Positions 1 to 64,000 of a stretch of 64,000 nt of DNA are shown piece after piece. A model generated the notes under the pieces. That model was given only the letters and a program-made list of their open reading frames with translations. It searched no databases and was not told the origin of the DNA. Positions within the stretch are counted from its first letter, which is position 1, and each line of letters starts with the position of its first letter. A program made the translations under genes and the position numbers. Source of the DNA: an uncultured Planctomycetota bacterium (lineage in GTDB: Bacteria > Planctomycetota > Phycisphaerae > Phycisphaerales > UBA5793); the NCBI GenBank assembly GCA_900696685.1, contig CAADHA010000031.1, positions 1 to 64,000 on the forward strand, written 5' to 3'.

Positions 1-102
1 CTGTGGGCGCTCGATGGGGTCTCCGGTGATCTCAGCGGCGTTCAGTAGACCACCGGCGCCGTGGTACCATCAAGCCGCCTGAACACAACCGCCGCGCCAA
101 AT

Positions 103-120
103 CCGTGGGTTTTGCCACGG
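103..120 (-). terminator. weak hairpin after the HAF gene
   Basis: A perfect 6-bp stem (CCGTGG / CCACGG) with a six-base loop lies just past the stop codon of the minus-strand HAF gene. It is followed only by ATTTGG and not by a real T tract, so it is at best a weak terminator. Nothing else is recognisable between base 1 and base 102. Confidence 0.3.
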
Positions 121-124
121 GCTG

Positions 125-1288
125 TTAGACTCTGCGCCGTCGCATTGCTAGAGCAGCGATTACGAGGAGTGAAATCGTTCCCGGTTCGGGCAATTGGACG
201 CGCCAGGCCTCGACGCGCCCCTGTGGATTGGTGCCGAAGCCGACGATCACGAGCCCGTCCGCGGAGATGGCCGTGGCGTCGGTCAGGGTCCATCCGCTCA
301 GGTCGAGCCCGAACTGCCCCGTGAGAAGCTGCTGCAGATCGCGCATTCCGTTTGCCTCATCCCAGATGAAGGCCCGCTGGCCGAGTTCGTCCGTCATGCT
401 GCCGACGATGACGCTGCCATCCGCAGAGACGGCCGTGGCTGCACTGACCGGCGCATTGCCGCGCAGGTGATCCAGCGGCACGAGCGTGGCGCCATCGTCG
501 AGCCAGCGGACGGCCTGGTGGCCGTCTTCCGTGAAGCAGAGGCCGACGATCACGCTTCCGTCGGCTGAGATGGCTGCTGCGAGACTGGCGTACGGGCCTC
601 CGGGAAGATCGCCCAGCGGCACCATGCCGGTTGCCTGTGTCCACCGGAAGGCCTCGTTACCGTTTGATGACACGCTCTGTCCGACGACGATGCTGCCATC
701 GGCGCTGACATCTCCGGCGACGCTGAATGAGCCGAACGGAAGGAGGCCACCGAGATTGACGAGACCGTTCTCCTGCGTCCAGCGAAACGCCGTGGGGAAG
801 AAGCCGCCGGAACCGGCGCCGACGATGACCGAACCATCCGGAGTGATCGCTGTTGCAAAGCTCGAGTAATCCTCCTCAGCGAAGTCACCCAGCCCGATCA
901 TGCCGCCGTCCATGGTCCATCGGAAGGCCTCGCGGCCGTTAGAGGAATCGCCGCTGCCGATGACGATGCCGCCGTCGGCGGACACGCCGCGTGCCGAACT
1001 GTTCAGCGCGCCGCCGCCGAGATCACCGAGTCCGATCATGCCGGTCTCCGCCGTCCAGCGAAATGCTTCGTAGCCGCCGACAACCTCGGCACCGCCGACC
1101 ACCACACGACCATCCGCGGAGACGGCGTTGGCGACGCTTGCGCCGAGGCCGTTGGGCAGATCACCCAGACCCATGAAGGATGCCGTGGCGCGCGCCGTAT
1201 CAGGTCTCGGTCCGCAACCGAATGCGGCCAGGAGCCAGATCATGGAAATCAGCGTTCGCTGGGAGCTTTGGGTGGACCGTCTATTCAT
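125..1288 (-). CDS. HAF-repeat exported protein with PEP-CTERM tail
   Basis: This 387-aa protein starts with a basic then hydrophobic segment (residues about 8-25), consistent with export. The body is about six repeats of the type 'VSADGxVVVG ... EAFRWT ... GMxxLGDL', the HAF extracellular repeat. The C-terminus reads PEPGTISLLVIAALAMRRRR: a PEP motif, a short hydrophobic helix and an Arg cluster. That is the PEP-CTERM signal, which is normally processed by an exosortase that attaches proteins to the surface or exopolysaccharide. No exosortase gene is in the window. The gene diverges from ispH across about 200 bp. Its molecular role is unknown; a beta-propeller-like surface protein is an inference from the repeats. 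Confidence 0.85.
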   Translation of the reverse strand: MNRRSTQSSQRTLISMIWLLAAFGCGPRPDTARATASFMGLGDLPNGLGASVANAVSADGRVVVGGAEVVGGYEAFRWTAETGMIGLGDLGGGALNSSARGVSADGGIVIGSGDSSNGREAFRWTMDGGMIGLGDFAEEDYSSFATAITPDGSVIVGAGSGGFFPTAFRWTQENGLVNLGGLLPFGSFSVAGDVSADGSIVVGQSVSSNGNEAFRWTQATGMVPLGDLPGGPYASLAAAISADGSVIVGLCFTEDGHQAVRWLDDGATLVPLDHLRGNAPVSAATAVSADGSVIVGSMTDELGQRAFIWDEANGMRDLQQLLTGQFGLDLSGWTLTDATAISADGLVIVGFGTNPQGRVEAWRVQLPEPGTISLLVIAALAMRRRRV

Positions 1289-1486
1289 AATGATTTCAAC
1301 TCTCGAAGGAAGGCGGCTCGTGCAGGACTATTTTAACCGATCTACGGGATGGATTTCCAATCCGATCGCCTGAGAGGCGCCTGAGGGCACGGCGGCGATT
1401 TTTCGGATATGATTCTCGGCCGGATATGCGTGCAGCGGCGGTGGGGCCCCCGGCATGCGAACACTGGCGACGGTACGGTTGAACGG

Positions 1487-2476
1487 ATGAAGGTCATTCT
1501 AGCGAATCCACGGGGGTTTTGTGCCGGTGTGGATCGGGCGGTGAAGATCGTCGATCTGGCGCTGGAGGTCTTCGGGCCGCCGGTCTATGTGCGCCGCGAG
1601 ATCGTCCACAACAGCCACGTCGTGGCGGACCTGCGCGGCAAAGGGGCGATCTTCGTGCAGGAACTGTCCGAAGTTCCGACAGGTGCCGTGGCGATTCTCA
1701 GCGCCCACGGGGTCGCGCCGAGCGTTTTCGACGAGGCACGCTCGCGCGGGCTGCGGCTCATCGATGCGACGTGCCCATTGGTGACGAAGGTGCATCTGGA
1801 AGTTCATCGTTTCGTGCGGCAGGGATATCACATCGTGCTGATCGGCCATAAAGGACACGACGAGGTCATCGGCACGATCGGCGAATCGCCGGACCATATC
1901 ACGCTGGTGGAGAATGAATCTCAGGCGCGGACGGTGCAGTTGCCGCCGGCGGATAAACTCGTCGTACTCACGCAGACGACGCTGGGCGTGGATGACACGG
2001 CCAACGTGCTGGCGGCGTTGCGCGAGCGATTTCCGCACCTGGAGCTGCCTCCGACGGATGACATCTGCTATGCGACGCAGAATCGGCAGGATGCGGTGAA
2101 GGAGATGGCCGCGCAGGGGATGGATCTGCTGCTCGTGGTCGGCTCGCGGAATTCGAGCAATGCTGCACGGCTGGTGGAAGTCGCGCTGACCCGTGGTGTG
2201 TGCGGGTATCTGATCGACGGCGCGGATGAGATCAAGCCGGAGTGGGTGAGCGGGGTAAAGGTCGTAGGCGTGACAGCCGGTGCGAGTACGCCGGAGGGTG
2301 TGGTGCAGGCGGTGCTCACGCGTCTGCGCGAACTCGGCGCCGGCGAGCTGGAACTTTGTACGACCGCGGAAGAGGATACGGTTTTTCAGATTCCGCCGGG
2401 CTTGCGGCAGGCGATCGTCGAACGCGGCGATGCGTCGGGTGTTTCGTTGCAGGTGCTGGGGCAGGAGCGGCGATGA
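1487..2476 (+). CDS. ispH: 4-hydroxy-3-methylbut-2-enyl diphosphate reductase
   Basis: IspH (LytB) carries out the last step of the MEP isoprenoid pathway, reducing HMBPP to IPP and DMAPP with a [4Fe-4S] cluster. The 329-aa product begins MKVILANPRGFCAGVDRA, the diagnostic N-terminus with the first cluster Cys. The other two cluster Cys are in DATCPLVTKVH and DDICYATQNRQ. The substrate-binding His motifs IVHN, SAHG and IGHKGHDE are present, as is TQTTLGVDDT. An in-frame extension to 1409 exists, but the family start is the ATG at 1487. Its TGA overlaps the ATG of pfaD (ATGA at 2473-2476), which suggests translational coupling to the lipid synthase genes. Confidence 0.97.
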   Translation: MKVILANPRGFCAGVDRAVKIVDLALEVFGPPVYVRREIVHNSHVVADLRGKGAIFVQELSEVPTGAVAILSAHGVAPSVFDEARSRGLRLIDATCPLVTKVHLEVHRFVRQGYHIVLIGHKGHDEVIGTIGESPDHITLVENESQARTVQLPPADKLVVLTQTTLGVDDTANVLAALRERFPHLELPPTDDICYATQNRQDAVKEMAAQGMDLLLVVGSRNSSNAARLVEVALTRGVCGYLIDGADEIKPEWVSGVKVVGVTAGASTPEGVVQAVLTRLRELGAGELELCTTAEEDTVFQIPPGLRQAIVERGDASGVSLQVLGQERR

Positions 2477-4389
2477 GCGAGGGGATGGATCCAAAGCAGA
2501 TCGCCGGCGCGCTGGCATCGTCAGCGATCGAAACGGGAAGGTCCGCACTCGGCGCGGGTAAGTCCGCCATCGATGCCGCTGCGGCAGGAGCAAAGTCCGG
2601 GGCGAAGCTGGCGGTGGGCACCTTCTTCGCGGGCTGCAATCTGCTGCTCGATCTGGGCGTAAAGGCAGCGCGGCGATTGCCGTTGGATGGCGCGGGTGCA
2701 GAGGAGATCGGCGAAGCAGCGCATTACGATCCACAAGTCAAAGGCGCTGAACGGCAGATCGGCTGGTGGCTGCCGGATGGCGACGGCCCCGCGTCTGGCA
2801 CCGAGGCAATGGCACGCGCGCTGGTGCAGGTAACGCAGCCGGTGCATGTGGTACGGCATGGTGGGAGGCCGGCGGTCGGGCTGGGCGGGCGGTGCCTGCT
2901 GGGTTCGGGTACGCTCAACGTATCGCCGTGTTACCCGCTCGTGGCGGTGGCCCCGGCGCTGCATCCTTCGCAACTTGGTGATGCCACATTCTGCAGGGAT
3001 CATCGACTCAGGTATGCCTATCTCGCCGGGGCGATGGCCAACGGCATCGGCTCGGAAGAAATCGTAGAGGCCATGAGCCGGGCAGGCATGCTCGGCTTTT
3101 TCGGCTCTGCGGGACTGCCCATTCCGCGCGTGGAAGCGGCAATCGACCGGTTGCAGAAGAACCTCGGCGATGCCCCCTTCGGCATCAACCTGATCCACAG
3201 TCCGAACGAGCCGGACCTCGAAGCCGGCGTGGTCGATTTGTATTTGCGACGAAAGGTGCGTCTCGTCGATGCCTCGGCCTATCTCGATCTGACAATGCCG
3301 CTGGTGAAGTACCGCGTCGCAGGAATTCAACAATTGCCCGACGGCAGCGTGATCTGTCCGAATACGGTGATTGCCAAGGTCTCGCGGGCGGAAGTGGCAC
3401 GGAAGTTCATGTCGCCGCCTCCGTCGAGTCTTCTCGCGCCGCTTGTGCAGTCCGGCTTCATTACTGAAGCACAGGCAAAAATGGCGGAGTCGGTGCCCGT
3501 GGCGCAGGACCTGACCGTTGAGGCCGATTCGGGAGGTCATACCGACAATCGTCCGGCGATCGCTCTTCTTCCGGGGATGATGGCGCTGCGGGACGAATTG
3601 CAGGCAAAGCACGGATACGCACGACCCCTGCGCATCGGCGCGGCCGGCGGCATCTCAACACCGGCATCGGCCGTGGCGGCCTTCAGCATGGGCGCGGCCT
3701 ACATCATGACCGGCTCGGTCAATCAGGGCTGCGTGGAGGCAGGTACGTCGCAGATCGTTCGGGAGATGCTGGCCCAGGCCGGTCCGGCGGACGTGGCCAT
3801 GGCGCCGGCGGCGGACATGTTTGAGATGGGCGTCAAGGTGCAGGTGCTCAAGTGGGGGACCATGTTCTCGGTGCGCGCTAAAAAGCTTTATGACCTGTAC
3901 CGTGAGCATGCCTCGCTGGAAGAGATACCGCCGTCGCAGCGGGCGATTCTGGAGCGCGACTATTTCCGCTGCACGCTGGAGGAGGCCTGGGCTGACACGC
4001 GACGATTCTTCGAGGAGCGCGACCCGGGCCAGATCGAGCGAGCGACGCGCGAGCCGAAACACAAGATGGCGCTCGTCTTTCGCTCATACCTCGGTCGATC
4101 GTCGGACTGGGCCAACAAAGGCGAGCCGACGCGAAAGGCGGACTATCAGATCTGGTGTGGTCCGGCGATGGGAGCGTTCAATGAGTGGACGCGCGGCACG
4201 TTCCTAGCTAAGCCGGAGAACCGCGGCGTGGTGACTGTGGCGATGAACATTCTGCTCGGCGCGGCTGTGCTGATGCGTGCGAACTGGCTACGGATGCAGG
4301 GCATCGGTGCATTTGCCGAGGCCGCGGCGTTCCGGCCGATGGAACTTCGCCGGATTGAGCAGCTACTTACATCGCCCGTCGGTCACTGA
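2473..4389 (+). CDS. pfaD: PfaD-type FMN enoyl reductase of PUFA synthase
   Basis: The 638-aa product resembles the stand-alone enoyl reductase of PUFA/secondary-lipid synthases, a 2-nitropropane-dioxygenase-like TIM barrel that binds FMN and reduces the enoyl-ACP made by the PKS-like partners. Visible signatures are EADSGGHTDNRP, the phosphate-binding stretch AAGGISTPASAVAAF with GAAYIMTGSVNQGC, and the PfaD-type C-terminal part MGVKVQVLKWGTMFSVRAKKLYDLY split over helices. The first about 60 residues are an Ala/Gly/Lys-rich extension ahead of the catalytic region. The start at 2473 is chosen because it overlaps the ispH stop (ATGA); the open frame runs further back inside ispH. A 169-bp gap separates it from pfaA. 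Confidence 0.93.
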   Translation: MSEGMDPKQIAGALASSAIETGRSALGAGKSAIDAAAAGAKSGAKLAVGTFFAGCNLLLDLGVKAARRLPLDGAGAEEIGEAAHYDPQVKGAERQIGWWLPDGDGPASGTEAMARALVQVTQPVHVVRHGGRPAVGLGGRCLLGSGTLNVSPCYPLVAVAPALHPSQLGDATFCRDHRLRYAYLAGAMANGIGSEEIVEAMSRAGMLGFFGSAGLPIPRVEAAIDRLQKNLGDAPFGINLIHSPNEPDLEAGVVDLYLRRKVRLVDASAYLDLTMPLVKYRVAGIQQLPDGSVICPNTVIAKVSRAEVARKFMSPPPSSLLAPLVQSGFITEAQAKMAESVPVAQDLTVEADSGGHTDNRPAIALLPGMMALRDELQAKHGYARPLRIGAAGGISTPASAVAAFSMGAAYIMTGSVNQGCVEAGTSQIVREMLAQAGPADVAMAPAADMFEMGVKVQVLKWGTMFSVRAKKLYDLYREHASLEEIPPSQRAILERDYFRCTLEEAWADTRRFFEERDPGQIERATREPKHKMALVFRSYLGRSSDWANKGEPTRKADYQIWCGPAMGAFNEWTRGTFLAKPENRGVVTVAMNILLGAAVLMRANWLRMQGIGAFAEAAAFRPMELRRIEQLLTSPVGH

Positions 4390-4474
4390 CCAGGGTCTCG
4401 CATCGCCTTTTTCTGCTGCGCGGTATCCGTTTTTCCGGATTAGCACCACATGGTCCGGCAACGGGATGCGGCAG

Positions 4475-4503
4475 TTGGGCCCTTTGGCCTGCTCCCTTAT
4501 ACT
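4475..4503 (+). promoter_or_regulatory. candidate sigma-70-type promoter before pfaA
   Basis: In the 169-bp gap between pfaD and pfaA, TTGGGC (4475-4480) and TATACT (4498-4503) are separated by exactly 17 bp. The -10 element matches 5 of 6 consensus bases and the -35 element matches 3 of 6. Initiation would fall about 50 nt before the pfaA start. This is sequence inspection only, and planctomycete promoter consensus is not well defined. Confidence 0.4.
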
Positions 4504-4547
4504 CTCCACCTGGTCGCCTGTCGGAAGGGCGGCGGCTCCAGCGAATT

Positions 4548-4552
4548 GAGGA
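4548..4552 (+). promoter_or_regulatory. Shine-Dalgarno supporting a TTG start of pfaA
   Basis: GAGGA lies six bases before TTG 4559. The first in-frame ATG (Met20 of the TTG-initiated protein) falls inside the conserved first beta-strand of the KS domain, so the rare TTG start with this ribosome-binding site is the best choice. Confidence 0.6.
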
Positions 4553-4558
4553 TCGAAC

Positions 4559-7500
4559 TTGACCACGAAAGGACATGGCGCGGGTCTTGGGAGTGCTCCC
4601 ATTGCCATCATCGGCATGGGTTGCTGCTTTCCCGGCGCGGCCAATCTGACGGAGTTCTGGCGGGCCCTGGCACGCGGCGAGGACGGCATTTCCGAGGTGC
4701 CGCCGACGCACTGGTCGGCAAAGGACTACTTCGACCCGGACCCGAAGCGGCCGGACCATACATATTGCACGCGCGGCGGGTTTCTCTCGCCGGTGTCGTT
4801 TGATCCGACGGAGTTCGGCATCCCTCCGACGATTCTCGAAGCGACGGACACATCGCAGCTTCTTTCGCTGGTCGTCGCCAGGGCGGCGCTGGAAGACGCG
4901 GGGTATTCTGAAGAGCGCGAGTTCAACCGTGAGCGCGTCAGCGTCATTCTCGGCATCACCGGTACCCAGGAGCTGGTCATCCCGCTGGCGGCGCGTCTGG
5001 GGCATCCGCTCTGGCGTCGCGCCCTTGCCGAGGCGGGCATCTCTCCGGAACTCGCCGAGCGGGTCATCGAACGTATCGCAGATGGATACGTTTCCTGGCA
5101 GGAGAATTCCTTTCCGGGACTGCTTGGCAACGTCGTCGCCGGGAGGATCGCCAATCGTCTGAACCTGCGCGGGACGAACTGCGTGATTGATGCCGCCTGT
5201 GCCAGCTCTCTCGGCGCGGTTCATCTGGCGATGATGGAACTGGCCGCCGGACGCAGCGACATGGTCGTCACCGGTGGTGCCGACACGCTCAACGACATTT
5301 TCATGCACATGTGCTTCTCGAAGACGCCGGCTCTTTCGCCAACCGGCGACGCACGCCCATTTGATGCTGACGCCGATGGCACCGTGCTGGGCGAAGGCAT
5401 CGGCATGCTGGTGCTCAAGCGTCTTGAAGACGCCCAGCGGGACGGTGATCGCATCTATGCGGTGATCCGCGCCGTCGGCACGTCAAGCGACGGCCGATCG
5501 CAGAGCATCTACGCGCCGCATGCCGCCGGTCAGGCCCGGTGTCTGCGCAATGCCTATGCCCTTTCCGGCGTCGAACCGGGCACGGTGGGACTGATCGAGG
5601 CCCACGGAACAGGAACGAAGGTAGGCGACGCGGTGGAGTTCGAGGCCCTTAAGACGGTCTTTCGCGAGGATCGCAGCGACGGCACCTGGTGCGCCGTCGG
5701 ATCCGTCAAGTCGCAGATCGGTCATACGAAGGCGGCGGCCGGCGCGGCGGGCCTGATCAAAGCGGCCCTGGCGATCTACCATCGAGCGTTGCCGCCGACG
5801 ATCAAGATCCGGCAGCCCAATCCGAAACTCGCAATCGACGAAAGCCCATTCTACCTGAATACCGAGCTTCGCCCGTGGCTTTCGCCGGGAAGCTCAAACG
5901 GCGCCGCACCGACGCCGCGTCGCGCCGGGGTCAGTTCCTTCGGATTCGGCGGCAGCAACTTTCACGCGGTGCTGGAAGAGCATCGCGCGGCGCTTCCACA
6001 AACCGCGTGGGATGGTTCTGTGCAGATCATCGCCCTGTCGGCACAGAGTGTCGGCGGCCTGCTGGATCAACTCGATGCGCTGCGAAATGAGTCGGCCGCG
6101 CCGCATTTCGGTGCCGAGCAACTGGCCTGGCGAGCTTCGGAATCACGGCGGACGTTTGATGTTCGGCATGCGCACCGGCTGGTGCTGGTGGTGGAACGTG
6201 GGGAGAAGGTGCGTGAGAAGGTCGCCGAGGTGCTGGGTGAGCTTGTGGAACGAGTGCGGAATCGGCTGGCCTCCGGAGACAGTAACTCGGCATGGTCCGC
6301 AAACGGCGCATACTATGGAACCGGAACTGTCGAGGGCGCGATCGGCTTCGTCTTTCCCGGACAGGGCAGTCAGTATGTCGGCATGGCCCGGCGACTGGCC
6401 TGCATCTTCCCGGAAATGCAGGAAGCCCTGTCTCGCTTTGATTCAACCGCGACGGATCCGAGTGATCGAATCGGCGAAGCCGTCTATCCAGCGCCGGCCT
6501 ATACGGCCGAAGCCCGTGCGGCGCACGAGGCACACCTCCGTCAGACACAGATCGCACAGCCGGCGATCGGAGCGATCAGCGTCGGGCTTTCGCGAGTGCT
6601 CGAACGATTCGGTATACGCCCGCAGGCCGTGTGCGGTCACAGCTACGGCGAACTGGTGGCGTTGCATTTTGCGGGCTACATCAATGAATCGACACTCGTT
6701 GATCTGACGCGGTTGCGCGGTCGGCTCATGGCCGGTGAAGGGCCGCTTCGCGGCGACGCGGAAGCCCGTGCCTCCACCGGTGACGATCGAGGGGCCATGT
6801 TGGCAGTCAAAGCGCCACTGGACGAACTGGCGAAGCTGGCAGGTGAGGCCGGTCTCGATGTCGTACTGGCCAATCGCAACTCACCGACGCAGGGTGTGCT
6901 CTCGGGATCGAGCGCGGCGATTGCCGATGCGGCTGAGCGTTGTAAGGCACGCGGCTTCGTCTCGAAACGGTTGCAGGTCTCCGGGGCGTTTCACAGTCGA
7001 CTGATGGAGGATGCCGTCGGTCCGTTTCGCAATGCCGTCGAGGCGGCGACGTTCAGCGCCCCGCGCCTGCCTGTCATCGCGTATGCAACGGCTCAGGTGT
7101 ATCCGTCGGAAGTCGCCGCAGCAAAGGCACTGCTGGCGCGGCAACTCATCGCGCCGGTCGACTTTGTCGGTCAGATCGAGACCATGTACGCAGCCGGAGT
7201 GCGATGTTTCGTGGAAGTCGGACCTCGGGCAGTCTTGACTGGACTGATCGGCGCGATTCTTGGCGATCGATCTCACACGGCAAGGGCCGTCGATGCGTCA
7301 GCCGGTCACCGCTGCGGACTTGCCGATCTGGCGCGGTTGTTAGCGGAGCTGTCGGCAGCGGGGCATGCGGTGGATTGGCTGCAGTGGGAGCGACCGGTTC
7401 GGGAACCACGCAAGCCGCGGATGGTCGTGCCGCTGGTCGGTGCGAACTACCGATCGAGCGGCGATGCCACGAAGCGTTCGCTCGTCCAAACGTTGGACGC

Positions 7501-10500
7501 GAGCACGGAGCAGGGGAACAAAGTGTCAGGACGACCATGGTCAGACGAGCCGGAGATCGAAGGATCGAGGAAGGAATCGAGCAGCGAATCATCTCCTCCA
7601 ATGATCTTGAAGGCCGAACTGTGCCAGCATGAGCATCCTGCAACTAACATGGCGAAACGCGTGGCGAACAACGAATCAGACGTCGGCCAAGATGCGCGGA
7701 ACAGGTCTGCGGACCGTCCGAGTGTTAGTGCCGCGCTTCCGACACCGGCAAATCCAGCGCTGGGCGAGGCACTGCGGGTGTTACAGGACGGGCTGCGGGC
7801 CATGCAGGCCTTGCAACAGCAGACGGCCGCGGCGCATCAGCGCTTTCTGGAGACGCAGGAGCAGGCCCATCGATCGATTCAGCGGTTGATTGAGAGCCAG
7901 GCAGGACTGATGACCGGCGCGCCAATCGCACCTTTCATGTCGGCCAGCGAGGAAAACGTCGCGATTGCGGATCGTGAAATGCTGCACGCGAAATCGACCG
8001 TTCGCACCGTCGGTCAAGACTCGGAACCCACGCACCAGGTCTCGCGGTCCGTGCCCGAGTCCTCAAAACCCGAAAGCTCAAGCCCCGAGTCCCAGGACTC
8101 AGGCCTCCATCCGAATACCGCAACCCGCAGTCAGAAATCCGAGATCACATCGGTCGTGCTGGATGTCGTCTGCGAAAAGACCGGCTACCCGCGGGAGATG
8201 GTCGCGCCGGAGATGGACATCGAGGCCGACCTGGGGATCGATTCGATCAAGCGCGTGGAGATCATCGCAGCGGTGGAGGAGCGCCTGCCGGGCCTGCCGC
8301 AGATCAAACCGGAACACATGGGCAGCATTCGTACGTTGGCGCAGATTGTTGATTTCCTCGGGAGCGGTGCATCTGCTAACTCAGAATCGTTGCCCGGAGC
8401 GAAGTGCCGTTCTGCTGACGCGAATACGGAGTGCAGTGTTCATGCGGCGAGTCAGGACTCAGGCCTCAGGTCCCAAGTCTCGGATCACCATCCGCAATCC
8501 GGTATCCAAGATACGAAGCCCAGAATCACGGAAACGGTACTCGCCGTGGTCTGCGAAAAGACCGGCTACCCGCGGGAGATGGTCGCGCCGGAGATGGATA
8601 TCGAGGCCGACCTGGGGATCGATTCGATCAAGCGCGTGGAGATCATCGCGGCGGTGGAGGAGCGTCTGCCGGGTCTGCCGCAGATCAAACCGGAACACAT
8701 GGGCACGCTGCGCACGCTTGCGCAGATCATCGACTTTCTCTCCGGCGGCGACGACCGGCAAACGGCCAGCCCGACCGCGGCAGCGCTGGCCAGCGTCACA
8801 GTCGGCAACTCGCAGTCGCCTGCCGCATTGACTGCGAATCGCACCATTCAACCGCGAGATGCGTCGTCGGCAGCGATCCGCCGAAGCGTCTTGACATGCA
8901 AACGTTTCGAATCGCTCGAAGCGGTTGATTGTAAAATTGCCGACGGATGTGAGGTGCTGATTACGGAAGACGGTCACGGTCTTGCTTCGGCGATTCGAGC
9001 GGCGTTGCTGCGTCACGCGATATCCGCCCGCGTAGTTTCTTTGCAGGAGGCCGCCCGGCAGTCGCGAAACGTTGAACTTGGCGGCCTGATTATCACGGCG
9101 CCGATGGTGACCGGTGCTCCGGCGACCGGCGCGGATCTGATGGATGCATTTTTGCGCGATGCCCTGCTTGCCGCTCGTGCCGCAAGTGTGCCGTTGACGC
9201 GGGTCGCCGAAGACGGCGGAGCTTTCTTTGCCACGATCAGCCGAATGGACGGGGCGTTCGGACTCGTCGGCGACGGATTCGAGCCGGTCTGCGGTGCCCT
9301 CGCGGGCCTGGCCAAGACGGCGGTGCAGGAGTGGCCCGGCGTAAGGGTTCGTGCCATCGATGTGGCATCGGACTGGTCGGATCGTGCGGCAGCCGCCGAA
9401 GCGATCGTGCGGGTACTGTTCGCTGATGGCCCTGTCGAAGTCGGTCTCGACGCGAACGGACGCATCGAGCTGGATGCCGTTCCGCAGTCGATTGAGGCCG
9501 GCGAGTCGGCGCTTCGGCCGGGCGATGTGGTCGTGATTTCGGGCGGGGCGCGCGGGGTTACGGCTGAAGCCGCCGTGGCGCTGGCACGGGCGTACTCACC
9601 AACCCTCGTGCTGCTCGGACGCAGCGCCGCGCCGGAAGACGAGCCCGCCTGGCTGGCGATGCAATCGACCGAGGCGGAGATCAAACAGGCGATCCTGCGG
9701 CATGAATTCGTCGGTCGGCGGCCGTCGCCGGCGCAGTTGCAGGCGGCTTTTGCCGCGCGCATGGCGGCGCGGGAAATCGCGAAGAATCTCGATCGCATTT
9801 CGGCAGCCGGCGTGACGGTGGTCTATCGCCAGGTGGATGTCTGCGATGCCAACGCCGTGCGGGTCGCGCTGTCGCAGATCCGCGAGCGGTACGGGCCGAT
9901 ACGGGGAATCGTACACGGGGCCGGCGTGCTGGAAGATCGGCTCATTCGCGACAAAACGCCGGAGCAGTTCGACCGTGTCTATGAGACGAAAGTGGGGGGG
10001 CTGCGAAACCTGCTGCATGCTGCTTCGCCGGGTGATCTGAGACAGCTGTTGATGTTTTCATCCGTCAGCGCCCGTTATGGCAACGTCGGACAGGTCGACT
10101 ACGCGATGGCAAACGAAGCGCTGAACAAGATCGCACAGCGACTTTCGCGCGAGCTTTCGGATTGCCGCGTGGTCTCGATCAACTGGGGGCCGTGGGACGG
10201 CGGCATGGTTACGGCTGCGCACAAGCGTGAATTCGCCGGCCGCGGCGTAGAACTGATTCCTCTCGAGGCCGGCGCCGATGCGCTGGTCGCTGAGATGGGC
10301 GCGGCAGGCAGGGCCGTGGAAGTCGTCATCGGCGCGCCGCCGGATCAAGCCGGACAACAGAAGAAGGTGTCGTCTGCTGCGACGACTCGAACCATTCCGC
10401 TCAGCGTGGCCTTCGAGCGCGAGCTGGACCTCCAGCGGCATCCATTTCTCAGGTCGCACGTATTGGGCGGTCGGCCGGTCCTGCCCGCGGCGATGATGCT

Positions 10501-11260
10501 TGAATGGCTTGCCCACGCATCGCTGCACGCCAATCCCGGTCTTGTTCTTCAGGGTGTCGAGAAGTTGCGTGTCCTCCGCCCGGTCGCCGTGGACGCTGCG
10601 GTGAAGATGCTTCAACTGGCCGTTGCCCGCCCGCGGCGGGACAACGGCACCTTCGCGGTCGATGCGGAACTGCGCACCCTCGACGAAGCTTCACGATTCG
10701 TCGTGCATGCGCATGCGACCGTCCTTCTGGGAACGCAAGTACCGCTGGCGCCTTCGGCGCCGGAGTCTCATTCCGTGATTGACCGCGCCTATCCGCGGAG
10801 CGTCGAAGAGGCCTACGAGGCATATCTTTTCCACGGTCCGCATTTTCAGGGGATTCGTGAGATCTGTGGTCTGAGCGATCGGGGGATGGTCGCCCGCGTT
10901 CGCTCTGCCGGCGCGCCGCGCGACTGGATGTGCGAGCCGCTTCGCAGCGCATGGCTGATCGATCCACTGCAGATCGATGTCGCATTTCAACTAGCGATCC
11001 TCTGGTGCTGCGAGCAGATGGGCGCGCCGTCGCTGCCGAGTTATCTCGGGCGATATCGCCAGTATGCGGCCGAGCTGCCCGCCGAGGGATCGTCGTGCAT
11101 TCTGCAGGTGCGTGACGCGAGTCGTTCGAAACTGACGGCTGACATCGCCTGGGTCGATGCGGCGGGGGCCCTCGTGGCGGATCTGACCGGCTGCGAGTGT
11201 ACGGTCGATCCGCTCCTGGCGAAGGCCTTTCGCCATGCCGCGGAACATGCCGGAACTTGA
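4559..11260 (+). CDS. pfaA: PUFA synthase subunit PfaA (KS-AT-ACP-ACP-KR-DH)
   Basis: This 2233-aa iterative PKS-like megasynthase elongates malonyl units. The KS domain (residues about 12-450) has Cys214 in DAACASS, His349 in EAHGTGT and His389 in KSQIGHTKAAAG. The AT domain (about 595-905) has FPGQGSQ at 599, Ser695 in GHSYGE, the Arg-bearing LRGRLM and SGAFHS, so it looks malonyl-specific and active. A helical linker (about 1085-1140) is followed by two ACPs with LGIDSIK; Ser1229 and Ser1356 are the phosphopantetheine sites. The KR domain has GGARGVT at 1662 and S/Y/N around 1835, 1848 and 1852. The C-terminal PKS-type DH has HVLGGRPVLP (His1967) and DVAFQ (Asp2140). Two ACPs is at the low end of the family, where 4-9 are common in marine types. 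TTG start; see the separate RBS entry. Confidence 0.95.
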   Translation: MTTKGHGAGLGSAPIAIIGMGCCFPGAANLTEFWRALARGEDGISEVPPTHWSAKDYFDPDPKRPDHTYCTRGGFLSPVSFDPTEFGIPPTILEATDTSQLLSLVVARAALEDAGYSEEREFNRERVSVILGITGTQELVIPLAARLGHPLWRRALAEAGISPELAERVIERIADGYVSWQENSFPGLLGNVVAGRIANRLNLRGTNCVIDAACASSLGAVHLAMMELAAGRSDMVVTGGADTLNDIFMHMCFSKTPALSPTGDARPFDADADGTVLGEGIGMLVLKRLEDAQRDGDRIYAVIRAVGTSSDGRSQSIYAPHAAGQARCLRNAYALSGVEPGTVGLIEAHGTGTKVGDAVEFEALKTVFREDRSDGTWCAVGSVKSQIGHTKAAAGAAGLIKAALAIYHRALPPTIKIRQPNPKLAIDESPFYLNTELRPWLSPGSSNGAAPTPRRAGVSSFGFGGSNFHAVLEEHRAALPQTAWDGSVQIIALSAQSVGGLLDQLDALRNESAAPHFGAEQLAWRASESRRTFDVRHAHRLVLVVERGEKVREKVAEVLGELVERVRNRLASGDSNSAWSANGAYYGTGTVEGAIGFVFPGQGSQYVGMARRLACIFPEMQEALSRFDSTATDPSDRIGEAVYPAPAYTAEARAAHEAHLRQTQIAQPAIGAISVGLSRVLERFGIRPQAVCGHSYGELVALHFAGYINESTLVDLTRLRGRLMAGEGPLRGDAEARASTGDDRGAMLAVKAPLDELAKLAGEAGLDVVLANRNSPTQGVLSGSSAAIADAAERCKARGFVSKRLQVSGAFHSRLMEDAVGPFRNAVEAATFSAPRLPVIAYATAQVYPSEVAAAKALLARQLIAPVDFVGQIETMYAAGVRCFVEVGPRAVLTGLIGAILGDRSHTARAVDASAGHRCGLADLARLLAELSAAGHAVDWLQWERPVREPRKPRMVVPLVGANYRSSGDATKRSLVQTLDASTEQGNKVSGRPWSDEPEIEGSRKESSSESSPPMILKAELCQHEHPATNMAKRVANNESDVGQDARNRSADRPSVSAALPTPANPALGEALRVLQDGLRAMQALQQQTAAAHQRFLETQEQAHRSIQRLIESQAGLMTGAPIAPFMSASEENVAIADREMLHAKSTVRTVGQDSEPTHQVSRSVPESSKPESSSPESQDSGLHPNTATRSQKSEITSVVLDVVCEKTGYPREMVAPEMDIEADLGIDSIKRVEIIAAVEERLPGLPQIKPEHMGSIRTLAQIVDFLGSGASANSESLPGAKCRSADANTECSVHAASQDSGLRSQVSDHHPQSGIQDTKPRITETVLAVVCEKTGYPREMVAPEMDIEADLGIDSIKRVEIIAAVEERLPGLPQIKPEHMGTLRTLAQIIDFLSGGDDRQTASPTAAALASVTVGNSQSPAALTANRTIQPRDASSAAIRRSVLTCKRFESLEAVDCKIADGCEVLITEDGHGLASAIRAALLRHAISARVVSLQEAARQSRNVELGGLIITAPMVTGAPATGADLMDAFLRDALLAARAASVPLTRVAEDGGAFFATISRMDGAFGLVGDGFEPVCGALAGLAKTAVQEWPGVRVRAIDVASDWSDRAAAAEAIVRVLFADGPVEVGLDANGRIELDAVPQSIEAGESALRPGDVVVISGGARGVTAEAAVALARAYSPTLVLLGRSAAPEDEPAWLAMQSTEAEIKQAILRHEFVGRRPSPAQLQAAFAARMAAREIAKNLDRISAAGVTVVYRQVDVCDANAVRVALSQIRERYGPIRGIVHGAGVLEDRLIRDKTPEQFDRVYETKVGGLRNLLHAASPGDLRQLLMFSSVSARYGNVGQVDYAMANEALNKIAQRLSRELSDCRVVSINWGPWDGGMVTAAHKREFAGRGVELIPLEAGADALVAEMGAAGRAVEVVIGAPPDQAGQQKKVSSAATTRTIPLSVAFERELDLQRHPFLRSHVLGGRPVLPAAMMLEWLAHASLHANPGLVLQGVEKLRVLRPVAVDAAVKMLQLAVARPRRDNGTFAVDAELRTLDEASRFVVHAHATVLLGTQVPLAPSAPESHSVIDRAYPRSVEEAYEAYLFHGPHFQGIREICGLSDRGMVARVRSAGAPRDWMCEPLRSAWLIDPLQIDVAFQLAILWCCEQMGAPSLPSYLGRYRQYAAELPAEGSSCILQVRDASRSKLTADIAWVDAAGALVADLTGCECTVDPLLAKAFRHAAEHAGT
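8168..8705 (+). repeat. near-identical ACP duplication within pfaA
   Basis: Bases 8168-8324 and 8549-8705 are the cores of the two ACP domains. They differ at only four of 157 positions by eye, all of them synonymous third positions. The offset is 381 bp (127 codons). The preceding linkers also share a short CAGGACTCAGGCCTC word, at about 8095 and 8454. The intervening linker is otherwise different. This fits a recent duplication or ongoing gene conversion between ACPs. Confidence 0.9.
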
Positions 11261-11271
11261 AGGGATATCGC

Positions 11272-14200
11272 ATGTCCCCGGACTGCCCCATCGCGGTCGT
11301 CGGCATGGGCGGCGTCTTTCCTGGCGCGAACGATGTCGACGCCTTCTGGCGAAACATCATCTCCGGGAAGGACCAGGCCCGCGAAGTGCCGCATGGACGA
11401 TGGGTGATTGAACCGCGGCGAGCGCTGGCAGGTGAAGCGCAGCCCGACCGGGTTGTTTCGCTGCGCGGCTGCTTCGTGGACGATTTTCGGTTCGACCCAA
11501 CGGGCTTGCGAATCGCCTCCGACCTTCTCTCTCTGCTTGATCCTGTCTATCACTTCGCATTGCACGCGAGCCGCGATGCCTTTCGCGATGCCCGCCTTGA
11601 CGATGTTGATCGGACACGCGTCGGCGTGATCCTCGCGGCCATCGCATTGCCGACAGACGCGTCGTCGGCGATCACGCGCGAGCTTCTGGGGTCGGCCTTC
11701 GAACAGCGGTTGCTCGGCGGGCCACACGGCGCTTCGCGCGGGCTCCGCACCCACCCGCTCAACAGCCGCGTCGTCGGTCTTCCGGCGGCGCTTGTTGCAC
11801 AAGGGTTGGGATTGGGTGGCGGTACGTATACGCTCGATGCGGCTTGTGCATCCTCCCTGTATGCGTTGAAGCTGGCATGCGACGAACTGTCCTCCGGTCG
11901 GGCCGATGCGATGCTCGCCGGCGGCGTCTCGCGGCCGGAATGCCTTTACACGCAGATGGGTTTTACCCAACTCCGGGCGCTGTCGCCGAGCGGGCGCTGC
12001 GCGCCCTTTGATGCATCGTGCGACGGGCTGGTCGTCGGCGAGGGCGCGGGCATGGTCGTTCTCAAACGCCTTGACGACGCCCTGCGCCAGGGCGATCAGG
12101 TGTACGCAGTCATCCGCGGAATCGGCCTGTCGAACGACATCGGCGGCAGTCTGCTGGCGCCGGATCGCGAGGGTCAGTTGCGGGCCATGCGGCAGGCGTA
12201 CACCCGTGCGGGCTGGTCGCCGGACGCGGTTGATCTGATGGAGTGCCACGGCACAGGCACGCCCACGGGCGATGCCGTTGAGATTCAGAGTCTTCGCGCG
12301 CTGTGGCAGGACATCGGCGCCGTCGTAGCGGGCTGCCCGATCGGTTCGGTCAAGTCGATGATCGGGCATCTTCTGACCGGCGCGGGGGCGGCGGGGCTTA
12401 TCAAGATACTGCTGGCGATGCGGGAGGGTATGCTGCCGCCGTCGGCCAACTACCACCACCACGGCGATGCGATTCCGCTGGCAGGCAGCCCCTTTCGCGT
12501 CCAGACGGTGCCCGAGACGTGGGAACGACGGGATGCTTTTACGCCGCGCCGTGCCGCAATCAGCGCCTTTGGCTTCGGCGGCATCAACGCGCATGTACTG
12601 GTCGAAGAATGGCCGGCATCGACGGCAACCGTCCGCAATCCACAAACGGCGGTCCCAAGTTCGACGTCGCATGAGCCCATTGCAATCGTCGGCCTCTCCG
12701 TTCGCGTTGGAAGTGTGGCATCGGCCGCTGAACTGCGACAGCTTCTCTTTCGCGGAGATTCCGCGATTGGCCCACGTCCGATGAACCGCAGGCCCGGTTG
12801 TGACGAGCTGATCAGGGATTCGGCGGATGCTCATACGGATCGAGGCGCTTATCTCGATGGGCTTTCCATCCGAGCGGGCAAGTTCCGGGTGCCACCCAGC
12901 GAGATCCCCGAGATACTCCCGCAACAGCTCCTGATGCTCGATGTCGTTTCCGAGGCGCTGGCTGATGCAGGCATGCCGCTGCGAGAACGCCGACCGGACC
13001 TGGGGGTCGTGATCGGGCTGTCGCTCGATCTGAATACGACCAATTTTCACCTGCGATGGTGGATCCCCGGACAGGTTCGTAGTTGGGCCGAGAAACTGGG
13101 TGTGTCCCTCTCACCCGAGCGGGAGGCCGAATGGATTGACGCGCTGAAGGATGCCGTCGGACCGGCACTCAACGCCTCTCGTACTCTCGGCGCGCTGGGG
13201 GGGATGGTTGCCAGTCGCATCGCACGCGAGTTGCAGGCCGGCGGCCCGAGCTTCGGCGTTTCCTGTGAGGAGGCCTCAGGCATCAAGGCCATTGAGATTG
13301 CCGTGCGTTCGCTGCGGGCCGGTGAGATCAACCGTGCCGTGGTCGGCGCGGTGGACCTCGCAGGCGACGTTCGAAACGTCATCGCCACGAGATCGCTTCT
13401 CGGCAAGTCGGGCGACGATTCGTCGGATCCGTTTGGTGACGGCGCGGCGGCCGTCGTTCTCAAGCGGCTCTCTGACGCCCGGCGCGATGGCGATCGAGTC
13501 CATGCCCTGATCCGCGGCATCGGCGGGGCAAGCGGAACGTGGCTTGGTGCCTGTAATGAGTCTGCGATCGACGTCTGGCAGCGCTCGCTCGATCGGGCTT
13601 GTCAGGATGGTGACGTACGCAGGGAGCAAATCGAATTCTATGAATTGCACGATGGGGCGGGAGAGCAGCGTGCGATAGAAACCGCCGCGCTGGTTGAGAG
13701 TCTACCCGCTCGGCAGCGGCCGGTGGTCGTGGGCTCGGTGAAATCCGTCGTCGGTCACACCGGCGCAGCGGCAGGACTGGCCTCGGTTGTCAAGGCCGCG
13801 ATGTGTCTCGAGCATGCTGTTCTACCACCCGCCGTCGGTCCGCTGGCTGAACGATCAGCTTTGACCGATCGGCTCTACGCGCCGACTGCCGCGCAATACT
13901 GGTGGCATGAACGGGCGCGCAGTGCACACTGCGCTGCTGTCGCCGCGATGACCACGGATGGTAACTGTGCCCATGTGGTGCTGGAGGAGGCCCCGTGCGA
14001 AGACGAGCGCCGTGATCGCCGTCGGGTACTGCAACTTCCGGCGGCGATTTTTCGAGTCACGGCGGATGAGCCGGCGGCGCTCGTCGATGGACTGGCAGTT
14101 CTTCGTGCTTTTGCAGTCCGGCAGCGAAATCCAATCGAATCATTGGCGGCGCGGTGGCATCGTCAGCAAAGCACGGCGCGCGAAGGGCGGTTGGCGGTTG

Positions 14201-17200
14201 CAATCCTCGCGGAGAGCGACGATGACCTCGTGCGTGTCATCGACGAGACTTCGGCAGCGCTGCGCACGGCGCCTGACGAACCGCTCGACGGCCGTCGCGG
14301 CGCTTTTTTTGAACCGGTCCCGCTCGGCCCAGCCGGCGAAATGGCATTCGTCTATCCCGGCTCCGGTAGTCATTACCCGGGCATGGCGCGCGAGCTTTCG
14401 CTGTACTTCCCGGTGGTTGTGGCGGCCTTGGACCGCGAGCATAAGCAAGTCGCCGGTATCGCCGAATCCGATCCCGATCATGAATTACCCTGGCGGCCGG
14501 AATGGAATGATCTTGCGCAAGGCGGCTCTGTCGCCGGAGGTACGGAGTCGATCGAGACGTTCATGTTCAGTCAGGTTTCGTTCGGCGTGCTTGCCAGCGA
14601 CATCCTCCGGGCCTTCGGGCTGCGACCGACGGCGATCATCGGATACAGTCTGGGCGAGTCCGTCGGCCTGCTGGCCACGCGAACCTGGAACGGTGAAGAA
14701 ATGTATCGCCGGCTTCGGGCTTCGCCGCTTTTCAAGACGCAGCTTGCCGGATCGCGCACGGCTTTGCAATCCGCCTGGAAACTTTCACCTGAAGCGGCTG
14801 CCGAATGGTGCGCCGCGGTCGTCGCGCGCCCCGCGGAGCAGGTGCGCGAAATACTGCGGGACGTGACCTCCGTCCGGCTGCTGATCGTGAACTCCCCTCG
14901 GGAGACGGTCATCGGCGGGCTTCGTGCGGATGTCAACGAGGTGGCACGGCGACTGGGCTGCCGGGCGATCGCGGTGCCGGGCGTGCCGACGGTCCATTTC
15001 GACGCCGCCAAGGTGGTGGAGCAGGCCTACCGCGAACTGCATCTGCTGCCGACAACACCCCCCGACGGCATGCGCTTCTACAGTGCTGCCGCGGGTCGCG
15101 CCTACCCGGTCTCTCGCGAGGCAACAGCCGAATCCATCACCGCCCAGGCCCTGCACGGTTTCGATTTTCCATCGCTGATTCGACAGGCCTACGACGACGG
15201 CGTGCGACTCTTCGTCGAGGTCGGCCCACAGGCGTCTTGTACACGAATGATTGATCGAATCCTGCGAGGCCGGTCGTACTTTGCCCGCTCGGCGTCGCAG
15301 CGCGGCGACAGCGAAATTCGTCCGCTTCTTGAGCTGATCGCAGGGCTGATTGCCCATCGTGTACCCGTGGACCTTGCCGCTTTGTACGGCTCGGATGAAT
15401 CGGATGAACGAGAATCGGCGGCGTCTTCGTCGGTAGCCGATTCGTGCGAGCGGTTGATTCACGTGCCCATTTGCGGGCCACGCTTGCTCCCGCCACTACC
15501 GCCGCCGGGCGACTTGCACTTAACGTCGCCCGCGACCGCATCGCAAACATCGCCTGTTGCCATTTCTGACCACCCGTTGCCCCCGGTTCACAAGAGCGCC
15601 GCGGCTTATTCGATGCTTTCAGATTTAGCGGAATCGAATGACGGTACGGCGCTGCGCGCGTCGTTTATGGAAACGGTGAGTGCCACGACTGCCGCCCATC
15701 ACGCCTACATGCGGTTCAGCGAGTCTGCCGCGCAGGGGATGGAGTCGGTGCTGACAATGCAGTCACGATTGCTGGAGCTGGCCGCGCGCCACGGAATCGA
15801 CGTGGCGCGATCCATTGACATCAATGAAGACCAGACAGCTCCGGATAAGCCGACGGATATGCAAGGGAAAGATTCACCTGCGTATTCCCGAGAACAGTGT
15901 CTTGAATTCGCCCGCGGGAGTGTCGCGGCTGTCCTCGGACCGATGTTCGACGAAGTCGATCGACATCCCACACGTGTTCGCCTGCCGGATGAGCCGCTGA
16001 TGCTCGTCGATCGCATTCTAGATGTCGATGGTACGAAGGGCGTCCTCGGACCGGGGCGCGTCGTGACTGAGCACGATGTCCTGCCCGGCGCGTGGTATCT
16101 TGACGGTGATCGGTGCCCGATCTGCATCACGGTCGAAGCCGGCCAGGCGGATCTGTTTCTGTCGGGCTATTTGGGGATCGATCTGGTTACGAAGGGCCTG
16201 CGGACGTATCGCCTGCTCGATGCGACGGTGAAGTTCCATCGGGGATTGCCGCGGCCCGGAGAGACGATCCGCTACGACATCCGGATCGACCGCTTTGTGC
16301 GCCAGGGACAGACGCACCTGTTTTTCTTCGAGTTTGACGGCACGATCGACGGCGTGCCAGTCCTGACCATGCGAAACGGCTGCGCGGGCTTCTTCACAAA
16401 GGAGGAAATTGCGGCGTCGCATGGACTGGTACTGCGTCCGGAAGACACGTCGCGCGGCGAGGGCAGAATCACGGGTGGTTACCAGCCGCTTCTGACTGCC
16501 GAAAAGGGCGCACGAATCGAATCGTATGGCGATGAACAACTCACCACACTTCGCTGCGGAGACCTCGGCGGCTGCTTCGGGCCGGTGTTCGCGTATGCGG
16601 GCTTGCACAATCCGCTGCGCCTGCCGGATGGGCGAATGAAACTGATCGATCGCGTCCTCTCGCTGGATTTGACCGGTGGGCGCTTCGGGCTGGGGGAGAT
16701 CGTCGCTGAGGCGGACGTCCACCCTAACGACTGGTTCCTGACCTGCCATTTCGTGGACGACATGGTTATGCCGGGGACACTCATGTACGAATGCTGTGCC
16801 CATGCCCTGCGCTTTCTACTGCTTCGCATGGGCTGGATCGGCGAGCGCGAAGGTGTCTGCTACGAGCCGGTGCCGGGCGTGGCAAGTTCTCTTCGGTGCC
16901 GTGGCCCTGTGACGCCGAATACAAAAAAGGCCTCGTATCGCGTGGTGATTAAGGAGATCGGTTATCGATCCGGATCGTCCGATGTCAAGGACCGGGTAGA
17001 TGAGATTCCGTATGTTCTGGCTGACGCTCTCATGTACGCTGACGGAGTAGCCATCGTGCAGATGACGAACATGTCGCTGCAGGTGACGGGCCTTACGCGT
17101 GAAAAACTGGAATCCACATGGAAGAACGCCGGCAGCAAATCTCGATCCGCAATCCACAAACCAAAAACCGCAATTCCAACGCCTGCGTCGCGCGTTTTCA

Positions 17201-18333
17201 CACGTGATCAGATTCTCGCCTTTGCAGTCGGCAAGCCGTCGGATTGTTTCGGCGAGCCGTACGCGATCTTCGACGGCGATTCGCGACGCATTGCCCGCCT
17301 GCCGGGTCCGCCGTATCAGTTTCTCGATCGTGTGACGCAGGTCGAACCCGACCCGTTCGTCCTGCAGCCGGGAGGGTGGATCACGGCGGAGTATGACATC
17401 CCACCGGATGCGTGGTATTTCGCGGCCAATCGCCAGCCGACGATGCCGTTCGCGGTCCTGCTCGAAGTCGCCCTTCAGCCGTGCGGTTTTCTCGCGGCCT
17501 ATGCAGGTTCAGCGTTGACATCCGAAACGGATCTGTCGTTTCGGAATCTCGGCGGCAGTGCCGTGTTGCATCGGGAAGTCCGGCCGAACGACGGCACGCT
17601 TCGCACGCGCGTCCGCATGACGAACGTCTCCCGCGCCGGTGGGATGATCATCCAGGAGTACGAATTTCACGTTCTTTGCGCGGATCAGTCGGTGTACGAG
17701 GGCACGACGTCGTTCGGTTTCTTCTCGGCCGAGGCGCTCGCCCGACAGGTCGGCATCCGCGACGCGCGGGATCGGATGTTTACGCCCGAGGCAGCGCAGC
17801 TGGCCGGAGCGAAACAGTTTGATCTGCCCGACCTGCCGCCGCACACGCCTGATGAGGCGATGGATGCTGATACGACCAGTGGTGCGGCGCTACCCGGCCG
17901 CGCATTTCGCATGATTGACCGCGTTGGCGTACTTCTGCCGGATGGCGGGCCGCGCGGTCTGGGCTACATACAGGGTTCGACGCAGGTTGATCCGACGGCG
18001 TGGTTCTTCAAGGCCCACTTTTACCAGGACCCCGTCTGGCCGGGTTCGCTGGGGCTGGAGTCGCTCCTGCAACTGCTCAAGGCGTTTATGCTCGATCGCC
18101 GACCGGAGCTTGCCGAGACGCATCGGTTCGAGTGCATCGCCGTCGGCCGTCGCCACCAGTGGAGCTACCGCGGCCAGATCGTGCCGAGTAATAAGCGCGT
18201 CGAGGTACAGGCGGTCATCACACACCGCGAGGAGGGCCCTGGCTCGTTGATAGTGGCGGATGGGTTTTTAGGCGTAGATGGTGTTATCATCTATCAGATG
18301 AATGACTTTGGGTTACGGATTGCGAATTCATGA
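11272..18333 (+). CDS. pfaC: PUFA synthase subunit PfaC with fused AT (KS-CLF-AT-hotdog x4)
   Basis: This 2353-aa protein begins 11 bp after pfaA behind AGGG. KS (about 1-430) has Cys192 in DAACASS, His326 in ECHGTGT and His366 in KSMIGHLLTGAG. A second KS-like domain (about 469-900) has Glu667 where the Cys should be (VSCEEASG), so it is a chain-length-factor type. AT (about 1024-1335) has YPGSGSHYPG and GYSLGES (Ser1126), with no clear malonyl-binding Arg, resembling PfaB. From about 1545 four FabA-like hotdogs follow. The second (CHFVDDMVMPG, His1826) and fourth (AHFYQDPVWPG, His2249) keep the catalytic His. The first and third (DRCPICITVE, NRQPTMPFAV) do not. This matches the double-hotdog dehydratase pairs of PfaC. 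No C-terminal acyltransferase (AGPAT) follows. The TGA overlaps the dapF ATG. Confidence 0.94.
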   Translation: MSPDCPIAVVGMGGVFPGANDVDAFWRNIISGKDQAREVPHGRWVIEPRRALAGEAQPDRVVSLRGCFVDDFRFDPTGLRIASDLLSLLDPVYHFALHASRDAFRDARLDDVDRTRVGVILAAIALPTDASSAITRELLGSAFEQRLLGGPHGASRGLRTHPLNSRVVGLPAALVAQGLGLGGGTYTLDAACASSLYALKLACDELSSGRADAMLAGGVSRPECLYTQMGFTQLRALSPSGRCAPFDASCDGLVVGEGAGMVVLKRLDDALRQGDQVYAVIRGIGLSNDIGGSLLAPDREGQLRAMRQAYTRAGWSPDAVDLMECHGTGTPTGDAVEIQSLRALWQDIGAVVAGCPIGSVKSMIGHLLTGAGAAGLIKILLAMREGMLPPSANYHHHGDAIPLAGSPFRVQTVPETWERRDAFTPRRAAISAFGFGGINAHVLVEEWPASTATVRNPQTAVPSSTSHEPIAIVGLSVRVGSVASAAELRQLLFRGDSAIGPRPMNRRPGCDELIRDSADAHTDRGAYLDGLSIRAGKFRVPPSEIPEILPQQLLMLDVVSEALADAGMPLRERRPDLGVVIGLSLDLNTTNFHLRWWIPGQVRSWAEKLGVSLSPEREAEWIDALKDAVGPALNASRTLGALGGMVASRIARELQAGGPSFGVSCEEASGIKAIEIAVRSLRAGEINRAVVGAVDLAGDVRNVIATRSLLGKSGDDSSDPFGDGAAAVVLKRLSDARRDGDRVHALIRGIGGASGTWLGACNESAIDVWQRSLDRACQDGDVRREQIEFYELHDGAGEQRAIETAALVESLPARQRPVVVGSVKSVVGHTGAAAGLASVVKAAMCLEHAVLPPAVGPLAERSALTDRLYAPTAAQYWWHERARSAHCAAVAAMTTDGNCAHVVLEEAPCEDERRDRRRVLQLPAAIFRVTADEPAALVDGLAVLRAFAVRQRNPIESLAARWHRQQSTAREGRLAVAILAESDDDLVRVIDETSAALRTAPDEPLDGRRGAFFEPVPLGPAGEMAFVYPGSGSHYPGMARELSLYFPVVVAALDREHKQVAGIAESDPDHELPWRPEWNDLAQGGSVAGGTESIETFMFSQVSFGVLASDILRAFGLRPTAIIGYSLGESVGLLATRTWNGEEMYRRLRASPLFKTQLAGSRTALQSAWKLSPEAAAEWCAAVVARPAEQVREILRDVTSVRLLIVNSPRETVIGGLRADVNEVARRLGCRAIAVPGVPTVHFDAAKVVEQAYRELHLLPTTPPDGMRFYSAAAGRAYPVSREATAESITAQALHGFDFPSLIRQAYDDGVRLFVEVGPQASCTRMIDRILRGRSYFARSASQRGDSEIRPLLELIAGLIAHRVPVDLAALYGSDESDERESAASSSVADSCERLIHVPICGPRLLPPLPPPGDLHLTSPATASQTSPVAISDHPLPPVHKSAAAYSMLSDLAESNDGTALRASFMETVSATTAAHHAYMRFSESAAQGMESVLTMQSRLLELAARHGIDVARSIDINEDQTAPDKPTDMQGKDSPAYSREQCLEFARGSVAAVLGPMFDEVDRHPTRVRLPDEPLMLVDRILDVDGTKGVLGPGRVVTEHDVLPGAWYLDGDRCPICITVEAGQADLFLSGYLGIDLVTKGLRTYRLLDATVKFHRGLPRPGETIRYDIRIDRFVRQGQTHLFFFEFDGTIDGVPVLTMRNGCAGFFTKEEIAASHGLVLRPEDTSRGEGRITGGYQPLLTAEKGARIESYGDEQLTTLRCGDLGGCFGPVFAYAGLHNPLRLPDGRMKLIDRVLSLDLTGGRFGLGEIVAEADVHPNDWFLTCHFVDDMVMPGTLMYECCAHALRFLLLRMGWIGEREGVCYEPVPGVASSLRCRGPVTPNTKKASYRVVIKEIGYRSGSSDVKDRVDEIPYVLADALMYADGVAIVQMTNMSLQVTGLTREKLESTWKNAGSKSRSAIHKPKTAIPTPASRVFTRDQILAFAVGKPSDCFGEPYAIFDGDSRRIARLPGPPYQFLDRVTQVEPDPFVLQPGGWITAEYDIPPDAWYFAANRQPTMPFAVLLEVALQPCGFLAAYAGSALTSETDLSFRNLGGSAVLHREVRPNDGTLRTRVRMTNVSRAGGMIIQEYEFHVLCADQSVYEGTTSFGFFSAEALARQVGIRDARDRMFTPEAAQLAGAKQFDLPDLPPHTPDEAMDADTTSGAALPGRAFRMIDRVGVLLPDGGPRGLGYIQGSTQVDPTAWFFKAHFYQDPVWPGSLGLESLLQLLKAFMLDRRPELAETHRFECIAVGRRHQWSYRGQIVPSNKRVEVQAVITHREEGPGSLIVADGFLGVDGVIIYQMNDFGLRIANS

Positions 18334-19196
18334 TGCTCACCTTCACCAAGATGCACGGCCTGGGCAACGACTACATCTACGTCGATTGCTTCAGGCAACC
18401 GCTCGAAGGCGTTGATGCGCCTGCGTTATCCCGCGCCATCAGCGACCGGCATCGCGGGGTCGGGTCGGACGGTCTGATTCTCATCGCGCCGCCCACGGCA
18501 GGCGTCAAGGCCGACGTACGCATGGAGATGTACAACGCCGACGGTTCGCGCGGCGAGATGTGTGGCAACGGCATCCGCTGTGTCGCCAAATACGCCGTTG
18601 ATCACGGGCTGGCGGGTGATCCCGGCGGCATGGTGCGCGTGGAGACCGACCGCGGCGTGCTGGAGCTGACGAGCTATCGCGGGGCGGACGGCCGGGTCGA
18701 CAGCGTCCGCGTGAACATGGGCGCGCCGATTCTGCGGCCGCGGGACATCCCCGTGGAGCTGCCCGGTGAACGGTGCGTGCGTGCCCCGCTTGAAGTTGGT
18801 GACCGCCGATTTGCCATGACGTGCGTCTCGATGGGCAACCCGCACGCGGTCTTTTTTGTGGATGATATGGCCGAGATCGACCTGCTTCGCTTCGGTCCAC
18901 TCATCGAACGCCATCCGCTTTTCCCGCGGCGCGTCAATGTCCACTTCGCCCGGACCCATTCGCGCGGCGAGGCCACCATGCGCACCTGGGAGCGCGGCAG
19001 CGGCATCACGCAGGCCTGCGGCACTGGCGCCTGTGCAGTCTTGGTGGCCGGCGTACTCGAAGATCGACTTTCGCAGCGCGCGACGATTCACTTGCCCGGC
19101 GGCGACCTGCTCATCGAATGGAGCGGCGAACCGGAGGACAGTGTTTTCAAGACGGGTCCGGCCGTCGAAGTCTTTACCGGACAGTGGGCGACATGA
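18330..19196 (+). CDS. dapF: diaminopimelate epimerase
   Basis: DapF converts LL- to meso-diaminopimelate for lysine and peptidoglycan, using two Cys as acid/base. The 288-aa product begins MMLTFTKMHGLGNDYIYVD. The two catalytic Cys are visible in EMCGNGIRC and QACGTGACA, and VGSDGLILI and SMGNPHAVFFV are also family motifs. Length is normal. The start at 18330 overlaps the pfaC stop (ATGA); a second ATG follows immediately at 18333. It overlaps ispF at its other end in the same way, so it lies mid-operon. Confidence 0.97.
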   Translation: MMLTFTKMHGLGNDYIYVDCFRQPLEGVDAPALSRAISDRHRGVGSDGLILIAPPTAGVKADVRMEMYNADGSRGEMCGNGIRCVAKYAVDHGLAGDPGGMVRVETDRGVLELTSYRGADGRVDSVRVNMGAPILRPRDIPVELPGERCVRAPLEVGDRRFAMTCVSMGNPHAVFFVDDMAEIDLLRFGPLIERHPLFPRRVNVHFARTHSRGEATMRTWERGSGITQACGTGACAVLVAGVLEDRLSQRATIHLPGGDLLIEWSGEPEDSVFKTGPAVEVFTGQWAT

Positions 19197-19693
19197 TGTC
19201 CGAACGGCTGGTCCATCGTGTCGGCATCGGCACCGATCTTCACCGGCTCGAGCGCGGCGGGCCGTTGCGAATCGGCGGGATCGACATCCCTTTCGATCAT
19301 CATCTCGCCGGTCACAGCGATGCCGATGTCGTGCTGCACGCCGTCGCCGACGCCCTTCTCGGGGCCGCAGGCCTGCCTGACATCGGCGAGCGATATCCCG
19401 ATACCGACCCTGCCTGGCGGGGCGCCGATAGCCGTACGCTGCTCGGTGAAGTCGTGGCCGACCTCCACCGGCGGGGGATGTCGATTGTGAACGTCGATCT
19501 GGTCATTCAGGCCCAGCGCCCGAAACTCTCCTCGCACAAGCCCGCCATCGGTACCGCGCTGTCCGCTCTGCTCGAAGTTTCCGCGGATTGCATCGCCGTG
19601 AAGGCCAAGACCAACGAAGGTCTCGATGCGGTCGGCCGGGGAGAGGCGATTTCCTGCATCGCCATCGTTGGCCTCAACGCTAAATCCTGTTAG
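19193..19693 (+). CDS. ispF: 2-C-methyl-D-erythritol 2,4-cyclodiphosphate synthase
   Basis: IspF cyclises CDP-ME-2-phosphate in the MEP pathway and is a zinc trimer. The 166-aa product shows the metal ligands in GIGTDLHRLE (Asp/His) and AGHSDADVVLHA (His), then GLPDIGERYPDTDPAW and the C-terminal AVKAKTNEGLDAVGRGE, all diagnostic. ATG 19193 overlaps the dapF TGA; the adjacent ATG at 19196 is an alternative. It is a single-function IspF and not an IspDF fusion. With ispH and ispE it makes three MEP genes within about 46 kb. Confidence 0.96.
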   Translation: MMSERLVHRVGIGTDLHRLERGGPLRIGGIDIPFDHHLAGHSDADVVLHAVADALLGAAGLPDIGERYPDTDPAWRGADSRTLLGEVVADLHRRGMSIVNVDLVIQAQRPKLSSHKPAIGTALSALLEVSADCIAVKAKTNEGLDAVGRGEAISCIAIVGLNAKSC

Positions 19694-19748
19694 ATTACGC
19701 GAAACTCGTGGCGCCGCGTGGTCGGCGCGTGCGGCAAGGTGAAACAGG

Positions 19749-21257
19749 ATGACGCTGCGCGTTTACAATACGCTCTCCGGCGAGAAGGAACTCTTCGAGC
19801 CCGTAATTCCCGGAAAGGTCGGCATCTACCTTTGCGGCCCGACGGTTTACAAGCCCGCGCACATCGGCCACGCCGTCGGCCCGGTCATTTTCGACGCCAT
19901 CAAGCGCTATCTGACGTACAAGGGCTATCAAGTCACATGGGTGGTGAATGTAACCGACGTGGAAGACAAGCTCATCGCCGCGGCGCGGGATGCGGGCAAG
20001 AGCGTGCCGGAACTGGCCCGCGAACTGGAGCAGCAGTACGTCGAGTGCATGTCGGCGCTCGGCGTTCGGTCGATCGATATCATGCCGCGAGCGAGCGAGC
20101 ACATCGCGGAGATCATCGCCCACATTGAGCGGTTGATCGCGCGGGGAGCGGCCTACGTCGTAGCGGGCGATGTCTATTTCGATGTCAGCCGCGATGAAGA
20201 TTACGGTAAGCTGACACATCGCAATCCCGAGGAACAGTTCGCCGGCACGCGTGAAGGACTCGTGCAGGCGGCTAAGCGAAACCCCGGCGACTTCGCCTTG
20301 TGGAAGGCGGCCAAGCCCGATGAGCCGGCGGAGGTTCAGTACGATTCTCCGTGGGGACGCGGTCGCCCCGGCTGGCACATTGAATGCTCGGCGATGGCGA
20401 TGAAGTATCTCGGTCAGACGTTCGACATTCACGGCGGCGGGATGGATTTGAAGTTCCCGCACCATGAGAACGAGATCGCGCAGGCGGAGACGGACACATG
20501 CAAGCCGTTCGCCAAGTACTGGTTGCACAACGGGCTGACGCGATTCAACACCAAGAAAATCTCCAAGAGCGATCCCGAGTTTGAAAAGGTGATGCAGTCG
20601 CTGCAGCTCACCAACCTGCTCGCGACGCATTCCCCGGAGTTGCTGCGGTTTCTGATCCTCCAGTCGCACTACCGTTCGCCGATTGACTTTTCCGATCAGG
20701 CATTGGCGGCTTCGAAGACCGCGCTCGATTCGCTCTATCGCCTGCTCGAGCGTATTCAGCGCGCATCCGGCGCCGATCCTTACGAAGTCTCGATACTGGC
20801 CGAGCAGGTGAAAGACGACGGCACGCACCCGGCAGTGGCGGAGCTGCTGGGGACGGCAATCCGGCTACAGGTGCGTTTCCTGGAGGCGATGGATGACGAT
20901 TTCAACACCGCCGGCGCGATCGGCGTTCTTTTTGATTTTGCCGGTCACGTTAACCGCTTTCTCGACGCCACGCGGCTGGAGACCAACGCCGTCGAGCCGC
21001 TCCGCACGGCCTTGCAGGGTGCGACGGGCACTTTCATGATGCTGGCGCGCCTGCTCGGTCTGCTGATCGAGCGACCGCAGAAGCGCGGCGGCGACGATGG
21101 CGATGCTCAAAAGCTGATGGACCTGTTTATCGAAGTTCGGAAAATGGCCAGGGAGGCCAAACAGTTCCAGCTTGCCGATGTGATCCGCGATCGGCTGGCG
21201 GAACTCGGCTTCGTGCTGGAAGACGGCCAGGATGGCACCCGATGGCGACGCGCCTGA
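19749..21257 (+). CDS. cysS: cysteinyl-tRNA synthetase
   Basis: This class I synthetase charges tRNA-Cys. The 502-aa product begins MTLRVYNTLSGEKE and has the zinc Cys and HIGH variant in LCGPTVYKPAHIGHA, the zinc-binding GWHIECSAMA and FPHHENEIAQAE, and the KMSKS variant KKISKSD. A normal anticodon-binding C-terminal region follows. It lies 55 bp after ispF, and ruvC starts inside its last codons if the upstream ruvC start is used. Confidence 0.97.
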   Translation: MTLRVYNTLSGEKELFEPVIPGKVGIYLCGPTVYKPAHIGHAVGPVIFDAIKRYLTYKGYQVTWVVNVTDVEDKLIAAARDAGKSVPELARELEQQYVECMSALGVRSIDIMPRASEHIAEIIAHIERLIARGAAYVVAGDVYFDVSRDEDYGKLTHRNPEEQFAGTREGLVQAAKRNPGDFALWKAAKPDEPAEVQYDSPWGRGRPGWHIECSAMAMKYLGQTFDIHGGGMDLKFPHHENEIAQAETDTCKPFAKYWLHNGLTRFNTKKISKSDPEFEKVMQSLQLTNLLATHSPELLRFLILQSHYRSPIDFSDQALAASKTALDSLYRLLERIQRASGADPYEVSILAEQVKDDGTHPAVAELLGTAIRLQVRFLEAMDDDFNTAGAIGVLFDFAGHVNRFLDATRLETNAVEPLRTALQGATGTFMMLARLLGLLIERPQKRGGDDGDAQKLMDLFIEVRKMAREAKQFQLADVIRDRLAELGFVLEDGQDGTRWRRA

Positions 21258-21892
21258 TACCAACCCGGCGAACCTTCTCTGAGCCCGAATCGCAGAGCGG
21301 CGTTGGCGTCTCGCCAGCGCAAAGACCATGCGTGACGACTGGGCGGCTAAGAAAGGCCGGTTCCACTACCGTCGTTCTCGGCATTGACCCCGGCCTGGAC
21401 CGCACGGGCTATGCGGTGGTAGCGATGCCGAATGGCGCGGTCACAGATGCCGGGCTCATCCGATCGAACGCGCGCGCTGAGTTGCCGGCCCGACTGGCGG
21501 AAATCGCCGCCGGTCTCGATGAAGTGCTGAGCGAATGCAGGCCCGATCTGATCGCCGTCGAAGAACTCTTCGCGCACTACAAACACCCGCGCACTGCGAT
21601 TCTCATGGGTCATGTACGCGGCGTCGTCCTGCTGGCAGCCGCCCGGCACGGCGTCCGAGTCCTACCGCTGTCAGCCACGCGGATCAAGAAGACGCTCACC
21701 GGTAATGGTCACGCCGGTAAATCGCAGGTGCAGCGGGCCATCACGACCACGCTCGGGTTGCCTCGCATTCCGCAACCAGCCGACGTCGCTGACGCCCTTG
21801 CAATCGCATGGTGCGCCGGCATTCTCGAACCGCCCCGTCCGGTCTCGATTGATCGCCGTGGGTCCGCCGTTCGCAAGGGGGTGGCGCGATGA
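21242..21892 (+). CDS. ruvC: Holliday junction resolvase RuvC
   Basis: RuvC cleaves Holliday junctions delivered by RuvAB. Acidic active-site residues are seen in VVLGIDPGLDRTGYAV (Asp), AVEELF (Glu) and PADVADALAIAWC (two Asp). NGHAGKSQVQRA is also typical. The ATG at 21242 gives 216 aa with about 43 residues ahead of the usual N-terminal strand and overlaps cysS by 16 bp. A GTG at 21332 gives a more typical 186-aa protein with a shorter lead. The start is therefore uncertain. The stop overlaps the ruvA ATG (ATGA). Confidence 0.93.
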   Translation: MATRLIPTRRTFSEPESQSGVGVSPAQRPCVTTGRLRKAGSTTVVLGIDPGLDRTGYAVVAMPNGAVTDAGLIRSNARAELPARLAEIAAGLDEVLSECRPDLIAVEELFAHYKHPRTAILMGHVRGVVLLAAARHGVRVLPLSATRIKKTLTGNGHAGKSQVQRAITTTLGLPRIPQPADVADALAIAWCAGILEPPRPVSIDRRGSAVRKGVAR

Positions 21893-22521
21893 TCGTTCGT
21901 ATGCGCGGGCAGATCGCCGAGGTCGCCGAGGAAGCGGTCATTCTCGATCGCGACGGAATCTCGTACGAAATAATGGTGCCGGGCTATGCGGTCTGCGAAC
22001 TGGCGGCCTGCCGCGGGCAGACGGTCACGCTCCACACGCTTGAATACCTCGAAGGCAGCGCCGCAGGCGGAAATCTCACGCCGCGGCTCATTGGCTTCCT
22101 CCATCCGGAAGACCGCGCGTTCTTTGAGACGTTTCTAACAGTCAAGGGCGTCGGCGTGCGCAAGGGGCTTCGGGCTCTCTCGACGCCGGTCACACGCATC
22201 GCCGCCGACATCGAGGCCGGTGATTCCGTTTCACTGGCGCGGCTGCCGGGAATCGGTCGCCGCATGGCCGATCAGATCGTGGCTGAGCTTCGTGGCAAGG
22301 TGAAGGCCTACGCCTGCGTCGGCGAGGCGGCTTCCGCGGCGACGCAATCGGGTTTGACCGATGAGCAGAAGGATGCCATCGAGATTCTCGTGGCCTGGGG
22401 CGATTCGCGTGCCGATGCCCTGCGCTGGGTGGCGCGGTGTGCCCAGTTGCACCCCGGGCTCGCAGGCGCGGAGGCGTGGGTCAAGGCGGCTTATCGCATC
22501 AAGACTGGAGCGGAGGGGTAA
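21889..22521 (+). CDS. ruvA: Holliday junction DNA helicase subunit RuvA
   Basis: RuvA binds the four-way junction and loads the RuvB motor. The 210-aa product starts MIVRMRGQIAE (OB-fold). It has helix-hairpin-helix signatures FLTVKGVGVRKGLRAL and LARLPGIGRRMADQIVAEL, then a linker and a C-terminal RuvB-interacting domain from about residue 150. The start overlaps the ruvC stop by four bases, and ruvB follows after six bases. Confidence 0.95.
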   Translation: MIVRMRGQIAEVAEEAVILDRDGISYEIMVPGYAVCELAACRGQTVTLHTLEYLEGSAAGGNLTPRLIGFLHPEDRAFFETFLTVKGVGVRKGLRALSTPVTRIAADIEAGDSVSLARLPGIGRRMADQIVAELRGKVKAYACVGEAASAATQSGLTDEQKDAIEILVAWGDSRADALRWVARCAQLHPGLAGAEAWVKAAYRIKTGAEG

Positions 22522-22527
22522 TCGCCG

Positions 22528-23580
22528 ATGAGCCGTGAACGAACCATCAGCAGCGAGCCGGGCGACGTTCGGGACGAGCAGTCGAACTGGGCCCTGCGTC
22601 CGCGCAAGCTGGATGAGTGCATTGGTCAGCGGCAGGTCATCGCACAGCTTCGCATCGCGCTGGATGCGGCACTACAGCGAGGTGAACCGCTCGAACACGT
22701 GTTGCTTGACGGTCCGCCAGGTCTGGGCAAGACCACGCTGGCGCATGTGATTGCCGAGGAGATGGGCGTCGCCGGACGCATCCGCATGACCAGTGGACCT
22801 GCGATCGTGAAGACTGCCGACCTGATGACCGTGCTGACCAACCTGGACGAAGGCGACGTGCTCTTCATTGACGAGATTCACCGGCTGAGCAAGATCGTCG
22901 AGGAGTTTCTCTACCCGGCGATGGAAGACTACCGTGTGGATTTTACCATCGAAGGCGGCCTCTCCGGTCGAACGGTCAATTTCCGCCTGAAGCGTTTTAC
23001 GCTGATTGGCGCAACGACGCGCGCCGGCATGCTCACCGCGGCGATGCGCGATCGCTTCGGACTGCGGTATCATCTTGATTTTTACGAAGCCGACGACCTG
23101 CTGGAGATTCTGCGACGATCGGCCCGGCGGCTGGAGATTTCTGCGGAAGAGGATGCCCTGCGCATGCTCGCAGAGCGATCGCGCGGAACGCCGCGGGTGG
23201 CCAATCGACTGCTCCGCCGAGTGCGGGATTACGCCCAGGTTCGGGCAGACGGCACGCTGTCGATCGGGGTCGTTGAAAAAGCGCTGTCGATCGAAGAGAT
23301 CGACGGGCTGGGGTTGGATCGGCTGGACCGTGCCTTTCTGACAGCATTGATCGACACGTATCGCGGCGGCCCCGCCGGCATCGAAGCCATCGCCGCAACC
23401 ATGGGCCAGACGCGCGACACGCTCGAGGACATGGTCGAACCATTCCTGCTTCAGCGCGGCTTTGTGACCCGTACGCGACAGGGCCGCTGCGCGACTTACC
23501 GGGCGTATCAACACCTGGGATTACCTCAACCGACGGCATCACCTGGCAACGAAACGCCCGATGCGGAATCGCTTTTCTGA
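22528..23580 (+). CDS. ruvB: Holliday junction branch migration ATPase RuvB
   Basis: RuvB is the AAA+ motor of branch migration. The 350-aa product has Walker A GPPGLGKTT, Walker B VLFIDEIHRL, sensor 1 FTLIGATTRAGML, sensor 2 GTPRVANRLLRRVRD, and the winged-helix C-terminus ending with FVTRTRQGRCATYRAYQHL. It is the last plus-strand gene of the run that begins at ispH; the next gene converges from the minus strand 20 bp away. Confidence 0.97.
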   Translation: MSRERTISSEPGDVRDEQSNWALRPRKLDECIGQRQVIAQLRIALDAALQRGEPLEHVLLDGPPGLGKTTLAHVIAEEMGVAGRIRMTSGPAIVKTADLMTVLTNLDEGDVLFIDEIHRLSKIVEEFLYPAMEDYRVDFTIEGGLSGRTVNFRLKRFTLIGATTRAGMLTAAMRDRFGLRYHLDFYEADDLLEILRRSARRLEISAEEDALRMLAERSRGTPRVANRLLRRVRDYAQVRADGTLSIGVVEKALSIEEIDGLGLDRLDRAFLTALIDTYRGGPAGIEAIAATMGQTRDTLEDMVEPFLLQRGFVTRTRQGRCATYRAYQHLGLPQPTASPGNETPDAESLF

Positions 23581-23600
23581 ACGCATGTTTTGGAGGAGTT

Positions 23601-24839
23601 CTATCTTGCAGTCTCGCTGACCACCTGTCCATCGATGACCACGCCCACGCAGTGCGTCGTGTACTCGAATGGATCGCCGTCGTACAGCGCGAGATCGGCG
23701 TCCTTGCCTGCTTCGAGCGAGCCGACGCGCGCCTCGATGCCCAGCAGGCGGGCGGCGCCGATGGTCACGCTCTCCAGCGCTTCTGCGAAGCTCAGTCCGT
23801 TGGCAGCGGCAACGGCCGCCTCGAACAACACCACGCGCGTCTTGGGCACATAGTCTTCATATCCGCTCTGCATTGCGATGGGAATGCCCGCCCGGCGGAG
23901 GATGGAGGCCGTCTCGAAGCTGATGTTCTCCGTCTCGCCGCGGCCGCTGCGCCACATCGTCGGGTGCACAATCACCGGCACACCCGCCGCCTTGATCTCT
24001 TCGGTCAGCAGATACGCTTCGGCGCAGCCGTCGAGCACCAGTCGAATGTCGAACTCCTTCGCAACGCGCAGCGCCGTCCGGATGTCCGCCGAACGATGCA
24101 CCGTCACCAGCAGCGGTAGCTCGCCCGCAAGCACCTGCGCCATCGCCTCGTTGCGCAGGTCGGGCTCGGGTCGCTTCTTTTCGTCTTCCGACGCTTGTTT
24201 CTTCCGATAGTTCTGCGCCTTGATCAGCTCACTTCGCAGCAGGGCGACGGCCTTCGATCGCGTGCCGGGCGATTTCTTGTCGCCGCGTGCCCTTGCACTT
24301 TCGCCCAGCGTCGCCGCGATCATGGCCACTGGACGAATGACCGCCGCCTCCACGTTGTTGCCGGTGGTCTTCACGATCATCGTCTGGCCGGAAATCAGCG
24401 CCCCGGGCGCATGGCCGGTGTGGATCGTCGTGATGCCGTAGCCGCGAACATACTCAACGAGATGCTCCTGGGGATTGTACCCGTCAATGGCCCGAAGCTC
24501 CGGTTGGATCGACTCGCTCGGGTCGAGCTGATCCTGATCCTGATCCTGATTGAGATAGCCGGTAAAGCCGATGACCGTGTGGGCATCGATCAGTCCCGGT
24601 GTTACCACCTTGGCACTCAGGACGCGTGTCCCCGGCGGTGCGGCGATTTCCGTGGCCGGCCCGACTTTCGCAATCCTGCCGTTTTCCACGAGGACGGCGC
24701 CGTTGGTGAGCGGCGCGCCCGCCATCGTATGAACGATTTCGCCACGAACTACCAAAGAATCTGCCGACACCGGCGTCGCGATCCGACTGATGATCACACC
24801 AATGGCAGCGAAGCAGACGATCGCCGCTCGCAAGCGCAT
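23601..24839 (-). CDS. exported amidohydrolase-like protein, degenerate active site
   Basis: The 412-aa product has an N-terminal hydrophobic signal (MRLRAAIVCFAAIGVIIS...) and an amidohydrolase-family barrel with GRIAKVGPATEI and the C-terminal GIEARVGSLEAGKDADLALYDGDP. The metal site looks damaged. The usual HxH strand reads DAHTVIG, so the second His is Val, and the late Asp motif (TDDP in the neighbour) is replaced by SGYEDY. An in-frame ATG at 24965 has a better Shine-Dalgarno (GGAAAGG) but would put 42 residues before the signal peptide, so 24839 is preferred. It sits beside a paralogue on the same strand. The substrate is unknown, and it may act as a non-catalytic partner. Confidence 0.8.
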   Translation of the reverse strand: MRLRAAIVCFAAIGVIISRIATPVSADSLVVRGEIVHTMAGAPLTNGAVLVENGRIAKVGPATEIAAPPGTRVLSAKVVTPGLIDAHTVIGFTGYLNQDQDQDQLDPSESIQPELRAIDGYNPQEHLVEYVRGYGITTIHTGHAPGALISGQTMIVKTTGNNVEAAVIRPVAMIAATLGESARARGDKKSPGTRSKAVALLRSELIKAQNYRKKQASEDEKKRPEPDLRNEAMAQVLAGELPLLVTVHRSADIRTALRVAKEFDIRLVLDGCAEAYLLTEEIKAAGVPVIVHPTMWRSGRGETENISFETASILRRAGIPIAMQSGYEDYVPKTRVVLFEAAVAAANGLSFAEALESVTIGAARLLGIEARVGSLEAGKDADLALYDGDPFEYTTHCVGVVIDGQVVSETAR

Positions 24840-25012
24840 CAGCTGGTGCCTTCGTCGGCCGAGAAGATCGCGCTGGCGCTTGGTGCTGCAAGGGCGCGTC
24901 CGCCATTCCACACTCGAATATGTGCTGTCAGGTGAGATAGTCAATCCGCGATCTATCACCGTCATTTCTTACCTTTCCGATGGTTTACTCGTCCAATTGG
25001 CTTGCATCGCGT

Positions 25013-26366
25013 TCAATCATGCCCTTGTGGACCAAAGCAGCAAAGATGCATCGCCTGGTCCTTTCCCGCACCGTACCCGCCGACAGCAAAGAGCCGGTCA
25101 TCCGGATTGTCCAGATCGAACACCAGCTCACCGTCGATCCATGTCTGTTGCACTCTGGTGTAAACACTGAGCGGGTCGCCGGTGAGGATAATGAAATCCG
25201 CATCCTTACGCGGTTCCAGCGAGCCAATCCGGTGGTCCAGATCGAGCATCTTCGCCCCGGCGATCGTGAGAGCTTCGAGGGCCTTTTCACGCGACATGCC
25301 GGCGCGCACCCCGAGCGCCGCCATTCGCAGAAAGAGTCGCGAATCCGTAATCGGGTCATCGGTGTGAAAGGCCGTCAGCACTCCGGCTCGCTCCAGCACA
25401 CCGCCGGTCTCCATGATCAGGTTCATCGCCTCGATCTTCCCGCCGGGGCTGTCAACCAGGATGATCGAACAGGGGACATCGGCCGCGGCGATTTCTTCGG
25501 CGACCTTCCACCCCTCGCTGACATGGTGCAAGACGACCTTAAAGCCGAATTCCTTTGCCAGTCGCAGGACCGTGACGATGTCATCGTTTCGATGGGTATG
25601 ATGATGAACCACCCAGCGGCGTTCGAGCACTTCGACAAGAGCTTCCATCTCCAGGTCGCGCTCCGGCATCTTCTCCGGGTCTTCGCGACCCTTCTCCAGT
25701 TTGCGGCGATACTCCTGTGCCTTGACGAATTTCTGCCGGACAAGTGCCGCCGACTTGGCACGCGTCGCCGGAAAGGGCGGCTCGCGGTGCGAGTTTGTTC
25801 CGTTGGCCATTTTGATGCCGCCGAGGATGTTGCCCGCCGGATCACGAATGACCACATCCTCGATTGTACGACCGCGCTTGTTCTTCATGTAAATCGTCTG
25901 CCCAGAGAGCAGGTGCCCGGAGCCGGGCATCACGTTGAGCGTGGTAAGGCCACCGGCCTGCGCCTTGCGAAAGCCGCTGTCGCGAACGTTGATCGAATCG
26001 AGAATACGGACGTCCGGTTGAATCGGAGAGCTGGAGTCGCCGCCCCAGCCGCCGCCGATGTGGCTGTGGGTATCGACCCAGTCCGGGCATGATCACTTTG
26101 CCGCGCACATCAACCTGCCAGGCGTCGTCGGGGATTCGAACCTGATCGACCGGACCGACTGCAATGATCCGGTCCCCGCGAATCAGCAGGGTGCCGTTTT
26201 CGATCTCCGGCGCGCCGATCGGAATGATCTTCGCACCGATGAAGGCCCGGGGAATCGGGGGCGGCTGTGCTGGTAGATCGCCTTCCTGCGCCGTGAGCGG
26301 CGCAGCAATGCCCAGTGCATGCAGCAGTACGGCCCAACCTGCAACGAATGAGAAACGATTTCGCAT
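25013..26366 (-). pseudogene. exported amidohydrolase interrupted by a +1 frameshift
   Basis: The 5' part (26366 downward) encodes a signal peptide (MRNRFSFVAGWAVLLHALG) and an amidohydrolase start up to VRGKVIMPGL. The 3' part in another frame continues with VDTHSHIGG, then VVHHHTHRNDD, AFHTDDPITDSR and IGSLEPRKDADFIILTGDP. The frames join perfectly if one base is removed from the CCC at 26077-26079 (plus strand), giving a 450-aa protein with HxH and the catalytic Asp intact. As written, translation would stop in an unrelated frame after about 174 residues. It is either a real disabling mutation or a homopolymer sequencing error. It is a paralogue of the gene downstream, which lacks these ligands. 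Confidence 0.8.
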
Positions 26367-26511
26367 CCCGGTGGTCTCCTGCGATAAATCGGGAGTGTGT
26401 GTCTTTCTTCGGCGGATCGACGACCGTCGGTCCTCGCCGATCCCCTCTCATCGAACCGGCATGATAACGGATTTGCTGCGAAGCACACACCGCACTGCGC
26501 GGCTGGCAATT

Positions 26512-27672
26512 TCAGGACATGGAGGGCTGCAAGCGAACTGCGACGGAGCGTTGTTCCCCATTCCGGATCACGCTCAGCTCGACCACGTCACCCGGTTTGT
26601 GCTTTTCCAGTGCGTCGCGCAGATCGGAATAGGATCGCACGCGAACGCCCTCGACCTCGACGATGATGTCGCCAAGCCGCACGTTGTCGTAACGATCAAT
26701 GGTTACGCCGCGTAGCCCCGCATCAGCCGCACCAGTGCCCGGCTGAACCTCCAGCACGGCAACCCCTTCAATCGAAAGATTGCGCAGAAAGTTCTCCGGG
26801 ACAATCGTGATGCCGAGTGTCGGTCGTATGACGCGACCGTGGGCGATGATCTGCGGAACAACCTCGTTGATGATATCGACTGGCACGGCAAAGCCGATGC
26901 CCGCACTGACGCCGGAGGGGCTGTAGATCATCGTGTTCATCCCGATGAGACGGCCGGCACTGTCGAGCAGCGGTCCGCCGGAGTTGCCGGGGTTGATCGC
27001 GGCGTCCGTCTGAATGACGCCTTCGATGTTGCGACCACTGATCGAACGGATCGTTCGGCCCAACGCACTGACCACGCCGGTCGTTAAAGTTTGATCGAGT
27101 CCGAAAGGATTGCCGATGGCGAAGACCTTCTGGCCGACCTGAAGATCGCTGGATGTACCGATCGGCAGGGCACGCAGACGCTCGACCGGCGCCTCGATGC
27201 GCAGGACGGCAATGTCGCGATCCGGCTCGCGGCCGACGATCTCTGCCGGCCAGCTCGATTGATCGGCAAGCCGAACGATGACCGTTCGCGCGTTGTGGAT
27301 GACGTGAGCGTTTGTGACGATGTGCCCCTGCTCATCCCAGATAAACCCGGATCCGGTGCCCTCGACTGGAATTTCCTGCACGCGAAACATCCCGATCGGT
27401 TCTCGTGTCACCGCACGGCTGGTGATGTAGACAACCGACGGCGATGCCTGCTCGAAGAGGGTGATGGTCGATTGCTCGTCGGCTGCCAGATCGCCGCGTG
27501 GCATGACCGGCCGGGGCGCGTAGTTGGTTGGCTCCAGCGACCCACGAAGGCGATCCACGATCAGCCATCCCCCGAGCAGGCCGAGGAGCACACCGACCAG
27601 CAGTGGCAGTCGGCGATTCGGCGGATCATGGCGTGCGGACGGGTACAGATGCTCTGGGCCGTAGCTGTTCAC
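26512..27672 (-). CDS. HtrA/DegP-like membrane-anchored serine protease
   Basis: This periplasmic quality-control-type protease has 386 aa. An N-terminal membrane anchor (PLLVGVLLGLLGGWLIV) is followed by a trypsin-like domain with His in TNAHVIHN, Asp in DRDIAVLRI and Ser in INPGNSGGPLLD. One PDZ domain follows (about 280-380; DVRLGDIIVEVEG-like core). A single PDZ and a retained anchor are DegS-like. The GTG start at 27672 is chosen because GGAG lies eight bases upstream (27681-27684). The longer open frame begins with TTG at 27804 and adds a Cys/Arg-rich leader unlike the family. Confidence 0.92.
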   Translation of the reverse strand: MNSYGPEHLYPSARHDPPNRRLPLLVGVLLGLLGGWLIVDRLRGSLEPTNYAPRPVMPRGDLAADEQSTITLFEQASPSVVYITSRAVTREPIGMFRVQEIPVEGTGSGFIWDEQGHIVTNAHVIHNARTVIVRLADQSSWPAEIVGREPDRDIAVLRIEAPVERLRALPIGTSSDLQVGQKVFAIGNPFGLDQTLTTGVVSALGRTIRSISGRNIEGVIQTDAAINPGNSGGPLLDSAGRLIGMNTMIYSPSGVSAGIGFAVPVDIINEVVPQIIAHGRVIRPTLGITIVPENFLRNLSIEGVAVLEVQPGTGAADAGLRGVTIDRYDNVRLGDIIVEVEGVRVRSYSDLRDALEKHKPGDVVELSVIRNGEQRSVAVRLQPSMS

Positions 27673-28030
27673 GTGGGATTCTCCGGGCGGCACTTCTTCC
27701 GCTTTGCACAACGTGTGAGCCGCGGCCCTCGTTCGTCGTGGATGGATCCGCATACTCAGTGGACACGGCTCACAGACGGAATGATAGCGGGCGGATCTGT
27801 TCAAGAGAAATCAGACTGCCGATAATGATTGCGATATCGGCCTGAAAAGGTCTTTTTAGGCCCTTTTTCAAACCCCCTTCAAGGAGGTCACGTGTCGGCA
27901 CAATCTGCGGCTTCGCCGCAACGTAGTCCGGACACCATGCAGTGTAAGGGGTCGGCCTGCGATCGGTCGATTTATTTTGCTGAACGAGTTTGCACGATCA
28001 CCCTCCAACGAAGCAGAACAGGTACTACGG
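27673..28030. other. divergent intergenic region, 358 bp
   Basis: This lies between the HtrA-like gene (minus) and the methyltransferase (plus). It contains a plus-strand terminator-like hairpin (separate entry) and, 13 bases after its T tract, a strong AAGGAGGT (27881-27888) followed by GTG at 27892. That GTG opens a frame running to 28173 inside the methyltransferase in another phase. No recognisable protein results, so I do not call it a gene. Confidence 0.5.
27839..27868 (+). terminator. intrinsic terminator/attenuator-like hairpin
   Basis: GGCCTGAAAA and TTTTTAGGCC pair in a ten-base stem (one G-T) around a GGTC loop, and CTTTTTC follows directly. It is a good rho-independent terminator on the plus strand. 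There is no plus-strand gene upstream to end, since the HtrA-like gene lies on the minus strand. It could therefore attenuate a leader of the methyltransferase transcript or block antisense transcription. Confidence 0.55.
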
Positions 28031-28960
28031 ATGCCGCTCAAACTGCCTTCCCGCTACTCCAAGACCGTCAAACAAACGCTCCACTGGCTCATACCCTCCG
28101 AACTCGTGGATCATCCGGAAAATGCTCGCGGCGAATCGCAGTATCTTCTGCAACATGCCCGAAGGTTGCATGATTCACTGACGCGACTGCCGCCTGCCGC
28201 CGGTCTGCGTCAGCGCTGTCTTGTGGTCGGATCGTGGGGGCTTGAAGTGCCGTACCTGATGGACATGCTCGGCTGGCGGGATGTGATCTGCCTGTGCCCG
28301 CCCAATTCCCGGCCGGGTATTCGTCAGAAACGCAGACGGATTCACCCGAATGGCACGAAGGAATACGAGTTCACCCTGATCGAACACGACCTTGAGTCTG
28401 GCGCCTGGCCATTCGAGGACGAGAGTTTTGATCTGGCCGTCTACTGGGGCTGCCTGGAGCACATGCGGCATGATCCGGAGTTCTCGCTTTACGAGCTCAA
28501 TCGAGTGTGTGCGCCCGGAGCGACGGTGAGTCTGCTGACCGACAATGCCGTCAGCTTCCAGGCGACGCACAGTCTTCTTCGAGGTGAGCCGATGCCGATG
28601 CGCCTGCACTGGCCGGCCGCACAGGTGAGCTGGCGGCATTATTCCCCGCGAGAGGTCGCCGAGCTGCTCGAAGGTACGGGATGGCGAGTGGACGTGCTGA
28701 CGTCGATCGTTCCCGATCCTCCGGTATATTGGAAATGGTGGAAGCGATGGCTGTTTCGCCGGATCGTGGCCGGTCAACGTCGCGGCTTCGGCCTCAGTGA
28801 ACCTTTCTGGAATGCCTTTCTTCTGGCGCATGCCGTGAAGGTCGCGCCGCCGACTCGAAACTATCCTTCCTGGCTCTATGTGGATGAGAAGGTGCGCCGC
28901 CTGAAGATGGAGATGATCGAGATGGTCTCCCGAAGACCGGGCGCGCTCGTCTCAGCTTGA
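28031..28960 (+). CDS. SAM-dependent methyltransferase (class I)
   Basis: The 309-aa product has a Rossmann-type methyltransferase core: motif I variant CLVVGSWGLEVPYL, then FEDESFDLAVYWGCLEHM and ELNRVCAPGATVSLLTDN, all typical of methyltransferase type 11/12. The C-terminal 100 residues are basic and Trp-rich (PPVYWKWWKRWLFRR). ATG 28031 has AGG eight bases upstream; a TTG at 27977 would add 18 residues. Glycosyltransferases lie within 3 kb, so it may act on a glycan or sugar nucleotide, but this is only context. Its end overlaps the convergent next gene by nine bases. Confidence 0.85.
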   Translation: MPLKLPSRYSKTVKQTLHWLIPSELVDHPENARGESQYLLQHARRLHDSLTRLPPAAGLRQRCLVVGSWGLEVPYLMDMLGWRDVICLCPPNSRPGIRQKRRRIHPNGTKEYEFTLIEHDLESGAWPFEDESFDLAVYWGCLEHMRHDPEFSLYELNRVCAPGATVSLLTDNAVSFQATHSLLRGEPMPMRLHWPAAQVSWRHYSPREVAELLEGTGWRVDVLTSIVPDPPVYWKWWKRWLFRRIVAGQRRGFGLSEPFWNAFLLAHAVKVAPPTRNYPSWLYVDEKVRRLKMEMIEMVSRRPGALVSA

Positions 28961-30010
28961 TGCCTTTGGAGGATGTCCTTCCGTGTGAACCGCGCGAATC
29001 TCCTTGCGCAGACGCGAAAGCGCCGAACGCACGATTTCGAGGAAGCGATCCACCTGCACCTGTGCGGCCTTCGGCGGCCGGTGAAACTCACTCAACAGCT
29101 CGACCAGCTCCAGAATGACGCCGCCGAGCCACTCGGCGTCGTGCGCCTGGACAGCTTCCACGGCTCTCAGGTAGTCCGCCTCGGCGCGGTGAAAGGCCTC
29201 CTGATCGTGGGGCAGCGATCGCGCCACGCGATGAAAGTGGTGAACCCGCTCGGCGAGTCTGCTGATTTCCGCGGCGACTTCGCGCTCTCGCGCAAGCAGC
29301 TTCGCGGCCAGGACGCGGTCTTCGTGTCGGTCCGACGCATGTTGTATCTGCGAGCGAATGCGGTCGAACTGCGCATCCGGCAGCAGATCGGGATGCATGG
29401 CGTGAATCGATGCCAGTCGTCGAATCGCGCGGCTGGCGTGCATCTCGTCGCCCTTGGCGGCGGCCTCCGCGGCTCGCCGGGCGACTTCCTCGACATGTTT
29501 CTGGAAAGCTCTGCGCCGTTCGACGAGATGTTCCAGCTCGTCTCGATAGTGCTGCGGATCGTCGGGCGCACAGAGCGACGGGTGATGCGTCCAGATGCTC
29601 TCCAGCTTCTGCAATGCTCCACGGGCCTCGGCCTCGTGAAAGTGAGACACCGCGTCGTGGAACTGGCGCTGCACGATGGTCAGCAGCGATCGGGCCTCGG
29701 CTTCCGGATTGCCGCGAGGGGCGAAGGACGACTTCCCTTCACTCGCGACGGGAGCGGCGATCGTCGGATGGGGTGCAAGATGGGGTTCGTTCTGTCGGAA
29801 GAGGGCCTCTCGCTCGGCAATGACGCCCTGCAACATGCTGCGAAGCGCGGGGTCCTGCTGGACCTGCGGGTAGGATAGCACCCGGTTCTTGGCCTGATTG
29901 AAGGAGACGCGATTTCCCGCTTCTCGCAGGAGTTCGGCGCGCAAGTGCTCAAACGCGGCCTCGCGCCGCTTCACAACGGTCGGATGCTCGTGATGCCGGC
30001 GGTCAGGCAT
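28952..30010 (-). CDS. hypothetical His/Glu-rich helical protein
   Basis: The 352-aa product has no recognised domain. It is almost wholly helix-forming with many charged heptads (for example LVERRRAFQKHVEEVARRA and LAAKLLAREREVAAEISRL), and it is rich in His, Ala, Arg and Glu. It has no signal peptide or membrane segment, so a cytoplasmic coiled-coil protein is likely. ATG 30010 has AGGG seven bases upstream. It lies convergent with the methyltransferase and about 50 bp downstream of the DUF2304 gene on the same strand. Confidence 0.7.
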   Translation of the reverse strand: MPDRRHHEHPTVVKRREAAFEHLRAELLREAGNRVSFNQAKNRVLSYPQVQQDPALRSMLQGVIAEREALFRQNEPHLAPHPTIAAPVASEGKSSFAPRGNPEAEARSLLTIVQRQFHDAVSHFHEAEARGALQKLESIWTHHPSLCAPDDPQHYRDELEHLVERRRAFQKHVEEVARRAAEAAAKGDEMHASRAIRRLASIHAMHPDLLPDAQFDRIRSQIQHASDRHEDRVLAAKLLAREREVAAEISRLAERVHHFHRVARSLPHDQEAFHRAEADYLRAVEAVQAHDAEWLGGVILELVELLSEFHRPPKAAQVQVDRFLEIVRSALSRLRKEIRAVHTEGHPPKASS

Positions 30011-30063
30011 TTCGATACCCTAGCAGCCGACGGTCAGTGTTTCCCGGCCCGATTGCGCGCGAG

Positions 30064-30435
30064 TCAGGAAGACGACGAAGGCGGTCGCGCGGCGCCCTGC
30101 TCCGGGCTGGACTGGGCCTCAAGAATCGCCAGATGCCGCACGAGCCGGGTCATATCCCGACGCAGGTGCCGCAGTCGGATGTAGGTCATCCAGAAGCCGA
30201 TCATCATCACCACGACGGCACAGTAGAAGACGAGATCAGCGCCGCGGCCGATACCAAGGGCGTGCGCCGCTTTGACGGTGAGCTGCGGCCAGAGCGTGGC
30301 CGCAGCAGCAAGCACGCACAAGGCGCACCAGACGAAGCCCTCCTTTCGGCTGGACCAGCCACGCAGCAGTGCCGTGAGACTGGCGACGAAGAGGATTCCC
30401 AGGACCGCGAGGATCAGAACTTGCAAGCCGTTCAT
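30064..30435 (-). CDS. DUF2304-type small membrane protein
   Basis: The 123-aa product has three hydrophobic segments (about 5-23, 36-52, 67-83), then a basic stretch YIRLRHLRRDMTRLVRHLAI that resembles the conserved end of DUF2304 proteins, and a disordered Pro/Ser tail. DUF2304 genes are typically found directly after DPM1-like GT2 genes, as here: its ATG overlaps the glycosyltransferase stop (ATGA at 30432-30435). It is presumably a membrane partner of that enzyme. Confidence 0.8.
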   Translation of the reverse strand: MNGLQVLILAVLGILFVASLTALLRGWSSRKEGFVWCALCVLAAAATLWPQLTVKAAHALGIGRGADLVFYCAVVVMMIGFWMTYIRLRHLRRDMTRLVRHLAILEAQSSPEQGAARPPSSSS

Positions 30436-31151
30436 CGTAAGACCCTTCCGAGCAGGTAGTGCAGGGCGATCTTGACCGCGCCGCGGGAGGATTGCCCCTT
30501 GGCGCGGGAGTACTCTGTGTATCGGATTGTGACGGGTACTTCCATGTAGGCCAACCCGCTGCGGGCGATCTGATCGATCAGTTCGCTTGCATGAGCCATG
30601 CCGTCCAGAGTAATCTCGATCTTCTGCGCCGCGCGCCGGCGAAAGGCCCGCAGACCGTTATGCGTGTCCGTCAATTTTGCCCCGCTGGTCAACCGGGTAA
30701 AGAGCACGCCGAGTTGCAGGAGGATTCGCCGCGATGCCGGCAGGTCCAGCGCCTCCCCGAGAAAACGGGAGCCCAGGGCGATGTCGCACCGGCCGCGGAC
30801 GATCGGCTCCAGCAGTCGCCGGATGTCGGCCACGTCATGCTGCCCGTCGGCGTCAAAGGTAACGACGTACTCTGCCCCGCGTTGCAGCGCATACTCGATG
30901 CCTGTCTGAATCGCCGCCCCTTGTCCGCGATTGACGGCATGTCGCAGTACGCAGGCCCCCGCGCCACGGGCGATCGCTGCTGTCTCGTCACTGGAGCCGT
31001 CGTCGACCACGATGACATTCGGATACACTCGCCGAAGCTGCTCGACCACTCGCCCCACGCAGGCGGCTTCGTTATACGCCGGCACCACCACAAACACCGT
31101 GTCACGGATCTGGTCAGGATCGCCCGATTGCGTCATGGCTGAGTTGTTCAT
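30432..31151 (-). CDS. GT2 polyprenyl-phosphate glycosyltransferase (DPM1-like)
   Basis: This 239-aa GT-A fold enzyme shows VVVPAYNEAACVGRVVEQL, VIVVDDGSSDETAAIA, NRGQGAAIQTGIEYAL and the metal-binding DADGQHD, followed by GSRFLGEALDLPASRR and TDTHNGLRAF, the DPM1/DPG-synthase pattern. It likely transfers a sugar from a nucleotide donor to a polyprenyl phosphate, making the donor used by GT-C enzymes such as those encoded at 31.4-36.3 kb. It lacks C-terminal membrane helices, and the overlapping DUF2304 gene may supply them. A second Met at 31136 is an alternative start. Confidence 0.9.
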   Translation of the reverse strand: MNNSAMTQSGDPDQIRDTVFVVVPAYNEAACVGRVVEQLRRVYPNVIVVDDGSSDETAAIARGAGACVLRHAVNRGQGAAIQTGIEYALQRGAEYVVTFDADGQHDVADIRRLLEPIVRGRCDIALGSRFLGEALDLPASRRILLQLGVLFTRLTSGAKLTDTHNGLRAFRRRAAQKIEITLDGMAHASELIDQIARSGLAYMEVPVTIRYTEYSRAKGQSSRGAVKIALHYLLGRVLR

Positions 31152-31400
31152 GGTGCGTTTCTCGGACGCATAACTCGGACACGGGCAGGCCGGAGCCGAC
31201 TGTCAGATACGAAGTTCCCGCCGGTGGATCGTACCCGCGCAGGTGATGACTTTCCAACGTATCGGCACAGCTTCGGTCCGGTATCAATCGGTCGGCTGAT
31301 GGAGCCGCATGAAGGTGCTGTGTGTCGCACGTGCCGACTTCGAATTGCTGTTTATACTGCTCTGGTCCGGTGCCAGCGGACGAGGCGAAGGCAGTCGGTC

Positions 31401-33485
31401 ATGACGAAAACCGAGAAGCGAAAAGTGCAACACTCAGAGCAGCTTAACGGTCATGAGTCGGAAGTGCCCGCACTCCTGCGCGGCCTTCTCGTGGCGGCCT
31501 TGCTCAGTGCGGTCGCGGCGGCCTATGCCAACAGCTTCGACGGCGTCATGCTTTTTGATGATTACTACATCATCCAGAACGAAGCCCGGCTGGACCCGAT
31601 TGACTGCAAAGCCGTATTGGCATCGCCGCGGCCGGTCGTCGATTTCTCGCTGGCGCTGAATCACGCCGCCGGGGGGCTGGAGCCGTGGGGGTATCACCTG
31701 GTCAATCTCGTTATTCATCTGCTTGCCACACTCACGCTGTATGGTCTGGTGCGGCGTAGTCTGTGCGCTCCAGCATTGAAAGGGCGATTCACGCCGGGTG
31801 AAGCCGCAGGCATCGGTTTCGCTGTCGCGCTGCTCTGGGGGCTGCACCCGCTCCAGACGCAGAGCGTCACCTACATCATTCAGCGGGCCGAGTCGATGAT
31901 GGGTCTTTTCTACATGCTTATGTTGTACGCCATCGCCCGTGCGAACGAACCGACCGCAACGATGCAGGATGGAGGACCGGCGAAGCATCGTCCGATCGGC
32001 TGGTTCTTTGTGGCTGTCGTATCCTGCGCACTGGGGATGCTGACCAAGCAGGTCATGGTAACCGCGCCACTGGCGGCACTTCTCTACGATCGGGCGTTGT
32101 GGCAAACATCGTGGCGCGATGCGTGCGCGAAGCATGGCCTGCTCTACGTCGGGCTCCTGTCGACATGGGCGATCCTTCTGCTGACCGGGGTTGTTCAGGG
32201 TGTCCTCGAAGTCTCTCCCGAGGCCGGTTCCACGGTCGGTTTCGGTCTCCCGACGATCACCTGGCAGCAATACGCGCTGACGCAACCGGCCGTGCTGCTT
32301 CATTACCTGCGGCTGGTTCTCTGGCCGCATCCCCTCTGCATGGATCACGACTGGCCGATCGTCGTCAGGTGGCAGGACGCCGCGCTGCATGGTGTCATCA
32401 TCGTGACACTTTTGACGGCTTGCCTGTGGGCCTGGCGACGCAGGTCCGCGCCGGCCTTTGCCGGCCTGATGTTCTTCCTGTTGCTGGCGCCAACGTCCAG
32501 TTTCATCCCCATCCGCGATGTGATCTTCGAACATCGCATGTACCTGCCGCTGGCCGCGGTGCTGGTCCTGCTCGTGATCGGCGGCTACCGGCTGCTGCAG
32601 AGGTGTTTCCGTCAGATCGGGCCACGAAATCGACCGACCGGTGCTGCCGCCGCTCTGTTAATTGCAGTAGCCATCATGCTGGGCACGATGACCCACCTTC
32701 GCAATCGGGATTATCATAGCCGCCTGGACATGTGGACATCGGTGCTGGCGATCTATCCCGACCATCCACGAGCACACAACAACCTCGCCGTGGCCCTGAG
32801 TGAAGTGCATCGCTATGAAGAATCGGTCCGACATTTTTCGAGAGCCATCGAGCTGGAGCCGACCTTTCTGCCGGCCTACACGAGCATCGCACAGGACCTC
32901 GTTCGGCTTGGTCGCAGCGAGGAAGCTGAGCCCTATTATCGCAAGGCGGCCGAGTTGCAACCGAACGACTGGTCAGCCGCGTACAATCACGGTTCGGTTC
33001 TCTTTGATTTACGCCGCTACCAGGAATCGGAGCTGGCACTGAGAAACGCCCGATCGATCGATCCAGGCGAACTGCCCGCCTGCATCATGCTGTCAAATGC
33101 ATTGAGTCAGCAGTCGCGCCATGCAGAAGCGCTGGAGGAACTACGCTCGGGACTCGATGCCGCAAGACCCGGCACGCCCGATGACGTGTTCGCCAAGGCC
33201 CGCTTCAATCTGGCCAACACGCTGGCCCGCCTCAGCCGTTTCGCCGATGCAACGGAGGAATACCGGGAGGCGATCCGGCTCAATCCCGCTCACTACGAGG
33301 CCCGCTACGGTCTTGGCTACGCGCTGCGACAGATGGGCATGATCGAAGCCGCGCGGGAGGCCTACGAAGCGGCGCTGGCCATTCGCCCGGACTATGCGCC
33401 GGCGCGCGCAGCCCTCGACGCACTGGGTACGTCTGCACATCAACCCGTCGGGAATCCTCCCGGAAAGGATGGCCAGGTTGACTGA
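31401..33485 (+). CDS. GT-C-like membrane protein with C-terminal TPRs (TMTC-like)
   Basis: The 694-aa product has an N-terminal helix, then a luminal loop DGVMLFDDYYIIQN typical of GT-C/DUF1736 proteins. About ten membrane spans run to residue 430, including HPLQTQSVTYIIQRAESMM. The C-terminal 240 residues hold about six TPRs (for example PDHPRAHNNLAVALSEVHRY and PAHYEARYGLGYALRQMG). The architecture matches bacterial relatives of TMTC O-mannosyl-type proteins, so surface protein glycosylation is a reasonable inference. ATG 31401 has AAGG upstream; an open frame from 31224 adds a Cys/Arg-rich leader and is less likely. Confidence 0.85.
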   Translation: MTKTEKRKVQHSEQLNGHESEVPALLRGLLVAALLSAVAAAYANSFDGVMLFDDYYIIQNEARLDPIDCKAVLASPRPVVDFSLALNHAAGGLEPWGYHLVNLVIHLLATLTLYGLVRRSLCAPALKGRFTPGEAAGIGFAVALLWGLHPLQTQSVTYIIQRAESMMGLFYMLMLYAIARANEPTATMQDGGPAKHRPIGWFFVAVVSCALGMLTKQVMVTAPLAALLYDRALWQTSWRDACAKHGLLYVGLLSTWAILLLTGVVQGVLEVSPEAGSTVGFGLPTITWQQYALTQPAVLLHYLRLVLWPHPLCMDHDWPIVVRWQDAALHGVIIVTLLTACLWAWRRRSAPAFAGLMFFLLLAPTSSFIPIRDVIFEHRMYLPLAAVLVLLVIGGYRLLQRCFRQIGPRNRPTGAAAALLIAVAIMLGTMTHLRNRDYHSRLDMWTSVLAIYPDHPRAHNNLAVALSEVHRYEESVRHFSRAIELEPTFLPAYTSIAQDLVRLGRSEEAEPYYRKAAELQPNDWSAAYNHGSVLFDLRRYQESELALRNARSIDPGELPACIMLSNALSQQSRHAEALEELRSGLDAARPGTPDDVFAKARFNLANTLARLSRFADATEEYREAIRLNPAHYEARYGLGYALRQMGMIEAAREAYEAALAIRPDYAPARAALDALGTSAHQPVGNPPGKDGQVD

Positions 33486-34506
33486 AGCAGGCGCCTCGAA
33501 GGTCAGCATGGTGATTCCCGGTCGCAATTGCGCCGGCACGATCCGCGCATGCCTCGATGCCTCGACAGCGATTCTCCGTGCCGAAAACACGGCACTGGCG
33601 GAAATCATCTTCGTCGATGACGCGTCGACCGATCAGACCGCGCAGATTGTGTCGGCGTATCCGGTCCGGCTGCTTCGCGGAAACAGCGGCGGCCCAGGTG
33701 CGACACGAAATATCGGTTGGCGCGCGGCGCAGCACGCGCTGGTCTGGTTCGTGGATTCCGATTGCGTGCCGGAGCCGCATGCCCTGTCGCGTTTGCTGCC
33801 TCACCTGAGCGACCCCTCCGTTGGCGGGGTCGGCGGCAGCTATGGGAATGAACACCCACATTCGCTCCTTGCCTGCCTGATTCATGAGGAAATCATCACC
33901 CGGCATCGCCGCATGCCTGTCGATGTCAATTTCCTCGGCGGCTTCAACGTGCTCTATCGGCGCGAAGCACTCGAAGCAGTCGGCGGATTTGACGAGTGCG
34001 AATTCAACGGCCCCGGTTCGCCCGGAGCGGAAGACGCGGAACTGGCCTACCGAATTCATGCAGCGGGATATCGCCTGCGCTTCGAGCCCGAGTCGCGCGT
34101 AGGCCACCACCACCCGACGAAGCTGATTCGATACCTGCGCTCGCAACGGCATCATGGCTACTGGCGTGTGTTTCTCCATCTGCGACACCGAAGCACGGCC
34201 GGTGGCGATGCCTACAGCGGACTTCTCGATCATGCGCAGCCGCCGCTGGCACTGCTGATGCTCGCCTCTCTGCCCACGCTCGCCTGGCCAGCATTGCGTT
34301 GGATCGCTCCGCTGACGGCGGCGTTGCTCTTCGCGGCCCAGTGGCCCGGCACGTTGCAGCTGATCCGTCAGTCGGGCAATTGGTCGAATCTCGCCTTCGC
34401 AGGATTAGGGTTCATCCGCGCGATCTGGCGCGGCATCGGTATGGTGCAGGGAATCTGCGCGTACCCCTTCCGGCGAAGGCCCGCCCGCCCGGAGGTTCGA
34501 CCATAG
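33469..34506 (+). CDS. family 2 glycosyltransferase
   Basis: This 345-aa GT2 protein shows SMVIPGRNCAGTIRACLDA, EIIFVDDASTDQTAQI, GPGATRNIGWRAAQ, the metal-binding FVDSDCVP, GGFNVLYRREALEAVGGFDE and the acceptor-side GAEDAELAYRIH. Two C-terminal hydrophobic helices (about 255-290) suggest membrane attachment. The start is uncertain: ATG 33469 lies right on AAGG, while TTG 33478 (overlapping the upstream TGA) has that AAGG at better spacing. It sits between two GT-C-like genes on the same strand with no gap, so the three are likely co-transcribed. Confidence 0.9.
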   Translation: MARLTEAGASKVSMVIPGRNCAGTIRACLDASTAILRAENTALAEIIFVDDASTDQTAQIVSAYPVRLLRGNSGGPGATRNIGWRAAQHALVWFVDSDCVPEPHALSRLLPHLSDPSVGGVGGSYGNEHPHSLLACLIHEEIITRHRRMPVDVNFLGGFNVLYRREALEAVGGFDECEFNGPGSPGAEDAELAYRIHAAGYRLRFEPESRVGHHHPTKLIRYLRSQRHHGYWRVFLHLRHRSTAGGDAYSGLLDHAQPPLALLMLASLPTLAWPALRWIAPLTAALLFAAQWPGTLQLIRQSGNWSNLAFAGLGFIRAIWRGIGMVQGICAYPFRRRPARPEVRP

Positions 34507-36345
34507 ATGTATCTCTCGCTTCTATTCTGGTTCGGCCTGATCCTGCCGGGCTACATGGTCATTCGACACATCGTCCCGGGACAGCTTCGCTGCGGTCTTC
34601 CCGGCGCTATCGCGCTGTCATGGCTCGCGATGATGGCGATTCTCTCACCGGTATCGATTCTCTGCTACGTCTTCGGGGCGCCGCTCTGGATCTTTTCTGG
34701 TGCCTGCCTGCTCGCCGTCATCGCGTCTGTCGTGGTGATGTTTCGTAGGCGGTGGTGGGGGCAACTCGGCGGCCTGCTCGCCGCTGCCGCCTGCATTGAA
34801 CTTGTCATTGTCTTGGCAGATCTCTTTCTCGGCGCCTGGATCGGCGCATTCTTCGGCGGTGACGCGCTTGTTCATCTCGCCAGAATCCGATACCTGCTCG
34901 ATCACTGCGTCCTGTCAAACGTGGACCCGTTCATCGCGCAGCCGCATTTCTTCCCGATCTACCACACCAACCTGTTGCACGCACTCTACGCAGCCGCCAG
35001 TCAGCTCACCGGCATCGACCCCTACAGCGTCTGGTTTGTCAGTCTGGCCTGGGGCAAGCTCCTGATCGTCTGTGGCGCGTACTACCTGGCCTGGCGAATC
35101 TTCGACCATCCGTGGGCCGGCTGGATCGCCGCGATCTTCGTCGTCGCTGCCCGCGGGACGGTCACCTTTACGATCTACCCCAATCAACTCGCGCCGTTCT
35201 GGCTGCTGCCGGTGATGTTCGGCGTGGCCATCGGCGCCGTGCGCGAGGGCTTCGATCGGTGGACCGTTGTCCTGCTGGCCGCCGGCTCGCTGGTCCTCGG
35301 GCAACTGCACGGGCTTTATGTGATCTTCGCGATCATGCTCCTGGGACCGGTTCTCGTGGTCGTGGCCATGCTACGATTTTCCCGATCTAGACCCGATCGA
35401 GTGCACGCGCTGCTGGCGGTGCTCGTACTCGCGACCGGGTTACCGTTTGTCGTCATAACGCAATGGAAGACGGTCTCACCGCCGCTGCCCGAAAAAGTGG
35501 ATGGCTCACTTGTACGGGTGACAGCAAACGATCCGGCTTCCGGGTTCATTCCTGCGGGAGATCGCTGGCTCCTGCGCGATCCCAAAGTTGTGGCGGAGTC
35601 GATCGGCGGCCTGCCGGGCGTGATGATTCTCTGCGCTGCTGTGCTTCTGGGGATCACCGGCCCTCGACGACTGGAAGTGCTGCTGATGCTGGGGATCGTG
35701 GCGCCTGGCGCTGCGGTGATGTTCATCCCGCCGGTCTGTGCCTTCCTGTTGGAAAGAGCCGGAGAGGGATGGATCCTCCAGCGATTGGATGTGGTCTTCC
35801 AGATCGGGCTTTGCGTGATAGCAGGTCCTGCTGTAGGGCTGAGTCTGCACACATGGATGCCGCACCGTGCTATTCGCGTGGGGTTCGTCGCCCTGGTGCT
35901 GCTGCTGGCTGGCTGTCTCTCCGGCGGCGCCGATGCCTGGACCTGGCGCGAGGTTTATACCGTCGCCAAGAGTCCGTATGCCGCGCGTACCTCCGCACCG
36001 CGCGCCGTGATCATGATCCGGGAGTTTCTTGCGGAACACATGCCACCGGGCAGTGTCGTATTGACCTCACCGGTGATGGGGATGCAGCTTGTACAGGCAT
36101 ACGACTGCCACATCGTGGCATCGATCAGCGCCAGCAACGGTGTGCCGGACATGCAGGAGCGCCTGCGCGATCTGATGAGGATGCTGGCCGGTGATACCCC
36201 GTGGGAGGAGCGTCGCCGTCTGCTGCACAAGTACGAGGCGCGCCACTTTTTCCCGCATGAAACTCCGATCGAGTGGACCGTCGGCCACGTCGAAGCGCAC
36301 TGGCTGATGCGCCCCTTCATCCTGGCCAGACTTAAGCTGGACTGA
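34507..36345 (+). CDS. multi-spanning GT-C-like membrane protein
   Basis: The 612-aa protein has about 12-13 hydrophobic helices. After the third helices a loop GGDALVHLARIRYLLDHC appears, like the acidic first loop of GT-C glycosyltransferases. The C-terminal 120 residues form a soluble domain with VLTSPVMGMQLVQAYDCHIV. It starts directly after the GT2 stop codon. A sugar transferase using a polyprenyl-linked donor is the likely role; the acceptor is unknown. Confidence 0.75.
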   Translation: MYLSLLFWFGLILPGYMVIRHIVPGQLRCGLPGAIALSWLAMMAILSPVSILCYVFGAPLWIFSGACLLAVIASVVVMFRRRWWGQLGGLLAAAACIELVIVLADLFLGAWIGAFFGGDALVHLARIRYLLDHCVLSNVDPFIAQPHFFPIYHTNLLHALYAAASQLTGIDPYSVWFVSLAWGKLLIVCGAYYLAWRIFDHPWAGWIAAIFVVAARGTVTFTIYPNQLAPFWLLPVMFGVAIGAVREGFDRWTVVLLAAGSLVLGQLHGLYVIFAIMLLGPVLVVVAMLRFSRSRPDRVHALLAVLVLATGLPFVVITQWKTVSPPLPEKVDGSLVRVTANDPASGFIPAGDRWLLRDPKVVAESIGGLPGVMILCAAVLLGITGPRRLEVLLMLGIVAPGAAVMFIPPVCAFLLERAGEGWILQRLDVVFQIGLCVIAGPAVGLSLHTWMPHRAIRVGFVALVLLLAGCLSGGADAWTWREVYTVAKSPYAARTSAPRAVIMIREFLAEHMPPGSVVLTSPVMGMQLVQAYDCHIVASISASNGVPDMQERLRDLMRMLAGDTPWEERRRLLHKYEARHFFPHETPIEWTVGHVEAHWLMRPFILARLKLD

Positions 36346-36367
36346 TGGTCGCCGGCGCGTGCAGCGG

Positions 36368-37822
36368 TCACGGAGTCAGCCGCGTCAGGATGATGAACTG
36401 GTCATTGGTGATGCCTTCTCGATCGAGCGGTGCAATGATATCCAGCAGTCCGTCGCCATTGAGATCGGCGAAGGCCGTGCGACCGATCGTGGCGACTGGA
36501 TTGGTCGTCATGATGATGAACGGCTGCCAGTAATTCTGGATGTTGTTGCGCCGCTCGAAGCCGACCATCTGTCCGTTGGCGGTGATGAAGCAGTCGAGCT
36601 TGCCGTTGAGGTTGAGATCAACGAGTTGTACCTGATTGATGATCGCCCCGTTTGTGACCAGGCCGAGATTGAAGACACGCCAGGGGAAATTCTGCACGCG
36701 GACCAGGCCGGGTCCGGGATTCTCGAACCACTGGATGATGCCAAGCTGCTGATGTACCGCGACCACGTCGATATCGCCGTCGCCGTCGATGTCGCCTACC
36801 GCGATGAAATCCGCGCCGGGCACCTGGTCGTCACCGGGCTGAAGCAGTTCACGCTGCTCGCCGATGATGTTGCCCGCCCAGTTGCCAGCCGCCACGGCAC
36901 CCGCTCCGGCCTCCACGAGCGGGTTGATCAGCCAGCGAATGTTGCTTGAGAGGGCGGTGGGAAACGTAGCAACCACGTCGAGATCGCCGTCGCCGTCGAT
37001 GTCAGCCAGTCGCAGCGACTTGAAAGGTGGGGCCTCGGAGATGATTGGGAAGGTCGCGGCAAAGTCCGGACCGAGCCAGGCAGCGCCGTTGCGCGCTGCG
37101 GCTGGTCCCGGGTTCTGGAAAAGGTAAATTCGCTTGGTGGCGGTGTTGCCGCCGCTGGCAACCTCGTTCGACCCGAGAACAATGTCCGGTCCGTTGACGC
37201 CGTCCATGTCGCCGACAGCGAAGTCGGTCAGGCCGGTGTCGTCGTTGGCCAGGAAGAAGGTCGGATCGATCACCGCTTGTTGCCATGCAACGGCATCAGC
37301 CGGGTCCGCCGGTGCGAAGAGCAGCACGACCGCGCCGCGCTTGTTCGCTCCGACCACCGGGATGATCCCGGTGTTGTTTACCAGCACGGCGATATCCAGG
37401 CGGCCGTCCTGATCGAAGTCAGCCACCTGCACGTCGTACATGATGGAGATCGGCACCTCGCCGGCGATGGAGAAGGTGTTGAAATCGTCCGTACCCGGAA
37501 TCCGCAGATGAAGCTGGATCGGCTGACTCTCGGCAGAGCCGGAGACGAAATCCGTCAGGCCGTCGTTGTTGAAGTCCGCTGCGACAATCACTCGAGCGCC
37601 GGCGGTGGATTCGAACTCTGGATCGAGCCTTCTCGCGGAAAACAGCGGGCCGGCGATGGCCGCGGGTTGGGTTGCCGTCGGCGTGGTCGTTCGATCCGTT
37701 GTACCGCCGGGCCCCCAGATGCCGCCGGGGCCGAAAAGGAAGTACAACTCGGTGCAGGCGGCGGACAGGCACAACAGGCCCGCCAGCGCCAACAGGGGCA
37801 GAATTCGGGCGCAAGGACGCAT
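36368..37822 (-). CDS. FG-GAP/VCBS-repeat lipoprotein
   Basis: The 484-aa product starts MRPCARILPLLALAGLLCL and reaches a lipobox LSAAC, so it is likely lipidated. The mature part has about seven calcium-type FG-GAP/VCBS blades: DFNNDGLTDFVSG, DFDQDGRLDIAVL, DMDGVNGPDIVLG, DIDGDGDLDVVA, DIDGDGDIDVVA, DLNLNGKLDCFI and DLNGDGLLDIIA. It is an integrin-alpha-like beta-propeller on the cell surface or in the periplasm. The ligand is unknown. Five codons upstream another Met exists, but the signal is best from 37822. It converges on the GT-C-like gene with a 22-bp gap. Confidence 0.88.
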   Translation of the reverse strand: MRPCARILPLLALAGLLCLSAACTELYFLFGPGGIWGPGGTTDRTTTPTATQPAAIAGPLFSARRLDPEFESTAGARVIVAADFNNDGLTDFVSGSAESQPIQLHLRIPGTDDFNTFSIAGEVPISIMYDVQVADFDQDGRLDIAVLVNNTGIIPVVGANKRGAVVLLFAPADPADAVAWQQAVIDPTFFLANDDTGLTDFAVGDMDGVNGPDIVLGSNEVASGGNTATKRIYLFQNPGPAAARNGAAWLGPDFAATFPIISEAPPFKSLRLADIDGDGDLDVVATFPTALSSNIRWLINPLVEAGAGAVAAGNWAGNIIGEQRELLQPGDDQVPGADFIAVGDIDGDGDIDVVAVHQQLGIIQWFENPGPGLVRVQNFPWRVFNLGLVTNGAIINQVQLVDLNLNGKLDCFITANGQMVGFERRNNIQNYWQPFIIMTTNPVATIGRTAFADLNGDGLLDIIAPLDREGITNDQFIILTRLTP

Positions 37823-37933
37823 GGCTTCATCCCTCAACGGCGAGGTGGTACACGAAAACTCGCGCGATGGGTCGTCGCGCTTCTCGACAGGCCGGCATGA
37901 AGCGGTCCCGCGCCGGGCCGCAACCGCATCGAC

Positions 37934-39328
37934 CTAGCCGATCACGGGAAGAGACGTTCCGCCGGACGCGCCGGCGCCTCCGCTGCCTGAACCGCCCGGC
38001 GGCGCGCCCGGCGAGGGCGGCGTCGCGGTTTCGTCGGTCAGGTCATCGAGATAGACGTCTTCCATGTCAGTGGCATCCACCTCACGGCGAAGCAGGAGGT
38101 AGATGATCGTGTTTGCGCAGAAGAAGTAACTGACGGCCACGGCGGCGACGAGGCCCCAGACGCCGTAGACCCAGCCCTTGATGAGAAACTGCCCGAAGGC
38201 GCTGAAGTGGGCCAGTTTGGTTTCACCGAAACTCCCGTAGAACGTGGTATCGCCGCCGATGAGTGCTGGCGCCTGCCAGATGGCGTCGAGCTTCGCGGCA
38301 CGTGGCGCGTCAGAATCGGCCTGAAATGCGCCGCCCAGGTTCATCGACAGCCCCAGGAAAAAGTGCACGGACCAGAGCATGATCCGGGCAAGCAGCTTCA
38401 CGAATGCCAGACAGATGGCACCATGTACAAGGGCGGATAAATAGTAAAGAGCGGTCCGCCAGGGCCGTCCGAAGACGTAGGCCCCGATCCGGCTCAGGGC
38501 GTCAAAGGCGTCGGAGTTCTCTACGGCGATCGTGGGAAACGACATGCCGAAGCCCGCGGCCAGGCCGATCAGGAGAAACGCGATCGCCAGCCCCAGCAGC
38601 AGCGCCAGGAAGAACAGCAGCCCCACGAACACCTCGCCGATCGCGGGGATCGCGCCGATCAGGCCTCCCAGCAGGAGAAGCACGCCAAAAAGAACGACCA
38701 TGACGATCGGCAGCACGGGCGCAGCGGCAAAAGCCAGCATTTTTCGGCAGGCGAAGGACATGGCCTCACCGTAGGTGATGCGCTCATCGCGTGCGGCGTG
38801 CAGGGCGGCCGTTCGGCAAAGGGCGCCGCCGAAGAAGCCCCAGATCAGCAGGGAGATCACACCGAACAGCAAGGCATAGAGCCAGTGCATCGAGACCAGC
38901 CAGACCGCACCTAGAAGACCCTCGCGAATGCCGCCGAGTACGCCCGCCGGGCTGACATTGAGCACGGCGTCGATTAACTGATTGACCGTGGCCATCGCAT
39001 GGTGAAGTACGAGTGAGAAGCAACCGATGCGGCTCACCTCGCCGCCTTGGGAGAGATTCTCGAGCCACTGCAGGGTCGCGGCTCGGTCACCGCCTCCAGC
39101 GATGAAGACGGCCAGCTCGTTCATTCCGTGGGCATCAATAGCCGGCTGCGAGGATGCCACCCAGAAGAAATCGAGGAGTCGCCCGGCGAGGTAGGTCAGC
39201 AGAATGCCGACGAAAGCGAAGACCAGCTTGTTGACGTGGATCGCCTGGCGAAAGCTACGGAATACGTGGATGAAGTTGAAGCACTCGGACCAGTGGATCC
39301 GTCGCAGTTCCTGGGGGGCCTCAGCCAT
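37934..39328 (-). CDS. conserved multi-spanning membrane protein, unknown role
   Basis: The 464-aa product starts MAEAPQELRRIHWSECFNF with AAGGA about eight bases upstream. It has around seven or eight membrane segments, including a long FGVLLLLGGLIGAIPAIG block and FVGLLFFLALLLGLAIAFL. The tail is acidic, then Gly/Ser/Pro-rich (SGSGGAGASGGTS). I recall similar proteins in planctomycetes but do not recognise a function. The longer open frame to 39469 is rejected because its extra 47 residues look random. Confidence 0.75.
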   Translation of the reverse strand: MAEAPQELRRIHWSECFNFIHVFRSFRQAIHVNKLVFAFVGILLTYLAGRLLDFFWVASSQPAIDAHGMNELAVFIAGGGDRAATLQWLENLSQGGEVSRIGCFSLVLHHAMATVNQLIDAVLNVSPAGVLGGIREGLLGAVWLVSMHWLYALLFGVISLLIWGFFGGALCRTAALHAARDERITYGEAMSFACRKMLAFAAAPVLPIVMVVLFGVLLLLGGLIGAIPAIGEVFVGLLFFLALLLGLAIAFLLIGLAAGFGMSFPTIAVENSDAFDALSRIGAYVFGRPWRTALYYLSALVHGAICLAFVKLLARIMLWSVHFFLGLSMNLGGAFQADSDAPRAAKLDAIWQAPALIGGDTTFYGSFGETKLAHFSAFGQFLIKGWVYGVWGLVAAVAVSYFFCANTIIYLLLRREVDATDMEDVYLDDLTDETATPPSPGAPPGGSGSGGAGASGGTSLPVIG

Positions 39329-39568
39329 CTCCGGTTTCCTTAACTTGAAGCGTGCCCGTGGGTTGACACGAGCCGCGCTGGATTCGCGATTTACGCCGCC
39401 ATTGCCCGTCGCGTCGAGAACATGGGCGGCTAGTGGAAGTCCGGCCGACTTCCCTTTCCGGGTGGGCATTATAGAAGGGGCGGCCTTCGGGGCAAGTACA
39501 TGCCCGGAGGTACTTCACAGCCGGTCGTGGCGGATCGTTCGCCGGGTATGGTGCAGTGGAAAGGTGCT

Positions 39569-42106
39569 TTAACTGCCGAAGGGGGAAACCAGAGAGTCGT
39601 CATCCAGCGGAATCGGATCGACTGCCTGCTTGAAATGTAGACTCTGCTGCGGCATCGTGAGAGGTTGCGCCTCGCACTCATCCGGGATGCCGTTCTGATT
39701 GTCATCCTCGCTGTGGCCCGAAGCGACGTCGCAACCGTCGGGGATTCCGTTCTCGTTGCAGTCCGAGCACGAGGGAAGTCCGTCACAACAGGCGATGTCA
39801 CACTCGTCGGGCACACCGTTGCCATTGCAGTCCGTATCACACTCATCCGGGATGCCGTTGGCGTTACAGTCTTCGCTATGACAGGCGACCAGAATGCTCA
39901 GTGTAATCACGGTCGAGGCCGGCGGCTGGAAGTCGTCCATCGCGGTGATCTGTAACTGGTAAAGGCCCTCGTCGCCGCAGGCGGGCGTCCATTCGAGGAA
40001 GAGTTCGGTGACATTGCCGGTCGAGCTGCTCATGTTCAGCCCCCGTGCAACCACGTCGTCGAGATCTTCGACATCGATGGATGTCACCTGTCCTGGTTCC
40101 GGTCCGCGGAACTCCAGCATCAGGTCCAGCTTGTCGCCCAGAGTCGGATTGAGCCGCGCGATACTCTTGTGTGGCAGTCCGGATGCGATCGGCGGCAAAT
40201 TGAAGACGTCCGGCGAGGTGTCGAAGCAGAAAACTTTCCCATCAAGAAAATCGACACCGCTGTGCAGACCGGTCGGGCCTTCATAGTTCGTGCCCGGTCG
40301 ATCGAAACGCCCGATCATGAAATAATCGGTCCCATTGCCTGCGTTTGCTCCGACGGTGGCCGACAGTCCGCCGAAGCCAAGGATGCCTCCGGAAGCACCG
40401 CCGGTTGTCCATTGCATGTCGCCATAGCTGAAGGCCACGTTATTCCCGCCGCAGATGGAAGGATTCGAGCCATCCGAGATTGCGACCTGAAACGTGTTTC
40501 GTTTGTCACCGAGCTGGTCGTAGTAGCCGACCTGGGTCCAGGTAACGATCAGCGTATTTTCATCCAGCTTGTACCAGATATCACCCAGGCCGTTGCGAGT
40601 GTCCACGTCAGCCCAGAAGGGAGCCAGTATCTTGCGTTCAGCGATGGGGAAACTTGCCGGGGTGAAGCTTGAGAAAGGTCCGTCGAAAGTGATGTTCCCG
40701 TTGGCGTTGATATAAACCGAGTCATACTCAACGCCAAAAAGATTGAAGGAAAAACCCAGCTCGATCTCGGCGGACGATGTGTCGTCCGTGCCCGATGGAG
40801 GCGCGGCAAGGGTAAAAGTCTCATCCAACGGAAACAGCAACCCCACGCCCATCATCGGCTGAGCCAGACGTGGATCACCCGGCGCCAAGTCGCATTCATC
40901 CGGTATACCGTTTTCGTTGCAGTCCTCACTCTTTTCGGAGGCAATATCGCATTCGTCAGGCACCCCGTTCTCGTTGCAGTCGTGGCTGGTCCCGTCAGCG
41001 ATGTCACACTCATCCGGTATGCCGTTGGAGTTGCAATCCTCACTCTTTTCGGAGGCAATATCGCATTCGTCTGGCACCCCGTTCTCATTGCAGTCGTGGC
41101 TGGTCCCGTCAGCGATGTCACACTCATCCGGTATGCCGTTGGAGTTGCAGTCCTCACTCTTTTCGGAGGCAATATCGCATACGTCAGGCACCCCGTTCTC
41201 GTTGCAGTCGTGGCTGGTTCCGTCGGCGATGTCACACTCATCCGGTATGCCGTTGGAGTTGCAGTCCTCACTCTTTTCGGAGGCAACGTCGCATTCGTCA
41301 GGCACCCCGTTCTCGTTGCAATCGTGGCTGGTCCCGTCGGCAATGTCACACTCATCCGGTATGCCGTTGGAGTTGCAGTCCTCACTCTTTTCGGAGGCAA
41401 CGTCGCATTCGTCAGGCACCCCGTTCTCATTGCAATCGTGGCTGGTTCCGTCGGCGATGTCACACTCATCCGGTATGCCGTTGGAGTTGCAGTCCTCACT
41501 CTTTTCGGAGGCAACGTCGCATTCGTCAGGCACCCCGTTCTCGTTGCAATCGTGGCTGGTTCCGTCGGCGATGTCACACTCATCCGGTATGCCGTTGGAG
41601 TTGCAGTCTGAACTGCTGCCCGAAATCAGGTCCAGCGCGTCGGAGATACCGTTCGTATTGCAGTCAATAAAATCCGTCGGTGGCTGGTCGAGTCCCGGGA
41701 TGACGAACACCAGCGTATCGCCGTCTCCGAAATCCACCTGCCACTCGAAACGGCCCTCTGCGAGGACGTCGCCGTGACCCACGCGGGCATTTTCCGGTAG
41801 TTCCGCATCCGGTGAGACAATCGCAACCACCTTGAGCAGGCGTGTGCGAGTCGGCAGTAGTGTTGCATCCGCATCGCGCCCGGTGGCATCCAACAGCCGG
41901 ATGGTCTGGCGAACCTGAAAGTCCTCCAGCGTGTACTCCGCGGTCGCGACGACACGAAATCCCGACTGGTTCTTGATGTGCAGGGTTACGAGACCACTTT
42001 CCAAGCCGTCAGGCGGAAGGATCGCAGGGGGGCACATCAGCCCCGTCGTCACGAACAGGACGACAAGCGCGAGCGGTATAAAACGATGCCGTACTGCGAG
42101 GTGCAT
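39569..42106 (-). CDS. large exported protein with tandem DCNxNGIPDECD repeats
   Basis: The 845-aa product starts with a signal (MHLAVRHRFIPLALVVLFVTTG) ending near LMC, a poor lipobox. An N-terminal domain of about 130 residues leads into an array alternating DCNSNGIPDECDIADGTSH and DCNENGVPDECDVASEKSE (38 residues per pair, six near-identical pairs plus edge copies), which are thrombospondin-3-like calcium loops. A nidogen-like domain follows (FNLFGVEYDSVYINANGNI, then IWYKLDENTLIVTWTQVGYY). An Ig-like segment and four more DCNxNGIPDECD copies end the protein. Known relatives are surface proteins of Phycisphaerae. The frame is open to 42301, so an earlier start is possible. Confidence 0.85.
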   Translation of the reverse strand: MHLAVRHRFIPLALVVLFVTTGLMCPPAILPPDGLESGLVTLHIKNQSGFRVVATAEYTLEDFQVRQTIRLLDATGRDADATLLPTRTRLLKVVAIVSPDAELPENARVGHGDVLAEGRFEWQVDFGDGDTLVFVIPGLDQPPTDFIDCNTNGISDALDLISGSSSDCNSNGIPDECDIADGTSHDCNENGVPDECDVASEKSEDCNSNGIPDECDIADGTSHDCNENGVPDECDVASEKSEDCNSNGIPDECDIADGTSHDCNENGVPDECDVASEKSEDCNSNGIPDECDIADGTSHDCNENGVPDVCDIASEKSEDCNSNGIPDECDIADGTSHDCNENGVPDECDIASEKSEDCNSNGIPDECDIADGTSHDCNENGVPDECDIASEKSEDCNENGIPDECDLAPGDPRLAQPMMGVGLLFPLDETFTLAAPPSGTDDTSSAEIELGFSFNLFGVEYDSVYINANGNITFDGPFSSFTPASFPIAERKILAPFWADVDTRNGLGDIWYKLDENTLIVTWTQVGYYDQLGDKRNTFQVAISDGSNPSICGGNNVAFSYGDMQWTTGGASGGILGFGGLSATVGANAGNGTDYFMIGRFDRPGTNYEGPTGLHSGVDFLDGKVFCFDTSPDVFNLPPIASGLPHKSIARLNPTLGDKLDLMLEFRGPEPGQVTSIDVEDLDDVVARGLNMSSSTGNVTELFLEWTPACGDEGLYQLQITAMDDFQPPASTVITLSILVACHSEDCNANGIPDECDTDCNGNGVPDECDIACCDGLPSCSDCNENGIPDGCDVASGHSEDDNQNGIPDECEAQPLTMPQQSLHFKQAVDPIPLDDDSLVSPFGS
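40927..41610 (-). repeat. six in-frame 114-bp tandem repeats
   Basis: The word CACTCTTTTCGGAGGC recurs at 40927, 41041, 41155, 41269, 41383 and 41497, exactly 114 bp apart, and the whole unit is nearly identical each time. Each unit encodes two 19-residue calcium-loop repeats. One unit has Val in place of Glu (VPDVCD, near 41180). Similarity at DNA level well above protein need suggests recent unit expansion or homogenisation. Copy number may vary between strains or be collapsed in assembly. Confidence 0.95.
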
Positions 42107-42480
42107 GCCGATGAAACCTGGCACGAGACTACTCCACGTCGCCCGCGCTTCCGAAAGCGCTGCGCCATGGATGTAAACCCCTGTGCCGTCAAGATCGAGT
42201 TCGGCGTGGGCGCAACCTTCGCGCCCCGCGCAGCGGCGGCTCTCCCTCGGCCGCCGTACCCCTATCTTACGCCACCTGATGCCCGAGAATAAAGGGTGCA
42301 CCTTTTGACGGAGGAAAAGCGCCGGATAGGGCAGTTTTGCGGACGCCGCAGGATACAGGTTGTTCCAGTTAGACGGGAAAGGTCCCCGAAAAGCGGGGTG
42401 CTGTAAGCCGTGGGCAGCTTCCTGGCATTCGGCTCGTTCGCACTGAGGAATCGGGCTGAATGGTCCTCTGCCGGCGGCTG
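42107..42480. other. 374-bp stretch without a supported gene
   Basis: It holds the possible 65-codon upstream extension of the repeat protein (to 42301) and then about 180 bp with no recognisable coding, RNA or terminator signal on either strand. Confidence 0.4.
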
Positions 42481-42744
42481 TCAGCAGGCCATGGGCCAGG
42501 CGGTGTACTCTTCCCGCGGAGGGACGGAGTCGAGCCGCTCGAGGTAGCCGGCGAGGTCGGCCTCGGTAAAGAGCTGGAGAAACTCAAGTCGCGCCGAACG
42601 GTTGATCCGCATGATGCGGTCGATGAGTTCCTGTTTGGGCAGCTTGCTGTACGCAGGCGACGAGATAGACAGGTTCACGCGATGCCTCCCACTGGCGACG
42701 GCGGATGATTCCGTATTGATCGTGGCGCGACGGGCACGGTTCAT
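42481..42744 (-). CDS. small conserved-looking hypothetical protein
   Basis: The 87-aa product has a basic N-terminus and a well-formed helical C-terminal half: SKLPKQELIDRIMRIN, ARLEFLQLFTEADLAGYLER, then PPREEYTAWP. That composition looks genuinely coding, unlike the Arg-rich upstream part of the same frame (to 42993). I have an impression of similar small proteins in planctomycetes but cannot name a family. There is no clear ribosome-binding site. Confidence 0.55.
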   Translation of the reverse strand: MNRARRATINTESSAVASGRHRVNLSISSPAYSKLPKQELIDRIMRINRSARLEFLQLFTEADLAGYLERLDSVPPREEYTAWPMAC

Positions 42745-43011
42745 CGAAGCGGGTTGGCGTCGCAGGACGCCTTCCGCGCGGGTCACGCGAAGTGTCGTAT
42801 CGACCTCGACAAGCCGTCGTCTTGAGCGTCGTGCCGTTGCAGAAAACGCGAACGAAGGCGGATTATCAATTGCTTTCCTTCGTCGGTTCGCGCTGAACTT
42901 GCGCCGCGCGGTTGCAATCTGCGCGAGGCAGGCCCGCGTCGGCTGGGAACCACGATTCGTCGTCCGTCGATCCGGCAGAAATCTGCGCAACACCGGTGCG
43001 GCAGGGAATAT

Positions 43012-44550
43012 TTATCTGCGGAAGAAAATTGACGCGACGGGGTCCTGATGGCGGATCGTCCACGTCGGCGAGGCGCGGAGTGCTTCGGCTGCCGCCGACT
43101 GTGTTGAGATGATCGCGAGCCGCAACTCGTACGCATCCAGTTCGGTCAGCAGCCGCTGGGCGTCGTGCAGTACATGGGGGAATTCCCGCAGGAACTCCTC
43201 CCCATACAACTCGCAGCGATCATCGATATAGACGCGGGCATCGGGCACTGCGTAGATGAGATAGCCGCCGTAGAGCATGGGGTTGAACACGCGATGATCG
43301 CCGGCTTCCAGCATGGCCTCCGGCAACTCTGCGGCCGCGGCGACCGGCCAGTAGGTCTCGTCGAGACTGGCCCAGCCGGCGCCGATGACCGGCACGCGAA
43401 TGCCGCCGACCTGCAAGGCCAGACCGATGAGGACAACCGCCGCAGGCCATGCGATCGCCGCCCATCGCATTGGGATCTTGCCTTCCGACGGGGCGTGTCG
43501 CGCGAGCAGGGCACTGCCGCGCGCTGCGAGCCGCTCGCGCAGCGCGGAATACGGAAACATCTCGGCGATGCTGATCGCGGCCAGCACGGCGAAGAGCGGT
43601 GCGTGCCGCACGCGTGACACCGCCAGGAGAAACCAGAGCAGCGGCAGCAGCCAGGTGATGCGCAGCATGCGTCGCCAGGTCGCGGACAGCACGGCGACGT
43701 ACACGACGAAGAGGGCGATCACCATGACCCCCTCGACGCTGTCCCATCGGAGCGGGCCGTGCTCGCTGATGATCATGGGCAGCAGCTTTGAGCCCATCAG
43801 GGCGATCCAGACGCGCGGCAACTGCCCGCCATAAGGGTTCACCCAGATCGTCGCGGCCGAGAGCAGGGCGATCACGATCAGCACCACGATACGCCGATCG
43901 ACCGCGGCCGTACCGATCTGGCTGCGACCGAGTATCAGCAGAAATGCCCAGCCGAAGAGCACCAACGCCACGTTGACGATACCGGCCAGGGCGCCGCCGT
44001 GGAGATTGGTCCAAAGCACCATCAGCAGCGGCAGCAGCCAGAGCCGGCGTGCCGATTCCCGACGCGCCTCCACGTCACAGAGGATGCCGTAGGTCAGCGC
44101 CGTGAGGGCGATCGTGGCGATGTGCGGTCGGGCGTGAAAATGATGGCTCGACGCCGCCAGCACGATCGCCAGCAGCAGGATCACGCCGGGCACGCTGAAC
44201 CCGGCGCGGAGCAGTCTGTCGCCGATACCGGCATAGACCGCCGCGAGCAGGGCCGCCGCCGCCAGCAACAGCGAATCGAGCCCGGCGGCACGGTGGGCCG
44301 CGGCCATGATGCACTCGGCAAGCCACTGATGGGCGATCCACGGATGGCCTTCGAAGGTGAAGCTGAATTCGTCGGCGGTGGGCAGCGCGCCGCGATCGAG
44401 AATCCGCTCGCCGACGACGGTGTGCCAGAGCGCGCCCGGGTCGCGGAACATTCTTGATCGCCCGGCCAGAAGGAGTGTGAGCAGGAGGAGGATAAAGATC
44501 GCCGCGCGAAAGGAGGGCGCCAGGATGGACATCGTCCGCGCGGAGGTCAT
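43012..44550 (-). CDS. multi-spanning GT-C-like membrane protein
   Basis: The 512-aa protein has about 10-11 membrane helices. After the first helix comes a loop MFRDPGALWHTVVGERIL, then HPWIAHQWLAECIMAAAHR, the arrangement of GT-C-like proteins with a first-loop acidic residue. The C-terminal 130 residues are soluble (NPMLYGGYLIYAVPDARVYIDDR), resembling the end domains of proteins related to the 34.5-kb gene. A role in surface glycan assembly is likely but not proven. Confidence 0.75.
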   Translation of the reverse strand: MTSARTMSILAPSFRAAIFILLLLTLLLAGRSRMFRDPGALWHTVVGERILDRGALPTADEFSFTFEGHPWIAHQWLAECIMAAAHRAAGLDSLLLAAAALLAAVYAGIGDRLLRAGFSVPGVILLLAIVLAASSHHFHARPHIATIALTALTYGILCDVEARRESARRLWLLPLLMVLWTNLHGGALAGIVNVALVLFGWAFLLILGRSQIGTAAVDRRIVVLIVIALLSAATIWVNPYGGQLPRVWIALMGSKLLPMIISEHGPLRWDSVEGVMVIALFVVYVAVLSATWRRMLRITWLLPLLWFLLAVSRVRHAPLFAVLAAISIAEMFPYSALRERLAARGSALLARHAPSEGKIPMRWAAIAWPAAVVLIGLALQVGGIRVPVIGAGWASLDETYWPVAAAAELPEAMLEAGDHRVFNPMLYGGYLIYAVPDARVYIDDRCELYGEEFLREFPHVLHDAQRLLTELDAYELRLAIISTQSAAAEALRASPTWTIRHQDPVASIFFRR

Positions 44551-44707
44551 GACAAGGAAGGTATCGGCGTGGTAGGCCGGTTCGTCGGAGGGTTTGAGGG
44601 AACCGTCGAAAAGTCGAAAGGTCGAAAATGGGGAGCATCGGCGATTGACCGGTGGTCGGGACGCCGAGATGAGGGGTCGAGGGGAAGCTCATGCATGGGT
44701 GGTGCGC

Positions 44708-44917
44708 TCATGGAGCGGGCAGTGTCGCCGGGGGCGGTTGTTCGATGCCGGAGAAACGCTCGCCCATCAGGGTAATGGCGCCGATGAGGACGACGAGCAC
44801 CAGTGCGGCGATGACGGCGTATTCGGTGAGGTTGTAGCGGCTGCGGTCGGCAGGCGTCACATCGTCGCAGTGGGATGCTGCGTTGTCGGCATTGGGCGGC
44901 GATTCGTGCGAGGTCAT
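44708..44917 (-). CDS. Flp-pilin-like small membrane protein
   Basis: The 69-aa product has a polar N-terminus of about 30 residues, then NLTEYAVIAALVLVVLIGAI followed by TLMGERF and a short Pro-rich end. The pattern resembles Flp/class IVb pilins (AIEYGLIAALIAV), including the Glu-Tyr before the hydrophobic helix. It lacks an obvious Gly cleavage site just before the motif. GGAG lies eight bases before ATG 44917 (44926-44929). No tad/pilus assembly genes are nearby. It could instead be an ordinary single-span protein. Confidence 0.6.
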   Translation of the reverse strand: MTSHESPPNADNAASHCDDVTPADRSRYNLTEYAVIAALVLVVLIGAITLMGERFSGIEQPPPATLPAP

Positions 44918-44959
44918 GAAGGTTACTCCGTTATCGAAGAAGGGCCAGTCGCTCGCGCT

Positions 44960-44981
44960 CCGGGCTCTGATCAGGGCCCGG
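44960..44981. repeat. near-perfect 22-bp palindrome
   Basis: CCGGGCTCTGATCAGGGCCCGG is self-complementary apart from one symmetric T/G pair. It lies between the stop of the BNR-repeat gene and the start of the Flp-like gene, both on the minus strand. It may be a protein-binding operator or an RNA hairpin between the two genes. No T tract follows, so termination is doubtful. Confidence 0.5.
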
Positions 44982-44988
44982 AATGGTA

Positions 44989-46110
44989 TCACGACGGTTT
45001 CTCGAAGCGGACGCAGTAGACCGGCGGGAGGTGCTCGGCGACGGTCTGCCACGAGTCGCCGTCGTCTTCGCTGACCCACAGCGAGCCGGTCGTTGATCCG
45101 AAAGCGAGGACACGGCCGGTCTCGTCGATGTCCATCGCGTGGCGAAAGACGAGGTCGTACGCGTGCTCCTGCGGCAGTCCCTTCGAGAGTTGCTCGAACG
45201 TTTTGCCGCCGTCGCGGGTGCGCGTGACGACGACCTTCGCATTGACCGGGATGCGCTCCTCGTCCTTCACCGCAGGGACGAACCAGGCCACATCGCCGTT
45301 TGTCGGATGAACGACGCACGCAAAGCCGAAGACCGACGGCTGGACGTTTTCGATTTCCTGCCAGGTCTTCGATCCATCGGTGGATCGGAAGATGCCGTTG
45401 TGGTGCTGCACCCACATGACGTCGGGCTGGGCGGGGCATCGCACCATGCGGTGGGGGTCCTGGGCGTTTTCCTCATATGCCTGTTCGGGCGGCATGTACG
45501 CGGCGCGCATGCCCTTGGCCTGGCAGGCCCAGGTCTCGCCGCCGTCCTTTGTGACCCATACGCCGCCACAGGAGACGCCGACAGCGACGTGCTTCGAATT
45601 TCGCGGATCGACGCAGACGGTATGGATGCCTGCGTAGTCAAGTCCGCCGCCGGTCCATTCCTTTCGCCGGGGGTTGTACCAGAGGGACTTGATGATATCC
45701 CACGATTTGCCGCCGTCCTCCGAGCGGAAGAGGCCGCCGGGGACGGTACCGCACCAGAGGACGCCGGGTTCATCGCGTCCGCCTTTTTCCAGCTCCCAGA
45801 TCAGCTCCGTGCGCCATGGGATCGGAATGCCACGGAACGGGCACTTGTCCGGCTCCTGATCCTTCGGTGGCTCCGGATAGGTGGGGACGCCGATTTCCTC
45901 CCAGCTCTTGCCGCCGTTGGTGCTCTTGTGGAGCTTGGAGCCGAAGTGACCGTGGTGCAGGGCAGCGTAGAGTGCCCTGTCGCGGGCATCGTGCAGCAGC
46001 ATGGGCACGTTCTGCGCGAGAAATGCCGCGTCGCTGATTCGCCAGCCGGCGGGCTGCTTTGTGATGGTGAACAGTCCTTTGCGGGTCGCTACATAGAATC
46101 GCGTACTCAT
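44989..46110 (-). CDS. BNR/sialidase-like beta-propeller protein
   Basis: The 373-aa product starts MSTRFYVATRKGLFTI without a signal peptide. It has Asp-box/BNR-type repeats: STNGGKSWEEIG, SEDGGKSWDII, TKDGGETWACQ, STDGSKTWQEI, TRDGGKTFEQL and SEDDGDSWQTV. This is the 'exo-alpha-sialidase-like' or YCF48-like propeller family. Sialidase activity should not be assumed, because no Arg triad is evident. The MoaD-like gene lies 76 bp upstream on the same strand. Confidence 0.85.
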   Translation of the reverse strand: MSTRFYVATRKGLFTITKQPAGWRISDAAFLAQNVPMLLHDARDRALYAALHHGHFGSKLHKSTNGGKSWEEIGVPTYPEPPKDQEPDKCPFRGIPIPWRTELIWELEKGGRDEPGVLWCGTVPGGLFRSEDGGKSWDIIKSLWYNPRRKEWTGGGLDYAGIHTVCVDPRNSKHVAVGVSCGGVWVTKDGGETWACQAKGMRAAYMPPEQAYEENAQDPHRMVRCPAQPDVMWVQHHNGIFRSTDGSKTWQEIENVQPSVFGFACVVHPTNGDVAWFVPAVKDEERIPVNAKVVVTRTRDGGKTFEQLSKGLPQEHAYDLVFRHAMDIDETGRVLAFGSTTGSLWVSEDDGDSWQTVAEHLPPVYCVRFEKPS

Positions 46111-46186
46111 GGATGGTTCTCGCTTTTTCGGGTCGGGTCATCGATCCTTCGGCAGGGCGGGATCGCCGGGGGGACTCGTCGCGGCG

Positions 46187-46456
46187 CTATCCTCCGGACA
46201 ACGCCTGCATGATGTACACATGGCTCTCAGGGCCGACCGGGTCCGACAGGTCGCGCCGGTCTTTAATCGCCACGCCGTCCACAAAGACGATCATGTGTCG
46301 CCGCACTTCGCCATGCTCATCCAGAACGTAGCCACGGGCGGGGGCATTCTCCCGAAAGACGTGCTCGAGCACTTCTCGCACCGTGTTTCCGGGCGCACGC
46401 GTTTCGGGACATGCGACGTGTCGCTGGATGTTCTGGGTGAAACTGACGCGGGCCAT
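46187..46456 (-). CDS. MoaD/ThiS-like ubiquitin-fold protein
   Basis: The 89-aa product (MARVSFTQNIQRHVACP...) has the MoaD/ThiS pattern: TVREVLEHVFRENAP, then RGYVLDEHGEVRRHMIVFVDG and HVYIMQALSGG, ending in Gly-Gly as sulfur-carrier proteins do. GGAGAG precedes ATG 46456. No molybdopterin or thiamin genes are near. It is next to the BNR-propeller gene, an association I believe recurs in genomes, so it may have a role other than cofactor synthesis. Confidence 0.8.
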   Translation of the reverse strand: MARVSFTQNIQRHVACPETRAPGNTVREVLEHVFRENAPARGYVLDEHGEVRRHMIVFVDGVAIKDRRDLSDPVGPESHVYIMQALSGG

Positions 46457-46544
46457 TTCGACTGCTCTCCGAAGCATGAGCGTAACAGAACGACCTGCCG
46501 GGTGGCAAACACGGCGGCGTATCGGATTGGCGCGCAGGAATCGT

Positions 46545-46550
46545 TATAAT
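46545..46550 (+). promoter_or_regulatory. candidate -10 element of the ispE promoter
   Basis: A perfect TATAAT lies 34 bp before the ispE start in the divergent gap with the MoaD-like gene. No convincing -35 element is found at 16-18 bp spacing, so the assignment is tentative. Confidence 0.35.
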
Positions 46551-46584
46551 CGCCGGGGGCTAACGCCGGATGCTGGAGAACGAC

Positions 46585-47478
46585 ATGACGACTGCCTCGC
46601 ACTTGTCCGTCGAAGAACATGCACCCAGCGTGCAGCGTTTCGCGCCGGGCAAGGTCAATCTCACACTGGCCATTCTTGGGAAGCGACCTGACGGCTATCA
46701 CGAACTGGAGTCGTGGGCGAGGCAGATCGACCTGCGCGACCGGCTGACCATGCGACTTTCTTCCGAGCCGGGCTTGCAGGTATCCGGACTGATCGAGGGC
46801 GTACCCGACAATGAGGAGAACCTTGTCTGGCGTGCGGCGCAGCGCGTGGCGGACGCGGCGGGCCGTCCGCTGGACGTGGAATTCCATCTGGAGAAGTATC
46901 TGCCTTCAGGCGCCGGTCTGGGCGGCGGGAGCAGTGACGCCGCCGCCACGCTGCTGGGACTCAACGAACTCTGGGGACTCGGCTGGCCCCTTGAGAAGCT
47001 CTACGAGATCGCCGGTCTGCTCGGGTCCGATGTCCCGATGTTCGTCTCCGGGCACTCCGCGATCCTGCGCGGTCGCGGCGAGCGCGTGGAGATACTTAAG
47101 GACTCGTCAAAGTTCTACCTGGTGCTCATCATTCCATCGTTTCCGCTTTCCACTGCGCGAGTCTATGCGCGATGCGAAGTGTCTGCGAGCTTGTCGGGCG
47201 GTCGTGCCCGACCATGGGAAGACGGAGTCAAGGAGAGCCGTGTGCTGGGACCGCTGCTCTTCAATGATCTGGAGCCGGCGGCATTTACATGCGAGCCGAT
47301 GCTGGCGCAGCTTCATGCGGCCTGTGACGGGATCGACGGGCGCTCGGTGCGGCTTACGGGAAGCGGCAGCTCGTTGTTCGCCCTCTTCGATCAACTGGAA
47401 GAAGCGAATGCATGGGCCCGAGCCGTGCGGTCGAAAATCCCCTCTGACGTGCGACTTCAGATTGTGAGTACTTTGTGA
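46585..47478 (+). CDS. ispE: 4-diphosphocytidyl-2-C-methyl-D-erythritol kinase
   Basis: IspE phosphorylates CDP-ME in the MEP pathway (GHMP kinase). The 297-aa product has RFAPGKVNLTLAILGKRPDG near the start, then YHELESW, the ATP-binding LPSGAGLGGGSSDAAATL, GSDVPMFVSG and the C-terminal LTGSGSSLFALF. The start at 46585 is preferred over 46570 because GGAG lies seven bases upstream. spoVG follows after 105 bp, and an ispE-then-spoVG arrangement also occurs in Bacillus with intervening genes. Confidence 0.95.
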   Translation: MTTASHLSVEEHAPSVQRFAPGKVNLTLAILGKRPDGYHELESWARQIDLRDRLTMRLSSEPGLQVSGLIEGVPDNEENLVWRAAQRVADAAGRPLDVEFHLEKYLPSGAGLGGGSSDAAATLLGLNELWGLGWPLEKLYEIAGLLGSDVPMFVSGHSAILRGRGERVEILKDSSKFYLVLIIPSFPLSTARVYARCEVSASLSGGRARPWEDGVKESRVLGPLLFNDLEPAAFTCEPMLAQLHAACDGIDGRSVRLTGSGSSLFALFDQLEEANAWARAVRSKIPSDVRLQIVSTL

Positions 47479-47583
47479 GCCGGAAGGTGGATGCAGGCGG
47501 CGGAATGTGTTATCGTAGTCCGGTCAGGGCTGAGCATCCGATCGACAACAGGCACGACAACGCGGATTCCTGGAGCGCAGCAC

Positions 47584-48258
47584 ATGAACATCACCGAGAT
47601 TCGCGTCAAGCTCGTCGGAAACGGTCACAACGAAGAGCGCCTGCGGGCATTCTGCAGCGTCACGCTCGACGGTGCCTTTGTGATTCGCGATCTGAAGATC
47701 ATCGACGGGACCAATGGTCCATTTGTCGCCATGCCTTCGCGGAAGCTGTCCGACCGCTGCCCCAAGTGCGGTTGCAAGAATCACCTCCGGGCGAAGTTCT
47801 GTAACGAGTGCGGCGGCCGGCTTGATCCGGGTCGTGCACCGCGCGACAGTGAAGGGCGCGTCAAGCTGCATGCCGACGTGGCGCATCCCATCAACGCGGC
47901 CGGCCGCGAGCAGATTCAGCGTGAGGTCATCGTCGCCTACGAGCGCGAGCTGGAAGCGGCCTCGCAGCCCGGCTATCAGTCGCAGTATGTGGATGCGGAT
48001 ATTGAGGATACCGTCGAGTCGGGGTACGACGATTTCATCTCCGAGATCCGCGAATCGGTCAAAGATCGCCAGGATCGGCGACCGGCCTCGTCGTCCACTG
48101 GTGCCGACCGTCGTCCTCCGCCACGCCCACCGCGTGAGACGGTCAAGCAACCGGTTCATGCACCGTCGCGCCCGGAGAGAGTCGATCGTGAAGCCAAGTC
48201 GGTCTATCCTGCCCAACCGCCGGTGCAGGATGACCCGTTCAGTGCCGGCATCTTGTGA
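47584..48258 (+). CDS. spoVG: SpoVG-family protein with embedded zinc ribbon
   Basis: The 224-aa product starts [14 protein letters not shown] and carries the SpoVG core [30 protein letters not shown] and, later, [19 protein letters not shown]. SpoVG is a small DNA/RNA-binding regulator, usually about 90-100 aa. Here a CPKC (59-62) and CNEC (73-76) four-Cys ribbon, plus about 20 more residues, splits the core between MPSRK and AHPIN. A disordered Pro/Arg-rich tail follows from about residue 120. The zinc ribbon suggests an added nucleic-acid or protein contact. Function in this organism is unknown. Confidence 0.88.
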
Positions 48259-48396
48259 TGTCGAGTCGCCGGCATGCCCCATGGGGACGCCCAAATATCA
48301 TTTTTCCTGCGTCGGGTATTGAATTGACTCCTGGGAAGGGTGAATAATCAGAAGGTCACGATGCGCTACAGGTGCGCCGTTGGGAAGGGGATACAG

Positions 48397-49848
48397 ATGC
48401 TCTATATCCGAATAGCCGCGCGGCGGTTTCGATCCGGTTTCTGCACGATGGGTCTGATAGTCTGCTGGCTCGCGCCGGTGCCGCTCGACGCGGCCGAGGT
48501 CGTCGTCAAGAATGACTCGGTTATCAACGGCAGCACCGCCGCCATTCAGGCCGGCTTCGATGCCAATGAGAGTGCAGCGGTCTGGCTGACCAGCCCTTGC
48601 AGCGGGAACATCGTCGCCGTGCAAATCTTCTGGCGGTCGCTCACCGGTGGCACGCCGCCGAGTCTCGAAGATTACATCACGATCAATCAGCCCGGCACGT
48701 TCCCTATCCCTGGCACCGTGCTTGCATTTCTCGAAGGCCCGGTCATGAATGACAATTTTCTAAATGAGTTTCGATACCTCGATGAGGACAACACCGTACC
48801 CATCAGCGTGCCCATCCTTCAGGGTCAGACCTTCGCGGTCGTTTTTCGCTTTGCCAGCGATCCCAATCCGTTCCTCGGCCCCAGTCTCGTGACCGATGCG
48901 GATGGCTGCCAGCCCGGGAAGAATGCCATCAACGCCATTGGTCTTGGCTGGCGTGATGCCTGTTCGCTCGGCGTCTCCGGTGATTTCTTCATCCGCGCAG
49001 TGGTGGATTGCACCGAGGCCACCGGGGCCTGCTGCACGGTCTTCGGCGATTGTGTCCCCGGCGTAACACAGACGCTCTGCACGCAGAACGGCGGGACGTA
49101 TCAGGGCAACGGCTCGACCTGTCAGGGTGTGAACTGTCCGCTGCTCGTCGGCGCCTGCTGCTTGCCCGATGGTTCCTGCCAGAACGGGCTAACCCAGTCG
49201 GAGTGCCAGGGTATGGGCGGCACCTATCAGGGCAACGAATCCGGATGTGGCTCGGTAAGCTGCGCGCAGCCGCCGCAGGCGTGTTGCAATCCGTCGAATA
49301 ATTTCTGCGCGATGCTCTCGCCGCAGGACTGCACGAACTTTGGCGGCGTGCCGCAGGGCATCGGCACGGTGTGCGTCGGTCCCTCCGCCAATCAATGTCC
49401 GACGGGCGCGTGCTGTCTGCCAAGCGGCGCCTGTCAGCCGAGCATGACGGCAACGGCCTGCGCCGCGGCAGGGGGTGTCTATCAGGGCACAGGAGTCACC
49501 TGCGGTCAGGTTTCCTGTCCGCAGCCGCAGGGCGCGTGCTGTCTGACTTCCGGCGGCTGCAACGTCTCCGCGCAGGCGCCGTGCGAGGGATTCGGTCATA
49601 CCTGGAAGGGGAGCGGCACGAATTGCGTCGATGCCAACATGAACGGCACGGCCGACATCTGTGAGCCCCCCGATGGTGACATGAACCGAGACGGTGACAC
49701 GGATGGCCTCGACATCGCTCCGTTTGTCCGGGCGATTCTCGACGCGTCCACCCATCCGCTGGACCTGGCTCACGGAGATTTCAGCGGCAACGGCGTGATC
49801 GACCTGGCCGACGTAGAAGACATGGTGGACGTGTTGCTGGCTAACTGA
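48397..49848 (+). CDS. exported Cys-rich GACC-repeat protein with dockerin-like end
   Basis: The 483-aa product has a signal region (FCTMGLIVCWLAPVPLDAAE) and a beta-rich N-terminal domain of about 160 residues. About five Cys-rich repeats of roughly 40-50 residues follow, beginning GACC or QACC and containing GGTYQGNG...C...V.CP (for example VGACCLPDGSCQNGLTQSEC). The C-terminus has two calcium loops, DMNRDGDTDGLDIAPFV and DFSGNGVIDLADVEDMVD, a dockerin-type pair. AAGGGG seven bases before ATG 48397 decides the start over upstream Met codons. The repeats are typical of Phycisphaerae secreted proteins; the role is unknown. Confidence 0.85.
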   Translation: MLYIRIAARRFRSGFCTMGLIVCWLAPVPLDAAEVVVKNDSVINGSTAAIQAGFDANESAAVWLTSPCSGNIVAVQIFWRSLTGGTPPSLEDYITINQPGTFPIPGTVLAFLEGPVMNDNFLNEFRYLDEDNTVPISVPILQGQTFAVVFRFASDPNPFLGPSLVTDADGCQPGKNAINAIGLGWRDACSLGVSGDFFIRAVVDCTEATGACCTVFGDCVPGVTQTLCTQNGGTYQGNGSTCQGVNCPLLVGACCLPDGSCQNGLTQSECQGMGGTYQGNESGCGSVSCAQPPQACCNPSNNFCAMLSPQDCTNFGGVPQGIGTVCVGPSANQCPTGACCLPSGACQPSMTATACAAAGGVYQGTGVTCGQVSCPQPQGACCLTSGGCNVSAQAPCEGFGHTWKGSGTNCVDANMNGTADICEPPDGDMNRDGDTDGLDIAPFVRAILDASTHPLDLAHGDFSGNGVIDLADVEDMVDVLLAN

Positions 49849-49884
49849 AGCGGGCTTCGCGTTGCGCAGCATCCTGCGAAGCCG

Positions 49885-50259
49885 TTAATCCTCGGGAAAC
49901 TCGACGATGACATCGTCGAGCGCGGATGCGCTGATGACTACCTTGGCCATGACGAAGATCCGCCGGCGATTGGCCCGGATCCCGTTGAGCTTCGCCTCGC
50001 AGGCGTAGCTCTCCTTGCTGACGTGACCCTCGTTGCGATCGCGGATGTCGGCATCTTCCAGCCAGTAACCCTCCGGCCGGACTTCACGGAGGGTTCCCAG
50101 GTACATGATCGGGCCTTCCGTATCGAGGACAACCTTCCGCCCCACGTACCCGGCGATTCCCGCGGCGACGGTTTGCCGGGCTACATCGGTCTGAGTTCGA
50201 GTTGTGCTGCGGCGCTGCGATGCATTTCGTGTGCGTCGGGTTTTTCGTGCAGGAGGCAT
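49885..50259 (-). CDS. small basic protein with Sm-like beta-barrel pattern
   Basis: The 124-aa product begins with a basic, probably disordered arm (MPPARKTRRTRNASQRRS). A compact domain follows: YVGRKVVLDTEGPIMYLGTL, EGYWLEDADIRD, IRANRRRIFVMAKVVIS and SALDDVIVEFPED. The strand order resembles Sm/LSm-type small barrels, but I cannot prove this. AAGGA lies six bases before ATG 50259. It diverges from the next plus gene. Confidence 0.7.
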   Translation of the reverse strand: MPPARKTRRTRNASQRRSTTRTQTDVARQTVAAGIAGYVGRKVVLDTEGPIMYLGTLREVRPEGYWLEDADIRDRNEGHVSKESYACEAKLNGIRANRRRIFVMAKVVISASALDDVIVEFPED

Positions 50260-50417
50260 GGGAATTCCTTCGATCGCCTTGAAAATCGAAACGGCGCAAT
50301 CGGCTGGGCGGCTCAGACGATATAAATTACAGTAGGAGACTGGCATCGGACCGGCAAGGCGACCATGCAGGTCGCTGGTGCGTCCGTCAGCGGGATTCCC
50401 GGCACCGAGGGCAGCTT

Positions 50418-51395
50418 ATGAGACACCCCTGGATGAATCGGCTCGGTTCGGTCGGCGTCGTTTTCGCACTCGTGGCGGTCGTGATTGTATCCGGCGCGCA
50501 GGGCGGGGCGAGCGTCCCCACGGCGAGCGTGACTCTCTACGCATCCACCGGCGCCTGGCTATTGGCTCAGGAAGGCGGGTCCCCTCTCGGCGGACCGGCT
50601 CGAGCGGAGCCGGAGGATGACGATTACGCGACGACGATGCAGGACCGACCGATCGCGCACCTTCGGCGGCTGACGAACGAGGAGATTCAACGGATTCGAT
50701 ACAAGGAGCTTCGTTCCCTGCGGTTGCTCACCTCCGATCGGCCGGACCGCGTGACGGTCAAGATTTCCCGAAGCACCGTGGACGACTTCCTGCTGGAGAT
50801 GGAGGGCCATCCGGATTTTCGGGGCGAGTCGACGCGGCGAGAGTTTCGCAAGCTTACTCCTGCACAAAAGCTGCACTTCATCGCCCGCTACAAGGGGGAT
50901 CAGTTCATCGACAAAGTCGAAATCCAGAGCGATCCTGAGGTCTTCTTGGAGTTTCGCAAAAATGTGATGCCTCTTGTTCTCCGCGGCTGCGCAACGACCG
51001 GCTGCCACTCACCGAATTATCGCGATGAGGTTCGCTTTGGACTCTTTCGCGATGCGAAGCGCCTGCCGGCCACCACCTATGCCAACTTTATCCTGCTGAA
51101 CGAGCTTTCTGTAGATCAGCAGCCGGTTATCAACCGGGCCCAGCCGGAAAACTCCCTGCTGCTGACGTACATGCTGCCCGACAAGGAGGTACGCCCCGGG
51201 CTGCGCCACCCGCCTATCAGCGGGATGCGGCCGATTTTTCAATCGCGCGGTGCGCCGGGCTATCGGCGGATCGAGCAGTGGATCGCTTCACTGCGTCAGC
51301 CCGCGCCGGACTACGGCGTCACCTTCTTCGGATCGGATGGTGCCAGCGCGGGCGAGCGAGGCGAGGAAGAGGCGGCGGATGACGACTGGCCGTGA
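50418..51395 (+). CDS. exported protein with CX4CH haem-like motif
   Basis: The 325-aa product has a signal-like hydrophobic stretch (VGVVFALVAVVIVSGAQGG). A charged middle part contains FLEFRKNVMPLVLRGCATTG then CHSPN. The C-x4-CH motif followed by repeated 'NSLLLTYMLP' and RHPPISGMRP parts resembles planctomycete cytochrome-like (PSCyt) domains, where CxxCH is usual. The acidic C-terminus (EERGEEEAADDDWP-like) is low complexity. Haem binding is an inference. Confidence 0.7.
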   Translation: MRHPWMNRLGSVGVVFALVAVVIVSGAQGGASVPTASVTLYASTGAWLLAQEGGSPLGGPARAEPEDDDYATTMQDRPIAHLRRLTNEEIQRIRYKELRSLRLLTSDRPDRVTVKISRSTVDDFLLEMEGHPDFRGESTRREFRKLTPAQKLHFIARYKGDQFIDKVEIQSDPEVFLEFRKNVMPLVLRGCATTGCHSPNYRDEVRFGLFRDAKRLPATTYANFILLNELSVDQQPVINRAQPENSLLLTYMLPDKEVRPGLRHPPISGMRPIFQSRGAPGYRRIEQWIASLRQPAPDYGVTFFGSDGASAGERGEEEAADDDWP

Positions 51396-51455
51396 TCGCC
51401 GCAAAGGATCGGCGTCTGCTTACGCTAACGATGACTGCCTGCCGGGAGATGCAAC

Positions 51456-52130
51456 TTGAGACCGGGTCTCTTCATTGCCGGTATCGGACTGGCTGCTGTT
51501 GCAGCGGCATCGGTCGTACTGCTTCGGCGACGCGATGAATCCCACCGGCGCGAGCATGCAGCGCAATTCGGGTGGAAGCCCGCGAATGACCTTGAGAATG
51601 AGCTGCAGGATCGGCTACGCGGACTGACGCTCATGCAGGTCGGCCACAGCCGCTGCGTTGAGTTTGTCTTTCGTGCCGATGATGGTCTTTATCTCTTTCC
51701 ATATCTCTGCGAGACGGGCGTAGAGCGCCGTCGACAGTTGCATCGCTGGGTGGTGGCGGTTGCGGAAATGCCGCACCAGCGCTCTTTCGCGCTCATTTCC
51801 AGTCAGGCCTGGCTGATGGCCGCTGCCCACCTGCCGGGGCGCACGCGGAAATCTCTTTCAGCGACTTCCGGATCGTCCGCGGGCCTGACCGTGCTGGTGG
51901 AAGACGAGCAGGACTGGAAGGCGCTTCAGTCACCGGCCGTAAGCGAATGGCTGCATGGCCAACCCGCGACGCGCAGCTGGGAATGCCACGGCAACCTGCT
52001 CGTCGGTTACGATCCCGGTCCGATTTCCGATGCTGGTTTTCGCGATCTGCCCAATGATCTTCGTCAGTTTCGCCAACTGCTGCGTTCCCATGCTGAAGCA
52101 CGCTCACTGACATCCGCCGGCAGCGTCTGA
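51456..52130 (+). CDS. membrane-anchored hypothetical protein
   Basis: The 224-aa product has an N-terminal helix (FIAGIGLAAVAAASVVLL) followed by RRR, so it is likely anchored with the rest in the cytoplasm. The remaining domain (FGWKPANDLENELQDRL, VEFVFRADDGLYLFPYLCET) is not recognised. It starts with TTG 51456 behind GGGAG seven bases upstream; no in-frame ATG lies near. It converges with the kinase gene. Confidence 0.65.
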   Translation: MRPGLFIAGIGLAAVAAASVVLLRRRDESHRREHAAQFGWKPANDLENELQDRLRGLTLMQVGHSRCVEFVFRADDGLYLFPYLCETGVERRRQLHRWVVAVAEMPHQRSFALISSQAWLMAAAHLPGRTRKSLSATSGSSAGLTVLVEDEQDWKALQSPAVSEWLHGQPATRSWECHGNLLVGYDPGPISDAGFRDLPNDLRQFRQLLRSHAEARSLTSAGSV

Positions 52131-52138
52131 GGCGCGCA

Positions 52139-53989
52139 TCAGCCAGGCGAAGGAGCAGGGGGGGTTCCGGAACTGCCTACTTCCGCCGATGAATCGGATG
52201 ATTCCTGGTTGGCCTGTGCAGGGAGATCGTCGGCCGGCTGGGAGGCGGCCGGTTGCGTCGTCGCGGGTTGCGATGTCGGCTGGGTCGTCTGCGAATCGAC
52301 CGGCGTGCTTACCAACGCCCCGGCCAGCTTGCCGATCTCGCTGAGAATCTCCTCGCGGGTCATGCCTGACTTTTCATTCGACTGCGCCCATTCCGGGCGC
52401 GGGCTGTAGAGCGTCGCGTTCGGATCGATCGGCCCCTTCTTGATCGGTACCGCTTCGGTCTCGGAGCGCAGCTGCTGATTGAACGCCTCGGCGAGAATGC
52501 GGATGCCGATTTCCTCAGGACGACCGCTGCCCGCAGCGATTGCCCCGACCAGCGAGTCCAGTTGCTTCTGGGCATCCGGCGAGAGATTTCGCTTGACCGC
52601 GTCGTACTGGATGCGCGCCTGCTCCTGCTTTTTGCGCTCCTCTTCCACCTGGGCGACCCTGCGCTCGAGCTCCTCGCGTGACTGATTGACCTCCTGTGAG
52701 CGCTGTTCGAGTTCTGTCGCCTTGGTCTCCAGCTTGTGAGAGAAGTGCTGAATGATGAAGAATGTGGTCGTCGAGAACAGCACCGCCGCAGCGCTGACGC
52801 CGGTGATGAGCTTGTGCTTCCACAGCGCCTTGCGAATCAGGTAGATGCTGCTGGCCGGCTTCGCGGTGATGGGCTCTCCCGCCAGGAACCGGCGAACATC
52901 ACCGGCCAGGGCGTCCACCGACTGGTAACGGTCTTCCTTGCGCTTCTCCAGCGCCTTGAGGACGATAGTCGACAGGTCAGTGTCGATTTTGGGGTTGAGC
53001 TTGTGCGGCGGCGTCGGCTCGGCGTGCGCGATGTTGTGCAGCACTTTGCCCATCGCGACGTTCGTTTCATATGGCATCACCTCGGTCAGCATTTCGTAGA
53101 GAATGATGCCCAGTGCGTAGATATCGACCCGGGTATCGATTCCGGTCGGATCGCCTGAGGCCTGTTCCGGCGACATGTACGCGGGGGTGCCGACGATCTG
53201 CGCCGAGATGCTGGTGCTGGTGTCGATCAGTGAGCCGGCCTTGGCGAGTCCGAAGTCCAGCACATGCGGATCGCCGTTGCCGTCGACGAGGATGTTCTGC
53301 GGCTTGAGATCACGGTGAATCACGCCGCGCATGTGCGCGTGACTGACCGGCTCACAGATTTTGATGAACAGTCGCAACCGAGAGGGCAGATCAAGCCGGT
53401 GGGCGCGTAGATAGTCGCCGAGCGGCAACCCGAACACGTGCTCCATCGCATAGTACATGCGTCCGTTGGCTTCGCCGCTGTCGTAGATGGGGATGATGTT
53501 CGGATGACGCAGCTGCGCCGCCAGGGCGATTTCCCGTTCAAAGCGGCGCCGGGCATTTTCGGTAGCGAACGGGCCTTCCAGCAGCAGCTTCAGGGCCACG
53601 ACCCGCTTCGTGGAGAGCTGGATGGCCTTGAAGACCACGCCCATGCCGCCGCGGCCGATCTGCTTGAGAACCTGGTAACCGGGGATGGCGGGCAACTCGA
53701 CCGGTTCCTTGTGGAAGGGGTCTTCGCCGGAGCTGCCTGCGCCGCGCCGGGGCGAGGCCGCTTGGGTCGCATTGCCATCCGAGGAACCCAGGTCGCGGAT
53801 CAGATCGAGACCGCCAAGGTGGGCGCGCAGCTCATCCGCATACTCGGAATGTTCCGAGAGAAAGGCCTCCTCGGAGATGTTCTCCCCATGTTGACGCCGA
53901 TCGAAGAATTCATTGATGAGTTCGCCGATCCGCGCCTCGCGGGGGTCTTCACCGAGCGAGTCGTCGGGATGATGGCCTGGGTGCTTCAT
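52139..53989 (-). CDS. Ser/Thr protein kinase with membrane anchor
   Basis: The 616-aa product has an N-terminal acidic region of about 100 residues with LRAHLGGLDLIRDLG, typical of planctomycete kinases. A Hanks-type domain follows: IGRGGMGVVFKA, the lysine in VVALKLLL, HRDLKPQNIL, DFGLAKAG and GTPAYMSPEQASG. Then come a transmembrane helix (AAAVLFSTTTFFIIQHF, about 405), a coiled coil (about 420-470) and a Pro/Thr/Gln-rich tail. All catalytic residues are present. It is divergent from the ECF sigma gene, a pairing common in planctomycetes. Confidence 0.92.
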   Translation of the reverse strand: MKHPGHHPDDSLGEDPREARIGELINEFFDRRQHGENISEEAFLSEHSEYADELRAHLGGLDLIRDLGSSDGNATQAASPRRGAGSSGEDPFHKEPVELPAIPGYQVLKQIGRGGMGVVFKAIQLSTKRVVALKLLLEGPFATENARRRFEREIALAAQLRHPNIIPIYDSGEANGRMYYAMEHVFGLPLGDYLRAHRLDLPSRLRLFIKICEPVSHAHMRGVIHRDLKPQNILVDGNGDPHVLDFGLAKAGSLIDTSTSISAQIVGTPAYMSPEQASGDPTGIDTRVDIYALGIILYEMLTEVMPYETNVAMGKVLHNIAHAEPTPPHKLNPKIDTDLSTIVLKALEKRKEDRYQSVDALAGDVRRFLAGEPITAKPASSIYLIRKALWKHKLITGVSAAAVLFSTTTFFIIQHFSHKLETKATELEQRSQEVNQSREELERRVAQVEEERKKQEQARIQYDAVKRNLSPDAQKQLDSLVGAIAAGSGRPEEIGIRILAEAFNQQLRSETEAVPIKKGPIDPNATLYSPRPEWAQSNEKSGMTREEILSEIGKLAGALVSTPVDSQTTQPTSQPATTQPAASQPADDLPAQANQESSDSSAEVGSSGTPPAPSPG

Positions 53990-54307
53990 GTGGGGAGGCG
54001 CTGGGCGGGCGCTTGCGTATCCTCCTTATCTCCTTCGCAACAAACAACCTGTGGCGTTCTGCTCGTGCGGTCGGCCTTCCCTGGCGCTCGCGCGAAGGCA
54101 CGGCTGGGGGGGTGGACTACGGCGACGCGGGGCAGTTTCCCGGACGCTTTCTCCCCCATTCTAAGGTATCACACCCGGATTATCTGACCATTACAATCTG
54201 ACCCTCATTTTCGATGCCCACGCCTGCGGCGTGTCCTCGCTCGTCGTCCTCTTATAAGCTATTATGGAGAAATCGCCGATGATTCGCTCCATTGGGGTTT
54301 TCCAGGG
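53990..54307. other. divergent promoter region, 318 bp
   Basis: This lies between the kinase (minus) and the sigma factor (plus). An AT-richer patch with TATAAG and TATTAT occurs at 54253-54265, 43 bp before the sigma factor start, and may hold its promoter. I see no matching -35 element, RNA gene or hairpin terminator. Confidence 0.4.
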
Positions 54308-54973
54308 GTGAAAACGGCCGTGGCCGGACCCGCGGGGTGCGTTTTGCCCGACGCCAGCGAAACCCAGATTCTCATCAAAAAGGCCCTCCACGGCGACGAA
54401 CAGGCCGTTCAGCGGCTGCTTGTCCTATACCACCCGCGCCTCAAGGCCAGACTCATCCGCCAGATGGATGCTGTCATGAAATCCAAACTCGAGCCCGAGG
54501 ACATTCTCCAGCAGGTCTATCTGGAGGCCTTCCGGGCCATCGGGCATTTTGAGTATCAGGGGCCGGATTCGTTTCTTCGCTGGATGTACGCCATCCTCGA
54601 TCGCAAGCTCATCGACGAGCATCGTGCCCTGCGCGCCGAACGCCGCGATGTCCGGCGGGAAGTAAAGCCGGCCACTGCCCGGGCCGGACAAACCACGTAC
54701 ATTGACCTGCTGACGCGGGTCACCGCGGGCGGCTCGACGCCCAGTCAGGTCGTGCGGAAGGAAGAGGCGCTCGGAGTGTTGCAGGCCTGTGTGGCGACGC
54801 TCCCGGAACATTACCGCGATGTGATTCAGATGCGATTCATCGAAGGCCGCCCGGTCGCGGAAGTGGCCGAGCATCTCGGCCGCTCAATCGGCTCGATCCA
54901 CATGATCTGCCATCGCGCCCTCAAGCTGCTCCGCGAGCAGGCCGAGCAACTGGGGCTAACGCAGGAGGGCTGA
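54308..54973 (+). CDS. ECF-type sigma-70 family sigma factor
   Basis: The 221-aa product has region 2 (LEPEDILQQVYLEAFRAIGH, then FLRWMYAILDRKLIDEHRAL) and region 4 (LPEHYRDVIQMRFIEGRPVAE, VAEHLGRSIGSIHMICHRAL) joined by a short linker, with no region 3, as in ECF factors. It resembles planctomycete ECF groups found beside Ser/Thr kinases. No anti-sigma factor is adjacent, so the divergent kinase is a candidate regulator. The GTG start at 54308 has no clear Shine-Dalgarno. Confidence 0.88.
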   Translation: MKTAVAGPAGCVLPDASETQILIKKALHGDEQAVQRLLVLYHPRLKARLIRQMDAVMKSKLEPEDILQQVYLEAFRAIGHFEYQGPDSFLRWMYAILDRKLIDEHRALRAERRDVRREVKPATARAGQTTYIDLLTRVTAGGSTPSQVVRKEEALGVLQACVATLPEHYRDVIQMRFIEGRPVAEVAEHLGRSIGSIHMICHRALKLLREQAEQLGLTQEG

Positions 54974-55013
54974 CCGGTGACAGTCGAAATCTGCAGAACG
55001 ATAGGGGTGGAAT

Positions 55014-55099
<86 letters not shown>

Positions 55100-55237
55100 T
55101 GGGGGCTCGTGCGGAGCATGGGGAGGTTAGCTTCCAGGCAGGCATGCGTCAAGCTGCGGACCTACGATCCGACAGGAAAGAGCGTGGGGCAAACCAGCGG
55201 GGCTGTTCTCCAACGAGTAATCCGACTTGCTCGCGCC

Positions 55238-56344
55238 CTAAATCTGTGCTCGCACGTCGAGTTGATGCGCTTTGCGACCGCCGCGGGTCGTGCGGGCATC
55301 AGTTGCCTTCCCAGCCAACAGGACTTTCGCTACGTCAATCGCACGGGCAACAAGATCGGCGGCGCCTTCGCGCAGCTCCTTGCTCTTCGCCACATACTCG
55401 ATGTTGCGTTCCATGTCTTCGGCGCTCCAGCCGCGCGAATGCGCGATGTAAGGAAACGGCGGCAGGTGGCACCCCAACTCGGCGAAGAATCCCAACATCT
55501 GCCCGGCAACGGCCTGCACGTTGTCCTGTCCGCCGGTAATGATGAAAGCAGCGACTTTGTTGTGCATGAGGACCTTGTTGGAAATGGTGATCTGGTTCTG
55601 AATGCAGTTCATTCGCTCGATCATTTTGTAATAAAGGGAACTGGCCGAGCCCCAGCGGATGGGCGTAGCGACGAGGATTACGTCTGCCCAGTGGACGATC
55701 GCCTCGTACACGCGGTCGAGCTGGTCGCCCGCATCCATCTGCGTGATGCTGCATGGCCAGGTGCAGGCGTGGGCGCTTTTGGAGTAGTAGCCCTCGCAAG
55801 CGCGGAACGACAGATCCTTGAGCTTGATGTGCTGCGTCTCTGCGGCAAGCTGCGACCGGGCATGTTCGACGGCGTACTCCAGCAGTGCGTCAGATGTCGA
55901 ATAGCGCGGGTTGGCCGCGTCCATGACGGTCGTGGAGATACCCACGACGCGGATCGGTCCGTCGGCGCGTTTTACGGGTCGGGCCAGCGGGTGCGGGTCA
56001 TGCTTCTTGTGCGTGCGCGGCGAACTGGGCGTCAGATTCACCAGCACACGGCCGTTTTCGATCCTGACGTCGTGTCGAGGGACGGCGTCTTCTTCGTAAC
56101 CGGGTTCGCCGAGACCTGTGCTGCGATGGAACTTCCAGTTGTGCCAGGGGCAGACGACGTATTCGCCATCGAGGCGACCGTCGCCGAGCGGCCCGGCGAC
56201 GTGGTTGCAGACGCCGCTGATGGCTGCGAACTGTCCGTTGACGCAACTCAGGGCGAGCTTCACCCGCTCGATGGTGATCTGCTGGAGGGGTTTGCGGCAC
56301 AGGTCGTCTGCCGCGCCGATGTCGTGCCAGTTGTCCGGTGGCAT
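55238..56344 (-). CDS. Rieske domain fused to flavodoxin-like FMN reductase
   Basis: The 368-aa product has an N-terminal Rieske [2Fe-2S] ferredoxin domain (about 1-105). Its ligands are CNHVAGPLGDG (Cys, His) and VVCPWHNWKFH (Cys, His). After a Pro/Lys linker comes an NADPH-dependent FMN reductase/iron-sulfur-flavoprotein-like domain (about 130-350) with VVGISTTVMDAANPRYSTSD, WADVILVATPIRWGSASSLY, then FIITGGQDNVQAVAGQML. The two redox units in one chain suggest internal electron transfer between cluster and flavin; the substrate is unknown. An NTF2-like gene lies 36 bp upstream on the same strand. Confidence 0.87.
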   Translation of the reverse strand: MPPDNWHDIGAADDLCRKPLQQITIERVKLALSCVNGQFAAISGVCNHVAGPLGDGRLDGEYVVCPWHNWKFHRSTGLGEPGYEEDAVPRHDVRIENGRVLVNLTPSSPRTHKKHDPHPLARPVKRADGPIRVVGISTTVMDAANPRYSTSDALLEYAVEHARSQLAAETQHIKLKDLSFRACEGYYSKSAHACTWPCSITQMDAGDQLDRVYEAIVHWADVILVATPIRWGSASSLYYKMIERMNCIQNQITISNKVLMHNKVAAFIITGGQDNVQAVAGQMLGFFAELGCHLPPFPYIAHSRGWSAEDMERNIEYVAKSKELREGAADLVARAIDVAKVLLAGKATDARTTRGGRKAHQLDVRAQI

Positions 56345-56380
56345 GGAGGGGCTCCGGCCGATTGATCGGGTAGTGCTAGA

Positions 56381-56737
56381 TCAACCCTTATTGTAGTAAA
56401 AGCGTTCGCTGACGACCTTGCCGTCGCGCCATTGCCGCACGCTGACCTGTTCCATCTTCACGCGGCCGCCGCCTTTGAAGGTGACGTCGAACAGCCACTC
56501 GCCGAAGGCGACATCACCGTTTGCCGCGCTTCGCACCAGTTTGATTCCGTGCACCGCCTGCACGGAATCGACGAAGGTCTTCTCGCGGTCGCGGTTGGCG
56601 GCCTTGCCCGGCACGGGCGGCTCGGAGTTTTCCTGCATGACGACGTTTTCGGCGTAGAACTTTTCGAAGGCCGGCAGGATTTCGCCTTGCTGGATCATGG
56701 TGTTCAGTTCACTCTCAAGCTGCTCGGTTTGATACAT
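56381..56737 (-). CDS. SnoaL/NTF2-like protein
   Basis: The 118-aa product fits the NTF2-like/SnoaL fold: LPAFEKFYAENVVMQENSEP, then NRDREKTFVDSV, VAFGEWLFDVTFKGGGRV and VSVRQWRDGKVVSERFYY. Members bind small hydrophobic ligands or act as isomerases or cyclases, and many are uncharacterised. It lies just upstream of the Rieske-flavodoxin gene in the same direction, possibly as an operon. Confidence 0.82.
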   Translation of the reverse strand: MYQTEQLESELNTMIQQGEILPAFEKFYAENVVMQENSEPPVPGKAANRDREKTFVDSVQAVHGIKLVRSAANGDVAFGEWLFDVTFKGGGRVKMEQVSVRQWRDGKVVSERFYYNKG

Positions 56738-56849
56738 TGGGTGCTCCCGGTCGCGTATTGCAGTGCGTCACCTGTTCGAATTATCCGGCTGAGCAGGTTG
56801 TGTCATCGACCTGCCCAAAAGCGGTGTACAGAAGAATCGGAGCAAGGGT

Positions 56850-57140
56850 CTAACCACGGAGATCTTCAAGCTTCCGTGAATTTTCGACGTTTTTTGCCTT
56901 TTTGGCACGTCTTCGTAATTCTTCGGGGATGACGATTTTCTCCGGCGGAAGCCAGACGAACTTGCCGTTTTCGCAGACGACGATCCAGTTACCCGCCTTC
57001 TTGTGCGCACGAAGGGCCTCACGAACGCCAGCGCGCAGGGCAGCGCCGATGACGCGTTCATCCTCCATGAGCTCATGAATGGATCGCTTCTGTCGAACAG
57101 GCAGTTTTTTTTCGGTTTCATCCCGAGTACTTCCGTGCAA
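56850..57140 (-). CDS. small protein, likely partner of the zeta-like gene
   Basis: The 96-aa product contains IGAALRAGVREALRAHKKAG, WIVVCENGKFVWLPPEKI and a basic tail. I associate this pattern with short ORFs placed directly after zeta-toxin-like genes, so it may be the antitoxin or an accessory protein. It reads from TTG 57140. An ATG one frame over (in GGATGA, overlapping the toxin stop) would fit better if the A8 tract at 57105-57112 had nine A's. The start may therefore itself be affected by an indel. Confidence 0.6.
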   Translation of the reverse strand: MHGSTRDETEKKLPVRQKRSIHELMEDERVIGAALRAGVREALRAHKKAGNWIVVCENGKFVWLPPEKIVIPEELRRRAKKAKNVENSRKLEDLRG

Positions 57141-57742
57141 GTGAAAGCCAAAGTCGGCGATCTGCTAGTTGTAGTGTTCGGCTGCCGCGACCATGGGCAA
57201 TGAGTCGAGGACCGGGTAAAAGCGAATTATCGTAGATTCTCCATGTCGTTGAAAGAGGGCGATACAGCGAAAAAAAGTTGATCAAGCTGCGATCATAGCG
57301 CCTGCGGATCGTATCCTATCGTATCCTCCGGAATGCCATGCTCGCCCAACCGGACCCTGGCCGCGACTCGTTCCACCGCTGTATCCGAAGATGGCAGCCA
57401 GAGATACACCAGATGAAAGAGGTAGCCGGCTTTCAGCAGCGTGGCAATCCAGGGCGCGTATGATCTGCTGGCAAGCGTGGTCTCAAAAGCGAAAGAAACG
57501 TGTCGATCGGCTAACGCTCTTACCCTTTCAAGCAATACCTTCCCTGCTTCGATCGCAGCGCCGTCCGGGTTGAATCCAGAGAGACCGCGGGCGATCACAT
57601 CCGCGTTGGCGAATTCCGTGACAGCGAGCGTACCTTCAAGCAAAGAGGGTGCGGTTGTGGATTTGCCTGCGCCGTTTGGCCCTGCGAGAACGACAACCGC
57701 CGGCGATCGACTGCTCGCTGCCCGCTTTCGCTTGAGGCGTGA
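57118..57742 (-). pseudogene. zeta-toxin-like P-loop kinase, frameshifted
   Basis: The reverse strand encodes VVVLAGPNGAGKSTTAPSLL, EFANADVIARGLSGF, HVSFAFETTLASRSYAPWI and RVRLGEHGIPEDTI, the pattern of the zeta-toxin-like P-loop family. The frame then breaks. In another phase it resumes RRRYDRSLINFFSLYRPLST and WRIYDNS up to a TGA at 57118. A 10-bp tandem duplication (57308-57327) explains the shift: removing one copy restores 205 codons. In addition, no ATG, GTG or TTG precedes the P-loop before the upstream in-frame stop at 57743, so the 5' end is also damaged. It begins six bases after the MoxR-type gene ends. Confidence 0.82.
57308..57327. repeat. 10-bp tandem duplication breaking the zeta-like gene
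   Basis: ATCGTATCCT occurs twice in direct contact (57308-57317 and 57318-57327). Its removal restores the family reading frame (...PEDTIRRRYDRSL...), so it is probably the inactivating mutation. Confidence 0.85.
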
Positions 57743-57747
57743 TTACT

Positions 57748-59163
57748 TCACGTCGTATAGCTTACCCGGCCGTGTTTTGTAGAGCGCGAGATTTTCTGAT
57801 GGGCGTAGAGCCCGGCGAGCACAAACTCCACACAGGCGGCGCGCATCGCCGGGTCCTGCGACGGGTTGATCTCGAAGGCCTTCTCCCATGCCGGCGGGAC
57901 TCGCTTGAGGCGCTCCGCATAGACCGAGGAGGGCAGCAGGTCGCCCACCTCGATGCTCACGCCCTTGCCGAAGAGGCCGGCGATTTCCTCAAATCCGTGC
58001 TGATCGCAATATTCGTCGAAGACTTTGCGGATTGCCTCGACCTGCACGGCTTCGATGACCTGTTGCTCGCTCATCTGATGGCTGCTCATCAGGTCCAGTT
58101 CGAGCTTGCCCATCGAACTGCTGGTCAGGTGGCCCAGGTCGCTGATGCGCGGGATGGCGTGGTCCTCGCCGAGTATGGCTACGCGCCGTCGGGCGCTGGC
58201 GATCATCGTGCGATAGTTGGCGATGGAGAAACGGGCGCTCACGCCGGACTGCGAATCGACGAAGTCGCTCTTTCGCGCTTCGATGGTGATCTGCTCGATG
58301 ATCTCCTTCATGAAGAGCGGCACGCGAACAGGGAACGGCCCGTCGAGGTCAATGCCGGCTTCCTGTTCCATGATGGCGATGCCGGTCTCGCGCTCGCGCG
58401 GGTAATGCGTACGAATGAGCGAGCCGATGCGGTCCTTGAGCTGTGGAATCACCTTGCCGCTGCGGTTGTAGGTCGATGGATTCGCAGAGAAGAGAATGAC
58501 GATGTCGAGGTCGAACCGGATGGGGAAGCCGCGAATCTGCACGTCCCGCTCTTCGAGGATGTTGAAGAGTCCGACCTGCACCAACTCATCGAGTTCCGGC
58601 ACTTCGTTCATCGCGAAGATGCCGCGATTCATGCGCGGAATAAGCCCGAAGTGCAGGGCGTCTTCGGCGGACATGCTTGTACCCGCTGCCAGCTTGGCCG
58701 GGTCGATCTCACCGATGAGGTCGGCGAATTTCGTACCCGGGGCGAGACGCTCTGCATAGCGTTGCTCACGCGGCCACCAGGCGATCGGTGTTGCATCGTC
58801 TTCCGCGGCGATCATTCGTCGGGCATGCTGGCTGATCGGCCGCATCGGGTCGTCGTGCAACTCGCTGCCGGCGACGTAAGGTATCTCCGCATCCAGCAGG
58901 CGGACGAGCCCGCGCATCAGGCGGCTCTTGGCCTGGCCCTTCTCGCCGAGAAAGAGCATGTCGTGTCGGGCGAGTATGGCGAGGCAGACTTCGGGAATGA
59001 CTGTGTCTTCGTAGCCGATGATGCCGGGGAACAGGTCATCATGGGCGGAGAGGAGCTTGAGCAGGTTGTCGTGCAGTTCCTGCTTGACGCTCTTGGACTT
59101 CCAGCCCGAATCCTTCAATTCGCCCAGGGTGCGCGGTCGTGTCACGGTCAGAGTCGTGCTCAT
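57748..59163 (-). CDS. MoxR/magnesium-chelatase-like AAA ATPase
   Basis: This 471-aa AAA+ protein has a Walker A variant [20 protein letters not shown] and a Walker B variant [20 protein letters not shown], where Asn replaces the usual Asp. It has sensor regions [19 protein letters not shown] and [17 protein letters not shown]. Similar proteins in planctomycetes and other phyla pair with von Willebrand A proteins in metal insertion or complex remodelling, but no VWA gene is adjacent here. The upstream 267 bp contain nothing I recognise. Confidence 0.85.
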
Positions 59164-59430
59164 AGTTGCACATTGTAGCGTTGGATGTGCGCCCTTGCAG
59201 GCGAGTCAAAGCGCGCACGTTGCACGACCGCGGCACATGCTTGACGCTCCCGACATGCACACGTAGCATCCGCCAACGTGCCGGGTATGTGACTCGCATG
59301 GAAGCGATCGACCCCGGGAAGTTGAGGTCGCAAGAGACATGCGTCCTGCAGCCAGTCTGATTTGCAACCCCGGCGACTCATTGAGGTCTCCGTCGCCTGA
59401 TCCGGGGCTTGTGTCCATTCATGTGATTTC

Positions 59431-60903
59431 ATGGTGCCGCGGATGAACGATTCGTCGCAGAAACTGCGGCAGACGTTCACGCATCGCGGCCTTTGGCTGG
59501 CCGTGCTCGCGGGCCTTGCCGTGCGCACGGCGATCGCTTTGACGATGGACCCCGGTTTTCAGACCGGCATGCAGCGGTGGTACCTCGTGGGCACGGCCAC
59601 GCTCGCCTCCGGCTACGGCCTGAAGATGCCCTCGGCGCGCACCTCGCCTTCCTTCGGCACCGAGGAACTGCCGCGTCCTGAAGACTTCATGCAGCAGCGC
59701 GAGCAGGAGGGCGGCCGCATCGACCCGGAGCATCCCTATCCGCCCGATGTCTCCGGATGGATCGAAGGCACACATCATCCCGCCGGTTACACCGTCATTC
59801 TCTATGCGCTGTATCGCGTCGGTAACTACACCGGCATGATCATCCTGTCGCGCGTCCTGCAGATCATTTTGGATGTCTCCGTCTGCGCGCTGATCGCCGT
59901 TTTCGCGACGCTGCTTTTCGATCATCGGGTGGCGATCGTTGCCGCTTGGGCGTATGCCCTTTGCCCGCCCGCGTTCTACCTCAGCACGTCGCTCCTGCCC
60001 GATGCCTTTCACGGTTTCCTGACCGCCTCGATCCTGACGGCCACGGTGCTGACGCGACGAAAGCTGCCGGGCATGTGGATTGTCGCCGGCTTGATGCTGG
60101 GCATCGCCTGTCATCTCCGCTCGGAGTATGTCCTGATGCCCGCGGCGTTGTATGTGATTCTCGCGCTGGAACGCCGCTCACTCTGGAAGCCGATACCGTG
60201 GCTGGCCGGCGCTGTCGTGGTGATGCTCATCGTGTTGTCGCCGTGGGCGATGTACATGAAGAGCGTCACGGGTCGATATCGCCTCAACGCCACCGTTGGC
60301 GGCGGCAACCTGTACCTGGGGCTGGGCGAAGAGCCGCGTAACCCATGGGGCATCGGCTTGAGCGATGCCTGGCTGGCGAAGGACGCCGTCGCCCGAGGAT
60401 TTGAGAGTCCGTGGGATGCGCAGGCCAATGACACTTACTTCGCGCTTTTTAAGCAGCACGTTCGCGAGCGACCCGGTCTGTATGCGAAGATTGTGCTGCT
60501 GCACCGGTTGCCGATGGCCCTTGTGCCGCCGCACCTGCTGGGTCATACGGCGTCCAGCGATGAGTTTCGCTTTACGAAGTATCGCCTTGAGGAAGGGCTG
60601 ACCAAGTGGCAGGTCCTGCGCAAGTACCCTGATCGACTCATCAAGCACAAGTGGCGCGAGCTGGTCATGATGGGTTACTCCGCCGTGTTGCTGGCGTGCT
60701 TTGTGGCGACCGGCGTCCTGCTTCGCAGAGACCTACGACTCTATGCGTGGCTGGCACTGCCCTGGGCGCTGACGGTCGGCTCGATGGCGCTCTTTAAGCA
60801 TATTGAGCCGCGCAACATGGCGCCGATCCTCTTTGTGCAGCTTACGGCATTCGCTTTCTGCGCTGTTCGCTGGTGGGATCGCCGCGCACGCCGCACTGTT
60901 TGA
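59431..60903 (+). CDS. GT39/ArnT-like membrane glycosyltransferase
   Basis: The 490-aa product has about 10-11 membrane helices. The first is AVLAGLAVRTAIALTMD; a long loop holding EGTHHPAGYTVILYALYRV follows, typical of GT-C (PMT/ArnT-like) enzymes. Later come FHGFLTASILTATVLTRR and MLGIACHLRSEYVLMPAALY. It likely transfers sugars from a polyprenyl-phosphate donor; the acceptor is unknown. A second Met at 59443 is an equally good start. It stands alone, separated from the main glycan region by 15 kb. Confidence 0.85.
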   Translation: MVPRMNDSSQKLRQTFTHRGLWLAVLAGLAVRTAIALTMDPGFQTGMQRWYLVGTATLASGYGLKMPSARTSPSFGTEELPRPEDFMQQREQEGGRIDPEHPYPPDVSGWIEGTHHPAGYTVILYALYRVGNYTGMIILSRVLQIILDVSVCALIAVFATLLFDHRVAIVAAWAYALCPPAFYLSTSLLPDAFHGFLTASILTATVLTRRKLPGMWIVAGLMLGIACHLRSEYVLMPAALYVILALERRSLWKPIPWLAGAVVVMLIVLSPWAMYMKSVTGRYRLNATVGGGNLYLGLGEEPRNPWGIGLSDAWLAKDAVARGFESPWDAQANDTYFALFKQHVRERPGLYAKIVLLHRLPMALVPPHLLGHTASSDEFRFTKYRLEEGLTKWQVLRKYPDRLIKHKWRELVMMGYSAVLLACFVATGVLLRRDLRLYAWLALPWALTVGSMALFKHIEPRNMAPILFVQLTAFAFCAVRWWDRRARRTV

Positions 60904-61148
60904 TCACCGCCGCGGCGCGTCACAAAGACTGATATTCTCCACCGAAGACACGTGACCGCCGGGCGGTCGCAATCTTCCTGAGTACCCGGCTCATGTAAAA
61001 CGGCATCCGCCGCACAAATCTCGCGATGCCTGTTCGGGAGCACGAGATCGAGGATCGCAGAGACGGGCGCCCACTTGCCGAAGCTTTGGGCATCGGCTAA
61101 TCTGTTTTTGCTGTGCAGGCGAGAGCATCGTTTGAGCCGGCGCAGCGT

Positions 61149-61239
61149 GGAGAGGTGGCTGAGTGGCTTAAAGCGACGGTTTGCTAAACCGTTGTACGGG
61201 CTAATACCTGTACCGGGGGTTCGAATCCCCCCCTCTCCG
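61149..61239 (+). tRNA. tRNA-Ser(GCT)
   Basis: The acceptor GGAGAGG pairs with CCTCTCC and the discriminator is G. The anticodon stem ACGGT/ACCGT encloses TTGCTAA, giving GCT. A long variable arm (TGTACGGG...CCTGTAC) and GGTTCGAATCC T-arm complete a 91-nt class II tRNA. A run of seven T's (61240-61246) follows directly and can serve as its terminator. CCA is not encoded. Confidence 0.97.
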
Positions 61240-61694
61240 TTTTTTTGCATCCGAATTGGGTCGCGTCGGTAAGCCCTTGCCTAGCACCGAGTTATGCGAT
61301 TGCGAGTCCGACATCCCAGTATGAGAGTGTTGTGCTCTCCGTTTCTTCGAAGCGAAAGCACCGAAATGTTTGAATCGCCTACACCTGTGTCCGCTTCTCG
61401 GTTGTTGACTGCGCGTTTGCCCTCAAAGTGCCCTCAAGTTGGCTCATTGGGCACGCACTACGCCCCGACACCTCCAGATCGTACGGCGACTCGTCCACCG
61501 CTACTTTGCGTCGCACCGGGCTCTTCGAATTCAATTCGGAACTCGTTCCGGAAGCTCAGCGTCGAACGCCGATTTTCCGCCGCCTTTACGAGACGACACG
61601 CGCATAAACTTATCCCAATCGCCCATGTAGCCCTTAATCCGCTGATGGCTGAATGATATCGCCGACGCCGGTGCAGCGTGGCTGACTGCGAGCG
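61240..61694. other. 455-bp stretch without a supported gene
   Basis: This lies between tRNA-Ser and the end of the kinase-TPR gene. Open frames on both strands are short and Arg/Ser-rich, and no domain, integrase remnant or direct copy of the tRNA 3' end is visible. Apart from the T7 tract after the tRNA I see no signal. Confidence 0.4.
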
Positions 61695-64000
61695 TCAGGG
61701 TCCTGCGGCGGCGCGGAGCGAGGTGTCCGAATTGAGTTTGGCCCGCCATTCGGCGGCCTGAGCGGGCTTGTTCCAAGCCTTGTAGAGTTCGATCATCACG
61801 TTTATGGCATCCTGCCGTATCTGCACGGGGAGGGTCTTGGTACTTGACGATGAGCCCAGTACCTCGGCCATCACCGCTTCGGCCTGCTCGGGGCGCGACA
61901 ACCGAGTCAGAGTCCGCCCGTATTCGATCAGGTACTCGGCGAGTTTCGCGTCAGAAGTCTCCCTGGCAAGGCGCACTAGCGGCATCAGCAACGCTTCGGC
62001 CTCGGTCGGTCGATTGAGGGCGAGCCAGGTGCGGGCAAGCCGCAGTTGGGTGGCACGTGTATAGGCGTGCTCCGCGCCGAAGATTTCCCGATTCGATTCA
62101 AGGACGGCGACGTAGTGCGGTTCTGCTTCGGCCGCGCGTTTCTGGCGGTAAAAGAAATCTCCGAGATGCTCTCGGGCGATGAGCGTTTCCGGGTGGTCAG
62201 ACCCCAGCGATTTTTCGAGTCCACTGATGATTTCCAGCCGCAGCCGCTCGACATCCGTGAATCGCCCCTGCTTTTCATAGACCAGGCACATGTCGCCTAT
62301 CACGTAAAGTGTATTCGGGTGGTCACCGCCAAACACGCGTCGCATGGACTCCAGAAGGTCTTCGTAGAGCGCCGCGGATTCATCGAGTCGATTCGTTCGC
62401 TGGTAGTTCACCGCCAGATTGCCGCGGGTGTAGAGCGTGTATGGGTTTTCCTTTCCCAGTGTGCGTTCTTGTGCATCAAGGGTGCGCTCGATGAGCGCGG
62501 CTGCTTCGGTGAGGCGGTTCTCTGCCTGGAGCACAGAGATCAGATTCCCGCGCGCCGCGAGTGTACTTGCTGCTTCTTCGCCCAGCGTTTTCTCGCGTAC
62601 TTCGTGGATCTCACGGTAGAGGTGCTCGGCCTCGCCAAGGCGGCCCATCCGCACATAATTGCGCGCCAGATCAAATAGAACGCTCAGAGTCACCTCGTCG
62701 ATCTCCGAAGACATCCGCCTCCGACGTGCCAGGACATCGTTGTTCAGTCGTTCAGATTCTTCGAAGCGACCTTGATCTGAACGCAACAGGGCAAGGGCCT
62801 GCTGGCCCTCCAGCGTATCCGGCGCGTCCGGTCCGAGCAATCGCGCGCGGATCTCATATGCGAGCGGCGTATTTTTGTCCGCCTCGTCGAGCAAGCCCAG
62901 CGCTCGGTAGGTACCTCCAAGCGCCAGCCGGATGCCGGCCTCAATCAGCGGCTGATCAGTGAAACGACCATCAACCCGCCGGGCCGCTTCGTCGACCACG
63001 GCGCGTACGGTAACATCCTTGCCTTGGGCTTCGGGCCGCGCCGCCGAAAGGAGATCATCGATGAGGAAGGTGGTAACTGCTCGTGAGATTGCTGACTCCG
63101 TGCGAGCGGACTCGGCGGAGCGTTGTGCCTGCACCATGCCGATCGATGTACCAAGGATACCAATGACGAGTGTCAAAGCGAGCGCCGAACTCGCCACGAA
63201 GGCGGCCTTGTTCCGCCGTGCGAACTTTCTGAAACGATAGGCAGCCGATTGCGGCCGCGCGAGCACTGGTTCATCGCGCAGGTAGCGCTCGATATCGGCC
63301 GCCAGGGCATCCACGGTTTCGTAGCGCCGCGCACGGTCCTTCTCTAGGGCTTTCATGACGATCCAGTCGAGATCGCCCTGCAATACTTTTGTAAGCTTCG
63401 ATATGTCGGTGCCATGACCTCTGGCAACAGCGGCGCCGCGCTCGCCGGACCTGCGAACGCGCGTGGAAGGCGTCGGCGGCTCCGAGTCGCGTATCAATCG
63501 CTGCCACTCCATCAGCGATGCGTTACGACTCGGTGTCCGTTCGATCGGCGTCGTACCGGTCAAAAGTTCGTAGAGCAACACGCCGAGGGAATAGATATCC
63601 GTACGCGTGTCGATGTCGCGGCTGCCTTCGGCCTGCTCGGGGCTCATGTACTCCGGCGTGCCGATCATCTGGCCCTGCTGGGTCATCAGCGACATTTCAC
63701 CCGAATCGTCATCCAGCGCGCGGGCGATTCCAAAGTCGATGACGATCGGTCTCGGCTTGCCGTCCTGCGAAGTGATCAACACATTGGATGGCTTGATGTC
63801 GCGATGCAAGACGCCCTTCTGATGGGCATGACGAAGGGCCTCGCAAACCTGAGAAAAGAGCGCCAGTCGCGCACGCGTGTCCAGACAGCGCTCGTCGCAG
63901 TAGGCCGTGATCGGCTGGCCTTCGACCAGCTCCATGACAAAGTACGATCGGCCGGACGTTGCGATGCCGGCGTCGAGAAACTTGGCGATCCCCGGATGGT
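61695..64000 (-). CDS. Ser/Thr protein kinase with TPR domain (5' end outside window)
   Basis: The gene enters from the right edge in frame (HPGIAKFLDAGIATSGRSYF before the first Met at 63935), so the glycine loop and catalytic Lys lie outside. Visible kinase motifs are VLHRDIKPSNVLI, VIDFGIARAL and GTPEYMSPEQAEG. A transmembrane helix (FVASSALALTLVIGILGTSIG) is followed by about 450 residues of TPR-like helices (for example LARNYVRMGRLGEAEHLYRE, ARTWLALNRPTEAEALLM). This kinase-TPR layout is common in planctomycetes and acidobacteria, often next to an ECF sigma factor that may lie beyond the window. Confidence 0.92.
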   Translation of the reverse strand, partial: HPGIAKFLDAGIATSGRSYFVMELVEGQPITAYCDERCLDTRARLALFSQVCEALRHAHQKGVLHRDIKPSNVLITSQDGKPRPIVIDFGIARALDDDSGEMSLMTQQGQMIGTPEYMSPEQAEGSRDIDTRTDIYSLGVLLYELLTGTTPIERTPSRNASLMEWQRLIRDSEPPTPSTRVRRSGERGAAVARGHGTDISKLTKVLQGDLDWIVMKALEKDRARRYETVDALAADIERYLRDEPVLARPQSAAYRFRKFARRNKAAFVASSALALTLVIGILGTSIGMVQAQRSAESARTESAISRAVTTFLIDDLLSAARPEAQGKDVTVRAVVDEAARRVDGRFTDQPLIEAGIRLALGGTYRALGLLDEADKNTPLAYEIRARLLGPDAPDTLEGQQALALLRSDQGRFEESERLNNDVLARRRRMSSEIDEVTLSVLFDLARNYVRMGRLGEAEHLYREIHEVREKTLGEEAASTLAARGNLISVLQAENRLTEAAALIERTLDAQERTLGKENPYTLYTRGNLAVNYQRTNRLDESAALYEDLLESMRRVFGGDHPNTLYVIGDMCLVYEKQGRFTDVERLRLEIISGLEKSLGSDHPETLIAREHLGDFFYRQKRAAEAEPHYVAVLESNREIFGAEHAYTRATQLRLARTWLALNRPTEAEALLMPLVRLARETSDAKLAEYLIEYGRTLTRLSRPEQAEAVMAEVLGSSSSTKTLPVQIRQDAINVMIELYKAWNKPAQAAEWRAKLNSDTSLRAAAGP

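Follow-up and report, generated by a model that had tools for sequence, protein, structure and literature searches.

The protein encoded at positions 47584–48258 (+) of the window, the whole stretch of 64,000 nucleotides analysed here, is a full SpoVG (PF04026) that carries an insert of 36 residues. The insert has the pattern C-x2-C-x10-C-x2-C and lies between the MPSRK motif on one side and the HPIN motif with its following helix on the other. All 91 planctomycete homologues have the four cysteines, without exception, so that a ribbon in the window protein is far beyond chance. In a large branch of bacteria, SpoVG appears to be used in this form: its binding face has gained a finger, and its tail has a conserved tip. 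To our knowledge, SpoVG, a global post-transcriptional and transcriptional regulator, has been studied almost solely in Firmicutes and Borrelia.

The SpoVG core and its four-cysteine insert

The frame starts with the ATG at 47584, its stop codon ends at 48258, and it encodes 224 amino acids; its coordinates and description in the original prediction are accurate. A frame error or an artefact of ORF calling is ruled out, the frame through the insert being common to 91 homologues. The profile PF04026 covers residues 1–120 (E-value 1.6e-24, 86.2 bits, cut-off 29.6) in a match that bridges the insert, and phmmer aligns the protein with 2IA9, 2I9Z and 2I9X in two pieces, residues 1–57 and about 97–125. 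The score against the SpoVG equivalog of NCBIfam (NF009749), 82.7 bits, is below the cut-off of 108, as expected for an insert-bearing form.

The sequence hallmarks of SpoVG are present. The N-terminal part of the core (residues 1–57; 47584–47754, +) is defined by alignments with 2IA9 and has strands at residues 3–10, 20–28, 32–42 and 45–49 in the predicted model. It contains MPS followed by the basic doublet R53 K54 (47740–47745, +), conserved in the planctomycete alignment (R53 in 87 and K54 in 89 of 91 sequences). The HPIN motif (residues 101–104) and the C-terminal helix (105–126 in the model) occupy 47884–47961 (+). The core had been predicted to be split by CPKC-x10-CNEC, and this was confirmed: the insert lies between M50-PSRK54 and H101-PIN104.

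The putative zinc finger (C59–C76; 47758–47811, +) begins five residues past K54 and is spelled C59-P-K-C62-x10-C73-N-E-C76. The length of the linker between the basic doublet and D-x-x-HP was compared in the 268 of 278 loci that passed a filter on the core, some places being present twice. It is 7 residues in the ribbon-less SpoVGs, except for 18 residues at locus L288, and mostly 43 residues in the ribbon form (146 of 248), that is, 36 residues more.

Besides the cysteines, N66 and G77 are invariant in the 91 planctomycete proteins, amid neighbouring columns that vary freely, and K65 is present in 88 of them. In all groups together, the residue just before the conserved asparagine is lysine or arginine in 224 of 231 distinct ribbon proteins, and N66 itself is kept in 225. 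The mean net charge of the finger ranges from +2.0 to +4.0 between groups (+2.46 in 172 distinct planctomycete proteins); these values are absolute, none of the seven unrelated zinc-ribbon motifs found for comparison being usable. Position 69 is basic in just one of 16 proteins from the phylum of genome G426 (record named Vermiphilus).

The matches of the insert to Pfam families DZR (PF12773, 24.1 bits, gathering score 27.3) and Zn_Ribbon_1 (PF13240, 18.4 bits, gathering score 25) are both below threshold, and we describe it as folding like a zinc ribbon, not as a member of either family. The consensus of RanBP2-type fingers is C-x(2-4)-C-x3-N-x6-C-x2-C, with a tryptophan two residues before the first cysteine. 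C59, C62, N66, C73 and C76 follow this spacing; the tryptophan position is occupied by D57 in the window protein, and no tryptophan is among the five commonest residues of this column in the planctomycete alignment. The Pfam profile zf-RanBP gives no match with the window protein up to an E-value of 1. From the four invariant cysteines in a finger arrangement, we infer that zinc is bound.

AlphaFold2, supplied with 60 aligned sequences of homologues with the window protein first, predicts a confident finger on an intact SpoVG core. In blocks of ten residues, pLDDT is 88–95 in the core sheet (79 in the loop 11–20), 95–97 in the finger (residues 61–80), 89 and 74 in the loop 81–100, 81 at 101–110 and 96–97 at 111–130; order is thus lower in the loop next to the finger than in the finger itself. 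A zinc-free monomer was modelled, with a pTM of 0.55. Foldseek against the PDB gave ten significant matches, all to the SpoVG crystal structures 2IA9, 2I9X and 2I9Z, and VIA-align superposed 85 residues of the model on chain F of 2IA9 at 2.1 Å (Z 11.3).

The finger alone superposes on RanBP2-type/NZF fingers over about 25–31 residues, at 0.8–2.5 Å in the better matches. These include the RNA-binding fingers of RBM5 (2LK0), FUS (6G99) and ZRANB2 (3G9Y), with weak scores (Z about 2.3–2.7), together with Ran- and ubiquitin-binders, which have the same fold and reach Z 3.3. The predicted likeness, with Z about 2.3–3.3, is too weak to claim kinship.

Distribution and evolution of the finger

PF04026 is found in 233 of 392 Planctomycetota genomes, and the finger is present at all 91 Planctomycetota loci that were read first (the 30 best-scoring, 60 spread over families, and the window). 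SM50, a relative of Rhodopirellula, is among the carriers (L178). A recent local insertion is ruled out, the finger being phylum-wide and found beyond the phylum. A further 19 genomes with odd or multiple matches contain more ribbon copies together with weak, divergent, ribbon-less PF04026 proteins (for example L126–L128) that have neither the AMPS nor the HPIN motif; these were treated as another subfamily and left out of the counts. Some planctomycetes also have a second, divergent ribbon-SpoVG paralogue (L124 and L125, in genomes G071 and G120).

The GTDB species genomes were scanned for the DNA pattern of MPxxK-x4-CxxC-x10-CxxCG, which gave at least 119 stretches, at least 88 of them ribbon SpoVGs. 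Judged by the record titles of the matches listed, 71 of the 88 are of Planctomycetota type and 12 belong to Omnitrophota, and the labels Auribacterota, Desantisbacteria, Vermiphilus, 'PVC group AB1' and Bacteroidales occur once each; as the pattern requires the ribbon, this number is uninformative on its frequency. The Bacteroidales-labelled protein (L169, JAIXLE010000258.1) groups with Gemmataceae in the SpoVG tree and thus probably comes from a mislabelled or mixed bin.

In the Omnitrophota, SpoVG is present in 115 of 145 genomes, and 22 of the best 30 loci have the finger while eight do not. In addition to the ribbon form, many Omnitrophota genomes have another SpoVG-like gene that is short and lacks the ribbon (L275 was read). 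In the phylum of G426, SpoVG is present in 28 of 35 genomes, with the finger at all 16 loci read, G426 included. Bacillota have SpoVG in 208 of 299 genomes, and every match listed is about 234–249 nt long, which corresponds to a protein without the insert; the finger is absent from the 11 Bacillota loci and the one Bdellovibrionales locus that were read. Classical SpoVG had been predicted to be devoid of the ribbon, which holds for these 12 loci. The survey by phylum, which covered Planctomycetota, Omnitrophota, the G426 phylum and Bacillota, with one Bdellovibrionales locus, thus agrees with the original prediction on two counts: the ribbon is not present in all SpoVGs, and its cysteines are fully conserved in relatives. 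The ribbon thus characterises Planctomycetota and allied phyla; it is not universal, and it is not restricted to planctomycetes. Omnitrophota and Auribacterota are placed in the PVC group by the NCBI taxonomy.

Ribbon SpoVGs are also encoded by 13 of 14 pattern-matching viral contigs of IMG/VR (L252 and L254–L265), two pairs of which are identical in the stretch shown. Of the 70 ORFs of these viral stretches, SpoVG included, some encode terminase, major head and portal proteins. Matches to SpoVG were found in 13 of 50,697 records of named phages and in 10 of 72,556 plasmid records; the phage matches are ribbon-less, and the spans shown for phages and plasmids, 150–261 nt, leave no room for the insert.

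The available text of Gupta et al. 2012 (PMC3444138) describes a conserved signature indel of 32–36 amino acids in SpoVG as specific to Planctomycetes. The window insert, 36 residues over a 7-residue linker in a conserved SpoVG region, fits this size, and judging by the protein, the conserved region, the size and the phylum, and by the figure's legend alone, the two are almost certainly the same. The restriction to planctomycetes stated in that text is contradicted by 22 of the 30 best Omnitrophota loci, all 16 loci of the G426 phylum, Auribacterota, Desantisbacteria, AB1 and 13 of the 14 viral contigs. The words zinc and cysteine are absent from the text of the article available to us, and no paper on SpoVG with a zinc ribbon or zinc finger was found among the open-access papers searched. 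The insert has been published as a taxonomic marker and apparently never recognised as a zinc finger. A taxonomic indel becomes a testable domain, one that is not planctomycete-specific and that has phage-borne copies.

The gene immediately upstream of spoVG in the window, separated from it by 105 nt, is ispE, encoding CDP-methylerythritol kinase (46570–47478, +; TIGR00154, 191.8 bits, cut-off 138.7). The same arrangement is found at 158 of the 171 Planctomycetota loci with enough upstream sequence, at 40 of 40 Omnitrophota loci, at all 16 loci of the G426 phylum and at six of six others (three places, each counted twice). It is found at none of the 12 control loci (Bacillota and Bdellovibrionales) and none of the 10 phage loci. 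Among 63 genes scanned downstream of spoVG in planctomycete loci, those for TPP enzymes are the commonest (N-terminal domain in 12 of 63); the other families are scattered, among the 25 of 43 families listed.

These neighbours bear on the earlier suggestion of a metal-controlled regulator, in which zinc loading or oxidation of the cysteines would alter nucleic-acid binding. Such a metal or redox switch is conceivable in principle, given four cysteines next to the binding pocket. However, no metal-homeostasis gene was found linked to spoVG among the neighbours identified (ispE upstream, TPP enzymes and scattered families downstream, with 25 of the 43 families of the 63 genes listed), and CxxC-CxxC four-cysteine zinc fingers are usually tight structural sites. 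None of the results obtained favours sensing. We consider the switch quite unlikely, and this part of the original prediction is not upheld.

The history of the finger was followed on a tree of IspE, which is independent of SpoVG, because the resolution of the tree of SpoVG alone (80 columns; four changes of state, controls included) is too low to place the gain in time. The IspE tree has 74 rows and was obtained by a quick search with SH-aLRT supports only, Planctomycetota being subsampled. A single change of ribbon state suffices on it. All eight Omnitrophota without the ribbon group as a single clade (SH-aLRT 99), nested with ribbon carriers in a clade of 13 rows (SH-aLRT 99), itself inside further ribbon Omnitrophota. 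This nesting indicates that the finger is ancestral in this set and was lost once, and that the protein survived the loss. Locus L288, with its linker of 18 residues and no cysteine, branches first in the ribbon-less clade, and this linker looks like a half-decayed finger. On this tree, the loss in Omnitrophota appears stepwise, nested and single.

As the finger is removable, its invariance elsewhere implies selection on it, and the comparisons indicate that it is old, modular and kept by selection. The insert could also be phylogenetic baggage, an old insertion without a function of its own kept by inertia, and it was first described merely as a taxonomic indel in the accessible part of PMC3444138. 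We find this highly improbable: none of the 91 proteins departs from the cysteines, N66 or G77, although the columns around them vary freely, and the one loss in Omnitrophota shows that loss is possible, yet the finger is otherwise kept.

Another ispE is present in the genome that contains the window, on contig C147. It is 65–71% identical to those of four genomes of the same genus; the ispE of the window is about 36–43% identical to these four and 40% to the C147 copy. There is also a second ruvB, on contig C75. Outside its own genome, the ten proteins that best match the window RuvB (58–63%) all come from families of the same class that have SpoVG. SpoVG is absent from the 60 relatives searched (genus, family and order). 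The second copies and the SpoVG-less relatives indicate that the window contig, C31, was probably mis-binned from another planctomycete, which leaves the finding of the finger unaffected.

The tail and its conserved tip

The original prediction of a long disordered tail holds for residues 127–224 (47962–48255, +), a low-confidence, mostly disordered region in the AlphaFold2 model (pLDDT mostly 53–75) with one predicted helix at 145–164, but the very end is a conserved tip, FSAGIL (48238–48255, +). The pattern F-x-x-G-[ILVM] was counted in the last 12 residues of distinct planctomycete ribbon proteins with complete C-termini. It is present in 71 of 79 long tails (0.17 expected from shuffled tails) and in seven of 89 short tails (0.21 expected). 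None of 59 proteins from other sources has it (nine from phages, 31 from Omnitrophota, 16 from the G426 phylum and three others). The tip of the long planctomycete tails, F-[GS]-x-G-[ILV], is a new observation, and we propose it as a candidate docking peptide.

The possibility that the tip is a tag common to many proteins was rejected. Two scans with DNA patterns, of 199 and 392 genomes, gave six and 22 matches, mostly SpoVG; the 22 comprise 14 SpoVG C-termini, one open frame of 508 amino acids (an amidohydrolase with an acidic tail) and seven frames that are short or without a stop. A control with the reversed pattern gave isolated matches as well. These scans indicate that the tip is essentially SpoVG's own. 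In an SsnA-like amidohydrolase of genome G213 (L354:1504–3021, −), the tail is long and acidic, and its last residues, DDPFGAGIF, have the SpoVG tip. Docking of the tip on SpoVG's own core was also discarded: an AlphaFold run on a short-tailed carrier of the tip gave no confident placement (pLDDT 46–58 for the last approximately 20 residues).

Possible roles of the finger and related systems

In S. aureus SpoVG, according to the available text of Jutras et al. 2013 (PMC3688583), K50 and R51 are each required for DNA binding, and residues 66–71, in the helix after HPIN, set DNA specificity. K50/R51 map to R53/K54 of the window protein and residues 66–71 to its residues 105–110, and the finger sits exactly between these counterparts. 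The insert had been predicted to lie where SpoVG binds nucleic acid or dimerises, and the mutants described in that text agree with a place in the nucleic-acid-binding region. Listeria SpoVG is dimeric and binds several RNAs in vitro and DNA weakly (Burke and Portnoy, PMC4959528, available text); between them, the accessible parts of the two papers (PMC4959528, PMC3688583) report that SpoVG of Listeria, Staphylococcus and Borrelia binds RNA and DNA in vitro.

The computations show the insert with its invariant cysteines, the intactness of the SpoVG fold, the operon with ispE, the distribution and a single nested loss. The position between the two elements, together with the positive charge, leads us to read the finger as an additional contact with nucleic acid. 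We give about an even chance to the full reading, in which the four-cysteine finger would be such a contact, with a structural zinc, in a vertically inherited, ispE-linked SpoVG, and the tip of the tail would dock a partner. Confidence in the nucleic-acid contact is moderate because protein-binding fingers share the fold. The window protein would then be the usual SpoVG that Planctomycetota and several allied phyla have inherited vertically and encode beside ispE; an ancestral insertion would have put a compact four-cysteine finger between the two elements that touch nucleic acid. The finger would hold its zinc structurally, and its basic surface, with an invariant asparagine and a near-invariant lysine or arginine, may form a second contact surface beside the SpoVG pocket, which would widen or re-aim the RNA/DNA specificity of SpoVG. 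In the long-tailed planctomycetes, the disordered tail would present the C-terminal docking peptide to its partner.

It is possible, although doubtful, that the finger is instead structural or serves protein docking: zinc would clamp the long loop, and the surface would bind a protein or the other SpoVG protomer. The finger matches nucleic-acid binders no better than Ran- or ubiquitin-binders, so a protein-binding role fits equally, and its closest folds include the Ran- and ubiquitin-binding RanBP2/NZF fingers. Moreover, the SpoVG studied in PMC4959528 is dimeric, according to its available text, and the finger joins two core elements and is flanked by the less ordered loop 81–100. The location between two mapped DNA-binding elements and the positive charge nevertheless favour nucleic acid, and the core does without a clamp, as the ribbon-less clade shows.

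The nucleic-acid reading can be extended, more speculatively and with a rather low probability, to a two-handed RNA regulator of PVC-group and allied bacteria. The SpoVG dimer and the RanBP2-like finger would jointly read RNA, and the tip would recruit a fixed partner (e.g. an RNase, RNA polymerase or a chaperone) as the tip of SSB does; the tip-less ribbon SpoVGs of phages could compete for targets without recruiting the host partner. The ribbon-less Omnitrophota clade and the 7-residue linker of Firmicutes provide a natural design for testing the contribution of the finger.

The window protein resembles the SpoVG of B. subtilis, S. aureus, L. monocytogenes and B. burgdorferi in the core fold, the MPS-R/K-R/K doublet, HPIN and the C-terminal helix, and differs from this classical form by the 36-residue zinc-finger insert and the long tail with its conserved tip. 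With the bacterial double zinc ribbon and Zn_Ribbon_1 (PF12773, PF13240), the finger shares a CPxCG-x2-N-x6-FCxxCG-like pattern, but it consists of one finger, set into a loop within a different domain. The RanBP2-type/NZF fingers of ZRANB2, RBM5, FUS, Nup153 and TAB2 are similar in their C-x2-C-x3-N-x6-C-x2-C spacing and in superposition, whereas the window finger has neither the preceding tryptophan nor a match to Pfam zf-RanBP, and convergence on such a tiny fold is possible.
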